Part shown: in pieces, positions 1 through 42,669 of the stretch
Position numbering within the stretch: the first letter of the stretch is position 1
Layout of the letters: each line of letters opens with the position of its first letter
Assembly: GCA_002069705.1 (NCBI GenBank)
Contig: MWBV01000001.1
Location: forward strand, 85,768 to 128,436
From: Candidatus Diapherotrites archaeon ADurb.Bin253
Lineage (GTDB): Archaea > Nanobdellota > Nanobdellia > Pacearchaeales > GW2011-AR1
Reading direction: 5' to 3'
Length of the DNA: 42,669 bases
Position numbers and translations under genes: made by a program
The notes under the pieces: generated by a model
Databases searched by the model: none
The model's input: the letters and a program-made list of their open reading frames with translations, nothing else
Told to the model about the DNA's origin: nothing

Positions 1-157
1 GGTGAACAAACAACAAGATATAAAAGAATTAAACTTTTTTTTAATAGAGCATTTTTATAATATTTTAGAGAATCGTTATAAGCTAAGTAAAGATTCTAAA
101 TTATCTTTTGATTATTTAACTGAAGATTTAAGAGATATATTGAGGTTTATTTCTTAA
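1..157 (+). CDS. C-terminal end of an unknown protein (5' partial)
   Basis: An open frame enters at the left edge and stops with TAA at 155-157. About 51 residues are visible (start VNKQQDIKEL, end DILRFIS), rich in Lys, Asp, Leu and Phe. The GTG at 2 could be a start, but the frame more likely continues upstream of the window. The stop is one base before the glycosyltransferase ATG at 159, so the two are probably co-transcribed. No family is recognised. Confidence 0.45.
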   Translation, partial: VNKQQDIKELNFFLIEHFYNILENRYKLSKDSKLSFDYLTEDLRDILRFIS

Positions 158-158
158 A

Positions 159-2771
159 ATGACGGTGGAAAACTCTTTGAAGAAGATATTGGTTTCTCAT
201 AAAGAAGAATTAATTAAAAATAATTTAGATTTTTTTTTGGACAAATCCCTAAAAAACAACTTTTCTTTTGAGGATTTATTGTCTTTATCTACCCAATTAG
301 ATAAAAAAGGATTATTTTCTCTTAATTCATTACTTCTTAAAACAGTTTTGTCTCAAGATAATATTAATTATTTCACCTTTTCTAAACAAGCATTATTGCC
401 TCAAGATGATATCTATAAAGTCGATTTGAAAAAACCCCCTATAAACAGAATCGAGTCTAATAATTCTTATTTTTTCAATGGAGGATTGTTTGAAAAATAT
501 TACCCTCTTCTATTAGAAAAACTCAAAGACTCTTTGTATAAGGAGGGAAGATATATGGAATCCCAAGGAGTAAATTCTGTTTTTAACAAAGAATTTAATT
601 TATCCAATGACGATAAAGGCCTTGAGAATAAGTTGTATTCTGACAGAAAATTTGTTCAAGAAAATCTTTATCCCTCTAGCTCTCCCGAATCATCATATGT
701 TTTACATTTTGATAATAACATCGAAAATTTAAAGAGGACAATTGATTCAATTACATCATTTGGGAAGAAAAAAGAATTAATTTTATTGGTAGATAATTCT
801 AAAGAAGTAGATAGTTTAAGAAAAGAAGAATTTATTAAAAAGAATCTTTTATCTATAGAGGATGAAAATAGTTTTCAGGATATAGATTCTAAAGACAACG
901 ATTCCCTAAATATAAGAATTGTTGATTTAAAGGGAGGTTTTAATAAATATACTTCATATAATCTTGGAGCATTAAAATCTCTTTCTTCTAATTCTAAATA
1001 TGTTTCTTTTTTAAAAAACGGGGATGTGTTGGATAAAGGAGGATTTTCAAATTTAATATCTAGGTTAGAAGGGGGCAAGTTATTTGCTGTTGGAGGGATA
1101 TCTTATTTTGATACTTCTGGGAAAAAAGTTGATGATGTTAATTTGCGTTGGAGAGATTATCTTTACAAAAATTATAAAAGAGATCATTTAGATAAATTTG
1201 AGAATTATTCTCTTTTTGATTTTTCTAATCATGTAATTTCTTCAAAAAATTTAGAAGAATTGTTACTTTCTGATAAATTCGTTTTTGATCCAAGGTTAGA
1301 TAAACATTCTGCAGAGAACGATTTTTTTAGGAGATTTGTCAATAAATATTCTGATAAAGGGATTGATTATTTAGAGGAAATATCTGCACACAAAGAAAAA
1401 AATTTAAATTTTAATACTAAAAATGGAAAGAAGAATATACTCTTTATTACATCTACTCTTGAGAATACTCATGGTGTTCCAGTTGTTGTGAATAATATCT
1501 CTAACAATTTGAATAAAGACAAATATAATGTTTTTTATTTTGTTAATGATTTTGATTCAAAGAAAATAAGATTTTTTGATTCAAGCAAGAAAAATTTTAT
1601 AGAAGCTACAAGCAGGAAAGAATTATTTGAAATATTAAAAACTTATAATCCTTCTTTTTTTGATGATGTGAATATAATTCATTCTCATACTTGGCATTTG
1701 GCAGACGATTTTAAACATTTTCATACAAAAAATATTCGTACAGGAGTTCATGAAGAAGATGAGACCAAGTTTAAGGATTTTTTAAATTACTTTTCAAACG
1801 CAAAGTTTATTTTTACAGATCATTCTAATCCTTCAGAAGATCTTGCGAATATAAATGAATCTTATTTAAAAGGAAAAGACTATCAGAAGTTAAGTGATTT
1901 AGAAAAACAAAAATTTTTAGATAATTATAAAGTACATTCAATTGATGATAAAGATTGGATGAATAGATGGGCTTTTACTTCAATGTCTGGAAAGAAACAA
2001 ATGGCATATTTAGCAAATCTTGTGATTAATGTTTCTAATTCTCAACACGAAGAGGGCAAAAAGATTATTCCAGGTTATACATTTTCTAATCAAAAGACAG
2101 TCTATAATGGTATAGATTTGATTGATATCACAAAAGATCCTTCTATAGATAAAGAAATAGGTTCTTTAGCAGATTCTTTTAAAGAGAATTATAATTTAGG
2201 GAAAAAAGATAATGTTGTTTTATATGCAGGAAGGTTATCTCGAAGAAAAGGGGTTTTTGATTTAGCAGAGTCCTTAAAGAAATTGAGAAATAAAGTTGGT
2301 AATCTTAAGTTGCTAGTTGTGGGGGATGCTAGAGTAGATATTAGAGATAAATTAAAAGAGCTTTCTGGAATGAACAATATAATATATACAGGAAAGATTG
2401 CAGATAGAAAAGAATTGGCTGCTCTTTATAGAATTGCAGATATAACGGTACAACCAACCCACGGAGAGTGTTTTAATCAAGTGATTGGAGAATCTTTATC
2501 TCAAGGAACTCCAGTAATTGCTAGTTCTGTTTCAGGACCAAAAGAAGTTTATGTGGATAATAACTGGGCATATGGCGTAGAAAGAACTAGTGACCATCAA
2601 CGAAACATAAATAATTTATCTGCTGCTATAAACGATGCATTATCTAATAAACATATCTTAAGATATGACGTAAAAAAAAGAATAATTCCTGAAATAAGAG
2701 AGCATTTAGGTCTCGCAAAGATGGTCAGAGAACATGAAAAGATATACGATAACCTTAGTTCAAATAAATAG
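159..2771 (+). CDS. Two-domain glycosyltransferase (GT2-like plus GT4)
   Basis: 870-aa protein. Residues about 425-865 form a GT-B fold, GT4-family glycosyltransferase. Visible marks are the N-lobe start NILFITSTLENTHGVPVVV, VYNGID near 648, YAGRLSRRKG near 688, a strand LLVVGD, and the E-x7-E nucleotide-sugar motif ECFNQVIGE near 769 followed by GTPVIAS. Residues about 175-400 look like a degenerate GT-A (GT2) domain: a strand before FDNN, then SFLKNGDVLD where GT2 enzymes have a DxD-type metal site, and ENDFFRRF near 385. The first 170 residues are helical and unassigned. It probably adds sugars to a surface glycan or glycoprotein, acting in the cytoplasm or at the membrane. Substrates cannot be read from sequence. 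It lies directly upstream of the pilus-like locus, so pilin or envelope glycosylation is plausible. Confidence 0.85.
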   Translation: MTVENSLKKILVSHKEELIKNNLDFFLDKSLKNNFSFEDLLSLSTQLDKKGLFSLNSLLLKTVLSQDNINYFTFSKQALLPQDDIYKVDLKKPPINRIESNNSYFFNGGLFEKYYPLLLEKLKDSLYKEGRYMESQGVNSVFNKEFNLSNDDKGLENKLYSDRKFVQENLYPSSSPESSYVLHFDNNIENLKRTIDSITSFGKKKELILLVDNSKEVDSLRKEEFIKKNLLSIEDENSFQDIDSKDNDSLNIRIVDLKGGFNKYTSYNLGALKSLSSNSKYVSFLKNGDVLDKGGFSNLISRLEGGKLFAVGGISYFDTSGKKVDDVNLRWRDYLYKNYKRDHLDKFENYSLFDFSNHVISSKNLEELLLSDKFVFDPRLDKHSAENDFFRRFVNKYSDKGIDYLEEISAHKEKNLNFNTKNGKKNILFITSTLENTHGVPVVVNNISNNLNKDKYNVFYFVNDFDSKKIRFFDSSKKNFIEATSRKELFEILKTYNPSFFDDVNIIHSHTWHLADDFKHFHTKNIRTGVHEEDETKFKDFLNYFSNAKFIFTDHSNPSEDLANINESYLKGKDYQKLSDLEKQKFLDNYKVHSIDDKDWMNRWAFTSMSGKKQMAYLANLVINVSNSQHEEGKKIIPGYTFSNQKTVYNGIDLIDITKDPSIDKEIGSLADSFKENYNLGKKDNVVLYAGRLSRRKGVFDLAESLKKLRNKVGNLKLLVVGDARVDIRDKLKELSGMNNIIYTGKIADRKELAALYRIADITVQPTHGECFNQVIGESLSQGTPVIASSVSGPKEVYVDNNWAYGVERTSDHQRNINNLSAAINDALSNKHILRYDVKKRIIPEIREHLGLAKMVREHEKIYDNLSSNK

Positions 2772-2834
2772 TTTTTTATTGATTTCTCCAAAGATTTATT
2801 AATTCTTTTTTATTAATGAAATTAGAATAAAGGG

Positions 2835-2872
2835 AAATGTGAAATTTATTACATTTTTCAAATATTGAAAAA
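2835..2872 (+). promoter_or_regulatory. Leader with two alternative hairpins before the pilus platform gene
   Basis: Bases 2854-2861 (TTTTTCAA) and 2865-2872 (TTGAAAAA) form a perfect 8-bp inverted repeat with a 3-base loop, directly before GAGG at 2873-2876 and the ATG at 2882. Upstream, AAATGT at 2835-2840 can pair with ACATTT at 2851-2856, using three of the same bases, so the two hairpins exclude each other. In AT-rich DNA this can arise by chance. Confidence 0.35.
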
Positions 2873-2881
2873 GAGGAAATT

Positions 2882-5071
2882 ATGCAGCCAAATAAAAAAC
2901 CAACAGTAGACGAAATTCTTAAAAAATATAAGGATAAGATAGAAGGTCAAATAAAAACAACAGATATTGGTTCATTTAAAGAAAGTAAATCTTATACTAA
3001 ATTCAAAGAAGAAACTCAGAAAGAACTCACTACTTATGAAAGATGGTGCAATACTCTTGGAAGTATCATAAAGATGAATCCCTCAAAAAAAGATGAGGAG
3101 AAAATAAGAAGAGACATTGAGATAGCTCACATGAATATTGAACCTTGGCAGGCAATAACTTTGAGTGTGGTGATTTTTGTTCTTGTTTTTTTCATAGGAA
3201 TTCTTTTTTCAGTAGGATATACTTTTATAGGTGAAAGGACTTTAGCTGATTTTCCTTTTATATTCTTTTTTTTAATGATGATGATTGCAATGTTTTTGTT
3301 TTATTATTTTAATGGTTATCCTACCAGATTTGCAAATAAATGGAGATTAAAAGCATCTTCTCAGATGGTTCCAGCAATATTATATGTTGTAGTTTATATG
3401 AGACATACCCCTAATTTGGAAAAGGCAATAGCATTTGCTTCAGAACATCTCCAATATCCTCTTTCATTAGATTTTAAGAAAATATTTTACAATGTTGAAA
3501 TTGGAAAATATTCAACTATAAAAGAAAGTTTAGATAATTATCTTGAAGGATGGAGAGATTATTCAACAGAATTTATTGAAGCATTTCATCTCATAGAAAG
3601 TAGTCTTTATGAGCCAGATAGGGCTAGGAGAATTTCTACTCTTGAAAAAGCAATACAAGTTGTTTTAGATGGGGTCTATACTAAAATGCTTAAATTTACA
3701 CATGATGTTAAAGCGCCACTAACAAATGTGTATATGTTAGCTATAATGCTTCCAATTTTAGGTATAACATTAATTCCTCTTGCTTCTGCTATGGTTTCTG
3801 GGATGGTAAAATGGTCTCATGTATTTATTTTATACACCATAGTAATCCCCTTTCTTGCATTTTTTATGTTAGATAAGATATTGTTGTTGAGACCTGGAGG
3901 ATATGGTGAAACTTCTTATTTAGAGAAAAACCCTCTTTATCCAGAGTTTAAATCAAAAGGACCATATCTTTATGCATTTTTAATTTGTCTTCCTTTTTTG
4001 CTTTTAGGATTATTGCCTTTAATTTTTCAATATACTCCCTTGCCTGACTTATTAGGTCTAGAAAAAGATTATAGTCTTGCGGATTTAGGTTTTTCTTTTG
4101 AAGGAGCTAAAGATACAATGATTTTTGATTTTAAGAAGACCGAAGATGGAGGGCTTGCAGGTCCATTTGGGGGTGTAGCCTTGATTTTAAGTTTATTTTT
4201 TCCATTAGGTGTTGCTTTGTTTTTTTCAATAGCTTATAAAGATAGAACTGCTAATATTATCTTAGAAAGAAACAAGACAAAACAGTTAGAAAATGAGTTT
4301 AATAATTCTTTGTTTCAATTAGGAAATAGGCTTGGAGATGGTGTTCCTCCAGAATTAGTTTTTGGAAAAGTTGCTAATTCTTCAAAGGGTTTGGTTACAG
4401 GGGAGTTTTTTAAGAGAGTTAATTATAATATTCAACAGATGGGTATGAGTGTTGAGAAAGCGATATTTGATTCGCGTAGGGGAGTTATTCTTTTTTATCC
4501 ATCTGATTTAATTGCTACTAGTATGAGGGTTTTAGTTGAGTCTTCTAAAAAAGGACTTGATATAGCTGCTGTTAGTTTAATGAGTATATCAGAGTATGTT
4601 AAAAATATTCAAAAAATAACAGAAAGATTGAAAGATATTTTAGCAGAGATTGTTTCTGAAATGAAGAGTAATATGACTTTCTTAGCTCCTCTGCTTTCAG
4701 GAATTGTTGTCGGTTTAGCTTTAATGATTACTTCTATTCTTAATGTATTAAAAACTTATTTAGATTCTTCTGCAGATGTTGGTTCTGCAGTCAATATGAA
4801 TATTTTGAATATTATGAGAAATTTTGATGTTGTTTCAATGATTCCCCCATACTATCTTCAGATAGCAATAGGGATATATTTAATTGAAGTTATTTTTATC
4901 TTAACTAGTACTTTAGTAACAATAGATTCAGGAGAGGACAAATTAGAAAGAACAAATAAAATTGGACAGAATTTGAAAAAAGGGATTGTATTTTATTTTT
5001 TAACTGCTCTCCTTTCTTCTGTAGCTTTATTTGGTTTAGCAACCATTGTCCTTCAGAATGTAATTGGGTAA
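2882..5071 (+). CDS. Archaeal TadC/FlaJ-like pilus platform membrane protein, two fused T2SSF domains
   Basis: 729 aa. This is the inner-membrane platform of an archaeal type IV filament system; family members sit under the pilus and couple the assembly ATPase to pilin extraction. A charged cytoplasmic N-terminus (about 1-90) is followed by a TM pair near 92-145. The first T2SSF-like helical domain runs about 160-280, with TM helices near 281-335. Another TM near 361-385 and one near 430-455 precede the second T2SSF domain (about 463-600), followed by TM helices near 600, 655 and 700-727. The length fits the doubled archaeal form. A GAGG Shine-Dalgarno-like site at 2873 supports this start. 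The pilin-like genes follow on the same strand. The cognate ATPase is not in the window. Confidence 0.85.
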   Translation: MQPNKKPTVDEILKKYKDKIEGQIKTTDIGSFKESKSYTKFKEETQKELTTYERWCNTLGSIIKMNPSKKDEEKIRRDIEIAHMNIEPWQAITLSVVIFVLVFFIGILFSVGYTFIGERTLADFPFIFFFLMMMIAMFLFYYFNGYPTRFANKWRLKASSQMVPAILYVVVYMRHTPNLEKAIAFASEHLQYPLSLDFKKIFYNVEIGKYSTIKESLDNYLEGWRDYSTEFIEAFHLIESSLYEPDRARRISTLEKAIQVVLDGVYTKMLKFTHDVKAPLTNVYMLAIMLPILGITLIPLASAMVSGMVKWSHVFILYTIVIPFLAFFMLDKILLLRPGGYGETSYLEKNPLYPEFKSKGPYLYAFLICLPFLLLGLLPLIFQYTPLPDLLGLEKDYSLADLGFSFEGAKDTMIFDFKKTEDGGLAGPFGGVALILSLFFPLGVALFFSIAYKDRTANIILERNKTKQLENEFNNSLFQLGNRLGDGVPPELVFGKVANSSKGLVTGEFFKRVNYNIQQMGMSVEKAIFDSRRGVILFYPSDLIATSMRVLVESSKKGLDIAAVSLMSISEYVKNIQKITERLKDILAEIVSEMKSNMTFLAPLLSGIVVGLALMITSILNVLKTYLDSSADVGSAVNMNILNIMRNFDVVSMIPPYYLQIAIGIYLIEVIFILTSTLVTIDSGEDKLERTNKIGQNLKKGIVFYFLTALLSSVALFGLATIVLQNVIG

Positions 5072-5102
5072 ATTTTATTAACTCTGTTTTTTTGTATTTA
5101 AT

Positions 5103-5261
5103 ATGAAAAAGAGGAATAAAAAAGGAGTTATTTCAGAATATTTGCCATGGATTTTAATTGCATTAGTTGTTTTAACCATTGTTCTTATATCTATTTTTTT
5201 CTTGAAAAATGAAGGGATTTCGTTGGTAGATCAAATTAAAAACTTATTTAGGAGAGCTTAA
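5103..5261 (+). CDS. Small pilin-like membrane protein (52 aa)
   Basis: 52 aa. The N-terminus MKKRNKKGVISEYLPW resembles an archaeal class III (prepilin) signal: basic residues, Gly, then a hydrophobic helix (about 13-34), ending in a short basic tail. It is probably cleaved by the prepilin peptidase at 9098 and is either a minor pilin or an assembly subunit. A TATA-like stretch near 5072-5082 sits about 27 bases before the ATG. The stop overlaps the next ATG (TAATG at 5259-5263), which indicates translational coupling. Identification is by position and N-terminal pattern only. Confidence 0.7.
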   Translation: MKKRNKKGVISEYLPWILIALVVLTIVLISIFFLKNEGISLVDQIKNLFRRA

Positions 5262-5425
5262 TGGAACTTACAATCGAAAATCTTATAAAAATTGTCTTGG
5301 GGGTTTTGGTTGTAGTTGCTGTTTCATACGCAGTTTATTATTTTTTTAGTAATAATGTCTTTGATTTTTTCAAGAATTTTGGAGCAAATTCTACTAGTAA
5401 ATTTTTAGCTTCTTTAATAATTTAA
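5261..5425 (+). CDS. Small single-helix membrane protein of the pilus locus (54 aa)
   Basis: 54 aa beginning MELTIENLIKIVLGVLVVV, with a hydrophobic helix at about residues 9-29 and a Phe/Asn/Ser-rich C-terminus. It lacks the basic prepilin motif, so it is more likely a membrane partner than a processed pilin. GGAG at 5251-5254 is a reasonable Shine-Dalgarno site. The ATG shares a base with the upstream stop, and the stop is one base before the ATG at 5427, so it is firmly inside the operon. Confidence 0.65.
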   Translation: MELTIENLIKIVLGVLVVVAVSYAVYYFFSNNVFDFFKNFGANSTSKFLASLII

Positions 5426-5426
5426 T

Positions 5427-5942
5427 ATGGTTAATTTAGAAAAAAATAAAAGAGGGTTTCTTTTAGCAGAAGAAACTTTAAAAGTCATAATCGCAGTAAT
5501 TTGTATACTCTTTTTAGTATATATACTTATGTCAGTATATAATTCCCATAATGCTGATAAAAAGATTATTTTAGCAAAAGAAGTGCTTCTTGGTAAGGAA
5601 GGAGAGAGTGTTCCAGGAATAGAAAGAATTATTTCTTCTTTGGATGATGGAGAGAGCGAGGTTAAAGATATTTCAGACCCAGAAAGATGGCATATTTATA
5701 GTTTTGTTAGAGAAGAAAAGCCAAATAGTTGCTTAGACCAAAAGTGTTTGTGTATATGTGAAGCCTCCTTAATCAAGAAGTTAAATTCTCAAGCAAAGAA
5801 ATGCGATGAAAAAGGGGCTTGTTTAATTGTACCTAATCTTGCTTCAACAGATATAGATATTAAAATAAAGGAGACCAGAAGAAATTTAGTTATTGAAATT
5901 AAAAATAGCGGCGGGAGAATTTTTATAGAGGAAACAAGATGA
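5427..5942 (+). CDS. Pilin-like secreted protein, Cys-rich (171 aa)
   Basis: 171 aa. The N-terminus has basic residues, then RGFLLAEETLK leading into a hydrophobic helix at about 18-38. This is the lollipop layout of a type IV pilin: an N-terminal helix with a soluble extracellular head. The head holds a Cys cluster (C-x4-C-x-C-x-C near 102-111, and two more Cys near 131-138) that probably makes disulfides outside the cell. Cleavage after Gly10 by the prepilin peptidase is an inference. The stop overlaps the next ATG (ATGA at 5939-5942). Confidence 0.7.
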   Translation: MVNLEKNKRGFLLAEETLKVIIAVICILFLVYILMSVYNSHNADKKIILAKEVLLGKEGESVPGIERIISSLDDGESEVKDISDPERWHIYSFVREEKPNSCLDQKCLCICEASLIKKLNSQAKKCDEKGACLIVPNLASTDIDIKIKETRRNLVIEIKNSGGRIFIEETR

Positions 5943-6040
5943 GCTTTGATGAAGTCATAAAATATTTAATATGGATAATCTTTTTTGGGATTGTTTTAGC
6001 AGGGTTGTTTGTTATGCTAAAGAAAACAGGAGTTATTTAA
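5939..6040 (+). CDS. 33-aa single-helix membrane micro-protein
   Basis: 33 aa (start MSFDEVIKYLIWIIFFGIVL, end KKTGVI) consisting almost wholly of one membrane helix. It is wedged between two pilin-like genes: its ATG overlaps the upstream TGA by three bases, and its TAA is one base before the ATG at 6042. The tight coupling on both sides is the main evidence that such a short frame is a real gene. It could be an assembly subunit or a chaperone for the neighbouring pilins; no function is known to me. Confidence 0.6.
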   Translation: MSFDEVIKYLIWIIFFGIVLAGLFVMLKKTGVI

Positions 6041-6041
6041 A

Positions 6042-6965
6042 ATGAGGAATATAAAAGGAGAGATAACAACACAGCAGATTGTTTTAATTGTAATTCTTTT
6101 AGTTAGTTTTATAGTCATTTTATTTTTACTTTTTAGATTGGATTTAGGAAAAGAGTCAGATAAAGAAATTTGCCATAATTCTGTTGTTATGAGGTCTGCA
6201 AGTATATCTAAGGAAGCTATTCCCTTAAAATGTTCTAGAACTTATATTTGTTTAAGTAAAGATGGGAGTTGTGAGAGGATGAGTAGCCCAGATGTTAAAA
6301 AAGTGAAAACCGAAGAAGAAATATATAAAGTTCTTGCAGAAGAGATGGCTGATTGTTGGTGGATGTTTGGAGAAGGAAAATTAGATTATATAGGTAAAGA
6401 TTTTTTCTTGAGGGATAATTATTGTTCAATTTGTTCTCAAGTAGGTTTTGATGATAGTATTAAAGAAATAAATGGGGTTGGAGAAACAATAAGTAAAGAC
6501 AAGCTTTATGATTATTTATCTAAAACAAAAATGCCAGATAGTGAAGTAACTTATTCAGAATATCTTTTTGGGACAAATGATATCAATAAATTAAAAAGTA
6601 CTGCTCTTAAGGTAGATAATGGGAGAGAAATGGTTGTTGGTACTTTTGGAACAATAGATTTAAGCAAACAACATTTTGTTTTAACAGGTATTACCAGTGA
6701 AGTAAAGGGCACGGGGTGGAAAGTTGTTTTTGGACTAGGTGTAGCCGCTGTTGGACTTGTTACAGGATATACTTGGGTTGGCTTAATTTCAGGAGCATTG
6801 ATTATTGGAGCAGGAGTTGTTGGAGAAGGAGTAACTCCAGAGATTAGTGCTATTTTGGTTGAAGGAAATGGTGTTAAAAATACTTTCATGGCTCCTACAA
6901 TTCAAGAAGCAAATTCAAATTCTTTAAAGAAGTTGAATTGTTATGATATACTCACTTCTACTTAG
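6042..6965 (+). CDS. Large pilin-like surface protein (307 aa)
   Basis: 307 aa. The N-terminus MRNIKGEITTQQIVLIVIL has the basic-Gly-then-helix pattern of an archaeal prepilin, with the membrane helix at about 11-30. The head contains scattered Cys (including DCWWMFGEGK and YCSIC) and a Gly/Val-rich hydrophobic stretch near 227-264 that could be a second membrane hairpin or a buried core. It follows the 33-aa gene by one base. It may be a minor or tip pilin. There is no recognisable enzymatic motif. Confidence 0.65.
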   Translation: MRNIKGEITTQQIVLIVILLVSFIVILFLLFRLDLGKESDKEICHNSVVMRSASISKEAIPLKCSRTYICLSKDGSCERMSSPDVKKVKTEEEIYKVLAEEMADCWWMFGEGKLDYIGKDFFLRDNYCSICSQVGFDDSIKEINGVGETISKDKLYDYLSKTKMPDSEVTYSEYLFGTNDINKLKSTALKVDNGREMVVGTFGTIDLSKQHFVLTGITSEVKGTGWKVVFGLGVAAVGLVTGYTWVGLISGALIIGAGVVGEGVTPEISAILVEGNGVKNTFMAPTIQEANSNSLKKLNCYDILTST

Positions 6966-6999
6966 ATAATTTTATTAATTATACTTTCATAATTTTATA

Positions 7000-7416
7000 A
7001 TGAAAAAAAGAGGAGCTATTCTTGTAGAGAATGTAGTTTTTTTAATTTTAAATTTACTTTTTCTTTCTATATTGGTTTTATTCCTAGTGAAACAAGGAAG
7101 TGGTGCAACAGTTTTAGAAGAAGCATATTCAAAACAAATTACAATGGTAATAAATTCTGCTAAACCGGGGATGGTTATTAGATTAGATATGGATAAAGGA
7201 AGAAAAATTGCTGAAGAAAAAGGATTTGATTTTGGAAATTCTGTTATAATAGAAAATAATGTTGTTTATGTTCAACTAACTCCTGATGGGAGATATAGTT
7301 ATGCTTTTTTTAATAATGTAGATGTTTCTTCTAGAGCCCTTAAAGATGAAAAAGGAAAATATTCTGGAACGTATCTTTTTACAGTTAAACCAAAAGGAGG
7401 AAATTTAAATGGATAA
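7000..7416 (+). CDS. Pilin-like protein (138 aa)
   Basis: 138 aa. MKKRGAILVENVVFL carries the basic-Gly motif before a membrane helix at about 9-28, with Glu in the position typical near pilin cleavage sites. The head is short, polar and Cys-free. A TATA-like stretch (TTTATTAATTATAC, about 6970-6985) lies 15-30 bases before the ATG, so it may also have its own promoter. It overlaps the next gene by 8 bases. Confidence 0.65.
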   Translation: MKKRGAILVENVVFLILNLLFLSILVLFLVKQGSGATVLEEAYSKQITMVINSAKPGMVIRLDMDKGRKIAEEKGFDFGNSVIIENNVVYVQLTPDGRYSYAFFNNVDVSSRALKDEKGKYSGTYLFTVKPKGGNLNG

Positions 7417-7948
7417 GAGGGGAACAGATAAAATGCTTTCTATTTATTGGTTTCTGGTATTAACTTTAGTTGCCGGAGGTGTTTTTGCAATGGTATATAT
7501 TTTTTATGGTGCTCCTCATGATGTAAGGGAAATAGAATCTGAATTACTTGCACAAAAGCTTGCAGATTGTATTTCTAAAAGGGGAGTTATTCCTTCTTAT
7601 TTTTTTGTAGGTGAAAGATTTAATGAGAACCTTCTTAAGGGATTTACTGAGAGGTGTAATATAAATTTTGATGTTGAAGAAGATTATGGAGACGAAAATG
7701 AGATACAATATTTTTATAGAGTTAATTTTTATCTGATTAGAGATTTGAATAACCCTGTTTTTAGTGTTTATGATGGCAATCTTAATTGGGAGAGCGAATG
7801 TTATATAAAAAAAGATAATTCTAAAGAATATCAACGACTTGCAAAGTGTACAGAAAGCAGGTTTTATGCTGTTGATAGTAAAGACAACCAGTATTTAATT
7901 AAAATATTATCAGCTATAGGTAAATCAAAGAAAAATGTTAAACAGTAA
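7409..7948 (+). CDS. Pilin-like or membrane-anchored protein of the pilus locus (179 aa)
   Basis: 179 aa with a basic N-terminus (MDKRGTDKMLS) and a membrane helix at about 12-32, then a mostly acidic extracellular head with several Cys (DCISKRG, RCNINF, ECYIKK, KCTES). GGAGG at 7396-7400 gives a strong Shine-Dalgarno site eight bases before the ATG. It overlaps the upstream gene by 8 bases and the downstream one by 14, which indicates coupled translation in one operon. No homologous family is named with confidence. Confidence 0.65.
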   Translation: MDKRGTDKMLSIYWFLVLTLVAGGVFAMVYIFYGAPHDVREIESELLAQKLADCISKRGVIPSYFFVGERFNENLLKGFTERCNINFDVEEDYGDENEIQYFYRVNFYLIRDLNNPVFSVYDGNLNWESECYIKKDNSKEYQRLAKCTESRFYAVDSKDNQYLIKILSAIGKSKKNVKQ

Positions 7949-8195
7949 AAAAGCACAGGTAGGGGAAACAGTTACATGGATAGTTGCCACAATTGTTCTG
8001 ATAGCCATACTTTTAATTTTTATTTTTGCTTCTTCTATATTGGCTAAATCTAAATCACTTAAAGTTAATTTGAAAGCTAATTCAGAAGAAGATGTGAGTT
8101 GGATTGATTCTAAAACACAAATGGCATATTCTTTAAATAATGCGAATAGAAATAAAATAGTTACATGGATTTCTCAAAAGGAGGATTTAGGATAA
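7935..8195 (+). CDS. Small pilin-like protein (86 aa)
   Basis: 86 aa. MLNSKKAQVGETVTWIVA shows a class III signal-like KKAQ motif followed by a membrane helix (about 13-36) and a short Ser/Asn-rich head. The pattern of Lys-Lys-Ala-Gln directly before the helix is the same as in the 8570 gene. It is the best prepilin candidate in this part of the operon. The start overlaps the previous gene. Confidence 0.7.
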   Translation: MLNSKKAQVGETVTWIVATIVLIAILLIFIFASSILAKSKSLKVNLKANSEEDVSWIDSKTQMAYSLNNANRNKIVTWISQKEDLG

Positions 8196-8196
8196 T

Positions 8197-8511
8197 ATGG
8201 AACTTCAAAAAAATAGCTATTCTAAAAATTTTAAGGGAGATAAAAAGGGAGATATACCTGTAACTGTTTTAATTATAGGGGTTTTTGGAGTGTGTATTTT
8301 AGCAATGGTTACTTTTATCGCTTCTTCTTATAGGATAAACATATCTCTTATTGGAGTTGAGATAATGGAAAAAGCAAATATTCAAATTGAATCAGATAAT
8401 CCTAGTCATTTATTTTTATATAAAAAAGTTACAAAATTTTCTCCAGAATGGGGATTTAATTGGTTTAAAGAAAAAGTAATCTTTTCTGTAGAATATAACC
8501 CGCGCCCATGA
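8197..8511 (+). CDS. Pilin-like protein, last gene of the first pilin run (104 aa)
   Basis: 104 aa. An 18-residue basic, polar N-terminus ends in KKGD before a hydrophobic helix at about 21-43; a short head follows. GGAGG at 8180-8184 precedes the ATG by 12 bases, and the upstream stop is one base away. The basic leader is longer than in its neighbours, but it still fits a prepilin leader peptide cleaved after Gly. Confidence 0.65.
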   Translation: MELQKNSYSKNFKGDKKGDIPVTVLIIGVFGVCILAMVTFIASSYRINISLIGVEIMEKANIQIESDNPSHLFLYKKVTKFSPEWGFNWFKEKVIFSVEYNPRP

Positions 8512-8520
8512 AAGAAAGAT

Positions 8521-8560
8521 TTTTAAATAGAGATTGAGTAATTAGATTACTCGAATTCGA
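8521..8560 (+). promoter_or_regulatory. Promoter of the 8570 pilin with composite dyad operator
   Basis: A TATA-like TTTTAAATAG (8521-8530) is followed by a perfect inverted repeat, GAGTAAT (8536-8542) and ATTACTC (8546-8552) with a 3-base loop. Overlapping it is the 10-bp palindrome TCGAATTCGA (8551-8560). The dyad covers the region where the transcript should start, 25 bases after the TATA element, which is a classic place for an archaeal repressor site. No other gene in the window has such a strong dyad in its promoter. Confidence 0.5.
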
Positions 8561-8569
8561 AAAAAGAAG

Positions 8570-8905
8570 ATGATAAACAAAAAAGCTCAGGGTTTGAGCA
8601 CAAGCACAATAATTTTGTTGGTTTTAGGAATAATTATTTTAGTTGTTTTAGTTTTAGGTTTTAGGTCAGGGTGGAAACCCTTGAGTGAATTGATGGGAGG
8701 AAAAAATAATTTAGACACAATTGCTACTTCATGTAATTCTGCTTGTACAACAAGTTCTAAGTATAATTATTGTTCTGTAATGAAAGAAGTTAAAGATGGG
8801 AAGAATCCTAAATTTGAAGCCACCTGTAATGATTTAGCTACTAACCCTGTATACACTTCAAGAAATTATGGAATTCCAACTTGTCCCGGTCTATGTACTG
8901 ATTAA
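8570..8905 (+). CDS. Probable major pilin (111 aa)
   Basis: 111 aa. MINKKAQGLSTSTIILLVL is a textbook archaeal class III signal: short basic leader, KKAQG, Ser/Thr, then a strongly hydrophobic helix (about 12-31). The small head carries three Cys pairs (C-x3-C, C-x-x-x and a C-terminal CPGLC) that could form disulfides. It has its own promoter with a dyad element, unlike the upstream pilin genes, which suggests separate and probably higher expression, as expected for a major filament subunit. The major role is inferred. Confidence 0.75.
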   Translation: MINKKAQGLSTSTIILLVLGIIILVVLVLGFRSGWKPLSELMGGKNNLDTIATSCNSACTTSSKYNYCSVMKEVKDGKNPKFEATCNDLATNPVYTSRNYGIPTCPGLCTD

Positions 8906-8921
8906 ATTTTTTTAATTTAAA

Positions 8922-9035
8922 ATGTCTAATCACGCTAATTCTGAAAGAAGAAACAAAAGCAAAGATAAAAGGAAGGAAAAGAAAAAACATCCTTATAGAA
9001 AAGGTGGAAAATATAGGGTTGTTAGCCTTAAGTAA
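8922..9035 (+). CDS. 37-aa highly basic protein
   Basis: 37 aa. It begins MSNHANSERRNKSKDKRK and ends RKGGKYRVVSLK; nearly half the residues are Lys or Arg. It starts 16 bases after the 8570 pilin stop and lies in frame as a complete ATG-TAA unit. The composition suggests a nucleic-acid-binding or ribosome-associated mini-protein rather than a filament subunit. There are no Cys, so it is not a zinc ribbon. It could be a chance ORF, but its Lys/Arg content is out of line with random AT-rich sequence. Confidence 0.45.
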   Translation: MSNHANSERRNKSKDKRKEKKKHPYRKGGKYRVVSLK

Positions 9036-9067
9036 ATTTTCTGTATAAATTTAGTTGATTTGATAGG

Positions 9068-9077
9068 TTTATAAATT
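9068..9077 (+). promoter_or_regulatory. TATA element for the prepilin peptidase gene
   Basis: TTTATAAATT is centred about 26 bases before the ATG at 9098, so the transcript should be leaderless or nearly so. The upstream sequence is T- and A-rich without another gene. Confidence 0.6.
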
Positions 9078-9097
9078 AAACTTGCTATTTTTTATTA

Positions 9098-9916
9098 ATG
9101 GCTTTAAAAGAGGTGTTTTTAATAGTTTTATGTTTAATCTGGATAGCTTTTGCAGTTATTCAGGATTTAAGAAAAAGAGAGATAGCAAATTGGCTTAATT
9201 TTTCCCTTATTATTTTTGCGATTGTATTTAGATTTTTTTTCTCTTTATTCTCTGAAGAGGGATTTGGTTTTTTTTATCAAGGTTTAATTGGTTTTGCTAT
9301 CTTTTTTGTAATTGGGAATATGCTTTACTATGGAAGAGTTTTTGCAGGAGGAGATGCCAAATTAATGATTGCTCTTGGAGCAATTATACCCTTATCTAAT
9401 AATTTTCCAGAAAATTTGAATATCATGCTTAAGTTCCTTTTACTTTTCTTAGTTTCTGGAGCATTATATGGGATTATATTTGGAGTAGCTTTGGGATTAA
9501 AAGATAAAAAGAAATTTTCCAAAGATTTTGCCTCGCGCTTTAAAAAACATAAAAAGATTTTCTATATATCTATAATTGTAAGTACAGTTTTTTTAGTTCT
9601 TTCTTTTGTTGAGAGTTTATTTTTATATTTGGGTATCCTTTTTTTCATCTCTCCTTATATTTACTTTTTTGCTAAATCTATAGATGAATCTTGCATGGTT
9701 AAAAAAGTCAATACAAAAGAACTTACTGAAGGAGATTGGTTGTATAAAGATGTTAAAATAGGAAAGAGAGTTATTGAAGCACATTGGGAGGGATTGAGCT
9801 TATCTGAAATACAATTTTTAAGAAAAAATATGAAGTTTGTTTCAATAAGACAAGGCATACCCTTTAGTCCTGTTTTTTTAATTAGCTATTTTGCCTTAAT
9901 TATATTTTTTATTTAA
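9098..9916 (+). CDS. Prepilin peptidase, A24 family aspartic protease
   Basis: 272 aa polytopic membrane protease that cuts class III signal peptides from archaeal pilins on the cytoplasmic side. Both catalytic aspartates are visible: Asp23 in IQDLRKREIANWLN and Asp86 in the GxGD-like motif FAGGDAKLM. About seven hydrophobic segments are spread over the protein. The C-terminal 80 residues (with EGDWLYKDVKIGK near 207) form an extra soluble part before a last helix, as in some archaeal CpaA/EppA relatives. It directly follows the pilin genes and is presumably their processing enzyme. Its 3' end overlaps the convergent HIT gene by 4 bases. Confidence 0.9.
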   Translation: MALKEVFLIVLCLIWIAFAVIQDLRKREIANWLNFSLIIFAIVFRFFFSLFSEEGFGFFYQGLIGFAIFFVIGNMLYYGRVFAGGDAKLMIALGAIIPLSNNFPENLNIMLKFLLLFLVSGALYGIIFGVALGLKDKKKFSKDFASRFKKHKKIFYISIIVSTVFLVLSFVESLFLYLGILFFISPYIYFFAKSIDESCMVKKVNTKELTEGDWLYKDVKIGKRVIEAHWEGLSLSEIQFLRKNMKFVSIRQGIPFSPVFLISYFALIIFFI

Positions 9917-10554
9917 GGAATCCTTCTGGGTATTATTATTTTAGATGTATTTATTTTTTTTACAGTAGGTTTTTTTTCTTTTTTTAATTTTGGTTTTGTT
10001 TCTAAAATCTTTTTTAATTCTTCTAATTTTTCTTGTGATATTTGTTTTTTATTAGAGTTTATTGTTTCATTTGTGTATATTGGTAAAATATTTATTATTA
10101 TTTCTCCTAAAACAGACGAAGGAGAAATTGATACTTCTTTTGGTTTTAATTTGTTTTTTATTGTCTTTGCAACTTTATTTGCCAATGAAATTATTTCTTT
10201 TGTTATTTTTTTAGAATCTGCTATTGGTTTTTTTGGTATTACAATTGTGTGTCCTTCAGATATTGGATTTATTTCAAGTACTGCAACTGCTTCTTTGTTT
10301 TCCTGTATTTTGTAGGAAGGTATTTTCTCTTCAATTATCATCCTAAAAGGGGTTGAATTATTGTTTCTATTTTCTTTTCCTTCTTTTTCTGATTCTATTA
10401 AATCATTGTTTTTTAAGAACTCTATGAATTCGTTATCATTCATTGATTTTATTTTTTCTACAGCTGCAGCCTTTCTTTCTTCTGGAAAATTTGTTTCTAT
10501 ATTTAATATTATTTTCTTCTTAAAATTCTCTATTTCTTCTTTTGAAAGGGGCAT
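9913..10554 (-). CDS. HIT-fold protein lacking the catalytic histidine triad
   Basis: 213 aa. Residues about 78-165 match the HIT fold: IPSYKIQENKEAVAVLEI, then NPISEGHTIVIPKKPI, as in GalT/HINT-like proteins. The position of the His-x-His-x-His triad reads GEIIINILPIY, so all catalytic histidines are gone and nucleotidyl hydrolase activity is unlikely. The N-terminal 60 residues are helical and charged, and the C-terminal 50 are Lys-rich (possible RNA or membrane contact). No close family is named. Role unknown; a binding-only derivative is the simplest reading. Confidence 0.65.
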   Translation of the reverse strand: MPLSKEEIENFKKKIILNIETNFPEERKAAAVEKIKSMNDNEFIEFLKNNDLIESEKEGKENRNNNSTPFRMIIEEKIPSYKIQENKEAVAVLEINPISEGHTIVIPKKPIADSKKITKEIISLANKVAKTIKNKLKPKEVSISPSSVLGEIIINILPIYTNETINSNKKQISQEKLEELKKILETKPKLKKEKKPTVKKINTSKIIIPRRIP

Positions 10555-10593
10555 ATATTATCAAGAAATTCTGTATTAATAAGTTTATGCACT

Positions 10594-10866
10594 TTAAGCT
10601 ATTTTTCTCATATCTATTAGTTGAACTGAAGCAACATTGGGTATTTTTGAGAGTCTTTCTTCCATAACATCTATATTTTTATCATCATGGTAAAAAAAGA
10701 AAACTATTAATGCCCTTAAACCAAATGCTATATTTTCAATGGAATATTCTTTATTTGTACCTCCAAATTCTTCAACTATTTTTTTTGCAGCATTTTCCAT
10801 TTCTTTTAAATCTACTTCTGTAGATTCTGGCATTAGCTTATATTTTACTCCATTTATTCCTACCAT
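10594..10866 (-). CDS. ef1b: Translation elongation factor aEF1B (EF-1 beta)
   Basis: 90 aa, the full length for the archaeal protein. It is the nucleotide exchange factor that recharges EF-1 alpha with GTP. The family signature is clear: YKLMPESTEVDL near the N-terminus, IAFGLRALIVFFFYHD in the middle, and RLSKIPNVASVQLIDMRK at the end. A TATA element (10887-10895, minus strand) is centred 25 bases before the ATG, which indicates a leaderless transcript divergent from the RPA gene. Confidence 0.93.
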   Translation of the reverse strand: MVGINGVKYKLMPESTEVDLKEMENAAKKIVEEFGGTNKEYSIENIAFGLRALIVFFFYHDDKNIDVMEERLSKIPNVASVQLIDMRKIA

Positions 10867-10886
10867 AGTTTAGTTTAAAGAAAGAG

Positions 10887-10895
10887 GTTTATAAA
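10887..10895 (-). promoter_or_regulatory. TATA element of the aEF1B gene
   Basis: On the minus strand this reads TTTATAAAC, centred about 25 bases before the start codon at 10866. It is separated from the TATA element of the divergent RPA gene, so the two genes have individual core promoters. Confidence 0.55.
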
Positions 10896-10922
10896 TATTT
10901 TGAGTGCTGTTGTTTTTAATTA

Positions 10923-10945
10923 AAGTATCAAAATACTTATAAAAT
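10923..10945 (+). promoter_or_regulatory. RPA promoter with upstream inverted repeat
   Basis: TTATAAAAT (10937-10945) is the TATA element, centred 24 bases before the ATG at 10965. It is overlapped on its upstream side by the perfect inverted repeat AAGTAT (10923-10928) and ATACTT (10933-10938), which occupies the TFB-recognition (BRE) position. It could bind a repressor; it could also be chance in AT-rich DNA. Confidence 0.45.
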
Positions 10946-10964
10946 ACATTAATTTTTTTTGGTT

Positions 10965-11894
10965 ATGGTTTTAGGAAATTATGGAAGAATAGTTGAAAAG
11001 ATAGCAAAACATTCTGGACTTAGTGTAGATGAAGTTAATCGGAAAATAGAAGCAAAGAGAGCTAAACTCTCTGGACTTATTAGTCAAGAAGGTGCTGCTC
11101 AAATAGTTGCTGCAGAATTGGGAATAAATTTTGAAAACGAAAAGCTCAAGATTGAAGAACTGCTTCCTGGTATGAGAAAAGTTAATATTTCGGGAAAGAT
11201 AATTCGTCTTTTTCCTGTTAGGTCTTTTAAAACACAAAAAGGAGAAGATGGAAAGGTGCTTAATCTTGTTTTAGCAGATGAAACTTCAAATATAAAAGTT
11301 GTTATTTGGGACACGAATCATATAGCATTAATTGAAAAAGGCGAAATAACTGAAGGAGATGTTGTGGATATTTCTAATGGTTCTATGAGAGAGAATGAAA
11401 TGCATCTTGGAAGCTTTTCTGAATTTAAAAGAAGTAGCAAAGAGATGGGTGAAGTAATGACAGACAGAATAATTAGGGAGAAAAAGATTTCCGAGTTTAA
11501 ATTAGGAGATTCCATTTCTGTAAGGGCATTTATTGTTCAAACATTTCAACCTAGATTTTTTGAAGTTAGTAAAGAAACTGGGAAGAAATTGACTGAGAGT
11601 GAAAGGGAGAAAGGAGTAGCTACAGATAGGAAAGCACTTATTAACATAGTTATTGATGATGGTACAGAAACAATTAGGGCAGTTATTTTTAATGACAATC
11701 TTTCTGTTTTAGGTTTAAATGATTTAGAAAATCCTGAGAGATTATCTTATCAAATTGAAAATTTGTTAGGCAGAGAAATGATATTTTCTGGAAATGTAAG
11801 AAAAAATAATTTTTTCAATAATGAGGAATTTATAGTTGACGGAGTTAAAGAAGTTAATTTAGATGAATTAATTTCTCAACTTGAGAAGAAGTAA
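10965..11894 (+). CDS. Replication protein A-like ssDNA-binding protein (OB folds)
   Basis: 309 aa from the ATG at 10965; a TTG at 10959 lies in frame, but the TATA spacing favours the ATG. It is the single-strand DNA-binding protein for replication, repair and recombination. An N-terminal helical domain (about 1-60, with YGRIVEKIAKHSGLSVDEV) precedes an OB fold at about 65-155 (VNISGKIIRLFPVRSF, VVIWDT, GDVVDISNG) and a second OB fold at about 165-290 (GDSISVRAFIVQ, IRAVIFND, LLGREMIFSG). There is no zinc ribbon. RadA follows about 100 bases downstream, a partner in strand exchange. Confidence 0.85.
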   Translation: MVLGNYGRIVEKIAKHSGLSVDEVNRKIEAKRAKLSGLISQEGAAQIVAAELGINFENEKLKIEELLPGMRKVNISGKIIRLFPVRSFKTQKGEDGKVLNLVLADETSNIKVVIWDTNHIALIEKGEITEGDVVDISNGSMRENEMHLGSFSEFKRSSKEMGEVMTDRIIREKKISEFKLGDSISVRAFIVQTFQPRFFEVSKETGKKLTESEREKGVATDRKALINIVIDDGTETIRAVIFNDNLSVLGLNDLENPERLSYQIENLLGREMIFSGNVRKNNFFNNEEFIVDGVKEVNLDELISQLEKK

Positions 11895-11965
11895 TTTTTT
11901 ATTGAATAGTTTAGGTTATAAGAATACTAATATGCGTTTAATATATATTTATTATATAAATAATC

Positions 11966-11974
11966 TTTATAAAC
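11966..11974 (+). promoter_or_regulatory. TATA element of radA
   Basis: TTTATAAAC is centred 25 bases before the ATG at 11995. The region between the RPA stop and this point is almost pure A/T with no other visible signal. Confidence 0.6.
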
Positions 11975-11994
11975 TGGTTGGGGTTTGAGTAAAT

Positions 11995-13017
11995 ATGGCT
12001 GCTAAAAAAGAAGATATTGAAGAAGAAAAAGAGGAGAAAGAAGAAAAGAAATCTAAAAAGAAGGAAACTAAAGAACCAACTTTAATGGATTTGCCAGGTA
12101 TAGGACCAGCTATTGCTGCTAAACTTGAGGGAGCAGGAATATTTGATTTAATGTCTTTGGCAGTTTCAAGTCCTGCTACAATTTCTGATATTTCTGGTGT
12201 AAGTCCTGCTGTTTCTAGAAAAGCTATACAAGCTGCACGTGAAATGCTTGATTTAGGATTTCAGGATGGAGTTGAATATGCTCAGAGAAGATCTAATGTT
12301 TCATATATAACTACAGGAAGTAAAAACTTTGATGAACTTTTGGGAGGAAGAGGGATTGAAAGCAGAGCCATTACAGAAGCTTTTGGTGCTTATGGTTCTG
12401 GAAAAACTCAGCTGGGTCTGACTTTGGCAGTCAGAGTTCAGTTGCCAGTTGAGCAAGGAGGTGCTAATGGTAAGTGTGTTTTCATAGATACAGAGGGGAC
12501 TTTCAGACCTGTTAGAATAAGACAAATTTCTGAAGGTCTTGGTGCAAATCCAGAAAAAGTTCTGAAGAATATTTTTGTTGCAAGAGCATTTAATTCAGAT
12601 CATCAGATGTTGTTATTAGAGAAAGTTACTGAAATGGTTAAAGCAGGTGAACCAATAAAACTTTTGATTGTTGATTCTTTAACTGCTCATTTCAGAGCAG
12701 AATTTTCAGGAAGAGGACAATTAGCAGATAGACAACAGAAACTTAACAGATATATGCATGATTTAATGAAACTAGCTGAAACTCATAATTTGGCTGTTTA
12801 TGTTACAAATCAGGTTATGGCAAATCCTGCACAAATGTTTGGGGACCCAACAACTGCTATTGGAGGAAATATTGTTGGACATGCTTCAACTTATAGATTA
12901 TATTTAAGGAGAGGAAAACAAGGTTCTAGAGTTGCAAAGTTAATTGACAGTCCAAATCTTCCAGATAATGAGACAGTGTATTATGTTACTGCTGGCGGTA
13001 TAAGTGATAAAGAGTAA
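11995..13017 (+). CDS. radA: DNA repair and recombination protein RadA
   Basis: 340 aa, the archaeal RecA/Rad51 recombinase that forms ATP-dependent filaments on ssDNA. A Lys/Glu-rich N-terminal tail (about 1-28) leads into a helix-hairpin-helix domain (LPGIGPAIAAKLEGAGI, about 34-90). The ATPase core has Walker A GAYGSGKTQ near 132 and Walker B LLIVDSL near 223. Loop regions FSGRGQLADRQQKLN and NQVMANPAQMFGD match the family, and the C-terminus SRVAKLIDSPNLPDNE is typical. No intein interrupts it. It is transcribed from its own promoter. Confidence 0.97.
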   Translation: MAAKKEDIEEEKEEKEEKKSKKKETKEPTLMDLPGIGPAIAAKLEGAGIFDLMSLAVSSPATISDISGVSPAVSRKAIQAAREMLDLGFQDGVEYAQRRSNVSYITTGSKNFDELLGGRGIESRAITEAFGAYGSGKTQLGLTLAVRVQLPVEQGGANGKCVFIDTEGTFRPVRIRQISEGLGANPEKVLKNIFVARAFNSDHQMLLLEKVTEMVKAGEPIKLLIVDSLTAHFRAEFSGRGQLADRQQKLNRYMHDLMKLAETHNLAVYVTNQVMANPAQMFGDPTTAIGGNIVGHASTYRLYLRRGKQGSRVAKLIDSPNLPDNETVYYVTAGGISDKE

Positions 13018-13052
13018 CTATTTAATTAAATTCTTAGATAAGAATTAATTTT

Positions 13053-13517
13053 TTAATCAACTAATTCTTCTTTTGAAAACCAGATGGAAATTTCTTTTTC
13101 TCCATTTTCAGGAGAATCTGAAATATGCATTACATTATCAAAGTTATTTGTTTTTGAATTAACCTTTCCATATCTTCCTCTTAATGTTGATGGTTCTGCA
13201 TCGTCAGGGTTAGTTTTTCCAGCATATTCTCTTAATTTTTGTATTGCATTTTCTCCCTCGTATGCGATTGCAATAATTGCATGAACATTATGATATTCTC
13301 CCATAAGATATTTTAGGAGATCATTATAGAATGGTTTTTCTTTGTGCACTGCATAATGTTTTTCTGCAAGATGTTTTTGAACACTAACTAATTTTAATCC
13401 AATCATCTTTAGATTTAAATGATCTAAATCATAAATAACTATTCCAGAGAGCTTTCTCGCTATTGCATCTGGTTTAATTAGGATTAATGCTCTTTCTTTT
13501 TTGTTTTCTTCTGTCAT
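13053..13517 (-). CDS. ndk: Nucleoside diphosphate kinase
   Basis: 154 aa. It transfers the gamma phosphate from ATP to other nucleoside diphosphates through a phosphohistidine. KKERALILIKPDAIARKLSG is the N-terminal signature; the active-site region reads NVMHISDSPENGEKEI, with His as the phospho-acceptor. RGRYG and PSTLRG match the nucleotide-binding loop. An insertion of about ten residues before the active site makes it slightly longer than compact Ndk proteins. It shares a promoter region with the divergent endonuclease Q gene. Confidence 0.92.
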   Translation of the reverse strand: MTEENKKERALILIKPDAIARKLSGIVIYDLDHLNLKMIGLKLVSVQKHLAEKHYAVHKEKPFYNDLLKYLMGEYHNVHAIIAIAYEGENAIQKLREYAGKTNPDDAEPSTLRGRYGKVNSKTNNFDNVMHISDSPENGEKEISIWFSKEELVD

Positions 13518-13540
13518 AATGAATATATTTTTACAATATA

Positions 13541-13550
13541 GTTTAAAAAG
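13541..13550. promoter_or_regulatory. Single central TATA-like element between ndk and endoQ
   Basis: GTTTAAAAAG reads CTTTTTAAAC on the other strand, a near-palindrome. Its centre is about 26 bases from the ATG of the endonuclease Q gene (13571) and about 27 from the ATG of ndk (13517). No second TATA element is needed for either gene, so one site may serve both in opposite directions. Confidence 0.5.
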
Positions 13551-13570
13551 TTTTATTTATTGTTTTGAAA

Positions 13571-14788
13571 ATGGAAAAAACAGGTGTTTTTGCAGATTTA
13601 CATATTCATTCAAGGTTTTCAAGGGCATGTAGCAAGGATATTACTTTGGAAAATTTAGAAAAATGGGCAAGGGTAAAAGGAATTGGATTATTGGGGACAG
13701 GAGATTTTACTCATCCAATTTGGCTGAATGAATTAAAAGAAAGATTAACTGAGAGAGACGGAATTTTGTATTCAAAAAGCGGATTTAAATTTCTACTAAC
13801 AGGAGAAGTAAGTTTAATGTATACTCAGGGAAGAGGGAGAAGAGTTCATTTAGTTTTATTGGTTCCTAATTTTGAAATTGCAGACAAAATAAATGCTTAC
13901 CTTGATAAAAAAGGAAGAAGGGACTATGATGGACGTCCTATATTTAAGATTTCCTGTGAACAATTTGTTAAAGACATGAGAGAAATATCTAAAGATATTG
14001 AAGTTATTCCAGCACATGTTTGGACTCCTTATTTTGGAGTTTTTGGAAGCAAATCAGGTTTTGATAGTTTAAAAGAAGCTTTTGGAGAAGAATTTGAAAA
14101 TATACACGCAATTGAAACAGGAATGAGCTCAAATCCAGAGATGAATTGGCATTTGTCTGAATTAAACAATAAAGCTATAGTGAGTTTTTCTGACAGCCAT
14201 AGTTTCTGGCCTTGGAGAATCGGGAGAGAAGCAACAATTTTTGAGAAAGCAGATAGTTTTAAGGATATAATTGATGGGATAAGAAATAATTCTATTTTAG
14301 GTACAATTGAAACTGATCCTGGTTATGGTATTTATCATTATGATGGACATAGAGATTGTGGTTTTTCTAGTTCTCCAGAAGAAACTAAAAAATTAAATGG
14401 TATTTGCCCTGTTTGTAAACATCCTCTAACAATTGGTGTAGCAAATAGAGCATTGGAACTTAAAGACCAGATTAAAGAAGAGAATAGAAAGAGAAAAAAA
14501 TATTATACTTTGTTGCCTTTACATGAATTAATTGCATCTAGTATTGGTTCAAGTATTGAAAGTAAAAAAACTTGGGAAGTATATAATATGCTTATTGAAA
14601 AGTTTGAAAATGAATTTAATATTTTGCTTAATGTATATAAAGAAGATTTGATTAAAGAGTTAAAAGATAATGAAAAGTTAGTTAAACTTATTTTAGAAAA
14701 TCGGGAAGGAAAAATAAAGGTTAAACCAGGGTATGATGGTAAATATGGAGAATTAGTAGACGGAGAAAAGCAGGCTACATTGTTTTAA
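13571..14788 (+). CDS. endoQ: Endonuclease Q (PHP-domain DNA repair nuclease)
   Basis: 405 aa from the ATG at 13571 (an in-frame TTG at 13565 is less likely, given TATA spacing). EndoQ cuts 5' of deaminated bases such as uracil and hypoxanthine, and of abasic sites; it was characterised in Thermococcales. The PHP active site is visible: DLHIHSRFSRACS, GTGDFTHPIW, RRVHLVLLVP, PAHVWTPYFGVFGSKSGFD and SFSDSHSFWPWRIGREA. A zinc-binding segment near 255-290 reads H-x2-C followed by CPVC, and ends TIGVANRALEL. A helical C-terminus follows. The assignment rests on these motifs and on length. Confidence 0.9.
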   Translation: MEKTGVFADLHIHSRFSRACSKDITLENLEKWARVKGIGLLGTGDFTHPIWLNELKERLTERDGILYSKSGFKFLLTGEVSLMYTQGRGRRVHLVLLVPNFEIADKINAYLDKKGRRDYDGRPIFKISCEQFVKDMREISKDIEVIPAHVWTPYFGVFGSKSGFDSLKEAFGEEFENIHAIETGMSSNPEMNWHLSELNNKAIVSFSDSHSFWPWRIGREATIFEKADSFKDIIDGIRNNSILGTIETDPGYGIYHYDGHRDCGFSSSPEETKKLNGICPVCKHPLTIGVANRALELKDQIKEENRKRKKYYTLLPLHELIASSIGSSIESKKTWEVYNMLIEKFENEFNILLNVYKEDLIKELKDNEKLVKLILENREGKIKVKPGYDGKYGELVDGEKQATLF

Positions 14789-14829
14789 AGTATAACAATC
14801 TTTAAAAGTGGTATATAGTATTCTTTTTT

Positions 14830-15195
14830 ATGAAAAACAAAATTTCAAGAAATTATGAAGAAGAACTTTCGTTTGCAGTTGTTGATAAAAATCTTCTTGA
14901 AGGGAAATCTTTACCAGTTTACACAATTTTTCACTTGAAAAAGAATCCATTTAAAGGAATTGAGAATGAAGTTCTCATAAAAGATTTAGAATATAAAGTT
15001 TTTGCAGGGTATATTAAGGGAGCATGTTTTTCTAAATTAGATACAGAAATGGTTTTGTATAATGGTTTTTCAAAGAAACTTAAAAAATCATTTTATCCTG
15101 AAACTTCTATTTTTCCATTAAATGATTCTGAAATGAAAAATTTAAAGGAATATATGGATTTACCCAAGCATATAGTTATAAAAAAAGCAAAATAG
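14830..15195 (+). CDS. Conserved hypothetical protein (121 aa)
   Basis: 121 aa, soluble, basic overall, beginning MKNKISRNYEEELSFAVVD and ending in Lys-rich IVIKKAK. A TATA-like CTTTAAAAGT (about 14799-14808) lies 26 bases upstream of the ATG. There are no membrane segments and no recognised motif. It is separated from the endonuclease Q gene by about 40 bases and converges on the gene at 15198 with a 2-base gap. Function unknown. Confidence 0.65.
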   Translation: MKNKISRNYEEELSFAVVDKNLLEGKSLPVYTIFHLKKNPFKGIENEVLIKDLEYKVFAGYIKGACFSKLDTEMVLYNGFSKKLKKSFYPETSIFPLNDSEMKNLKEYMDLPKHIVIKKAK

Positions 15196-15197
15196 TT

Positions 15198-15530
15198 TTA
15201 TTTTCTTTCTATTATTTTTTTAAATCCTCTTTCTAACAACATCTTTTCTATTTTTGACTCTTTGCTTATATCTGGTCCAATTTTTTCTACTGTTATTTTT
15301 GCTTTGTTTATTAATTTGCTAGATTGATTTAATTGATTTTTAGATACTCTTACAAGAAAATCTCCATCAAAACTGATATATCCTTTTTCTCCCCATGTAT
15401 TTGATATAGAATTGCTATTTATTCCAGTTGGTTCTTCAAAAGAAATTTCTCTTATGTTTGAAATCAACTTATAATAATCTTCTACTTGTTTACCTCTGTA
15501 TTTCTTTTCATACACCTCTCTCTTTTTCAT
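15198..15530 (-). CDS. Hypothetical protein (110 aa)
   Basis: 110 aa, basic, soluble, with an N-terminus MKKREVYEKKYRGKQVEDYY and a mixed alpha/beta pattern. A middle part with WGEKGYISFDGDFLVRVSK looks like beta strands, and the tail KMLLERGFKKIIERK is helical. No family is recognised. It lies about 35 bases downstream of nop10 on the same strand and could be the last gene of the aIF2-alpha operon. Confidence 0.6.
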   Translation of the reverse strand: MKKREVYEKKYRGKQVEDYYKLISNIREISFEEPTGINSNSISNTWGEKGYISFDGDFLVRVSKNQLNQSSKLINKAKITVEKIGPDISKESKIEKMLLERGFKKIIERK

Positions 15531-15565
15531 CAGATGATTATCGAAATTATTGCTTATAAAAATTG

Positions 15566-15739
15566 TTACCTTTTAGAATATGTTTTAGTGTTTTTTTGTA
15601 TTTTTAATCTATTTGAATGAGAAGCATCTTTTATTTTTACAAATTTGTAATGAGCATCTTGAGTTTTTTGTCCTTGTATTTCTTCATCTAAAGTGTATAT
15701 TTTTTCTTTATTTGAATTAATATAGAATTTGAGTTTCAT
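15566..15739 (-). CDS. nop10: Nop10-like H/ACA RNP protein (57 aa)
   Basis: 57 aa. Nop10 binds Cbf5 in H/ACA ribonucleoproteins that direct rRNA pseudouridylation. The N-terminus MKLKFYINSNKEKIYTLDEE matches the eukaryote-like Nop10 start (Y-[IL]-N, then YTL), and the second half keeps AHYKF and DASHSNRLKIQKN, comparable to the family's AHPARF and the basic helix. The Cys zinc ribbon of most archaeal Nop10 proteins is absent. Context is strong: archaeal nop10 usually follows aIF2-alpha, as here with one gene between. The ATG overlaps the upstream stop (ATGA), which indicates coupling. Confidence 0.78.
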   Translation of the reverse strand: MKLKFYINSNKEKIYTLDEEIQGQKTQDAHYKFVKIKDASHSNRLKIQKNTKTYSKR

Positions 15740-16125
15740 CCTAATCCGAGTATATATCCTTTTAGCCTTGTAGGCAACTTCTTTTTTAGTTGTTTTTCAA
15801 CTTCTTTTGGAGATATCCATTTTAACTCTGCAACATTCTTCCCAGGAGTTTCTTTTCCTTCTGTTGCTTCACACAAAAAATATAATCTTAATGCTTGTTT
15901 GTCTTTTAATCTGTTTTCAGCATAAACTGCACCTAGATTATGGATTATATATCCTGTTTTTTCTTTTGCAACTCTTTTTAATCCAACATCTAATTCTTCT
16001 TCATATTTTAAATCTCCTTCGAGAAAACTTAAATTTCTTTCTCCAATATTCCTACCAAGAAGTATTTTTCTTGCTGGGGGATTGAATAAAATTCCTATGA
16101 TTTTTACATTAAATTTATCTGCCAT
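15736..16125 (-). CDS. NUDIX-fold protein with incomplete NUDIX box
   Basis: 129 aa. The fold is NUDIX-like: a beta start (KIIGILFNPPARKILLGRN), the box region GDLKYEEELDVGLKRVAKEK followed by TGY, and a C-terminal ELKWISPKEVEKQL. In the consensus G-x5-E-x7-R-E-U-x-E-E-x-G-U, the first Glu and Arg are present. The Glu after Arg is Val, and the second of the paired Glu is Lys, so metal binding and hydrolysis may be weak or lost. It sits between aIF2-alpha (1-base gap) and nop10 (4-base overlap), so a translation- or RNA-linked role is plausible. Confidence 0.75.
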   Translation of the reverse strand: MADKFNVKIIGILFNPPARKILLGRNIGERNLSFLEGDLKYEEELDVGLKRVAKEKTGYIIHNLGAVYAENRLKDKQALRLYFLCEATEGKETPGKNVAELKWISPKEVEKQLKKKLPTRLKGYILGLG

Positions 16126-16126
16126 T

Positions 16127-16834
16127 TTATTTTTCCTTTATTTCAAATATCATTCCTTTTTCTTTTGCCTTTTTTTCTATTTCTTCTAGTGTGTTTTTCA
16201 TTTTTTGCTCTCCTTTTCTTCCGTCTTCTGTCTCAATTTTGAGAGAGTATTTTCCTGCTGAAATATACTTTACTTCTATTTCTTTAGGTGTATCTAACAC
16301 TTTTTTTAAGTGAGATATGCCTTCTGAATCTAATGTTTTTAAATACACTATCCTTTTTATTATTATCCTTTTTTTCTTTTGCTCTAAAATTATATCTAAA
16401 ACCCTTTCTGAATTTTCTTTTCCTACTAGTTTTTCTAATATCTTGGGGTTTTCTCTAGCTTCTTCAAAAAACTCGTATATTCTTCCTCTTTTGGAAATCT
16501 CTTCTATAACTTCTTCTGATTTTTCTTTTAAGACACTTTTAAGTATATTTATATAACTGTTTTCCTGATTATGCTGGTCCATCACTTCTTTTTTTTCTTT
16601 CGGGGTTACTCTTCTTAGAGAAAGACTTATTGTTCCTCCTGTATCTTTTAGAACCTTACATACAATTTTCTTTTTTGGAATAACATATTCTCTTAAATTT
16701 CTTATTCTTCCTGGTGCAATTTCACTTAAAATTATGCTCCCCTCTCTTTGTTCTCCTTCTATTTTTACAAATACTACTGTGCCTGCAATTCTATCTACAG
16801 TACACAATACCATTTCTCCTTCTTCAAATACCAT
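16127..16834 (-). CDS. eif2a: Translation initiation factor aIF2, alpha subunit
   Basis: 235 aa, part of the heterotrimer that brings initiator Met-tRNA to the small ribosomal subunit. Residues 1-80 are an S1 RNA-binding domain (EGEMVLCTVDRIAGTVVFVK, ISLSLRRVTPKEK), 85-165 a helical domain, and 165-235 the alpha/beta domain that contacts the gamma subunit (KYISAGKYSLKIETEDGRKG). In eukaryotes a Ser in the S1 loop is regulated by kinases; here the loop reads SEIAPGRIRNLREY. First gene of an operon with the NUDIX protein and nop10. Confidence 0.93.
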   Translation of the reverse strand: MVFEEGEMVLCTVDRIAGTVVFVKIEGEQREGSIILSEIAPGRIRNLREYVIPKKKIVCKVLKDTGGTISLSLRRVTPKEKKEVMDQHNQENSYINILKSVLKEKSEEVIEEISKRGRIYEFFEEARENPKILEKLVGKENSERVLDIILEQKKKRIIIKRIVYLKTLDSEGISHLKKVLDTPKEIEVKYISAGKYSLKIETEDGRKGEQKMKNTLEEIEKKAKEKGMIFEIKEK

Positions 16835-16854
16835 AAAAATTAAACAGAATACTC

Positions 16855-16863
16855 TATTTTAAA
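16855..16863 (-). promoter_or_regulatory. TATA element of the aIF2-alpha operon
   Basis: On the minus strand this reads TTTAAAATA, centred 25 bases before the ATG at 16834, in the gap after the RecJ-like gene. It shows that the aIF2-alpha operon has its own promoter. Confidence 0.55.
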
Positions 16864-16881
16864 GGTTGTGTTTATAGATTC

Positions 16882-18219
16882 TTAAATTTTTATTAGCTCT
16901 ATTTCGAGATTTTTTTTAAGAATATCGATGAACTCTCTTTCTTTTTTTCTGCTTATTAAACAGCCTGCAGCATGTTCATGTCCCCCACTTTCTCCTCCAG
17001 TTAAATTTGTTACACTTGCTAATAATTCTCTTAGGTTTCTTCCTTTTCTTCCAACAATTCTTGAAGAAACCTTTATTTTATCTTCATAATATGCCATTGT
17101 TGTGATTATTGTCCCTTCTTCATATATTGAAGAATTTGAAATTATGCTTGCAATTGTTCCAATCATTGTATCTTTTACATTGTCTTGAGCATTTATTATG
17201 ACAAATCCTTTTCCTTGTATTTTCTTTGTTTCTTGAACAAAGTTTAATCCAGTGATTATATTCTGTTTATATTTGATGTGGGCTAATTCTGCTTCTTTTT
17301 TTGATTTGGGTATTTCAAGACAGTATTGTATTGCTAATTCAGGTCTACCTGATCTTGAACATGCATTAATTATTGCACTTAAATCTCTTGCATCTTCTAT
17401 TTTATTAAACATTTTTATCAAGAAAATATCTCCTACTAAGTCCTTGCTTTTTATTTTAGGGTTTCTAAGAAGTATAGAAGTAGTTAAATTCTTCATTTCT
17501 TTTTCATCTAGTTCCATTATACTTTTATATTTCCCTCTTTCAGGTATAATTCCAGATTCTCTTAATATTTCAAGGACTCCTTTAAGGTTTCCAGTGACTT
17601 CAGGGATATAAGGATTTGATGAGTATTCTAATACTCTGTTTAATGGTCTAGTTGATGGATAAATAAGTAATCCTCTCTTTCTTTGAACTCCGCTTTCTTC
17701 CAGTATCCCATGATTTAAAGAATCTATTTCTTTTTCCAAGCAATCTCCTATCATTCCTAAGATAGCTAATTTTGATAATTCTTTTGCTTCTGGAATTATT
17801 TGTTTTGCGAATAAATATGCTAGTCCAGAAGTACTTATTTTTTGTTTGTTTGTTAAATGCGGATTTATTATTCTTACATTTTCTGGAATTTTTTGGGAAA
17901 TTTCGTGGTGGTCAATAATAAATACATCCTTTAAGTTGTTGTTTTTTATATGTTCTAAACTTCCAGATGCTAAATCTAAGAAAAATATTATTTTATCTTT
18001 TGGTAATCCTTTGATTGTTTTTTCTTCTAAATTTTTTAATATTCTTATAGAGAACTTTCTATCTAATTTTTTTAGAGTGCTTATTATTATGCTTGCAGAG
18101 GTTATTCCATCTGTGTCAAAGTGACTCATTATGAGAATCTCTTTATTTTCTGTTTTTTTTAAAAATTCCTCAGCAAATGATTTAAGTTCCTTTTCGAATA
18201 TTTCATCCTCTTTTTTCAT
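16882..18219 (-). CDS. RecJ-like DHH phosphoesterase / ssDNA exonuclease
   Basis: 445 aa. The DHH motifs are clear: MSHFDTDGITSA (motif I, near 31-42), FFLDLASGS (II), VFIIDHHEIS (III) and LAILGMIGD (IV). The DHHA1 domain ends in TGGESGGHEHAAGCLIS. Archaeal RecJ/GAN proteins are 5'-3' exonucleases bound to GINS at the replication fork, and some act on RNA. GINS51 is encoded at 29607. It lies 16 bases after the uS15 gene on the same strand, an arrangement seen in other archaea. The exact archaeal RecJ subclass is not decided. Confidence 0.88.
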   Translation of the reverse strand: MKKEDEIFEKELKSFAEEFLKKTENKEILIMSHFDTDGITSASIIISTLKKLDRKFSIRILKNLEEKTIKGLPKDKIIFFLDLASGSLEHIKNNNLKDVFIIDHHEISQKIPENVRIINPHLTNKQKISTSGLAYLFAKQIIPEAKELSKLAILGMIGDCLEKEIDSLNHGILEESGVQRKRGLLIYPSTRPLNRVLEYSSNPYIPEVTGNLKGVLEILRESGIIPERGKYKSIMELDEKEMKNLTTSILLRNPKIKSKDLVGDIFLIKMFNKIEDARDLSAIINACSRSGRPELAIQYCLEIPKSKKEAELAHIKYKQNIITGLNFVQETKKIQGKGFVIINAQDNVKDTMIGTIASIISNSSIYEEGTIITTMAYYEDKIKVSSRIVGRKGRNLRELLASVTNLTGGESGGHEHAAGCLISRKKEREFIDILKKNLEIELIKI

Positions 18220-18235
18220 TTTAATATAAGAAAAT

Positions 18236-18577
18236 TTATAATTTCTTTTGATACTTCTTTATCTTTCTAACTTGAGAGAATACTCTGCTTCTTTCTCTCA
18301 TTGCTCTTTTGTCTTGTTTGTTGTTTTTAAGATGTTTTTCTATTTTTTCTAATTTTTCTTCTACATTCTTTAAATCTGGATTAATATATTTTTCTTTTAG
18401 TATTTTAGAGATTTTTTTATTGTATTCTTTTGGGTGGATTCCTCTTCTTTTTAGTTCTTCTCCTATTTTTTCAGAAGTTAGTCCTTTATCTGCTAGTTTA
18501 ATTACTTCCTTTTCATACTCTTCTAAGCTCATTTTTCCTTGTTCTTTCTTTGGCTTTTCATCTTTTTCAGTTGACAT
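18236..18577 (-). CDS. rps15: Ribosomal protein uS15 (S15)
   Basis: 113 aa. The core matches archaeal S15: EYEKEVIKLADKGLTSEKIG, the helix NKKISKILKEKYINPDLKNV, and the conserved basic end RERSRVFSQVRKIKKYQKKL. It is shorter than the typical archaeal protein of about 150 aa, with a reduced, Lys-rich N-terminus and a trimmed middle. It binds 16S rRNA in the platform of the small subunit. A TATA-like TTTAAAAAA (about 18600-18608, minus strand) is about 27 bases upstream; the RecJ-like gene is the next gene in the operon. Confidence 0.85.
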   Translation of the reverse strand: MSTEKDEKPKKEQGKMSLEEYEKEVIKLADKGLTSEKIGEELKRRGIHPKEYNKKISKILKEKYINPDLKNVEEKLEKIEKHLKNNKQDKRAMRERSRVFSQVRKIKKYQKKL

Positions 18578-18774
18578 CTAAATACCTCGTAAAGGGGTTT
18601 TTTAAAGCTTATGATTTTGTCTCTTTTTTAGCATATTTTTAATATATTTGTTAAATAATGAAAGGAGGTTTTAGATTTATTTGAAAGAATGAGTTGATAC
18701 AAAACCCTTATATCTTTATTTTTCTCAAATAGTAAGGTTTAAGAAATTATTAAACCCTCTTTTATTGTGTAAAA

Positions 18775-18866
18775 AGCCCCATAGTACAGCGGTCAAGTAT
18801 ACGGCCCTTTGGAGTTTAGATAAATGAAGAGAGGCCGTGACCCAGGTTCGAATCCTGGTGGGGCTA
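18775..18866 (+). tRNA. tRNA-Gln (TTG) with a 19-nt canonical intron
   Basis: Acceptor AGCCCCA pairs with TGGGGCT, followed by discriminator A; D stem GTAC/GTAT, anticodon stem CGGCC/GGCCG, and T arm CCAGG-TTCGAAT-CCTGG. The anticodon loop is C-T-T-T-G-G | intron | A, anticodon TTG. The intron (18813-18831) forms a perfect bulge-helix-bulge: central helix CTTT/GAAG, bulges GGA and AGA, intron stem GTTT/AAAT with a 4-base loop. Splicing after the second bulge base leaves a normal 7-base loop. No CCA is encoded. A perfect inverted repeat GGTTTAA/TTAAACC (18736-18756) lies 18 bases upstream. Confidence 0.95.
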
Positions 18867-18886
18867 TTTTAATTTTTAATATTTTG

Positions 18887-19834
18887 TTAATTTATTTTGA
18901 TTCTTCTGAAAATAAGATACATTATCAAGGATACAAAAATCATTATTGCTAGTATCCATATCCAGCTGTAATAATTATCCTCTAATGGGAGTCTAACATT
19001 CATTCCATAAAATCCTGTTACAATTGTTATTGGCATCATTATAGCCATAATCATAGTTAAAATCTTCATAGTTTCATTTAACCTGTTGGAAGTTATTGTT
19101 TGATAAGCATTTCTCATACCATTTATTCTTCCTAACATGCTTTTTAGTGATTCTGTTGTTCTAAAAGAATGGTCGTAAATATCTCTAAAATAAGGGAGTA
19201 ATTCATTATCTAAGTAATTATCTGTTGGTCTTGTTAAGCTGAGACATAGGTCAGTTAAAGATTCCATTACTTGTCTTGTTTCTAACAGAGTCAATTCTTT
19301 TTGGAATAAATCTTCTAAAACTTCTTTTTCTGGATTTTTTATAAATTCTTTTTCTGTTTGTTTAAATTCTTCTAACAATATAGATTTTATTTGCATACAT
19401 TTGTCTATTTCTTTATCTAAAAGGTAATGAAATATATGACCTGCTCCTTTTTTCATTAAATTCTCTAATTTTTTAGGATTGCTTATTAGCGAATCTATTG
19501 CTTCGTTATTTTCGAAATGAGAGGTTATAAGATAATTTTCACCAAAGATAAAAGATAAATTGTATATTTTTATGTTGAATTCTTCAATTTCTTTTATGCC
19601 CTGCATTATTACTGCAGTATTTTCTTCAAATTCTTCATATTTTGTTCTTGTTTGATTTGAAAGTATGTCCTCTTCTGCTGCAGGGTGTATATCAAATATT
19701 TCTCTTATTGATTTTATTTCTTCAATATTTGAACAGAACAAATCTATCCAATAAGAAGTCCTTCTTTCTTTTTTTAATGTTGTTGGATCTATTTCTTTTA
19801 ACTTTCCATTTGAAAACGAAAAAATCTTTATCAT
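18887..19834 (-). CDS. corA: CorA-family magnesium/divalent cation channel
   Basis: 315 aa. A long cytoplasmic helical domain (about 1-250) precedes two C-terminal TM helices. The first is followed by the family signature GFYGMNVRLP (the GMN selectivity loop), and the second ends in a basic tail. It forms pentameric Mg2+ (or Co2+/Ni2+) channels in the membrane. The usual ETLKSML-like segment before TM1 is kept (TESLKSMLGRINGMRN). It is the only gene in this stretch, ending 21 bases after tRNA-Gln on the opposite strand. Confidence 0.92.
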   Translation of the reverse strand: MIKIFSFSNGKLKEIDPTTLKKERRTSYWIDLFCSNIEEIKSIREIFDIHPAAEEDILSNQTRTKYEEFEENTAVIMQGIKEIEEFNIKIYNLSFIFGENYLITSHFENNEAIDSLISNPKKLENLMKKGAGHIFHYLLDKEIDKCMQIKSILLEEFKQTEKEFIKNPEKEVLEDLFQKELTLLETRQVMESLTDLCLSLTRPTDNYLDNELLPYFRDIYDHSFRTTESLKSMLGRINGMRNAYQTITSNRLNETMKILTMIMAIMMPITIVTGFYGMNVRLPLEDNYYSWIWILAIMIFVSLIMYLIFRRIKIN

Positions 19835-19870
19835 ATCTATCTTAGATATTTTTATTATTTAAATCTTGTT

Positions 19871-20479
19871 TTAATGCCTATAACGTCCTCTTCGTTCAAC
19901 AGAAATAATTCTTTCAAATATTTGTTTGGATTCAGGATAATCCTTTGAATATGCTTTTTTGAATTCTTCAAAAAGTTCTTTCCAGTGTTGAAAATGCTTT
20001 GCTTCTAGAGCTTGTTTTAGTAAATGGAGGTCTACTGCTTTATCTTCTATTTTTTTAGAAATATATCCAAGCCCAAAATCTATTAGAAAAACTTCATTGT
20101 CCTTTAAAATCATATTACTTGTAGTTAAATCTCCATGGATAATATCTGATTTATGTAATTTAGAGATTGATTTTCCTATTTTGTTTAATATTCTCTTTTG
20201 TTTTTCAAGAGGAAAACTGTTTAGTGCTTCAGAAAGTTTTTCTCCGTCTATATACGGCATTCTTATTTTATTTTCTTCCCTTGAGATTTCAGGTGAAAAA
20301 TTATGTATTGTTTTGTTTGCTTTCTCAATAAGCTTAGTTTCTGCCTTTGTTCTTTGTTTTATTATTTTTTTATCTATTTCAGGTATTCTGTACGATTTAG
20401 ATATTCTTTCTTTAACTATTTGGTTTTTCTTTTCATCTAAAAATATCTTAGCTTCTGCTCCTTGTTGAATTAATTTCAT
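19871..20479 (-). CDS. bud32: KEOPS complex kinase/ATPase Bud32
   Basis: 202 aa, the normal size of free-standing Bud32 (not fused to Kae1). It supports N6-threonylcarbamoyl modification of ANN-decoding tRNAs. Visible motifs are the Gly-poor start QQGAEAKIF, the ATP-binding Lys in VKERISKSYR, the catalytic loop IIHGDLTTSN, and the metal-binding LIDFGLGYISK. The end RRGRYRH is the conserved basic tail. Kae1, Cgi121 and Pcc1 are not in the window. Confidence 0.94.
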   Translation of the reverse strand: MKLIQQGAEAKIFLDEKKNQIVKERISKSYRIPEIDKKIIKQRTKAETKLIEKANKTIHNFSPEISREENKIRMPYIDGEKLSEALNSFPLEKQKRILNKIGKSISKLHKSDIIHGDLTTSNMILKDNEVFLIDFGLGYISKKIEDKAVDLHLLKQALEAKHFQHWKELFEEFKKAYSKDYPESKQIFERIISVERRGRYRH

Positions 20480-20567
20480 TTAAAATTTAATCTTCTATAT
20501 ATTTTAAGTTTTGTCCTACTAAGATTTCTATATAAATGCTTTTATACTTATTTTCAATCCTTTTTTT

Positions 20568-21242
20568 ATGAGATTTAAGGACATTTTCCTTACAGGAGCA
20601 CTTACTTTATCAACTATATTGCCTTCTTTTTCTCAGGATAAACTGAATTATGAGGTGCGAACAAAGGGTGGAGGATTTCCAGCTACAACTAGTTTTATTA
20701 ATTTAAGTGAAAAAGAAATAGATTTTTCTTTTTTGTTAGGGATTTATTCAATGAAATTTAATCAAATTAATGACTCTACTTATAATGAAACTAAGAATTT
20801 TATGTTTAAGAAAGAATTTTTTGATTATGCTAAAGGTTCTGGATATATTCTTTTAGATTATTCTGTAGAGATGGGGAGACTCAGAAATGTTAAAGAGAAA
20901 CTAATTAATCAAAAACTTGATGAGAAATATAAAACTTTTCCAGAGATTCTTAAAGATTTTAGAGAGGATGGTTTTAAAGATAAAGATAGTTTACACTTTT
21001 TTTTGATGGGCTTGCCTTATTCATTGAAAATTGATAAAATCGAGAGTGGAGATACAACTTTTTATTCTTCTAGTTTGAATGAGGCAATTAAATTTGAACC
21101 AGGAGATGATTTTCATTTTTCATATCCTATTGAAATGGCTGTTGTTGAAAAAGAAGGCAAGAGAGTTATAATTGGTTTTTCAACTAGATTTCTTAATGTT
21201 AAAAAAAGAAAAGAAGGTTCTTTAGAAGGTAGATTAAAATAA
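20568..21242 (+). CDS. Secreted protein of unknown function (224 aa)
   Basis: 224 aa with a classical Sec signal peptide: MRFKDIFLTGALTL, a hydrophobic core, then PSFSQ with cleavage likely after SFS or Q near residue 23. The mature part begins KLNYEVRTKGGG and is beta-rich (YSVEMGRL, FSTRFLNVKK), somewhat like periplasmic DUF3108-type barrels, but that link is weak. There are no Cys, unlike the pilins and the giant protein. The signal peptide is of bacterial (Bacteroidota-like) style, so transfer from a bacterium is possible. A TATA-like TTTATACTTA (20541-20550) precedes the ATG by 24 bases. Confidence 0.65.
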   Translation: MRFKDIFLTGALTLSTILPSFSQDKLNYEVRTKGGGFPATTSFINLSEKEIDFSFLLGIYSMKFNQINDSTYNETKNFMFKKEFFDYAKGSGYILLDYSVEMGRLRNVKEKLINQKLDEKYKTFPEILKDFREDGFKDKDSLHFFLMGLPYSLKIDKIESGDTTFYSSSLNEAIKFEPGDDFHFSYPIEMAVVEKEGKRVIIGFSTRFLNVKKRKEGSLEGRLK

Positions 21243-21264
21243 GTTTTATTTAAACTAATATTTT

Positions 21265-21672
21265 TTATTTGTCTTTCCAAAAAATTATTATTCCTAAATT
21301 AAGTAACATTCCAATATCTATTACCATACAATATTTGCATAGTGCATCAATTACAAAAAATTGAATATACAAAAAGTATAATGCAAAGATGGTTCCTCCA
21401 ATTATTCCTGCTATTATCATTTGCTTTTTATACTTTGTAGGTTGTTTTATATGTAAAAATACCAGTATCGCCATTATAGAGAAAGCAACTAAACCTATGT
21501 TGGAATTTTTAATTCCAAATGTGCTTTCATATTGAGAAGTTTGAACAGCATAGCAAGTTGTTTGAATTCCTCCGCAAGCTTCTTCAAGAGATACAAATGT
21601 CAATATTCCAGAAAATATTAATGAAATTAGGAATATTGTTAAAATTATTGTGTATTTTGTTTTACTTTCCAT
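21265..21672 (-). CDS. VKOR-family quinone-dependent disulfide generator
   Basis: 135 aa with four or five hydrophobic helices. VKOR homologs reoxidise thioredoxin-like partners by passing electrons to quinone, so they drive disulfide formation outside the membrane. The conserved loop Cys33 and Cys40 (EEACGGIQTTCYAVQTS) and the active CxxC, Cys112-Lys-Tyr-Cys115 (ALCKYCMVID), are all present, with the family's SxFGIKNSNIG segment. No thioredoxin domain is fused and none is adjacent. It fits the Cys-rich pilin heads and the giant protein encoded elsewhere in this window. Confidence 0.88.
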   Translation of the reverse strand: MESKTKYTIILTIFLISLIFSGILTFVSLEEACGGIQTTCYAVQTSQYESTFGIKNSNIGLVAFSIMAILVFLHIKQPTKYKKQMIIAGIIGGTIFALYFLYIQFFVIDALCKYCMVIDIGMLLNLGIIIFWKDK

Positions 21673-21725
21673 TGAATTGTTTGAAAGAGTTAGTATTTAA
21701 TATTTTTTATTTTAATTTTTGAATT

Positions 21726-23108
21726 TTATTTAAATCTCATCATCTTCTTTTTACCGAATTTTTTCATCATCCTCTGCATTTGTTTTTGCGAGAAACCTTT
21801 AGACATGTCCATATCAGTCATTCCTCCTTTAACTAAATCTTGAAGCATCTTGTATTGTTTGAGAAGGGCACGAATATCGCTATTATTTACTCCTGCCCCT
21901 TTTGCTACCCTTCCTATTCTTGAAGTTTGTTTATCAAATAATTCTGGATTTTCACGTTCTTCTTTTGTCATAGATTTAAGGATATGTTCCCATTTTGCAA
22001 TTTTTTCTTGTTGAGATTCTAGCATGCCTTCAGGTATTTTTGCTTTTCCTAATCCTGGAATCATGCCTTTGATTTTATCAAATCCTCCTATTTGGTTCAT
22101 TGATTTTACTTGTTCAATTACATCTTCAAGAGAGAGTTTTCCTTCTTCAAGTCTCTTTTGCATTTTTTCTTGTTGGTATTCATCTGTAACAGAGCGTATT
22201 TTTTCTATTAGTGCCTGTAAATCTCCCATACCTAAAAGTCTTGAAAGGAAACTTTCTGGATTGAATTCTTCTATGTCATTTATTTTTTCACCTGTTGTTA
22301 TGTAATATACTCCTGCTTTTGTTTCTGCACATGCAGTTAATGCTCCTCCTCCCTTGGCTGTTGAATCCATTCTTGTAATTATAACTCCAGAAATCTTCAA
22401 TGCTTCTTGAAATTCACTTGCCTGTTTTTTTGCAGCTTGTCCTATATCTGCAGGCATAACTAATATTGTTTCTGTTGTCTTTATTTCTTTGTTTAATTCT
22501 TTTATTTCTTTAATTAGTTCTTTGTCCAGAGTATGGCGTCCAGCTGTATCAACTAAAATTAAATCATATTTTTTTAAGTCATGTTTTTTTTCAAATTTTT
22601 TCCAAGTTTTTACAGCATCTGTTTCATCGAAATCAACAAAGCAGGGAATATTATTTTTTTTACCTAATTGTTCTAATTGTTCTTTTGCAGCAGGTCTATG
22701 AACATCTAATCCAACCATTATAACTTTCTTTCCTCTTTTAGAATACCAATTTCCTAGTTTTGCAATTGTAGTTGTTTTACCTGCACCGTATAAACCTAAG
22801 AACATTATTCTGGATTGTTTTCCTGATGGGAGTTCAAGAGTTTTATATTCTCCAAGAATCTTTACTAATTCATCATGTAGTAATTTAATTATGTGTTCTT
22901 TTTTCTCTATTTCTTTTATCCTTTCATCATAAGCAGCTTTCTTTATTTTATCTGAGATGTCTTTTACAAGAATAATATTTACATCTGCTTCAATAAGTGC
23001 TCTCTGTAATTCTTTTACTACGCTTTCAACTAGGTTTTTATCTAAAAATAAAGCATTAGCTAGTTTATCTCTTGCCTTTCTTAATGCTTCTCCGAGCTTT
23101 TCTAACAT
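21726..23108 (-). CDS. srp54: Signal recognition particle protein SRP54
   Basis: 460 aa, complete N, G and M domains. SRP54 binds signal sequences as they leave the ribosome and docks on FtsY. The helical N domain is at about 1-90; the P-loop GLYGAGKTTTIAKLG is near 105; the GTPase motifs DVHRPAAKEQL, DTAGRH and TRMDSTAKGG follow. The M domain, about 300-460, is Met-rich and ends KKFGKKKMMRFK. It has the archaeal length. It lies head to tail with the FtsY gene, with tRNA-Ser in between on the other strand. Confidence 0.97.
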   Translation of the reverse strand: MLEKLGEALRKARDKLANALFLDKNLVESVVKELQRALIEADVNIILVKDISDKIKKAAYDERIKEIEKKEHIIKLLHDELVKILGEYKTLELPSGKQSRIMFLGLYGAGKTTTIAKLGNWYSKRGKKVIMVGLDVHRPAAKEQLEQLGKKNNIPCFVDFDETDAVKTWKKFEKKHDLKKYDLILVDTAGRHTLDKELIKEIKELNKEIKTTETILVMPADIGQAAKKQASEFQEALKISGVIITRMDSTAKGGGALTACAETKAGVYYITTGEKINDIEEFNPESFLSRLLGMGDLQALIEKIRSVTDEYQQEKMQKRLEEGKLSLEDVIEQVKSMNQIGGFDKIKGMIPGLGKAKIPEGMLESQQEKIAKWEHILKSMTKEERENPELFDKQTSRIGRVAKGAGVNNSDIRALLKQYKMLQDLVKGGMTDMDMSKGFSQKQMQRMMKKFGKKKMMRFK

Positions 23109-23169
23109 AGAAAAAATAGCAAATTATAAGTTAATAAAGTTTGGGTTTGTTATTAAATGGGATTTTTAT

Positions 23170-23250
23170 GCCGTAATGGGACAATGGTACTCCACACGAT
23201 TGGAAATCGTGATCCGAAAGGATTTCCAGGTTCGATTCCTGGTTACGGCG
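23170..23250 (+). tRNA. tRNA-Ser (GGA)
   Basis: Acceptor GCCGTAA/TTACGGC with discriminator G, which is the serine identity base. The anticodon stem is CACGA/TCGTG with loop TTGGAAA (anticodon GGA). It has a long class II variable arm, ATCC-GAAA-GGAT, a perfect 4-bp stem with a GAAA loop. The T arm is CCAGG-TTCGATT-CCTGG. There is no intron and no encoded CCA. It ends one base before the FtsY stop codon on the opposite strand. Confidence 0.96.
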
Positions 23251-23251
23251 T

Positions 23252-24493
23252 TTATAATCCTAAGTTATCAACAAATTTATTTTTATCAAATTTTTGTAGG
23301 TCTTTGTATTCTTGACCTGTTCCAAGATATAATATTGGTTTTTCTGTAGTATATCCTACTGAGAGGGCTGTACCCCCTTTTTCATCAATATCTGCTTTAC
23401 TTAGAATTATTCCATCTATTTTAACTGATTGATTGAAAGTTTTTATTTGTTCAATTATATCATTTCCTGTTATACTTTCACCTACAAATATTCTTGTATC
23501 TGGGTTACAGACCTTTGCTATTTTTTCTATTTGCGCCATTAGGTTTTTTTCAGTGTGCATTCTTCCAGCAGTATCAATTAAAACAACATCTATGTGGTTT
23601 TTTTCAGCATATTTTATTGCATCAAATCCTACAGAAGCTGGATCTGAACCATATTCATGGGCTATAACTCCGATATTTAGTTTGGCACCATGCTTTTTCA
23701 ATTGCTCTATTGAAGCTGCTCTGAAAGTGTCCCCTGCAGCAAAAACACAAGATATCTTTTTTTCTTTTAGCAGGTTTCCAATTTTAGCAATGCTAGTTGT
23801 CTTTCCTGTTCCATTTATGCCACAGAATAAAATTACATAAGGTTTCTTTTCTGAAAGCTTTTTATCCTTTATTTTTTCAATTAAATCAAAAGGTTCTAGG
23901 AGTATTTCATAAATTATATCTTTAAGAGATTCTTTTATTTGTCCTTCTATTTCTTTTTTAAGGAATTCTTTGCCTACAATTCTTTCTTTTAATTGTTGTA
24001 TTATTTTATCTGAAACTTCTAAAGCAACATTATTTTCTAAAAGAATCATTTCTAGGTCTTCTTTGTAAGATTCAAATTCTTCCTCAGATATTTTTACCTT
24101 GCTTATGCCTGAAAATACTTTTTTAAAGAATCCTTTCTTTTCTTGTTCTTCTGCTTCTATATCTTGTATTATTTTTTCACTTATTGCTCTTTCTTCTTTG
24201 TCGAATGTTTTTGGAGAAGGTTTGACATATTCATGTTCTTCTATTGGCTTTATTTTTTCTTTTGCCTTTTCCTTTTGCTCAATTTCTTGAATTATTTCTT
24301 CAGCTTCTTTTTCTTGTTTTTTTAATTTCTTCTTTTCTTTTTTTTCTTCTTGAAATTTTTCTTTAGATTGTTTTTTAGGTTTCTTTTCCTTTTCCTTTGT
24401 TTTTTTAATTTCTTCTTCAGATTCTTCTTCAACTGTTTTTTTTATTAGTCCCTGAGTCCAGTTTTTTAGTTTTTCTTTTAATTTTCTAAACAT
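23252..24493 (-). CDS. ftsY: SRP receptor FtsY
   Basis: 413 aa. A membrane-targeting acidic/basic region at about 1-110 is extremely Lys- and Glu-rich (coiled-coil-like, KKEKEKKPKKQSKEK). The NG domain follows, with P-loop GINGTGKTTSIAKIG near 226, DTFRAASIEQL, DTAGRMHTEKNL, LSKADIDEKGGTAL and the C-terminal GTGQEYKDLQKFDKNKF. It is the docking GTPase for SRP54, and its presence next to SRP54 makes a complete co-translational targeting pair. Its stop lies one base from tRNA-Ser. Confidence 0.96.
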   Translation of the reverse strand: MFRKLKEKLKNWTQGLIKKTVEEESEEEIKKTKEKEKKPKKQSKEKFQEEKKEKKKLKKQEKEAEEIIQEIEQKEKAKEKIKPIEEHEYVKPSPKTFDKEERAISEKIIQDIEAEEQEKKGFFKKVFSGISKVKISEEEFESYKEDLEMILLENNVALEVSDKIIQQLKERIVGKEFLKKEIEGQIKESLKDIIYEILLEPFDLIEKIKDKKLSEKKPYVILFCGINGTGKTTSIAKIGNLLKEKKISCVFAAGDTFRAASIEQLKKHGAKLNIGVIAHEYGSDPASVGFDAIKYAEKNHIDVVLIDTAGRMHTEKNLMAQIEKIAKVCNPDTRIFVGESITGNDIIEQIKTFNQSVKIDGIILSKADIDEKGGTALSVGYTTEKPILYLGTGQEYKDLQKFDKNKFVDNLGL

Positions 24494-24570
24494 GTTTTTT
24501 AAAGCAAATAATTAGTTATTAAGGTTTTGGTTTAGTTTGTTTTAGAGATAGAATGATTAATCTAAATTTT

Positions 24571-24578
24571 TATAAATA
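24571..24578 (+). promoter_or_regulatory. TATA element of the phosphoglycerate mutase gene
   Basis: TATAAATA is centred 24 bases before the ATG at 24598, implying a leaderless transcript. A second in-frame ATG follows immediately at 24601. Confidence 0.6.
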
Positions 24579-24597
24579 AAAGGATATACATTATATT

Positions 24598-25845
24598 ATG
24601 ATGAAAGGAGTATTTATTATATTGGATGGATTAGGCGATTTACCTCATAAAATGCTTGAGGATATGACTCCTTTAGAGGCCGCACAAACACCAAATCTTG
24701 ATTTTTTGGCTTCAAGAGGACAATTAGGATATGTTCATACTGTTAAACCAGGTTTTGTTCCAGAATCAGACGAGGCAATAGTTTCTCTTTTTGGGAATGA
24801 ACTCATTTCAAGCACAAGAGGACAACTGGAGGCAATAGGAAGTAATTTAAAATTAACTAGGGGAGATTTAGCATTTAGAGTTAATTTTGGTACAATTGAT
24901 TCTTTAGAAAAAGGGAATATCTTAGATAGGAGAGCAGGAAGAACTTTAACAAATTCTGAGGCTAATCAACTTGCAAAATCATTGAATAAAATAAAAATGC
25001 CTTGCAAATTTGTTTTTAAGCCAACTATTCAACACAGGGCTTCTTTGGTTTTTAGAGGGGGTTTTTCTGATAATGTTTCTGGAAATGATTCAACATATAT
25101 GGATGGTATGGATTTAATCTCCAATAGGATTGTTAAATGTAAAGCATTAGATGAAGAAGAAAATTCCCAATATACTGCAAATATTGTTAATGAATTTTTA
25201 GAAAAGGCTTTTTCTATTTTAAATACACACCCTGTTAATGTAGAGAGAGTTAGAAGAGGATTATTACCTGCGAATTTTTTATTGATTAGGGGAGCAGGAA
25301 TTGAACCTCCTAAACTTAAACAATATAAGAATTGGGTTTCTGCAAGTTATATGCCTTTAGAAATCGGTTTTTCAAATGCGTGTGGGATGAAAAATTATTC
25401 TTTTGATTATCCTGAATTAACTGGAATTGATGCATATGAAAATTTGTGGAAAGGGCTTAGAAAAGCATGTAAACATTCTGTAAATGTAATTAAAAAAAAT
25501 CTCAAGAGGGCAGATTATGCATATATACATATTAAAGAAACAGATTTGCCAGGGCATGATAATAAGCCGATTGAAAAGAAATTAATGATTGAGTATATTG
25601 ATATAACTTTATTTAAATATTTAAGAGGTATTGCTCCTCAAAATAAAATAAAAGTTCTTGTTACAGGAGATCATTCTACTCCTTGTAAACTAAAAGGACA
25701 TTCTGCTGATCCTGTTCCTGTTTTATTTTATAATTGTGGAAAAGTTCCTGTAGCAAAGAAATTTTGTGAAAGGGAATGTAGGAAAGGAGAATTAGGGGAA
25801 ATTATGGGGCCAGAAATTTTAAAGAAAGTTGGGTTTGTGAAGTAG
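24598..25845 (+). CDS. apgM: Cofactor-independent phosphoglycerate mutase, archaeal type
   Basis: 415 aa. It interconverts 3- and 2-phosphoglycerate in glycolysis/gluconeogenesis, using metal ions. Alkaline-phosphatase-fold marks are visible: LDGLGDLPHKM near the N-terminus, the catalytic serine in PESDEAIVSLFG, GNILDRRAGRTL, IHIKETDLPGHDNKP, and the metal-binding VTGDHSTPCKLKGHSADPVP. Length and motifs match the archaeal ApgM family rather than bacterial GpmI. It is the only central-metabolism enzyme in the window. Confidence 0.94.
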   Translation: MMKGVFIILDGLGDLPHKMLEDMTPLEAAQTPNLDFLASRGQLGYVHTVKPGFVPESDEAIVSLFGNELISSTRGQLEAIGSNLKLTRGDLAFRVNFGTIDSLEKGNILDRRAGRTLTNSEANQLAKSLNKIKMPCKFVFKPTIQHRASLVFRGGFSDNVSGNDSTYMDGMDLISNRIVKCKALDEEENSQYTANIVNEFLEKAFSILNTHPVNVERVRRGLLPANFLLIRGAGIEPPKLKQYKNWVSASYMPLEIGFSNACGMKNYSFDYPELTGIDAYENLWKGLRKACKHSVNVIKKNLKRADYAYIHIKETDLPGHDNKPIEKKLMIEYIDITLFKYLRGIAPQNKIKVLVTGDHSTPCKLKGHSADPVPVLFYNCGKVPVAKKFCERECRKGELGEIMGPEILKKVGFVK

Positions 25846-25894
25846 CTTTTTTATCGTACAAATCTATAAAAATTAACTTATTATTTGTAGGACT

Positions 25895-26548
25895 ATGATT
25901 ATTTTGGATATTGAAACAAGTGGAATAGACACAGGAAGATGTGGAATTTGGCAGATTGCGTCAATTGATTTGGATAATCCAAAAAATTATTTTTTAGAAG
26001 AAGGAAGAATTGATGACGAAGATATTGTTGCAGAAGGTGCACTAAAAGTTACAGGGAAAACTGAAAAGTATTTAAGGAATACTAAAAAACAACCTCAAAA
26101 ACAGTTAGTTTCTAATTATTTAGAATGGAGAAAGAGCTGCAAAGAAAAAATAAATATTGGGCAAAATGTAGGATGGGATTTTAATTTTATACAGAATAAA
26201 TGTATAAAATATGGGATTATGGATAAAATGTGTGAGGTTATGGGACAAAGAGCAATAGAATTACATACTCTCGCTCAGGAAAAATATCGTGAGATAAATG
26301 GGGAATATATGAAAGATGAAAAGGGTAAAAGTAGTATGAACCTGACAAAAATATTGAAATTTTGTGGTATTCCTGATGAAAGAATGAATTTAGAATCAAA
26401 TATGGATGTTACAAAAAAGGGAACTGTACATAATGCATTAGAAGATTGTAAATTAGCTGGTGAATGTTATTACAGATTAGAATACGGGAAAAATTTATTT
26501 AAAGAATTCAAAAAGTTTTCTATTCCAGATTATTTAAATAGAGAATAA
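25895..26548 (+). CDS. DEDDh 3'-5' exonuclease (DnaQ-like)
   Basis: 217 aa. The three Exo motifs are present: DIETSG (I, Asp5/Glu7), QNVGWDFNFI (II, Asp) and HNALEDCKLAGE (III, His and Asp), giving the DEDDh set. It removes 3' nucleotides from DNA or RNA; which one cannot be told. It stands alone, not fused to a polymerase or UvrC-like domain. A TATA-like TCTATAAAAATT (about 25863-25873) is 26-28 bases before the ATG. Confidence 0.88.
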   Translation: MIILDIETSGIDTGRCGIWQIASIDLDNPKNYFLEEGRIDDEDIVAEGALKVTGKTEKYLRNTKKQPQKQLVSNYLEWRKSCKEKINIGQNVGWDFNFIQNKCIKYGIMDKMCEVMGQRAIELHTLAQEKYREINGEYMKDEKGKSSMNLTKILKFCGIPDERMNLESNMDVTKKGTVHNALEDCKLAGECYYRLEYGKNLFKEFKKFSIPDYLNRE

Positions 26549-26603
26549 TAAATTTTTTAGAATTGAAAATACATTTATTCTTGCCGTTAGTTCTTTGATG
26601 TGT

Positions 26604-26623
26604 TTAGTTTGTGTGCAAACTAA
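26604..26623. repeat. Perfect hairpin between convergent genes
   Basis: TTAGTTTG (26604-26611) and CAAACTAA (26616-26623) form an 8-bp perfect stem with a TGTG loop. It lies between the 3' ends of the exonuclease (26548) and L12 (26665) genes, so it could mark or protect the 3' ends of both transcripts. Archaeal termination usually relies on T-runs rather than hairpins. Confidence 0.4.
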
Positions 26624-26664
26624 TAAAGTGTAAAGGGCTTAGTTACTTTTTAAAAAATTTAAAA

Positions 26665-26952
26665 TTAACCGAATAGTGCACTAAGGCCCTCTGCTGCAGC
26701 TTCGTGTTTCTCTTCTTTTGGAGCTTCTTCTTTCTTTGCTTCAGCAGGAGCTGAGCTAGAAGGAGCAGCAGCAACTAAACTAGCATTAGCTAATTCATTT
26801 GCTATATCCACACCATTTAAACTAGCGACAAGTGATTTGATTTTTGAATCATCTGCATGTGCGCCAGTAGCCGCAACAACACTTTTTATGTTAGCTTCAC
26901 TAACTTCTTTTCCAAGTTTGTGCAACAAAAGTGCTGCATATATGTATTCCAT
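26665..26952 (-). CDS. rpl12: Ribosomal protein L12/P1 (stalk)
   Basis: 95 aa, the archaeal P1-type stalk protein that recruits elongation factors. MEYIYAALLLHKLGKEVSEAN is the typical dimerisation start; the middle is Ala-rich; the C-terminus has the charged hinge and the conserved AEGLSALFG end that contacts GTPases. It is the last gene of the L1-L10-L12 operon, one base after the L10 stop. Confidence 0.96.
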   Translation of the reverse strand: MEYIYAALLLHKLGKEVSEANIKSVVAATGAHADDSKIKSLVASLNGVDIANELANASLVAAAPSSSAPAEAKKEEAPKEEKHEAAAEGLSALFG

Positions 26953-26953
26953 T

Positions 26954-27781
26954 TTAATTTCCTTCTCCTGTAGAATTTATTTCAGGAGTTTGAGATAATA
27001 GCGCATTTATTGCTTTTTCATGCATTCCTGCTTTTCCAATTAAGAATGTAATTGTTTCAGGAGTAGCATATCCTATATTTACTGCAAATGGTAATGCTTT
27101 ACTATAAGCTTCTTTAAATTCTTCAAGAGTTTTATCTGGGTCAATATCAATATTTGGATAGAATTTTTTTAGAGTATTGTCAAATGCTGCAACAGGTATA
27201 AACCCTATGCTAAATGGTTTTATATCTAATTTGCCCATCATGTCTGCAGCACCTTGAGAGATTTTTTCTCCTTTTTTAGCTACAACTTTAGGAGATTTGA
27301 TTGTTATTTTTCCACCTTCAATTTGTATTTGAATTCCTAATGCTCCGAGTTCGCTTATTGCAGGTCCTGGAACTAAATCTGTTGGTCCAGCAGGTATTTC
27401 AATATCTTCTGGAGCTATTTGTCCTGCCTTTGCCTTTGAGGGACTTTTCTTTCTTACTAAATCTATTGCAAGTTCAAAAGAATCTAAATCTGAAAATAAT
27501 AATGCAAAATCCTGAGTTATACTTTCCTTTACTTTTTTTATTTCTTCTTCTTTTGAAGAATCTAAAGCTTTTATTATTAAATTCTTTTTTGGAACTTTGA
27601 CTATTGCCTTTCCTCTTAATTTTTTAACTATTTCCTGAAATTGTGATCCTGGAATATTTTTTATAGAGACAACTAATATTGTTTTCTTTTCCTGGATTAG
27701 TTTAGATAATTCTGAAACTGCTTTCTTCTTCTTTTCAGGAATTTTTGATGTTTTTGTTTTTGTAGTTGTTTTAGATTTCAT
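26954..27781 (-). CDS. rpl10: Ribosomal protein L10/P0, short form
   Basis: 275 aa. L10 anchors L12 dimers to 23S rRNA at the GTPase centre. A basic N-terminal extension (about 1-20) precedes the L10 core (LIQEKKTILVVSIKNIPGSQ to GPTDLVPGPAISELGALGI); the L12-binding helices near 215-270 include a LIGKAGMHEKAINALLSQ segment. It ends EINSTGEGN without the usual acidic hinge and the GLGALFG tail found in most archaeal P0 proteins of about 330 aa. Adjacent to L1 and L12 with 1-base gaps. Confidence 0.92.
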   Translation of the reverse strand: MKSKTTTKTKTSKIPEKKKKAVSELSKLIQEKKTILVVSIKNIPGSQFQEIVKKLRGKAIVKVPKKNLIIKALDSSKEEEIKKVKESITQDFALLFSDLDSFELAIDLVRKKSPSKAKAGQIAPEDIEIPAGPTDLVPGPAISELGALGIQIQIEGGKITIKSPKVVAKKGEKISQGAADMMGKLDIKPFSIGFIPVAAFDNTLKKFYPNIDIDPDKTLEEFKEAYSKALPFAVNIGYATPETITFLIGKAGMHEKAINALLSQTPEINSTGEGN

Positions 27782-27782
27782 T

Positions 27783-28415
27783 TTACCTTAAATAAATTTT
27801 ATATGGTTTAGTCATTGTGAATTTTATTTCAATATTTTTTATGTTTTCTTTATTTCTTGGAAGGGTTTTAAGAAGCAAGTTGTAAACAGACATTACATTC
27901 TCTATAATATCTTCATCTTTCATACTTTGTTTTCCTATTGGGATTTTTATGCTTGGTTCTTTTACTTTTATTTTTATGCTAGTGTTTATTTTGTTTTTTA
28001 GTTCATTGATTGTTTTTTCATCAGCATTTAAGATTATTCCTAGTTGAGGAGAGGGCATTTTTCCTGTTGGACCCAATACTCTACCGAAATTTGTAGCAAC
28101 ATTTGGCATTAAACTTGCTTGAGCTATGAAAAAATCATATGTAGAAACCAGGTGTTTCATTTTTGCTTTATCAGAATATTTTTTGAATTCATCTGGAGTT
28201 ATTGTTTCAACATCCTTATTTTTAATTTCTAGAAATCCAGCTATCTTTTTGTCTTTTACTTTGTGAGGAACATTTACAAATAAATTTAAATTATTTTTTT
28301 TAACATCGAATTTTTGTAGATTTACAATTAAATCAACTGTTTGGTCAAATTTCCTTTCTTTGGTTTTTCTCAATTCAGATAAACCTTTTTTTAATTCAAC
28401 TTCTAGTTCTGCCAT
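27783..28415 (-). CDS. rpl1: Ribosomal protein L1
   Basis: 210 aa from the ATG at 28415. A longer frame starts at 28484, but the first 23 residues would be encoded by a structured leader, so the internal start is preferred; the protein then begins MAELEVELKKGLSELRKTKE and has the family length. Domain signatures are SLMPNVATNFGRVLGPTGKMP and the C-terminal KNIEIKFTMTKPYKI. L1 forms the L1 stalk and, in many prokaryotes, represses its own mRNA. First gene of the L1-L10-L12 operon. Confidence 0.95.
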   Translation of the reverse strand: MAELEVELKKGLSELRKTKERKFDQTVDLIVNLQKFDVKKNNLNLFVNVPHKVKDKKIAGFLEIKNKDVETITPDEFKKYSDKAKMKHLVSTYDFFIAQASLMPNVATNFGRVLGPTGKMPSPQLGIILNADEKTINELKNKINTSIKIKVKEPSIKIPIGKQSMKDEDIIENVMSVYNLLLKTLPRNKENIKNIEIKFTMTKPYKIYLR

Positions 28416-28503
28416 TTTCTTATTTTTAACCTCCCACATTATTCGTGCTGGATATAGAAAGTATTCCAGTCCGATATGGTTCAAACGGTTGATTTTTTAT
28501 ATT
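28416..28503 (-). promoter_or_regulatory. L1 operon promoter and leader with an L1-site-like structure
   Basis: On the minus strand AATATAAAAAA (28493-28503) is the TATA element, placing the transcript start near 28473 and giving a leader of about 57 bases. The leader holds a hairpin, CTGGAATA (28469-28462) with TATCCAG (28454-28448), and then GUGGGAGGUU (28437-28428). The latter resembles the L1-binding helix of 23S rRNA (E. coli GGUGGGAGGC from memory). This fits L1 autoregulation as known in Methanococcus and bacteria. GGAGG could also be a distant Shine-Dalgarno site, 14 bases from the ATG. Confidence 0.55.
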
Positions 28504-28588
28504 CTCTTGGGTTTTTAAGTCTTCTGGTTAAAGTAATTTGTTTTTGTATTGCAATAATACTTAAAAACAAAGAATTTTAAGTTTTAAT

Positions 28589-28846
28589 ATGGATGAATAT
28601 TATGGATTAAGATATAAATCTTCCCCTGAGAAAGTTTCTTATGTCTTACATAAATCAGAGGGTAACTTGGATATTTTGGGAAGTTTACTCTCTCTCCAAA
28701 AGATGGGAATTAAATTAGATGATAATGGTGATTTGTCTGTCCCAAAATGTTTTTTACCCCCAGTCCAAATAACTAAAACTTCTGCATTGGAAATTCTTAC
28801 TAAGAATAATGCTTTATCTATAGAAAGATTGGTGGAGAAACTTTAA
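28589..28846 (+). CDS. Hypothetical protein (85 aa)
   Basis: 85 aa, soluble, starting MDEYYGLRYKSSPEKVSYVL, with a helical middle (LDILGSLLSLQKMG) and end. A TATA-like CTTAAAAAC (about 28560-28568) is 25 bases upstream. It is followed by the 116-aa gene after one base, so they are co-transcribed. No family is recognised. Confidence 0.6.
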   Translation: MDEYYGLRYKSSPEKVSYVLHKSEGNLDILGSLLSLQKMGIKLDDNGDLSVPKCFLPPVQITKTSALEILTKNNALSIERLVEKL

Positions 28847-28847
28847 A

Positions 28848-29198
28848 ATGGAATTAGTGGCATTACTTTCATCTGGAAAAGGAACATGGGGACAGGTATC
28901 TGGTTTAATGAAACATGGAGAGTGGGATAAGATTATTATTCTAGGCGACGAATTTGGTGCAGGTTTTACTCACGAAAAAAAATTTGAATTTATTAAAGTT
29001 GATTTAAAATCAAAGATAAAAGATTTGAGAGATGAATTTTTGAAAAAATTAAAAGGAAAAATCGATGGAACAGAAGTTGCACTTTCTATTGCAAGTGGAG
29101 AAGGAAAAGAGCATATGGCTTTGATTTCTGCTTTGATTAATCTGCCTGTTGGTATCAGATTTGCTGCTTTGACCAAAGAGGGAGTAATTGATTTATAA
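28848..29198 (+). CDS. Rossmann-like protein, possibly CARF-related (116 aa)
   Basis: 116 aa. It has alternating strands and helices: MELVALLSSGKGTWGQVSGL, DKIIILGDEFGAGF, FIKVDLKSKI, a helix LRDEFLKKLKGK, then TEVALSIASGEGKEHMALIS and LPVGIRFAALTKEG. The SGEGKEHM stretch before a helix, followed by a final strand, resembles the ligand-binding motif of CARF domains that sense cyclic oligoadenylates in CRISPR systems. No effector domain is fused and no CRISPR array is in the window. The CARF reading is a hypothesis; no firm family assignment is made. Confidence 0.6.
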   Translation: MELVALLSSGKGTWGQVSGLMKHGEWDKIIILGDEFGAGFTHEKKFEFIKVDLKSKIKDLRDEFLKKLKGKIDGTEVALSIASGEGKEHMALISALINLPVGIRFAALTKEGVIDL

Positions 29199-29207
29199 TT
29201 ATTTTGT

Positions 29208-29528
29208 ATGGAAAATAACAATAAAACTTTAGTAAATAAAATTCCTTGGACAGAGAAATCAGAAGATGTTTTTGATTCAGATAAAGAAGGAAGTTTATTT
29301 TATAGATGTCAGCAGTTAGAGAATGAAGGTTTTGGTATGCTTGCCTCTTCTTTTGATATTTCAGTTATTGACCCAAGTAATTCTGTTGTTTGTCCTGATG
29401 GAAAAATTTTCACATTAAAGCAGATAGAAGATTATTGGTATAGAAGAAGAGGAAGTTATAGTTCAAGAAACCCAGATGATATTAGAATGCATAAGGCGAG
29501 AATTTATTATCTTGGATTTAAAAGATAA
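29208..29528 (+). CDS. Hypothetical protein (106 aa)
   Basis: 106 aa, soluble, starting MENNNKTLVNKIPWTEKSED, with YRCQQLENEGFGM near 32-44 and a basic Tyr/Arg-rich end (YWYRRRGSYSSRNP). It lies nine bases after the CARF-like gene and probably shares its transcript. No family, active site or membrane segment is recognised. Confidence 0.6.
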   Translation: MENNNKTLVNKIPWTEKSEDVFDSDKEGSLFYRCQQLENEGFGMLASSFDISVIDPSNSVVCPDGKIFTLKQIEDYWYRRRGSYSSRNPDDIRMHKARIYYLGFKR

Positions 29529-29576
29529 TCCAGATTGTATCCTAGATATTGTAACTAATTTTTAAAATACAATAAT

Positions 29577-29586
29577 TATTAAAAAC
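29577..29586 (+). promoter_or_regulatory. TATA element of the GINS51 gene
   Basis: TTATAAAAAC is centred about 26 bases before the ATG at 29607. This spacing is the reason for choosing that ATG over the TTG at 29589 or the ATG at 29592. Confidence 0.55.
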
Positions 29587-29606
29587 ACTTGATGTTTTTT
29601 GTTTTT

Positions 29607-30167
29607 ATGATTACTTATAATGATATCTATGAGGCAGCAAGAAAAGAGAGGTATTCTGAGCAATTACAACAGATACCTAAAAATTTTGTTTCTGAATTCT
29701 CAAAATATCTTAAAGAGAAAAAAGAAGTTGCTTCAAAAGAGGAGGAAGATTTTTCAGATACAGCAATTAAAACAAAAAAACAATTGGAAAATGCTACGAC
29801 TTTATTTAAGGAACTTATAATAAGACGAAGAAAGAAAATTCTAAACTTAGTTCTTATTGCTGCAGAAACAGGAATCTCAAAACAGGATTTTGAAAATATG
29901 CTTGCTATAGAGAAAGAACTTTTTGAGGGGTTAATGAGATGTATGGATTATTCAGAGAAACGATTGAATGAGTCTCTAAATGGAATAGGTAAAGGAGAGC
30001 TTGTTAAAAATAATGATTTGGTTGTTTTTTTAGAGGATGTTGGGGAATTTTTAAGTGCAGATGAAGATAAAATGGGCCCTTATAAGAAGGGAGATATTGC
30101 AAATTTACCTAAAGAAATCTCTAAGATACTTTCTGAAGGAAAGAAAGTTGAAATTCTTGAAAAGTAA
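29607..30167 (+). CDS. gins51: GINS complex subunit GINS51 (Gins15/Sld5-Psf1 type)
   Basis: 186 aa from the ATG at 29607. GINS joins MCM helicase and RecJ/Cdc45-like proteins at archaeal replication forks. The helical A domain begins ITYNDIYEAARKERYSEQLQ and has FKELIIRRRKKILNL. The B domain is at the C-terminus (VVFLEDVGEFLSADEDK, GPYKKGDIANLPKEISKIL), the A-then-B order of GINS51. No GINS23 is in the window. The RecJ-like gene at 16882 is a plausible partner. Confidence 0.88.
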   Translation: MITYNDIYEAARKERYSEQLQQIPKNFVSEFSKYLKEKKEVASKEEEDFSDTAIKTKKQLENATTLFKELIIRRRKKILNLVLIAAETGISKQDFENMLAIEKELFEGLMRCMDYSEKRLNESLNGIGKGELVKNNDLVVFLEDVGEFLSADEDKMGPYKKGDIANLPKEISKILSEGKKVEILEK

Positions 30168-30198
30168 GTTTTATTAAGAATATTCTTTTTTTGGCTAT

Positions 30199-30399
30199 AT
30201 GAAAAATGAAAGAGTTATTATTGGGGGAATTATTTTTGGTATAGGGTTAATTTGGACTATTGTTTGTTTTTTTACTCTATTGTTTATGCTGATATATTCA
30301 ATTCCAATTTTAATCATTGGATTAGTAATTATTCTCAATAAAAAAGAAGATGAAATAGAACAAAGACAAGATTTAAATAAACTTAAAATTAAAAGATAA
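30199..30399 (+). CDS. Small two-helix membrane protein (66 aa)
   Basis: 66 aa with two hydrophobic segments (about 6-27 and 30-46) and a charged C-terminal tail (EDEIEQRQDLNKLKIKR). The frame on the opposite strand over the same bases is a shadow; the forward one has a TATA-like TTTTATTAAG about 25 bases upstream and is one base from the next gene. Function unknown. Confidence 0.65.
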   Translation: MKNERVIIGGIIFGIGLIWTIVCFFTLLFMLIYSIPILIIGLVIILNKKEDEIEQRQDLNKLKIKR

Positions 30400-30400
30400 T

Positions 30401-30727
30401 GTGGCAAAGGAAATTATTGTAAGCACAACTGAAACTATTCCTGGTAGAAAAATTGTTGAAGTATTGGGTGTTGTTAAGGGTAATACTGTCAGAACAAGAA
30501 ATGTTGGTGTAGATATTGGAGCTGGATTAAAAAATTTAGTTGGAGGTGAAGTAAAAAGTTATACTTCAATGATGACTCAATCTAGAGAAGAAGCATATAA
30601 TAGAATGATAAATCAGGCAATTGAATTGGGAGCAGATGCTGTTGTTGGAGTAAGATTTATGACTGCTATGATAATGATGGGTGCTTCTGAGATGCTTTCC
30701 TATGGAACAGCTGTTAAATTAGCTTGA
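30401..30727 (+). CDS. YbjQ/UPF0145 family protein
   Basis: 108 aa starting at GTG (30401); the ATG at 30399 is out of frame. The family pattern is plain: IVSTTETIPGRKIVEVLGVV, then VRTRNVGVDIGAGLKNLVGG, TQSREEAYNRMINQAIELGA and DAVVGVRF. These proteins form pentameric rings with a dodecin-like look; their role is unsettled, and a heavy-metal-binding idea is unproven. One base after the small membrane protein, so probably co-transcribed. Confidence 0.88.
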   Translation: MAKEIIVSTTETIPGRKIVEVLGVVKGNTVRTRNVGVDIGAGLKNLVGGEVKSYTSMMTQSREEAYNRMINQAIELGADAVVGVRFMTAMIMMGASEMLSYGTAVKLA

Positions 30728-30754
30728 TATTTTTAAAATAAAACTTTTGAATTC

Positions 30755-31375
30755 TTATCTTTTGTTTGCAAGGAATACTCCAAGAAGTCCAACAAAGAAA
30801 AGTATTGCTCCATATGCAAGAGAACCATTTACTGTTTCTGCTATTAGATTTCCTGTTAATGCAGGATATCCAATAAAAATTCCTAACAGGATTGAAAGTA
30901 GTGAAACCATTGTTATTGATTTTTCTAAAATTGGAGACCTATTTCCAAAGTACTTGTCATAATAATGAAGTATTTTTGCATCTCCATCAACAAAATCCAT
31001 TTTTAAATGAGCTTTTTCAGCTAATAATCCTCCTCTTAAAGCAAGGTCTTGTCTGTATTTGTCTATTTCATTGGATAGAATTGCTTTGCTTTCTTTTTTG
31101 GCAATCGCATCTTTCATGTAATAGAATATTTCTCTTCCTTCTGAAAAATTTTCTTTATATGTTCTGTCTTCTAATAGAGCTAATCCATCTTTTAATAATA
31201 ATTTAACAGATTCGAATTTTTTTTCAGAACTATTTGGATATTTTTTTATGTGATTATAACTTGTAATTATAGCTTCTTCTAGATTCTTTTTCCAAGTATC
31301 AATTGCATCCCTATGCCTTTTTTTTGCTTCTTGAATAACTTTTTTGTTGAGTGTGATTCCCTCTTTTTTTACCAT
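30755..31375 (-). CDS. Membrane-anchored helical protein (206 aa)
   Basis: 206 aa. About 150 residues of charged helices (ITLNKKVIQEAKKRHRDAID, DKYRQDLALRGGLLAEKAHL) are followed by two C-terminal membrane helices (about 152-172 and 183-203) and a short basic end. The long soluble helical part suggests a scaffold or coiled coil on the cytoplasmic side. On the minus strand a TATA-like ATTTATAAA (about 31396-31408) lies 27 bases upstream. No family is recognised. Confidence 0.7.
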   Translation of the reverse strand: MVKKEGITLNKKVIQEAKKRHRDAIDTWKKNLEEAIITSYNHIKKYPNSSEKKFESVKLLLKDGLALLEDRTYKENFSEGREIFYYMKDAIAKKESKAILSNEIDKYRQDLALRGGLLAEKAHLKMDFVDGDAKILHYYDKYFGNRSPILEKSITMVSLLSILLGIFIGYPALTGNLIAETVNGSLAYGAILFFVGLLGVFLANKR

Positions 31376-31429
31376 TAAATAGATTAGTATAGTTTATTTA
31401 TAAATATTATTGGAGTTTAAAAAATAAAA

Positions 31430-31573
<144 letters not shown>

Positions 31574-31641
31574 GTACCTAATTATGTATAAGATTATGTA
31601 ATTATCTTGGTTTAAAAGATTTCGTATTTTAGGATTTATCC

Positions 31642-32298
31642 TCAGTTTTCTTTAGAATCAGCTTCTTTTTCTTCTTTCTTTTTTGATTTTTTCTCTTTCT
31701 TTTCTTGAATATCTTCTTCTTTTTCTTGCTTCTCTTCTTTTGGTTTTTCTTTTACTTTTACTTCTAAATCCTTTTTAATTTCTATTGATTTTATTTCACA
31801 AAGTGCCAGAGGATAAATCTTTTTTAATAATATGCTTAAATCTTTTTGCATTTTATTCTTTAGAATCTCTTCGAATATTTTTTGAGAGGGTTTGTCTTTT
31901 AGATATTTTATTATTTCTTGTTTTGCTTTTTCTCTTAATCCTCTTCTGACTCTTTTTGAAACCTTTCTTCTTGTTATTAAAAATGGCTTTATTTTAAGAG
32001 ATGCGTCTTTACACTCTGCAATAAAAGAATCTTCAACATAATCTGTTCCCTTCCTTATCATTCTTCTTAAAAAGTAAGGCATTAATATTGCTCCTCTTGG
32101 AATAGCTATTGCTTTATTATCTTTAACTTGAACTCTAAATTGCATCAATATACTTTTTCCTCTTAGAATTCTTGTCAAATCATATCTAATGTATTTTCCT
32201 TCTAGTTCTGCTAGTTCATATGCAAATATTTGAGTTTGTTTATTGATTATAGGCATTTCTACATCAAAAAACTTTTTTTTCCTTTTTGCTTGTGCCAT
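31642..32298 (-). CDS. rps3ae: Ribosomal protein eS1 (S3Ae)
   Basis: 218 aa. The archaeal/eukaryotic small-subunit protein is recognisable from KKKFFDVEMPIINKQTQIFA, GKYIRYDLTRILRGKSILMQF, KAIAIPRGAILMPYFLRRMI, RKVSKRVRRGLREKAKQEI and KKIYPLALCEIKSIEI. A Lys/Glu-rich C-terminal tail of about 40 residues follows. It comes 34 bases after eL42 on the same strand and may be co-transcribed with it. Confidence 0.93.
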   Translation of the reverse strand: MAQAKRKKKFFDVEMPIINKQTQIFAYELAELEGKYIRYDLTRILRGKSILMQFRVQVKDNKAIAIPRGAILMPYFLRRMIRKGTDYVEDSFIAECKDASLKIKPFLITRRKVSKRVRRGLREKAKQEIIKYLKDKPSQKIFEEILKNKMQKDLSILLKKIYPLALCEIKSIEIKKDLEVKVKEKPKEEKQEKEEDIQEKKEKKSKKKEEKEADSKEN

Positions 32299-32332
32299 TT
32301 TATTTTTGTATTTGTTTAATCTTATTTAATTT

Positions 32333-32644
32333 TTATTCTTGTACTTGTTTGCTTAGTCTTATACCTTTTTTTTGGTATTTTGATTTATTACATTCTTTAC
32401 AAGTATACATTAAGTTTGTTTTTTTAGTTGTTTTTGATTTTCTTTTGAATTTTGAAGCAGCTGGCCTTGAACCCCATTTTCCTTTGTTTCCAATTCCTCT
32501 CGCTAATCCTCTTAATTTAGCTCTGTATTTTGAACCTCTAGTAAGAGTACCTCTTTGAAATCCTGTACCAACTAATTTTATTTTTTGTTCTGTCTTTTTT
32601 TTACAGTATGGACAGTATCTTTTAGTTGTTTTAGGTATTTTCAT
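32333..32644 (-). CDS. rpl44e: Ribosomal protein eL42 (L44e)
   Basis: 103 aa. The zinc site is intact: CPYCKKKTEQ near 11 and CKECNKSKYQKKGIRLSK near 81. The basic middle (TGFQRGTLTRGSKYR, KSKTTKKTNLMYTC) is typical. eL42 sits near the E-site tRNA in the large subunit. In many archaea it pairs with S27e before aIF2-alpha; here it is next to S3Ae instead and S27e is not in the window. Confidence 0.93.
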   Translation of the reverse strand: MKIPKTTKRYCPYCKKKTEQKIKLVGTGFQRGTLTRGSKYRAKLRGLARGIGNKGKWGSRPAASKFKRKSKTTKKTNLMYTCKECNKSKYQKKGIRLSKQVQE

Positions 32645-32721
32645 AGAAGTCTTTGTTTTAGTTGGTTTAAAAAGTTTTTTATACTATGGTCCCGCAGTTA
32701 TATTTGGGAAATCATTTGGTT

Positions 32722-32732
32722 TATTTTAAATT
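32722..32732 (+). promoter_or_regulatory. TATA element of the helix-turn-helix gene
   Basis: TATTTTAAATT is centred about 27 bases before the ATG at 32755. It supports that start over the in-frame ATG at 32686, which has no TATA element at the right distance. Confidence 0.5.
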
Positions 32733-32754
32733 ACCTCTGCTGAAATCAAACAAA

Positions 32755-33027
32755 ATGAGAGTTAAGTTTTCAAAAGGTCAACAAAGAGAATTTTTTAAAA
32801 AGGTGATGGAAACTATAAACTGCCCTTCTCTTAGAGAACTAATTAATCGAGGGATTGATGTAAATTATTCTACTCTTAAGAATTACTATAATGAAGAAAG
32901 ATTAATTCCAGAGTATCTTTTTAAGGAGCTAATAGGAATAAGTGGTATTAATATAAGTGATTTTAAATTTGAATTAATTGAAGAGAACTGGGGAAAGGTT
33001 AAGGGTGGAAAAATAAGTAGAAGATAG
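32755..33027 (+). CDS. Helix-turn-helix domain protein, homing-endonuclease-like N-terminal part (90 aa)
   Basis: 90 aa from the ATG at 32755. A DNA-binding helical unit (KFSKGQQREFFKKVM, LRELINRGIDVNYSTLKNYY) is followed by IPEYLFKELIGISGINISDF and the end ENWGKVKGGKISRR. The combination of a helix-turn-helix and a closing NWG-x-KGGK motif is what I associate with the domain in front of archaeal LAGLIDADG-type nucleases. Here the protein stops right after that motif and no nuclease follows, so it may be a remnant or a domesticated regulator. It lies between eL42 and tRNA-Val. Confidence 0.6.
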   Translation: MRVKFSKGQQREFFKKVMETINCPSLRELINRGIDVNYSTLKNYYNEERLIPEYLFKELIGISGINISDFKFELIEENWGKVKGGKISRR

Positions 33028-33082
33028 TTTCTATTTTTAGATTATTTTTATTTTCTATATTTATTAGAGAATTAACGGTAAA

Positions 33083-33154
33083 TGGTCCCACCAGGAATCG
33101 GACCTGGATCTTGTCCACGTCAAGGACATGTCTTAGCCATTGGACTATGGGACC
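33083..33154 (-). tRNA. tRNA-Val (GAC)
   Basis: Acceptor GGTCCCA/TGGGACC with discriminator A; D arm GTC/GAC (3 bp) with loop containing GG; anticodon stem TGTCC/GGACA with loop TTGACGT (anticodon GAC); T arm CCAGG-TCCGATT-CCTGG. The T loop has C at position 55, where almost all tRNAs have U (pseudouridine). There is no intron and no encoded CCA. Confidence 0.93.
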
Positions 33155-33211
33155 TTTGTATGCTTTTTTATAATTAGTAAAATATTTAAATATACTTTTT
33201 TTATATTAAAT

Positions 33212-33418
33212 ATGGCAAGAGGAGGATTGTTCTTTTTTGTATTGTATTTAGTTATAGGAGCATATTTTCTTAATTTTGGATTGAATTTCATTAAATTACC
33301 AGAAATTGCTGCAAATATTAATAGGTGGATTATTTTTGCTGGAGGGATTTTACTAATCATTGGTGGGGTAAACTATCTTAGAGCGAATAGAGCTAGTCGA
33401 TATAATAGAGCTAGATAA
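33212..33418 (+). CDS. Small two-helix membrane protein (68 aa)
   Basis: 68 aa from the ATG at 33212 (a longer in-frame start at 33140 would begin inside the tRNA-Val gene and is rejected). Two membrane helices (about 5-26 and 39-55) and an Arg/Asn-rich basic tail (NYLRANRASRYNRAR). A TATA-like ATTTAAATATAC (about 33183-33194) is some 25 bases upstream, which supports this start. Function unknown. Confidence 0.65.
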   Translation: MARGGLFFFVLYLVIGAYFLNFGLNFIKLPEIAANINRWIIFAGGILLIIGGVNYLRANRASRYNRAR

Positions 33419-33435
33419 TTGGATTTTCAATAAAC

Positions 33436-33444
33436 TTTATATAC
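33436..33444 (+). promoter_or_regulatory. TATA element for the surface-protein operon
   Basis: TTTATATAC is centred 25 bases before the ATG at 33465. It is the only promoter-like signal upstream of the two-gene surface-protein unit. Confidence 0.55.
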
Positions 33445-33464
33445 ATATTTTTCATTAGTTTTCC

Positions 33465-35312
33465 ATGAGGTTTAAAAGAGGGCAAGTCACTATTTTTATT
33501 ATTTTAGCAATATTAATTGTTGCAGGAGCTTTTTTGGTTTTTGTTTTTAAAGATAGCTTATTTAACAAGGGCAGTCTTCCTTCTGAAATTGAACCTATTT
33601 ATACTACTTTTATAAGTTGTTTAGAACAAGATTTAGAACGTGGTGTTAAAATTTTAGAAAGCCAAGGAGGATATATTTTTTTACCTGAGTATGAAGACGG
33701 TTCAGAGTACATGCCCTTTTCTTCACAATTAGATTTTTTAGGCAATCCTATTCCGTATTGGTACTATATATCTGGAAATGGTATTCCTAGAACACAAGTT
33801 CCATCAAAGGATTCTATGGAAAAAAATTTGGAAATGTTTATGGAAACAAAATCTAGGGCTTGTTTTTTTGATGATTATTATTCACAAGGATATTGGATAG
33901 ATATGGAAAAACCAAAAGCAAAAATAACAATAAAAGACCATGAAGTTGTTTTGGATTTGAAGATGGATTTAATAATTTCAAGAGAAAATGAAAATCATGT
34001 GATTAAAGAACATAAAGTTGTTCTTGATTCTGAGCTTGGTTCTCTTTATGAATCTGCAATTAAAGTTTATGAAGAAGAGCAAAGTAGTTTATTTTTGGAA
34101 GATTATGCAATAGATATATTAAGATTATATGCTCCTGTTGATGGGTTTGAGTTAACTTGTTCTCCTAAGGTGTGGATAGCTAATGAAATATTTAGAGACC
34201 TGAGAGAAGCAATAGAAGCAAATACTTTGGCCTTAAAAAATTCAAACAATAAAGAAGATTATTTTGAAGTTGAGATTTCAGATATTCCTTCAAATCATAG
34301 AGTTAGGTTTTTGAATTCTAAAGATTGGACTTATAGTTTTGAAGTTAATCCTTCTGATGGTCCTGTTATGACTGCAAATCCTGTTGGAAATCAACCAGGA
34401 TTAGATATTTTAGGTTTTTGTTATGTTCCTTATCATTTTGTTTATAGTCTTAGATATCCTGTATTAATTCAGATTATTTCAGGAAAAGGTTCAGAAGAAA
34501 TCTTTCAATTTCCTATGGCAGTGGTAATTGAGAGGAATCTACCGAGAAATGCTTCTGGAGAATCAGTTCCTTTAATTGATTCTCAAGAATTATGTACAAA
34601 TAAAAATACTTACATGAATATACAGGTGTATGATACAAATTTGAAACCTATTGAAGCTTATGTTTCTTATTCTTGCTTAGGTTCTACTTGTAGCATCGGA
34701 ACAACTAAAAACGGGAGAATTTCTGAAAAATTCCCTCAATGTATTAATGGATTTATCAATGTTAAATCAGAGGGATATAAGCCAGAAAGTATTATGTATT
34801 CTACAGTTAAGGAGGGAGTAATGAGTGTTTATTTAAGTAAGTTGTATAATCTCAGTGTTCAACTTAAATTAAATAATCAAAATTATAATCGTGATGCGAT
34901 AATTTATTTTGTTTCAGATGATTTTTCAAAGACGATATATTATCCAAGACAAAAGTATGTTGAATTGGCAGAGGGGGAATATGAGGTGCAAGTTTATGTA
35001 TATAAGAATTCTAATCTTAAGATAGAGAATATGACTCAAAAGCAGTGTGTTGAAGTTCCTCGTTCATCAATAGGAGGATTAATTGGTTTGACAAAAGAAG
35101 TTTGTTTTGATGTTCAAGTTCCTGCACAGACTCTTTCAAATGCTCTTTCAGCAGGAGGGAAACTCAATTATACTTTCTCTGAGAATCAATTGAGAGGTTC
35201 AAGAGTTATTGATATTTATGCAGAGACTCTTCCAGAACCAAATACTCTTGAACAAATTCAAAAGAATTATAATTTATTTGAAAACAAGGAGTTGAAAATA
35301 AACTTAAGATGA
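33465..35312 (+). CDS. Pilin-like surface protein with PEGA-like C-terminal region (615 aa)
   Basis: 615 aa. MRFKRGQVTIFIILAILIV is a basic leader plus an N-terminal membrane helix (about 8-28) of the class III/pilin type, with Gly-Gln at the expected cleavage point. The large outer part is beta-rich and contains Cys (TTFISCLEQ, SRACFFDD, ELTCSPK, GFCYVPYH). Near 390-440 it has CTNKNTYMNIQVYD and a segment with the strand pattern of PEGA-type sandwich domains. A further beta domain ends near residue 600. The stop overlaps the giant gene's ATG (ATGA at 35309-35312), so the two are translationally coupled and their products likely act together on the cell surface. PEGA similarity is weak. Confidence 0.75.
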   Translation: MRFKRGQVTIFIILAILIVAGAFLVFVFKDSLFNKGSLPSEIEPIYTTFISCLEQDLERGVKILESQGGYIFLPEYEDGSEYMPFSSQLDFLGNPIPYWYYISGNGIPRTQVPSKDSMEKNLEMFMETKSRACFFDDYYSQGYWIDMEKPKAKITIKDHEVVLDLKMDLIISRENENHVIKEHKVVLDSELGSLYESAIKVYEEEQSSLFLEDYAIDILRLYAPVDGFELTCSPKVWIANEIFRDLREAIEANTLALKNSNNKEDYFEVEISDIPSNHRVRFLNSKDWTYSFEVNPSDGPVMTANPVGNQPGLDILGFCYVPYHFVYSLRYPVLIQIISGKGSEEIFQFPMAVVIERNLPRNASGESVPLIDSQELCTNKNTYMNIQVYDTNLKPIEAYVSYSCLGSTCSIGTTKNGRISEKFPQCINGFINVKSEGYKPESIMYSTVKEGVMSVYLSKLYNLSVQLKLNNQNYNRDAIIYFVSDDFSKTIYYPRQKYVELAEGEYEVQVYVYKNSNLKIENMTQKQCVEVPRSSIGGLIGLTKEVCFDVQVPAQTLSNALSAGGKLNYTFSENQLRGSRVIDIYAETLPEPNTLEQIQKNYNLFENKELKINLR

Positions 35313-38300
35313 AAAAAATAAATCAATCATTTAAGATTTTAATTTTCTTTTTATTTGGAATATTATTATTTGTTCCTTTGATAAATGCAGTATATACAGA
35401 ATCTCTTACTTATTCCAGTAAGTATAATAGGGCTATAGGACAGGGAGTTTTTTCTACTGGAGAGAGCCTTAGAATAGATGAATCTATGTGTCAACAGGGA
35501 ACAGATTTTATTATACAAATAAATCCTTTAGAATGTATTCCTTCTCCTGTTAGGAGCGATTTATTAGAAGAAGAAAATGTTAATGTATTCTGTAAACTTA
35601 CTGCAATAAAAATTAATCCATTTATTGAAGTTACAGATGTAGATGGTATTAGATTTGATAGAGAATATCCTAGAGAAGTTTTGAATATTGGTTATCAACC
35701 TGCTCAAGCAGCATTAGGATATACTGGAGATAATCTAGATGGTTCACTTATTAATAATAATTTTGGATATGTTGTGATTACATTAAGAAGACAACCTAAT
35801 GAATCTGCTTTAACTAATTGTGAAAAAGCAGCTTTTGGATTGTCTGAGGTTTGTTGGGTTGAAGGGAACATCACAGCTACACTGAGGTATGATGTTAGAA
35901 ATTCATTTGGATTAGGTAATGCAGAATTTTATCTTCCTGTTATGAACGATAAAGAATGGGAAGATAATTATCTATATTATGGTTTTTGGGATGGTAGAGG
36001 ATATTTGAGAGCAGAATCAGTTACAGAGGACAGTGCGATTCTTTCTATTTATTCTGCTAGTTCTGTTGCAAGACCTTCTGGAAAAGGAGGATTTGATTAT
36101 AGATTGGCAAGATATGCCTCAAACATTAAACTTGGTGTTGGAGATTCTTCAAGAAAGATATTTTTGCCTGGAATAAATCCTTGTTTAGGAAATCTACAAT
36201 TAACTTTACATGGAATAGAGCGTCCTGATACTGCTGTGATGTTTAAAGTAAACGGAGATTATGTAGAAGTAAGAAAAGATGGGAAATTTCTAGATGAAAG
36301 ATGTACTGTTATAGATATTTTTAAAACTGGTTTAAGCTCTCAAGTTAAAATAAGATGTAAAGAGAAGAAACAAAAAGTTTATACCTTAAGTTTATCTCCA
36401 CAAGTTAATTTGAGTTTAGATGGAGGAAATCCTAAAGAATATAGTATTGGAGATTTTTTATATGGATATACTGATTCTAAAGGACAGTATCAAAAAGTTT
36501 ATTTAGGATATATAGGAAGTGATGGAAATGAAGAGGATTTAAATGATTTATATGTTATACTTGTTTCTTTACCTATTTCTGAAAATATCAAGAAAAATTC
36601 TTTGGATGAAGAAGAGCTTTATTTTATTGCAAGTTATGCTGAAGCCAAGGACGGGTTTTTAAGTAATCTTGGGGTAAATACAGTCCGTTTCTTTAAGTGG
36701 GCTATTACAGGAGAATCTTTTAAAGTTGTTCCATATAAAAATAAAAAAACTGGAGCAATTTCTGAAGGTATTGAATTTGCAGACAAAAAAGTTGCACTTA
36801 GAGGATTTGCAGTAGGAAATTACCTTGATGTAGTTCAGAGTGATGAAGAACTTTATCAAAGTTATTATGATTCTGCTATAGAGGATTTTGAAAAAGTTAT
36901 AGATAGTTATTCAAATGAGAGAGAGTATGAAAGTGATATACAAGATTTTGGAGAGAGAGCATTAATAGAGGAAATTTATTTGGCTGAATCTGTTAAAGAA
37001 ATGAGAACAGTTTTGGAATTATGTAAAAAATTTAATGAAGAATATCCTAACTCTCAAGCAAGAATTGGAATATGTGATAGTAATATTTTACTTTCAAACA
37101 ATAAAGCTTCAATAGTTGAAGTAACTATAAATGATATTACTAATAGAATTTCTTTTTTGGGAGTTAAAGAGCCAAGTTTAGAAGAATATAATGCAGAAGT
37201 AGTTGTTAAAGGTCCTAATGGTAGAACAGAGAGATATAATTTAAGAAAGAATAAACAAATTCCTTTAATTGGATTTAGAACAGAGGAAGATACACAGAAA
37301 TTAGATTCTGGAGAATATATTTTATTAGAATCTTTAGATACAGGTTCTGCACAAATAACTTTTGCTGTTGGCAAAACAACTACAAATAATAAAGGAGATA
37401 AAGAGATTACTGTTTCTACAAAATCTGAAAAATTGAATTTAAATGTTCAGAGGCCAGATATAGGGGATTATTCTTTTACACTTGTAGATACAACTCTTGC
37501 AAGTGTTGCTAAAGTTTCTATTGATTCAAATATTGAGAGAGCTATAAGTAATTCTAGTTTTAAATTTAAAATAGGAATTGAAAAAAGAGCAATAAAACTT
37601 GCACCAGATAAAACAAAAGAGAAATTAAGAGAATTAGAAAAAAGAATAGATGATTTAACAAAAATATCTAGCACTTTAGATTCAATAAATAGGGGAATGA
37701 AATTCGCTTGTGGAGCTACGGGTGCTGGATTGGTTGTTAAGAATTTGATTGCGAATAGAAATGGTAAAGCAATAGCCAGAGAAAAAGTAATGGCTGGTAC
37801 AGGAGGATGGAATGAAAAATGTCAAGAAGATTATAATAGTGGTTTATATAAATATAAATCAGTTGAGGATTGTTTATTAGATAATGCTGAGGAGATTGAA
37901 AAAGAAGTTGAAGATATGGCAAACATTATCTCCCAACAAAATAATAAAATAAGAGAATTAGAAGCCACATATACAAAAGATGGAAAACTGAATGAAAAGC
38001 TTTTTATGGTTAGCTATTCTAATCATGTTTATAATTCTGTTGATAATTCTTTATCTAAGATGGATAGAAATTCTTTGATTTCTTTGACTGAGTCTTTACA
38101 TAAGGATTCTTTAAGTCCAGATGAAATAATGGGAATGAGTGAAGAGAAGATGATTGAATTGAACAGACAGAAGATTCAAAGTATACTTAATAACAGGGGA
38201 ACTTCAGAAAGCAAATATGGTACAGATTATTTAGTTTCTGAGGGAGCATTTACAGTTAATGAATTAAAAGAAATAGAGCTTTATGCTACTTATTTGAATA

Positions 38301-41300
38301 AGAATAGTGGAGATATAGAAGCTTCTTCAAGATTGAGTTCTGCAATGTCTAAGATTGGGATTAATTCAGATAAATATCTTAATGCATTAGAAACAGCAAA
38401 AACATTAGGGGGAGTTAATCCTTCACATATTGTCTATATAGAACTTAAAGATGAAAATGCTGTTAAATATGATTATAGGGGAAATACAAAAGGAAACACA
38501 AAAACTAATTTACCTGATACAATTCCTAAAGATACTCCTATCGTTATAACAACAATACCTGCTATAGAAAAAGGAAATCTTGTTTTTGTACTTGAAAAAT
38601 CTAAAGGAAGCGGGGTTTATCCTATAGATAAAGTTTATTATACTGATGGAACAGAGTTTACAGATAAAGAGATTTTAAGTAAATTAAGAAGAGAAGTAAC
38701 TATAGTTAAAAGAGACAGCTTATATAAAAACAGATATCTTTCTTCTTATGGAAGTGCTAAGACAGGACCATTAATTAAATTCTTTGAAAGTTCTTCTCAT
38801 TCTTGTAGGCCTGCACTTGTTCCATTAGACACTCATAATGGATGGTATGCTGGAATGAAATCAGCTGAAATGCCTTATTATAGTGATTCAGGAAGGATTG
38901 AGATGTTTTATCTATGTAATGTTGGAGATAATGGCATAGAAGAATTTTCAGTTAGTGGATTTGGAGATGATTTTTGTACACTTTTAACTGCTGCTGGATT
39001 ATCTAGTTCTCAATTTAGTCAATTAGAGGGGAAATCAATTCAAGATTATTTTGATTTAGCTGTTAGGTCAATAGCGCAAGCACAGCAAACATGTATGAGA
39101 GGAATATCTCCTGGAAGTTCTGTAAATATAAATGGTAATTCTTTGAATATTGGAGAGCCTCCTTCTGAAGATTTTGGATTTAGGTGTACTGATTTTATGT
39201 CTGTTAAAGATTGTAATCTTTTGTTTAATTTGTGTGACCCTGTTATTTGTCCAAGCTCAAGATGCGATCTTGGAGGAAAATATCCTGTTAAGAATGTTAT
39301 TAGTTCTGGAATAATTGGAAGTATATTTTTGTGTTTACCTAATTGGAAAGTTACTGGAGGAGATGTTTATATTCCTGTTTGTTTAACAGGAGTTCAAGCA
39401 GGTATAGATAATTTTATTTCTGTTCAGAAAGCATATTCAGAGTGCCTTGAAAAAAGCTTAGAGACAGGAGAAACCATCGGTATTTGTGATGAAATACATA
39501 GTATTTATCTTTGTAGTTTCTTTTGGGAGCAGGCAACTCCTATAATAAAATACTTTGGTTCTCATTTATTGGAGAGAATTTTAGGACAAAAATCTCAAGG
39601 TGGTGGAGAGTATAAAGGATTTGCTTCTGCTTTAAAAAATTCTCAAAATACTGTAGATTATCTTAAGAATTATTATGCTAAAGAGTCCTATAGAGCTTTC
39701 CAAGTTCGTTCAATGGATACTGTAGGTACAAAAGCTTGTGGGAGATTTGTTTCTGCAGTTTATGCAGATTCTGGAAGTTTTATTAGTAATTTAATTGCCC
39801 CTGATTCTCCCTCACAATTTACAGGTAAATTTGAAGAGATACCTTTAACAACATCTACAAATCCTCCTACTTCTCATTACAAGGTTTGGTATCATATTTA
39901 TGCTGGAAAAGATTCTGGAGCTTATTACAGAGTTTATCTTAGAGGTTCTGCAAGCAATTATTATATGGATAATGTTCAGAGGAGAGTTGTTAATTCAAGT
40001 TATATCCCTAAAGGAGGATATGCTGACGCTACTATTGACTTTACTGCTCCTGCAGGTTATAGGGAATTGTGTATTGAGGTTAATGGTGTAGAGGAATGCG
40101 GATTCAAGGAAGTTTCAACTTCTTTTTCTGTTAATTATTTAAGTGATTTGTTTTTGAAGGACCAAGTTAAAAAGAAGAATATTGATTCAGAAGAGGATTG
40201 TAGGTCTGGAACAGCTAGCATTTACAGTCTTTTAGATTTAAATGTTTTGAGTGCAGCTGAAAATTTAATTAATCCTGATTTATATGCTCAGGGTATAACA
40301 AGAGTTTGTTCTACTCATAATCCAGGACTAGGACCAGAAGTTAGTTCTTATGATTCAGAAGATTTAAGATGGCAAAAAGTTGGACATTGTGGTGATGAGA
40401 GAGTTGGATGTTGGATTGATACAGAAAGTGTTAGAAAAGCAATCAAAAATCTTAATTTAGAAGAAGATGCAATTGAAAGTATTAAAGATGAAACTTTATC
40501 TTATCTTTCTGAAGATTATTTTACTCAAAAAGAATTTGAAGCCAAGAAAAAAGATATTCAAAGTGAAGATGACCCATTAAAGAGAATAGATTTAATTGAT
40601 TCTATTTTTGAAATTGACAAAATCTTCTTTAATAATCATAAAGCATATTTATTTTTCTGGAGAGGAAAATCTTATGCTCAATTAGCAATGAATAATTTTG
40701 GAAAATGTGCAACCAATGGAAATACTAAATGTGAAGGAACAACACACTTTGTTTGTGAAGATAATAAATGGGTAAACAAAGGGCAAGTTAATGGAAAATG
40801 TGGTTATGTTGAAGATTCAACTACAACATCTGGAGGAGATTCGTGGTTCAATATAAAATATACTTCACCACATCTTCTTCCTAGTGATAAAAATATTCTT
40901 ACACTAGATGATAGGTGCTATAGATACTTTAATTCCAAATGGCAATTTGCAATTTCATGTGATCCTACAGTTGCTTGGTTTAATGTAGATGTTTTAGGTA
41001 ATGAGTATACAAACCCTGTTTCTAAAAGAAGTAAAGAAATTATTACTTCTCTTCAAAATTACAATGGAGATTATGTTGGAGGATTAAAGGTTCTTATAGA
41101 TAAAACTATGGAAGATAGAAATGCAAAGCTTTCAGAAAAAACATTTAAAGTTTCTAGTATGGACGAAGAAGGATTATTCACTGTTAAATTTAAGGATGTC
41201 AATTATGAACCTATGAAAAAAATTTATTATAAATATGAAAATGGAGAGTGGTATTGGGAATTAGATAAGATGTTTGAGGGAGGAGGGGTTCGACATAGTG

Positions 41301-42669
41301 TTTCAAATGTTGCTCCTGGATTTAATAATCTACAAAAAGCTATTGTGCTTGCATTAGAAGGAAAGACATTTTATGATGGAGCAGCAATATTATTTAATCC
41401 AACTTCAAAAGATATTCAAGAAAGATATTTTGTAGGTGGTTCTTCAACTACCTCTGTTGCAACTTCTTTGGAAGCTAATCTTCAAAAAAGAGATTTAGAT
41501 AAGGTGACTAAATTAATGAAAGATCTTTCTTCATCTGTTTATGCTTCTACCTTTAAGTGTTATTGCGGTAAAGAATGTGAAAATTATGCAAAATGGATTT
41601 TTGAAGCAGCTAATTCTAACAATATTCCAGATGAACTTCTTTTATTAGCAATTATGATACAAGAATCTTCATGTAAAGCAGTTAAATCTTCTGATGGGGG
41701 AGATATAGGTTTGATGCAAATTAATGTTCTTCATTGTGGCACAAAAGGTCTTAGCAGTAATTCTGGAAATTGTATTTCTACATTATTAAATGATAATGAA
41801 AAAAATATTAAGATTGGTGCTCAGATATTAAAAGAAGCTTATAGTCCTTCAAGCAGAGTTTATACTTGTGTAATGCCTGTAGAGACCTATTTTGGATGGG
41901 AATATGCTTTAAGAGGTTATAATGGGTGGAATACTGATTGTAGCAAAGGAGATATTCATTATGTTAGGAATGTGAAAGAAAAATATTTTGAATTAGTTAG
42001 ATTATATAACGGAGGTACACCAACAACTCCTACCACACCTTCAACTCCTACCACACCAACTACTCCAACAACACCTTCAACCCCTTCAACTTCTGATGTT
42101 TACAAACATATGATGTTTTCTCCTATTAATCCACACAGTAGCGTAGTATTTTATAGGTATAATAATGTTTGGCAATGGAATGTTTATACTAAATCAATTT
42201 CAGATTCTTCTTGGGAATCTGTACCTTTAGATTCTTCTTGGGAATCTGTACCTTCTTATACTATTAAAGGGGGAAGTTATGACGGAAAAACTCTTAATGA
42301 TAAAAATCAGGAATTAATTCTTAAATTGAATGGAAAGAATTACGAAGAGGGATTAAAGATATTAAAAGAATTTGGATTAATAACTTTAGATGGTGATGAA
42401 ATAAGAATACCTTCAATTCCTTCAACAGATTGTGATTATGAAAAGATTAATCCTCCTTGCACATCTTACAAGGATGTTCAACTTTCAATGTTTTCAACTG
42501 TTGAAAGAAAACTCTTTTTGGCTGTTAAAAATTGCGAAGAATGTGGAGATGGTCTTTCTAATTTATGTGATAGAGATGAATGTAAAGCTATTGCTCTTAA
42601 ATTAAATAAGAATTGTGTTCATACAAATCTTGTTTTAGGTTATGGAAAATGTGAGGAGAAATCAAGTAC
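35309..42669 (+). CDS. Giant secreted Cys-rich protein with lytic-transglycosylase-like domain (3' partial)
   Basis: Open for 2453 codons without a stop and continuing past the window. A Sec signal peptide (MKKINQSFKI, hydrophobic core, PLINA with cleavage near 27) starts it. Residues about 770-900 contain coiled-coil-like helices; about 1290-1410 is a Cys-rich block with hydrophobic stretches (CDPVICPSSRCDLGGKYPV, IFLCLPNWKV, GICDEIHSIYLC); about 1525-1610 is a beta domain; about 1793-1835 is a small Cys module ending GKCGYVED. Residues about 2083-2230 match the SLT/goose-lysozyme fold: catalytic Glu2119 in AIMIQESS, GDIGLMQINV, and ALRGYNGWNTDC before YVRNVKEKY. A Thr/Pro linker (about 2237-2266) follows. 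Binding and cleavage targets are unknown. Confidence 0.85.
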   Translation, partial: MKKINQSFKILIFFLFGILLFVPLINAVYTESLTYSSKYNRAIGQGVFSTGESLRIDESMCQQGTDFIIQINPLECIPSPVRSDLLEEENVNVFCKLTAIKINPFIEVTDVDGIRFDREYPREVLNIGYQPAQAALGYTGDNLDGSLINNNFGYVVITLRRQPNESALTNCEKAAFGLSEVCWVEGNITATLRYDVRNSFGLGNAEFYLPVMNDKEWEDNYLYYGFWDGRGYLRAESVTEDSAILSIYSASSVARPSGKGGFDYRLARYASNIKLGVGDSSRKIFLPGINPCLGNLQLTLHGIERPDTAVMFKVNGDYVEVRKDGKFLDERCTVIDIFKTGLSSQVKIRCKEKKQKVYTLSLSPQVNLSLDGGNPKEYSIGDFLYGYTDSKGQYQKVYLGYIGSDGNEEDLNDLYVILVSLPISENIKKNSLDEEELYFIASYAEAKDGFLSNLGVNTVRFFKWAITGESFKVVPYKNKKTGAISEGIEFADKKVALRGFAVGNYLDVVQSDEELYQSYYDSAIEDFEKVIDSYSNEREYESDIQDFGERALIEEIYLAESVKEMRTVLELCKKFNEEYPNSQARIGICDSNILLSNNKASIVEVTINDITNRISFLGVKEPSLEEYNAEVVVKGPNGRTERYNLRKNKQIPLIGFRTEEDTQKLDSGEYILLESLDTGSAQITFAVGKTTTNNKGDKEITVSTKSEKLNLNVQRPDIGDYSFTLVDTTLASVAKVSIDSNIERAISNSSFKFKIGIEKRAIKLAPDKTKEKLRELEKRIDDLTKISSTLDSINRGMKFACGATGAGLVVKNLIANRNGKAIAREKVMAGTGGWNEKCQEDYNSGLYKYKSVEDCLLDNAEEIEKEVEDMANIISQQNNKIRELEATYTKDGKLNEKLFMVSYSNHVYNSVDNSLSKMDRNSLISLTESLHKDSLSPDEIMGMSEEKMIELNRQKIQSILNNRGTSESKYGTDYLVSEGAFTVNELKEIELYATYLNKNSGDIEASSRLSSAMSKIGINSDKYLNALETAKTLGGVNPSHIVYIELKDENAVKYDYRGNTKGNTKTNLPDTIPKDTPIVITTIPAIEKGNLVFVLEKSKGSGVYPIDKVYYTDGTEFTDKEILSKLRREVTIVKRDSLYKNRYLSSYGSAKTGPLIKFFESSSHSCRPALVPLDTHNGWYAGMKSAEMPYYSDSGRIEMFYLCNVGDNGIEEFSVSGFGDDFCTLLTAAGLSSSQFSQLEGKSIQDYFDLAVRSIAQAQQTCMRGISPGSSVNINGNSLNIGEPPSEDFGFRCTDFMSVKDCNLLFNLCDPVICPSSRCDLGGKYPVKNVISSGIIGSIFLCLPNWKVTGGDVYIPVCLTGVQAGIDNFISVQKAYSECLEKSLETGETIGICDEIHSIYLCSFFWEQATPIIKYFGSHLLERILGQKSQGGGEYKGFASALKNSQNTVDYLKNYYAKESYRAFQVRSMDTVGTKACGRFVSAVYADSGSFISNLIAPDSPSQFTGKFEEIPLTTSTNPPTSHYKVWYHIYAGKDSGAYYRVYLRGSASNYYMDNVQRRVVNSSYIPKGGYADATIDFTAPAGYRELCIEVNGVEECGFKEVSTSFSVNYLSDLFLKDQVKKKNIDSEEDCRSGTASIYSLLDLNVLSAAENLINPDLYAQGITRVCSTHNPGLGPEVSSYDSEDLRWQKVGHCGDERVGCWIDTESVRKAIKNLNLEEDAIESIKDETLSYLSEDYFTQKEFEAKKKDIQSEDDPLKRIDLIDSIFEIDKIFFNNHKAYLFFWRGKSYAQLAMNNFGKCATNGNTKCEGTTHFVCEDNKWVNKGQVNGKCGYVEDSTTTSGGDSWFNIKYTSPHLLPSDKNILTLDDRCYRYFNSKWQFAISCDPTVAWFNVDVLGNEYTNPVSKRSKEIITSLQNYNGDYVGGLKVLIDKTMEDRNAKLSEKTFKVSSMDEEGLFTVKFKDVNYEPMKKIYYKYENGEWYWELDKMFEGGGVRHSVSNVAPGFNNLQKAIVLALEGKTFYDGAAILFNPTSKDIQERYFVGGSSTTSVATSLEANLQKRDLDKVTKLMKDLSSSVYASTFKCYCGKECENYAKWIFEAANSNNIPDELLLLAIMIQESSCKAVKSSDGGDIGLMQINVLHCGTKGLSSNSGNCISTLLNDNEKNIKIGAQILKEAYSPSSRVYTCVMPVETYFGWEYALRGYNGWNTDCSKGDIHYVRNVKEKYFELVRLYNGGTPTTPTTPSTPTTPTTPTTPSTPSTSDVYKHMMFSPINPHSSVVFYRYNNVWQWNVYTKSISDSSWESVPLDSSWESVPSYTIKGGSYDGKTLNDKNQELILKLNGKNYEEGLKILKEFGLITLDGDEIRIPSIPSTDCDYEKINPPCTSYKDVQLSMFSTVERKLFLAVKNCEECGDGLSNLCDRDECKAIALKLNKNCVHTNLVLGYGKCEEKSS
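42014..42102 (+). repeat. Low-complexity Thr/Pro linker in the giant gene
   Basis: A run of short imperfect repeats of ACT/ACA and CCT/CCA codons encodes a Thr-Pro-rich linker (TPTTPTTPSTPTTP type) directly after the transglycosylase-like domain. Such linkers separate catalytic and binding domains in secreted hydrolases and are common O-glycosylation sites. Confidence 0.8.
42203..42256 (+). repeat. 27-bp tandem duplication in the giant gene
   Basis: Two adjacent copies, 42203-42229 and 42230-42256, are identical for the first 25 bases and differ only in the last two. Each encodes the nonapeptide DSSWESVP plus Leu or Ser. The near identity at DNA level indicates a recent duplication that preserved the reading frame. 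Confidence 0.85.

Follow-up and report, generated by a model that had tools for sequence, protein, structure and literature searches.

The window analysed here is a 42,669-nucleotide stretch from the Pacearchaeales genome Candidatus Diapherotrites archaeon ADurb.Bin253. Its end is also the end of contig C1, and the last gene, which encodes a giant secreted protein, runs off that end without a stop codon. Thus, the protein is at least 2453 residues long, and its C-terminus is missing. Table 1 lists the parts of this gene, the gene directly upstream, and a type IV pilus-like cluster. The upstream gene encodes a partner protein with a pilin-type signal; its stop overlaps the start of the giant gene by 4 bases, and a Pfam search with the partner gave no match. 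Contamination was considered as the source of the giant gene and rejected, because the 128-kb contig also carries genes for RadA, SRP54, FtsY and archaeal ribosomal proteins (named by eye) and because homologs of the giant occur throughout the order.

Table 1. Positions of the features discussed in the text, numbered from the first base of the window.
Feature	Position	Strand	Basis or remark
Type IV pilus-like cluster	2882..9916	+	membrane platform, seven pilin-like genes p1-p7, prepilin peptidase
Pilin-signal partner protein	33465..35312	+	class III signal RGQVTIFIILA; directly upstream of giant
Giant secreted protein, at least 2453 aa	35309..42667	+	ORF list and translation; homologs in order
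Signal peptide, N-terminal, approximate extent	35309..35389	+	hydrophobic segment
Conserved Cys-rich core, aa 1090-1809	38576..40735	+	alignment; probable Ig-like beta-sandwich
W-x-W repeat domain, copy 1	40907..41260	+	iterated profile; hypervariable region before SLT
SLT/GH23 lytic-transglycosylase-like domain, aa 2080-2240	41546..42028	+	Pfam PF01464, AlphaFold model, PDB sequence and fold matches
Codon of catalytic Glu2119, in QESS	41663..41665	+	37/37 invariance; MltC alignment
GLMQIN motif	41708-41725	+	sequence
YNGW motif	41918-41929	+	sequence
YVRNV motif	41960-41974	+	sequence
Thr/Pro-rich linker behind SLT	42017..42097	+	sequence
W-x-W repeat domain, copy 2	42143..42379	+	iterated profile

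Pfam PF01464 matches residues 2097-2188 of the giant; the score of 38.8 bits exceeds the cut-off of 21.3 and, with E 7.8e-10, is far beyond chance. Matches to DUF6792 and to an auxin-repressed protein lie under the cut-off and were disregarded. The AlphaFold model of the domain, built from a 37-row alignment, has a pLDDT of 92.6 and a pTM of 0.88. Its top fold matches in the PDB are MltE, MltF, Slt and the g-type lysozymes, with a probability of 1.00 and an E value of only ~0.002. The best profile match among PDB sequences is MltC (E 7.5e-18), and Glu2119 aligns to the catalytic residue of that enzyme, which is Glu in structure 4c5f and Gln in the mutant structure 4cfo. The position is Glu in 37/37 relatives in the alignment, and the GLMQI strand and the YN motif follow in the expected order. 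The domain therefore belongs to the SLT family by bit score, Glu position, GLMQI/YN order and lysozyme-like fold. The initial annotation had read such a domain from its motifs, together with an N-terminal signal peptide and a Thr/Pro linker behind the domain. All the motifs lie where it placed them and in the right order, both flanking features were located, and the fold and the catalytic Glu, on which its reading depended, are borne out by the model, by the MltC alignment and by the lack of any replacement among the relatives. Lytic transglycosylases cut the MurNAc-GlcNAc glycan strand. The evidence supports the prediction that the SLT domain is an enzyme-competent, lytic transglycosylase-like domain with its catalytic Glu intact.

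Two further SLT genes are found in the same genome (L007:3055-3900 and L006:7060-8040). One has a signal-like N-terminus and the other has membrane segments; both fall in the group of stand-alone SLTs.

The giant itself is nearly universal in the order, with homologs in 171 of 180 genomes. Among the 92 giants whose start is intact, 88 have a hydrophobic N-terminal segment and none has a C-terminal membrane or hydrophobic segment. The core shows 53 invariant columns in a 51-row alignment and also occurs elsewhere in the class, in some of its other families, mostly in large frames. No relative of the core was found by sequence in the PDB; its model has a pLDDT of 69, and the fold search returns only an Ig-like stretch with weak scores.

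The SLT domain, in contrast to the giant, is optional. It occurs in 37 of 101 sampled giant loci, a sample in which nearly all SLT-positive loci were included on purpose. The unselected count places SLT inside a frame of >1000 aa in 49 of 180 genomes of the order, the core having been checked in only part of these frames. At least 15-20 gains or losses of SLT have taken place: its presence on the core tree requires at least 20-21 changes, and 15 are forced by supported branches. The domain is placed in hypervariable regions, mostly C-terminal ones, but L101, L107 and L112 have it internally, after the N-terminal part and before the core. The iterated profile finds 82 copies of the W-x-W repeat domain in 41 of the 101 giants, abundantly at both kinds of SLT site, and in the window giant two copies flank the SLT domain. 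The repeat domain matches no assigned family and may be a binding module.

Other heads occur in place of SLT or beside it. A Pfam scan of 95 giant tails found SLT in 28, M23 in 5, Amidase_3 in 4 and DUF2272 in 2, and ankyrin or leucine-rich repeats in a few. (The ankyrin-type motifs in the variable tails of L076 and L164 are unusual for a secreted archaeal protein.) In individual scans, M23 is the only head in L132 and L161, and Amidase_3 the only head in L128 and L162. SLT and Amidase_3 are found together in L137, and SLT and M23 in L109 and L147; L133 has M23 and Amidase_3, and, by a custom profile, an SLT-like C-terminus as well. Searches for Amidase_3 and M23 across the order agree with the tail scans. 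By eye, the metal ligands are intact in 4/4 Amidase_3 copies and in 2/5 M23 copies; the other 3/5 M23 copies look degenerate. SLT, M23 and Amidase_3 are classes that cut three different types of peptidoglycan bond. Their joint occurrence on giants is the best evidence that peptidoglycan is the substrate.

This head swapping bears on two other readings of the domain. The first takes chitin or some other surface glycan, such as that of an archaeal host, as the substrate of the GH23-fold domain. A GH23-fold chitinase of Ralstonia is indeed among the fold matches, but the best profile match is MltC, and the Amidase_3 and M23 domains in the same tails are established as peptidoglycan-cutting classes; we regard this reading as highly improbable. 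The second is that SLT serves attachment only: it would bind peptidoglycan as an adhesin and catalyse little or nothing. Both binding and degradation were proposed by Castelle et al. 2021 (PMC8204110), and repeats on a surface scaffold would suit an adhesin. This reading is nevertheless very unlikely, as the catalytic Glu is kept in 37/37 relatives and what takes the place of SLT is other, unrelated kinds of hydrolase and not binding domains. Since no hydrolase can be recognised in about 70% of the giants, the scaffold must have some other basic function. For a gene that ranks among the most conserved giant genes in this lineage, head swapping would offer a first clue to function.

Whose peptidoglycan would be cut? 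A search of the genome, which is 88.5% complete, found no Mur ligase, and none of 91 genomes of the order was found to have a PBP transpeptidase, whereas the control genomes were positive. It follows that the substrate is foreign. Bacterial specialised lytic transglycosylases open the wall of their own producer for secretion systems or pili, and a similar self-remodelling role could be imagined here, given weak NCBIfam matches of the window SLT to IagB and MltC and the pilus association seen in relatives (see below). With no wall-synthesis gene detected in either search, the enzyme does not fit the own-wall class, and this reading is close to refuted. The initial annotation had proposed an enzyme acting on bacterial walls, a surface glycan or a partner cell, as a candidate for an undescribed system. 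The foreign wall as target is upheld by the absence of Mur ligase and PBP transpeptidase and by the other peptidoglycan hydrolases in the tails; the claim of novelty is not, in view of Castelle et al. 2021. A point against a bacterial target is that the hosts of cultivated DPANN archaea are archaea, not bacteria (PMC11291902). If our reading is true, a wall-less lineage that swaps peptidoglycan hydrolases onto its surface scaffold and pili likely has bacteria as partners or prey.

The pilus enters in two ways. First, in all 87 loci where this could be tested, the gene immediately upstream of the giant encodes a homolog of the pilin-signal partner (84 by a script rule, three by eye from the N-termini). 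Second, SLT domains are also carried by pilins. A contig scan with the window SLT alone returned one relative, in L008 (= L197) of a named Pacearchaeota MAG, a contig that belongs to G010, a genome of the same order. This closest public relative (L008:1201-2256) is a pilin-like protein that carries SLT at its C-terminus. In all, such fusions are found in the type IV pilus cluster of 11 genomes other than that of the window, with a gene order like that of the window cluster, in which no pilin bears SLT. Gene order and signal motif place SLT at six pilin positions: p0 (L189), p1 (L008), p3 (L190, L195), p4 (L188, L193 and L192, the last with its start missing), p6 (L191, L196) and p7 (L194, L199). 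When six SLT-pilins were scanned with Pfam, four were clearly above the SLT cut-off and one equalled it; the protein from L008, P0003, had only a weak lysozyme-like match, but matched the custom SLT profile with E ~1e-29. A search for reports of an archaeal pilin-borne lytic transglycosylase, targeted and made in a partial literature, found none.

The SLTs of giants and pilins form one clade (SH-aLRT 98), in which pilin rows are interspersed among giant rows. Most stand-alone SLTs and a few giants lie outside it. This common SLT module is the sole link between giant and pilin. Stand-alone M23 and amidase genes are mostly not fused to pilins; an Amidase_3 domain is found on one protein with a pilin-like N-terminus (L220:2983-4038, minus strand, in G124), with an SLT-bearing pilin nearby. 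Giant-SLT and pilin-SLT are both present in only one of the 11 pilin-SLT genomes, where about three would be expected; mutual exclusion was considered on this account and rejected, as the difference is not significant. That SLT is an optional, mobile head common to giant and pilus is a property that could not be seen in the initial annotation from the window alone.

We consider it rather probable that the giant is a surface scaffold, probably connected to the pilus, whose interchangeable peptidoglycan hydrolases are directed at bacteria, either partners or prey. The proposed model is as follows. Pacearchaeota would secrete the giant as a surface scaffold, made together with the upstream pilin-signal protein and probably held at the surface with it. 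Bacterial peptidoglycan would be cut by exchangeable heads seated in the hypervariable regions of the giant. The head in this genome would act as a lytic transglycosylase, with Glu2119 serving as general acid/base in the cleavage of the MurNAc-GlcNAc strand; in relatives the head would be an M23 endopeptidase, an N-acetylmuramoyl-L-alanine amidase, or an SLT borne instead by one of several type IV pilins. Since the archaeon lacks peptidoglycan, the head would act on a contacted bacterium, and local thinning of the wall may lead to attachment, access to nutrients or killing.

A competing proposal is free extracellular scavenging, that is, that the heads release muropeptides from dead wall debris as food and that contact with live cells plays no part. 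Reduced genomes depend on nutrients from outside, Pacearchaeota have been proposed to obtain amino acids from the peptidoglycan of dead cells (PMC11537232), and most relatives are without a head, as might be expected of an accessory nutritional trait. The fusion of the domain to a giant surface scaffold and at six pilin positions, on the other hand, suggests placement at a contact site, and the unfused SLT enzymes present in the same genomes mostly belong to a different clade. On balance, we judge scavenging unlikely. A bolder form of the surface-scaffold model is that the type IV pilus and a pilus-associated giant make up one machine with interchangeable peptidoglycan-cutting heads, carried by the giant or by at least six pilins, that bores into living bacteria; this we offer as a tentative possibility.

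Several known systems bear comparison. The bacterial enzymes MltC, MltE, MltF and Slt70 resemble the giant's SLT in fold, catalytic Glu and GLMQI motif, but they remodel the wall of their own producer, whereas the producer of the giant has no wall. Among archaea, PMC12352652 describes peptidoglycan hydrolases that kill bacteria, with such genes prominent and diverse in Nanoarchaeota. Those enzymes share with the giant SLT an archaeal origin, bacterial peptidoglycan as the target, domain shuffling and patchy distribution. That survey, however, covered only enzymes with a known cell-wall-binding domain, and the ones tested were haloarchaeal M23 enzymes, not SLTs borne by giants or pilins. As far as the parts consulted go, Vigneron et al. 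2022 (PMC9723730) proposed predation on bacteria for the GH23 "large lytic murein transglycosylases" of Woesearchaeota, which are of the same class and from a related lineage; there, they are paired with a TlyC-like toxin, and scaffold and pilin fusions are not treated.

The closest match is fam00969 (module 98) of Castelle et al. 2021, described as comprising extracellular Pacearchaeota and Woesearchaeota proteins that reach 3,000 aa and contain a murein lytic transglycosylase domain. The giant agrees with this description in lineage, size class, secretion and SLT domain and, compared by description, is almost certainly of the same family. The basic finding, a giant protein with SLT, is thus already known from that work and from later papers which, in their relevant passages, repeat or extend it (PMC9723730, PMC10936187, PMC11537232). 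What goes beyond the relevant passages of the fam00969 report is that SLT is optional, that it is swapped with Amidase_3 and M23, that it is also borne by pilins, and that the giant has a constant pilin-signal partner.
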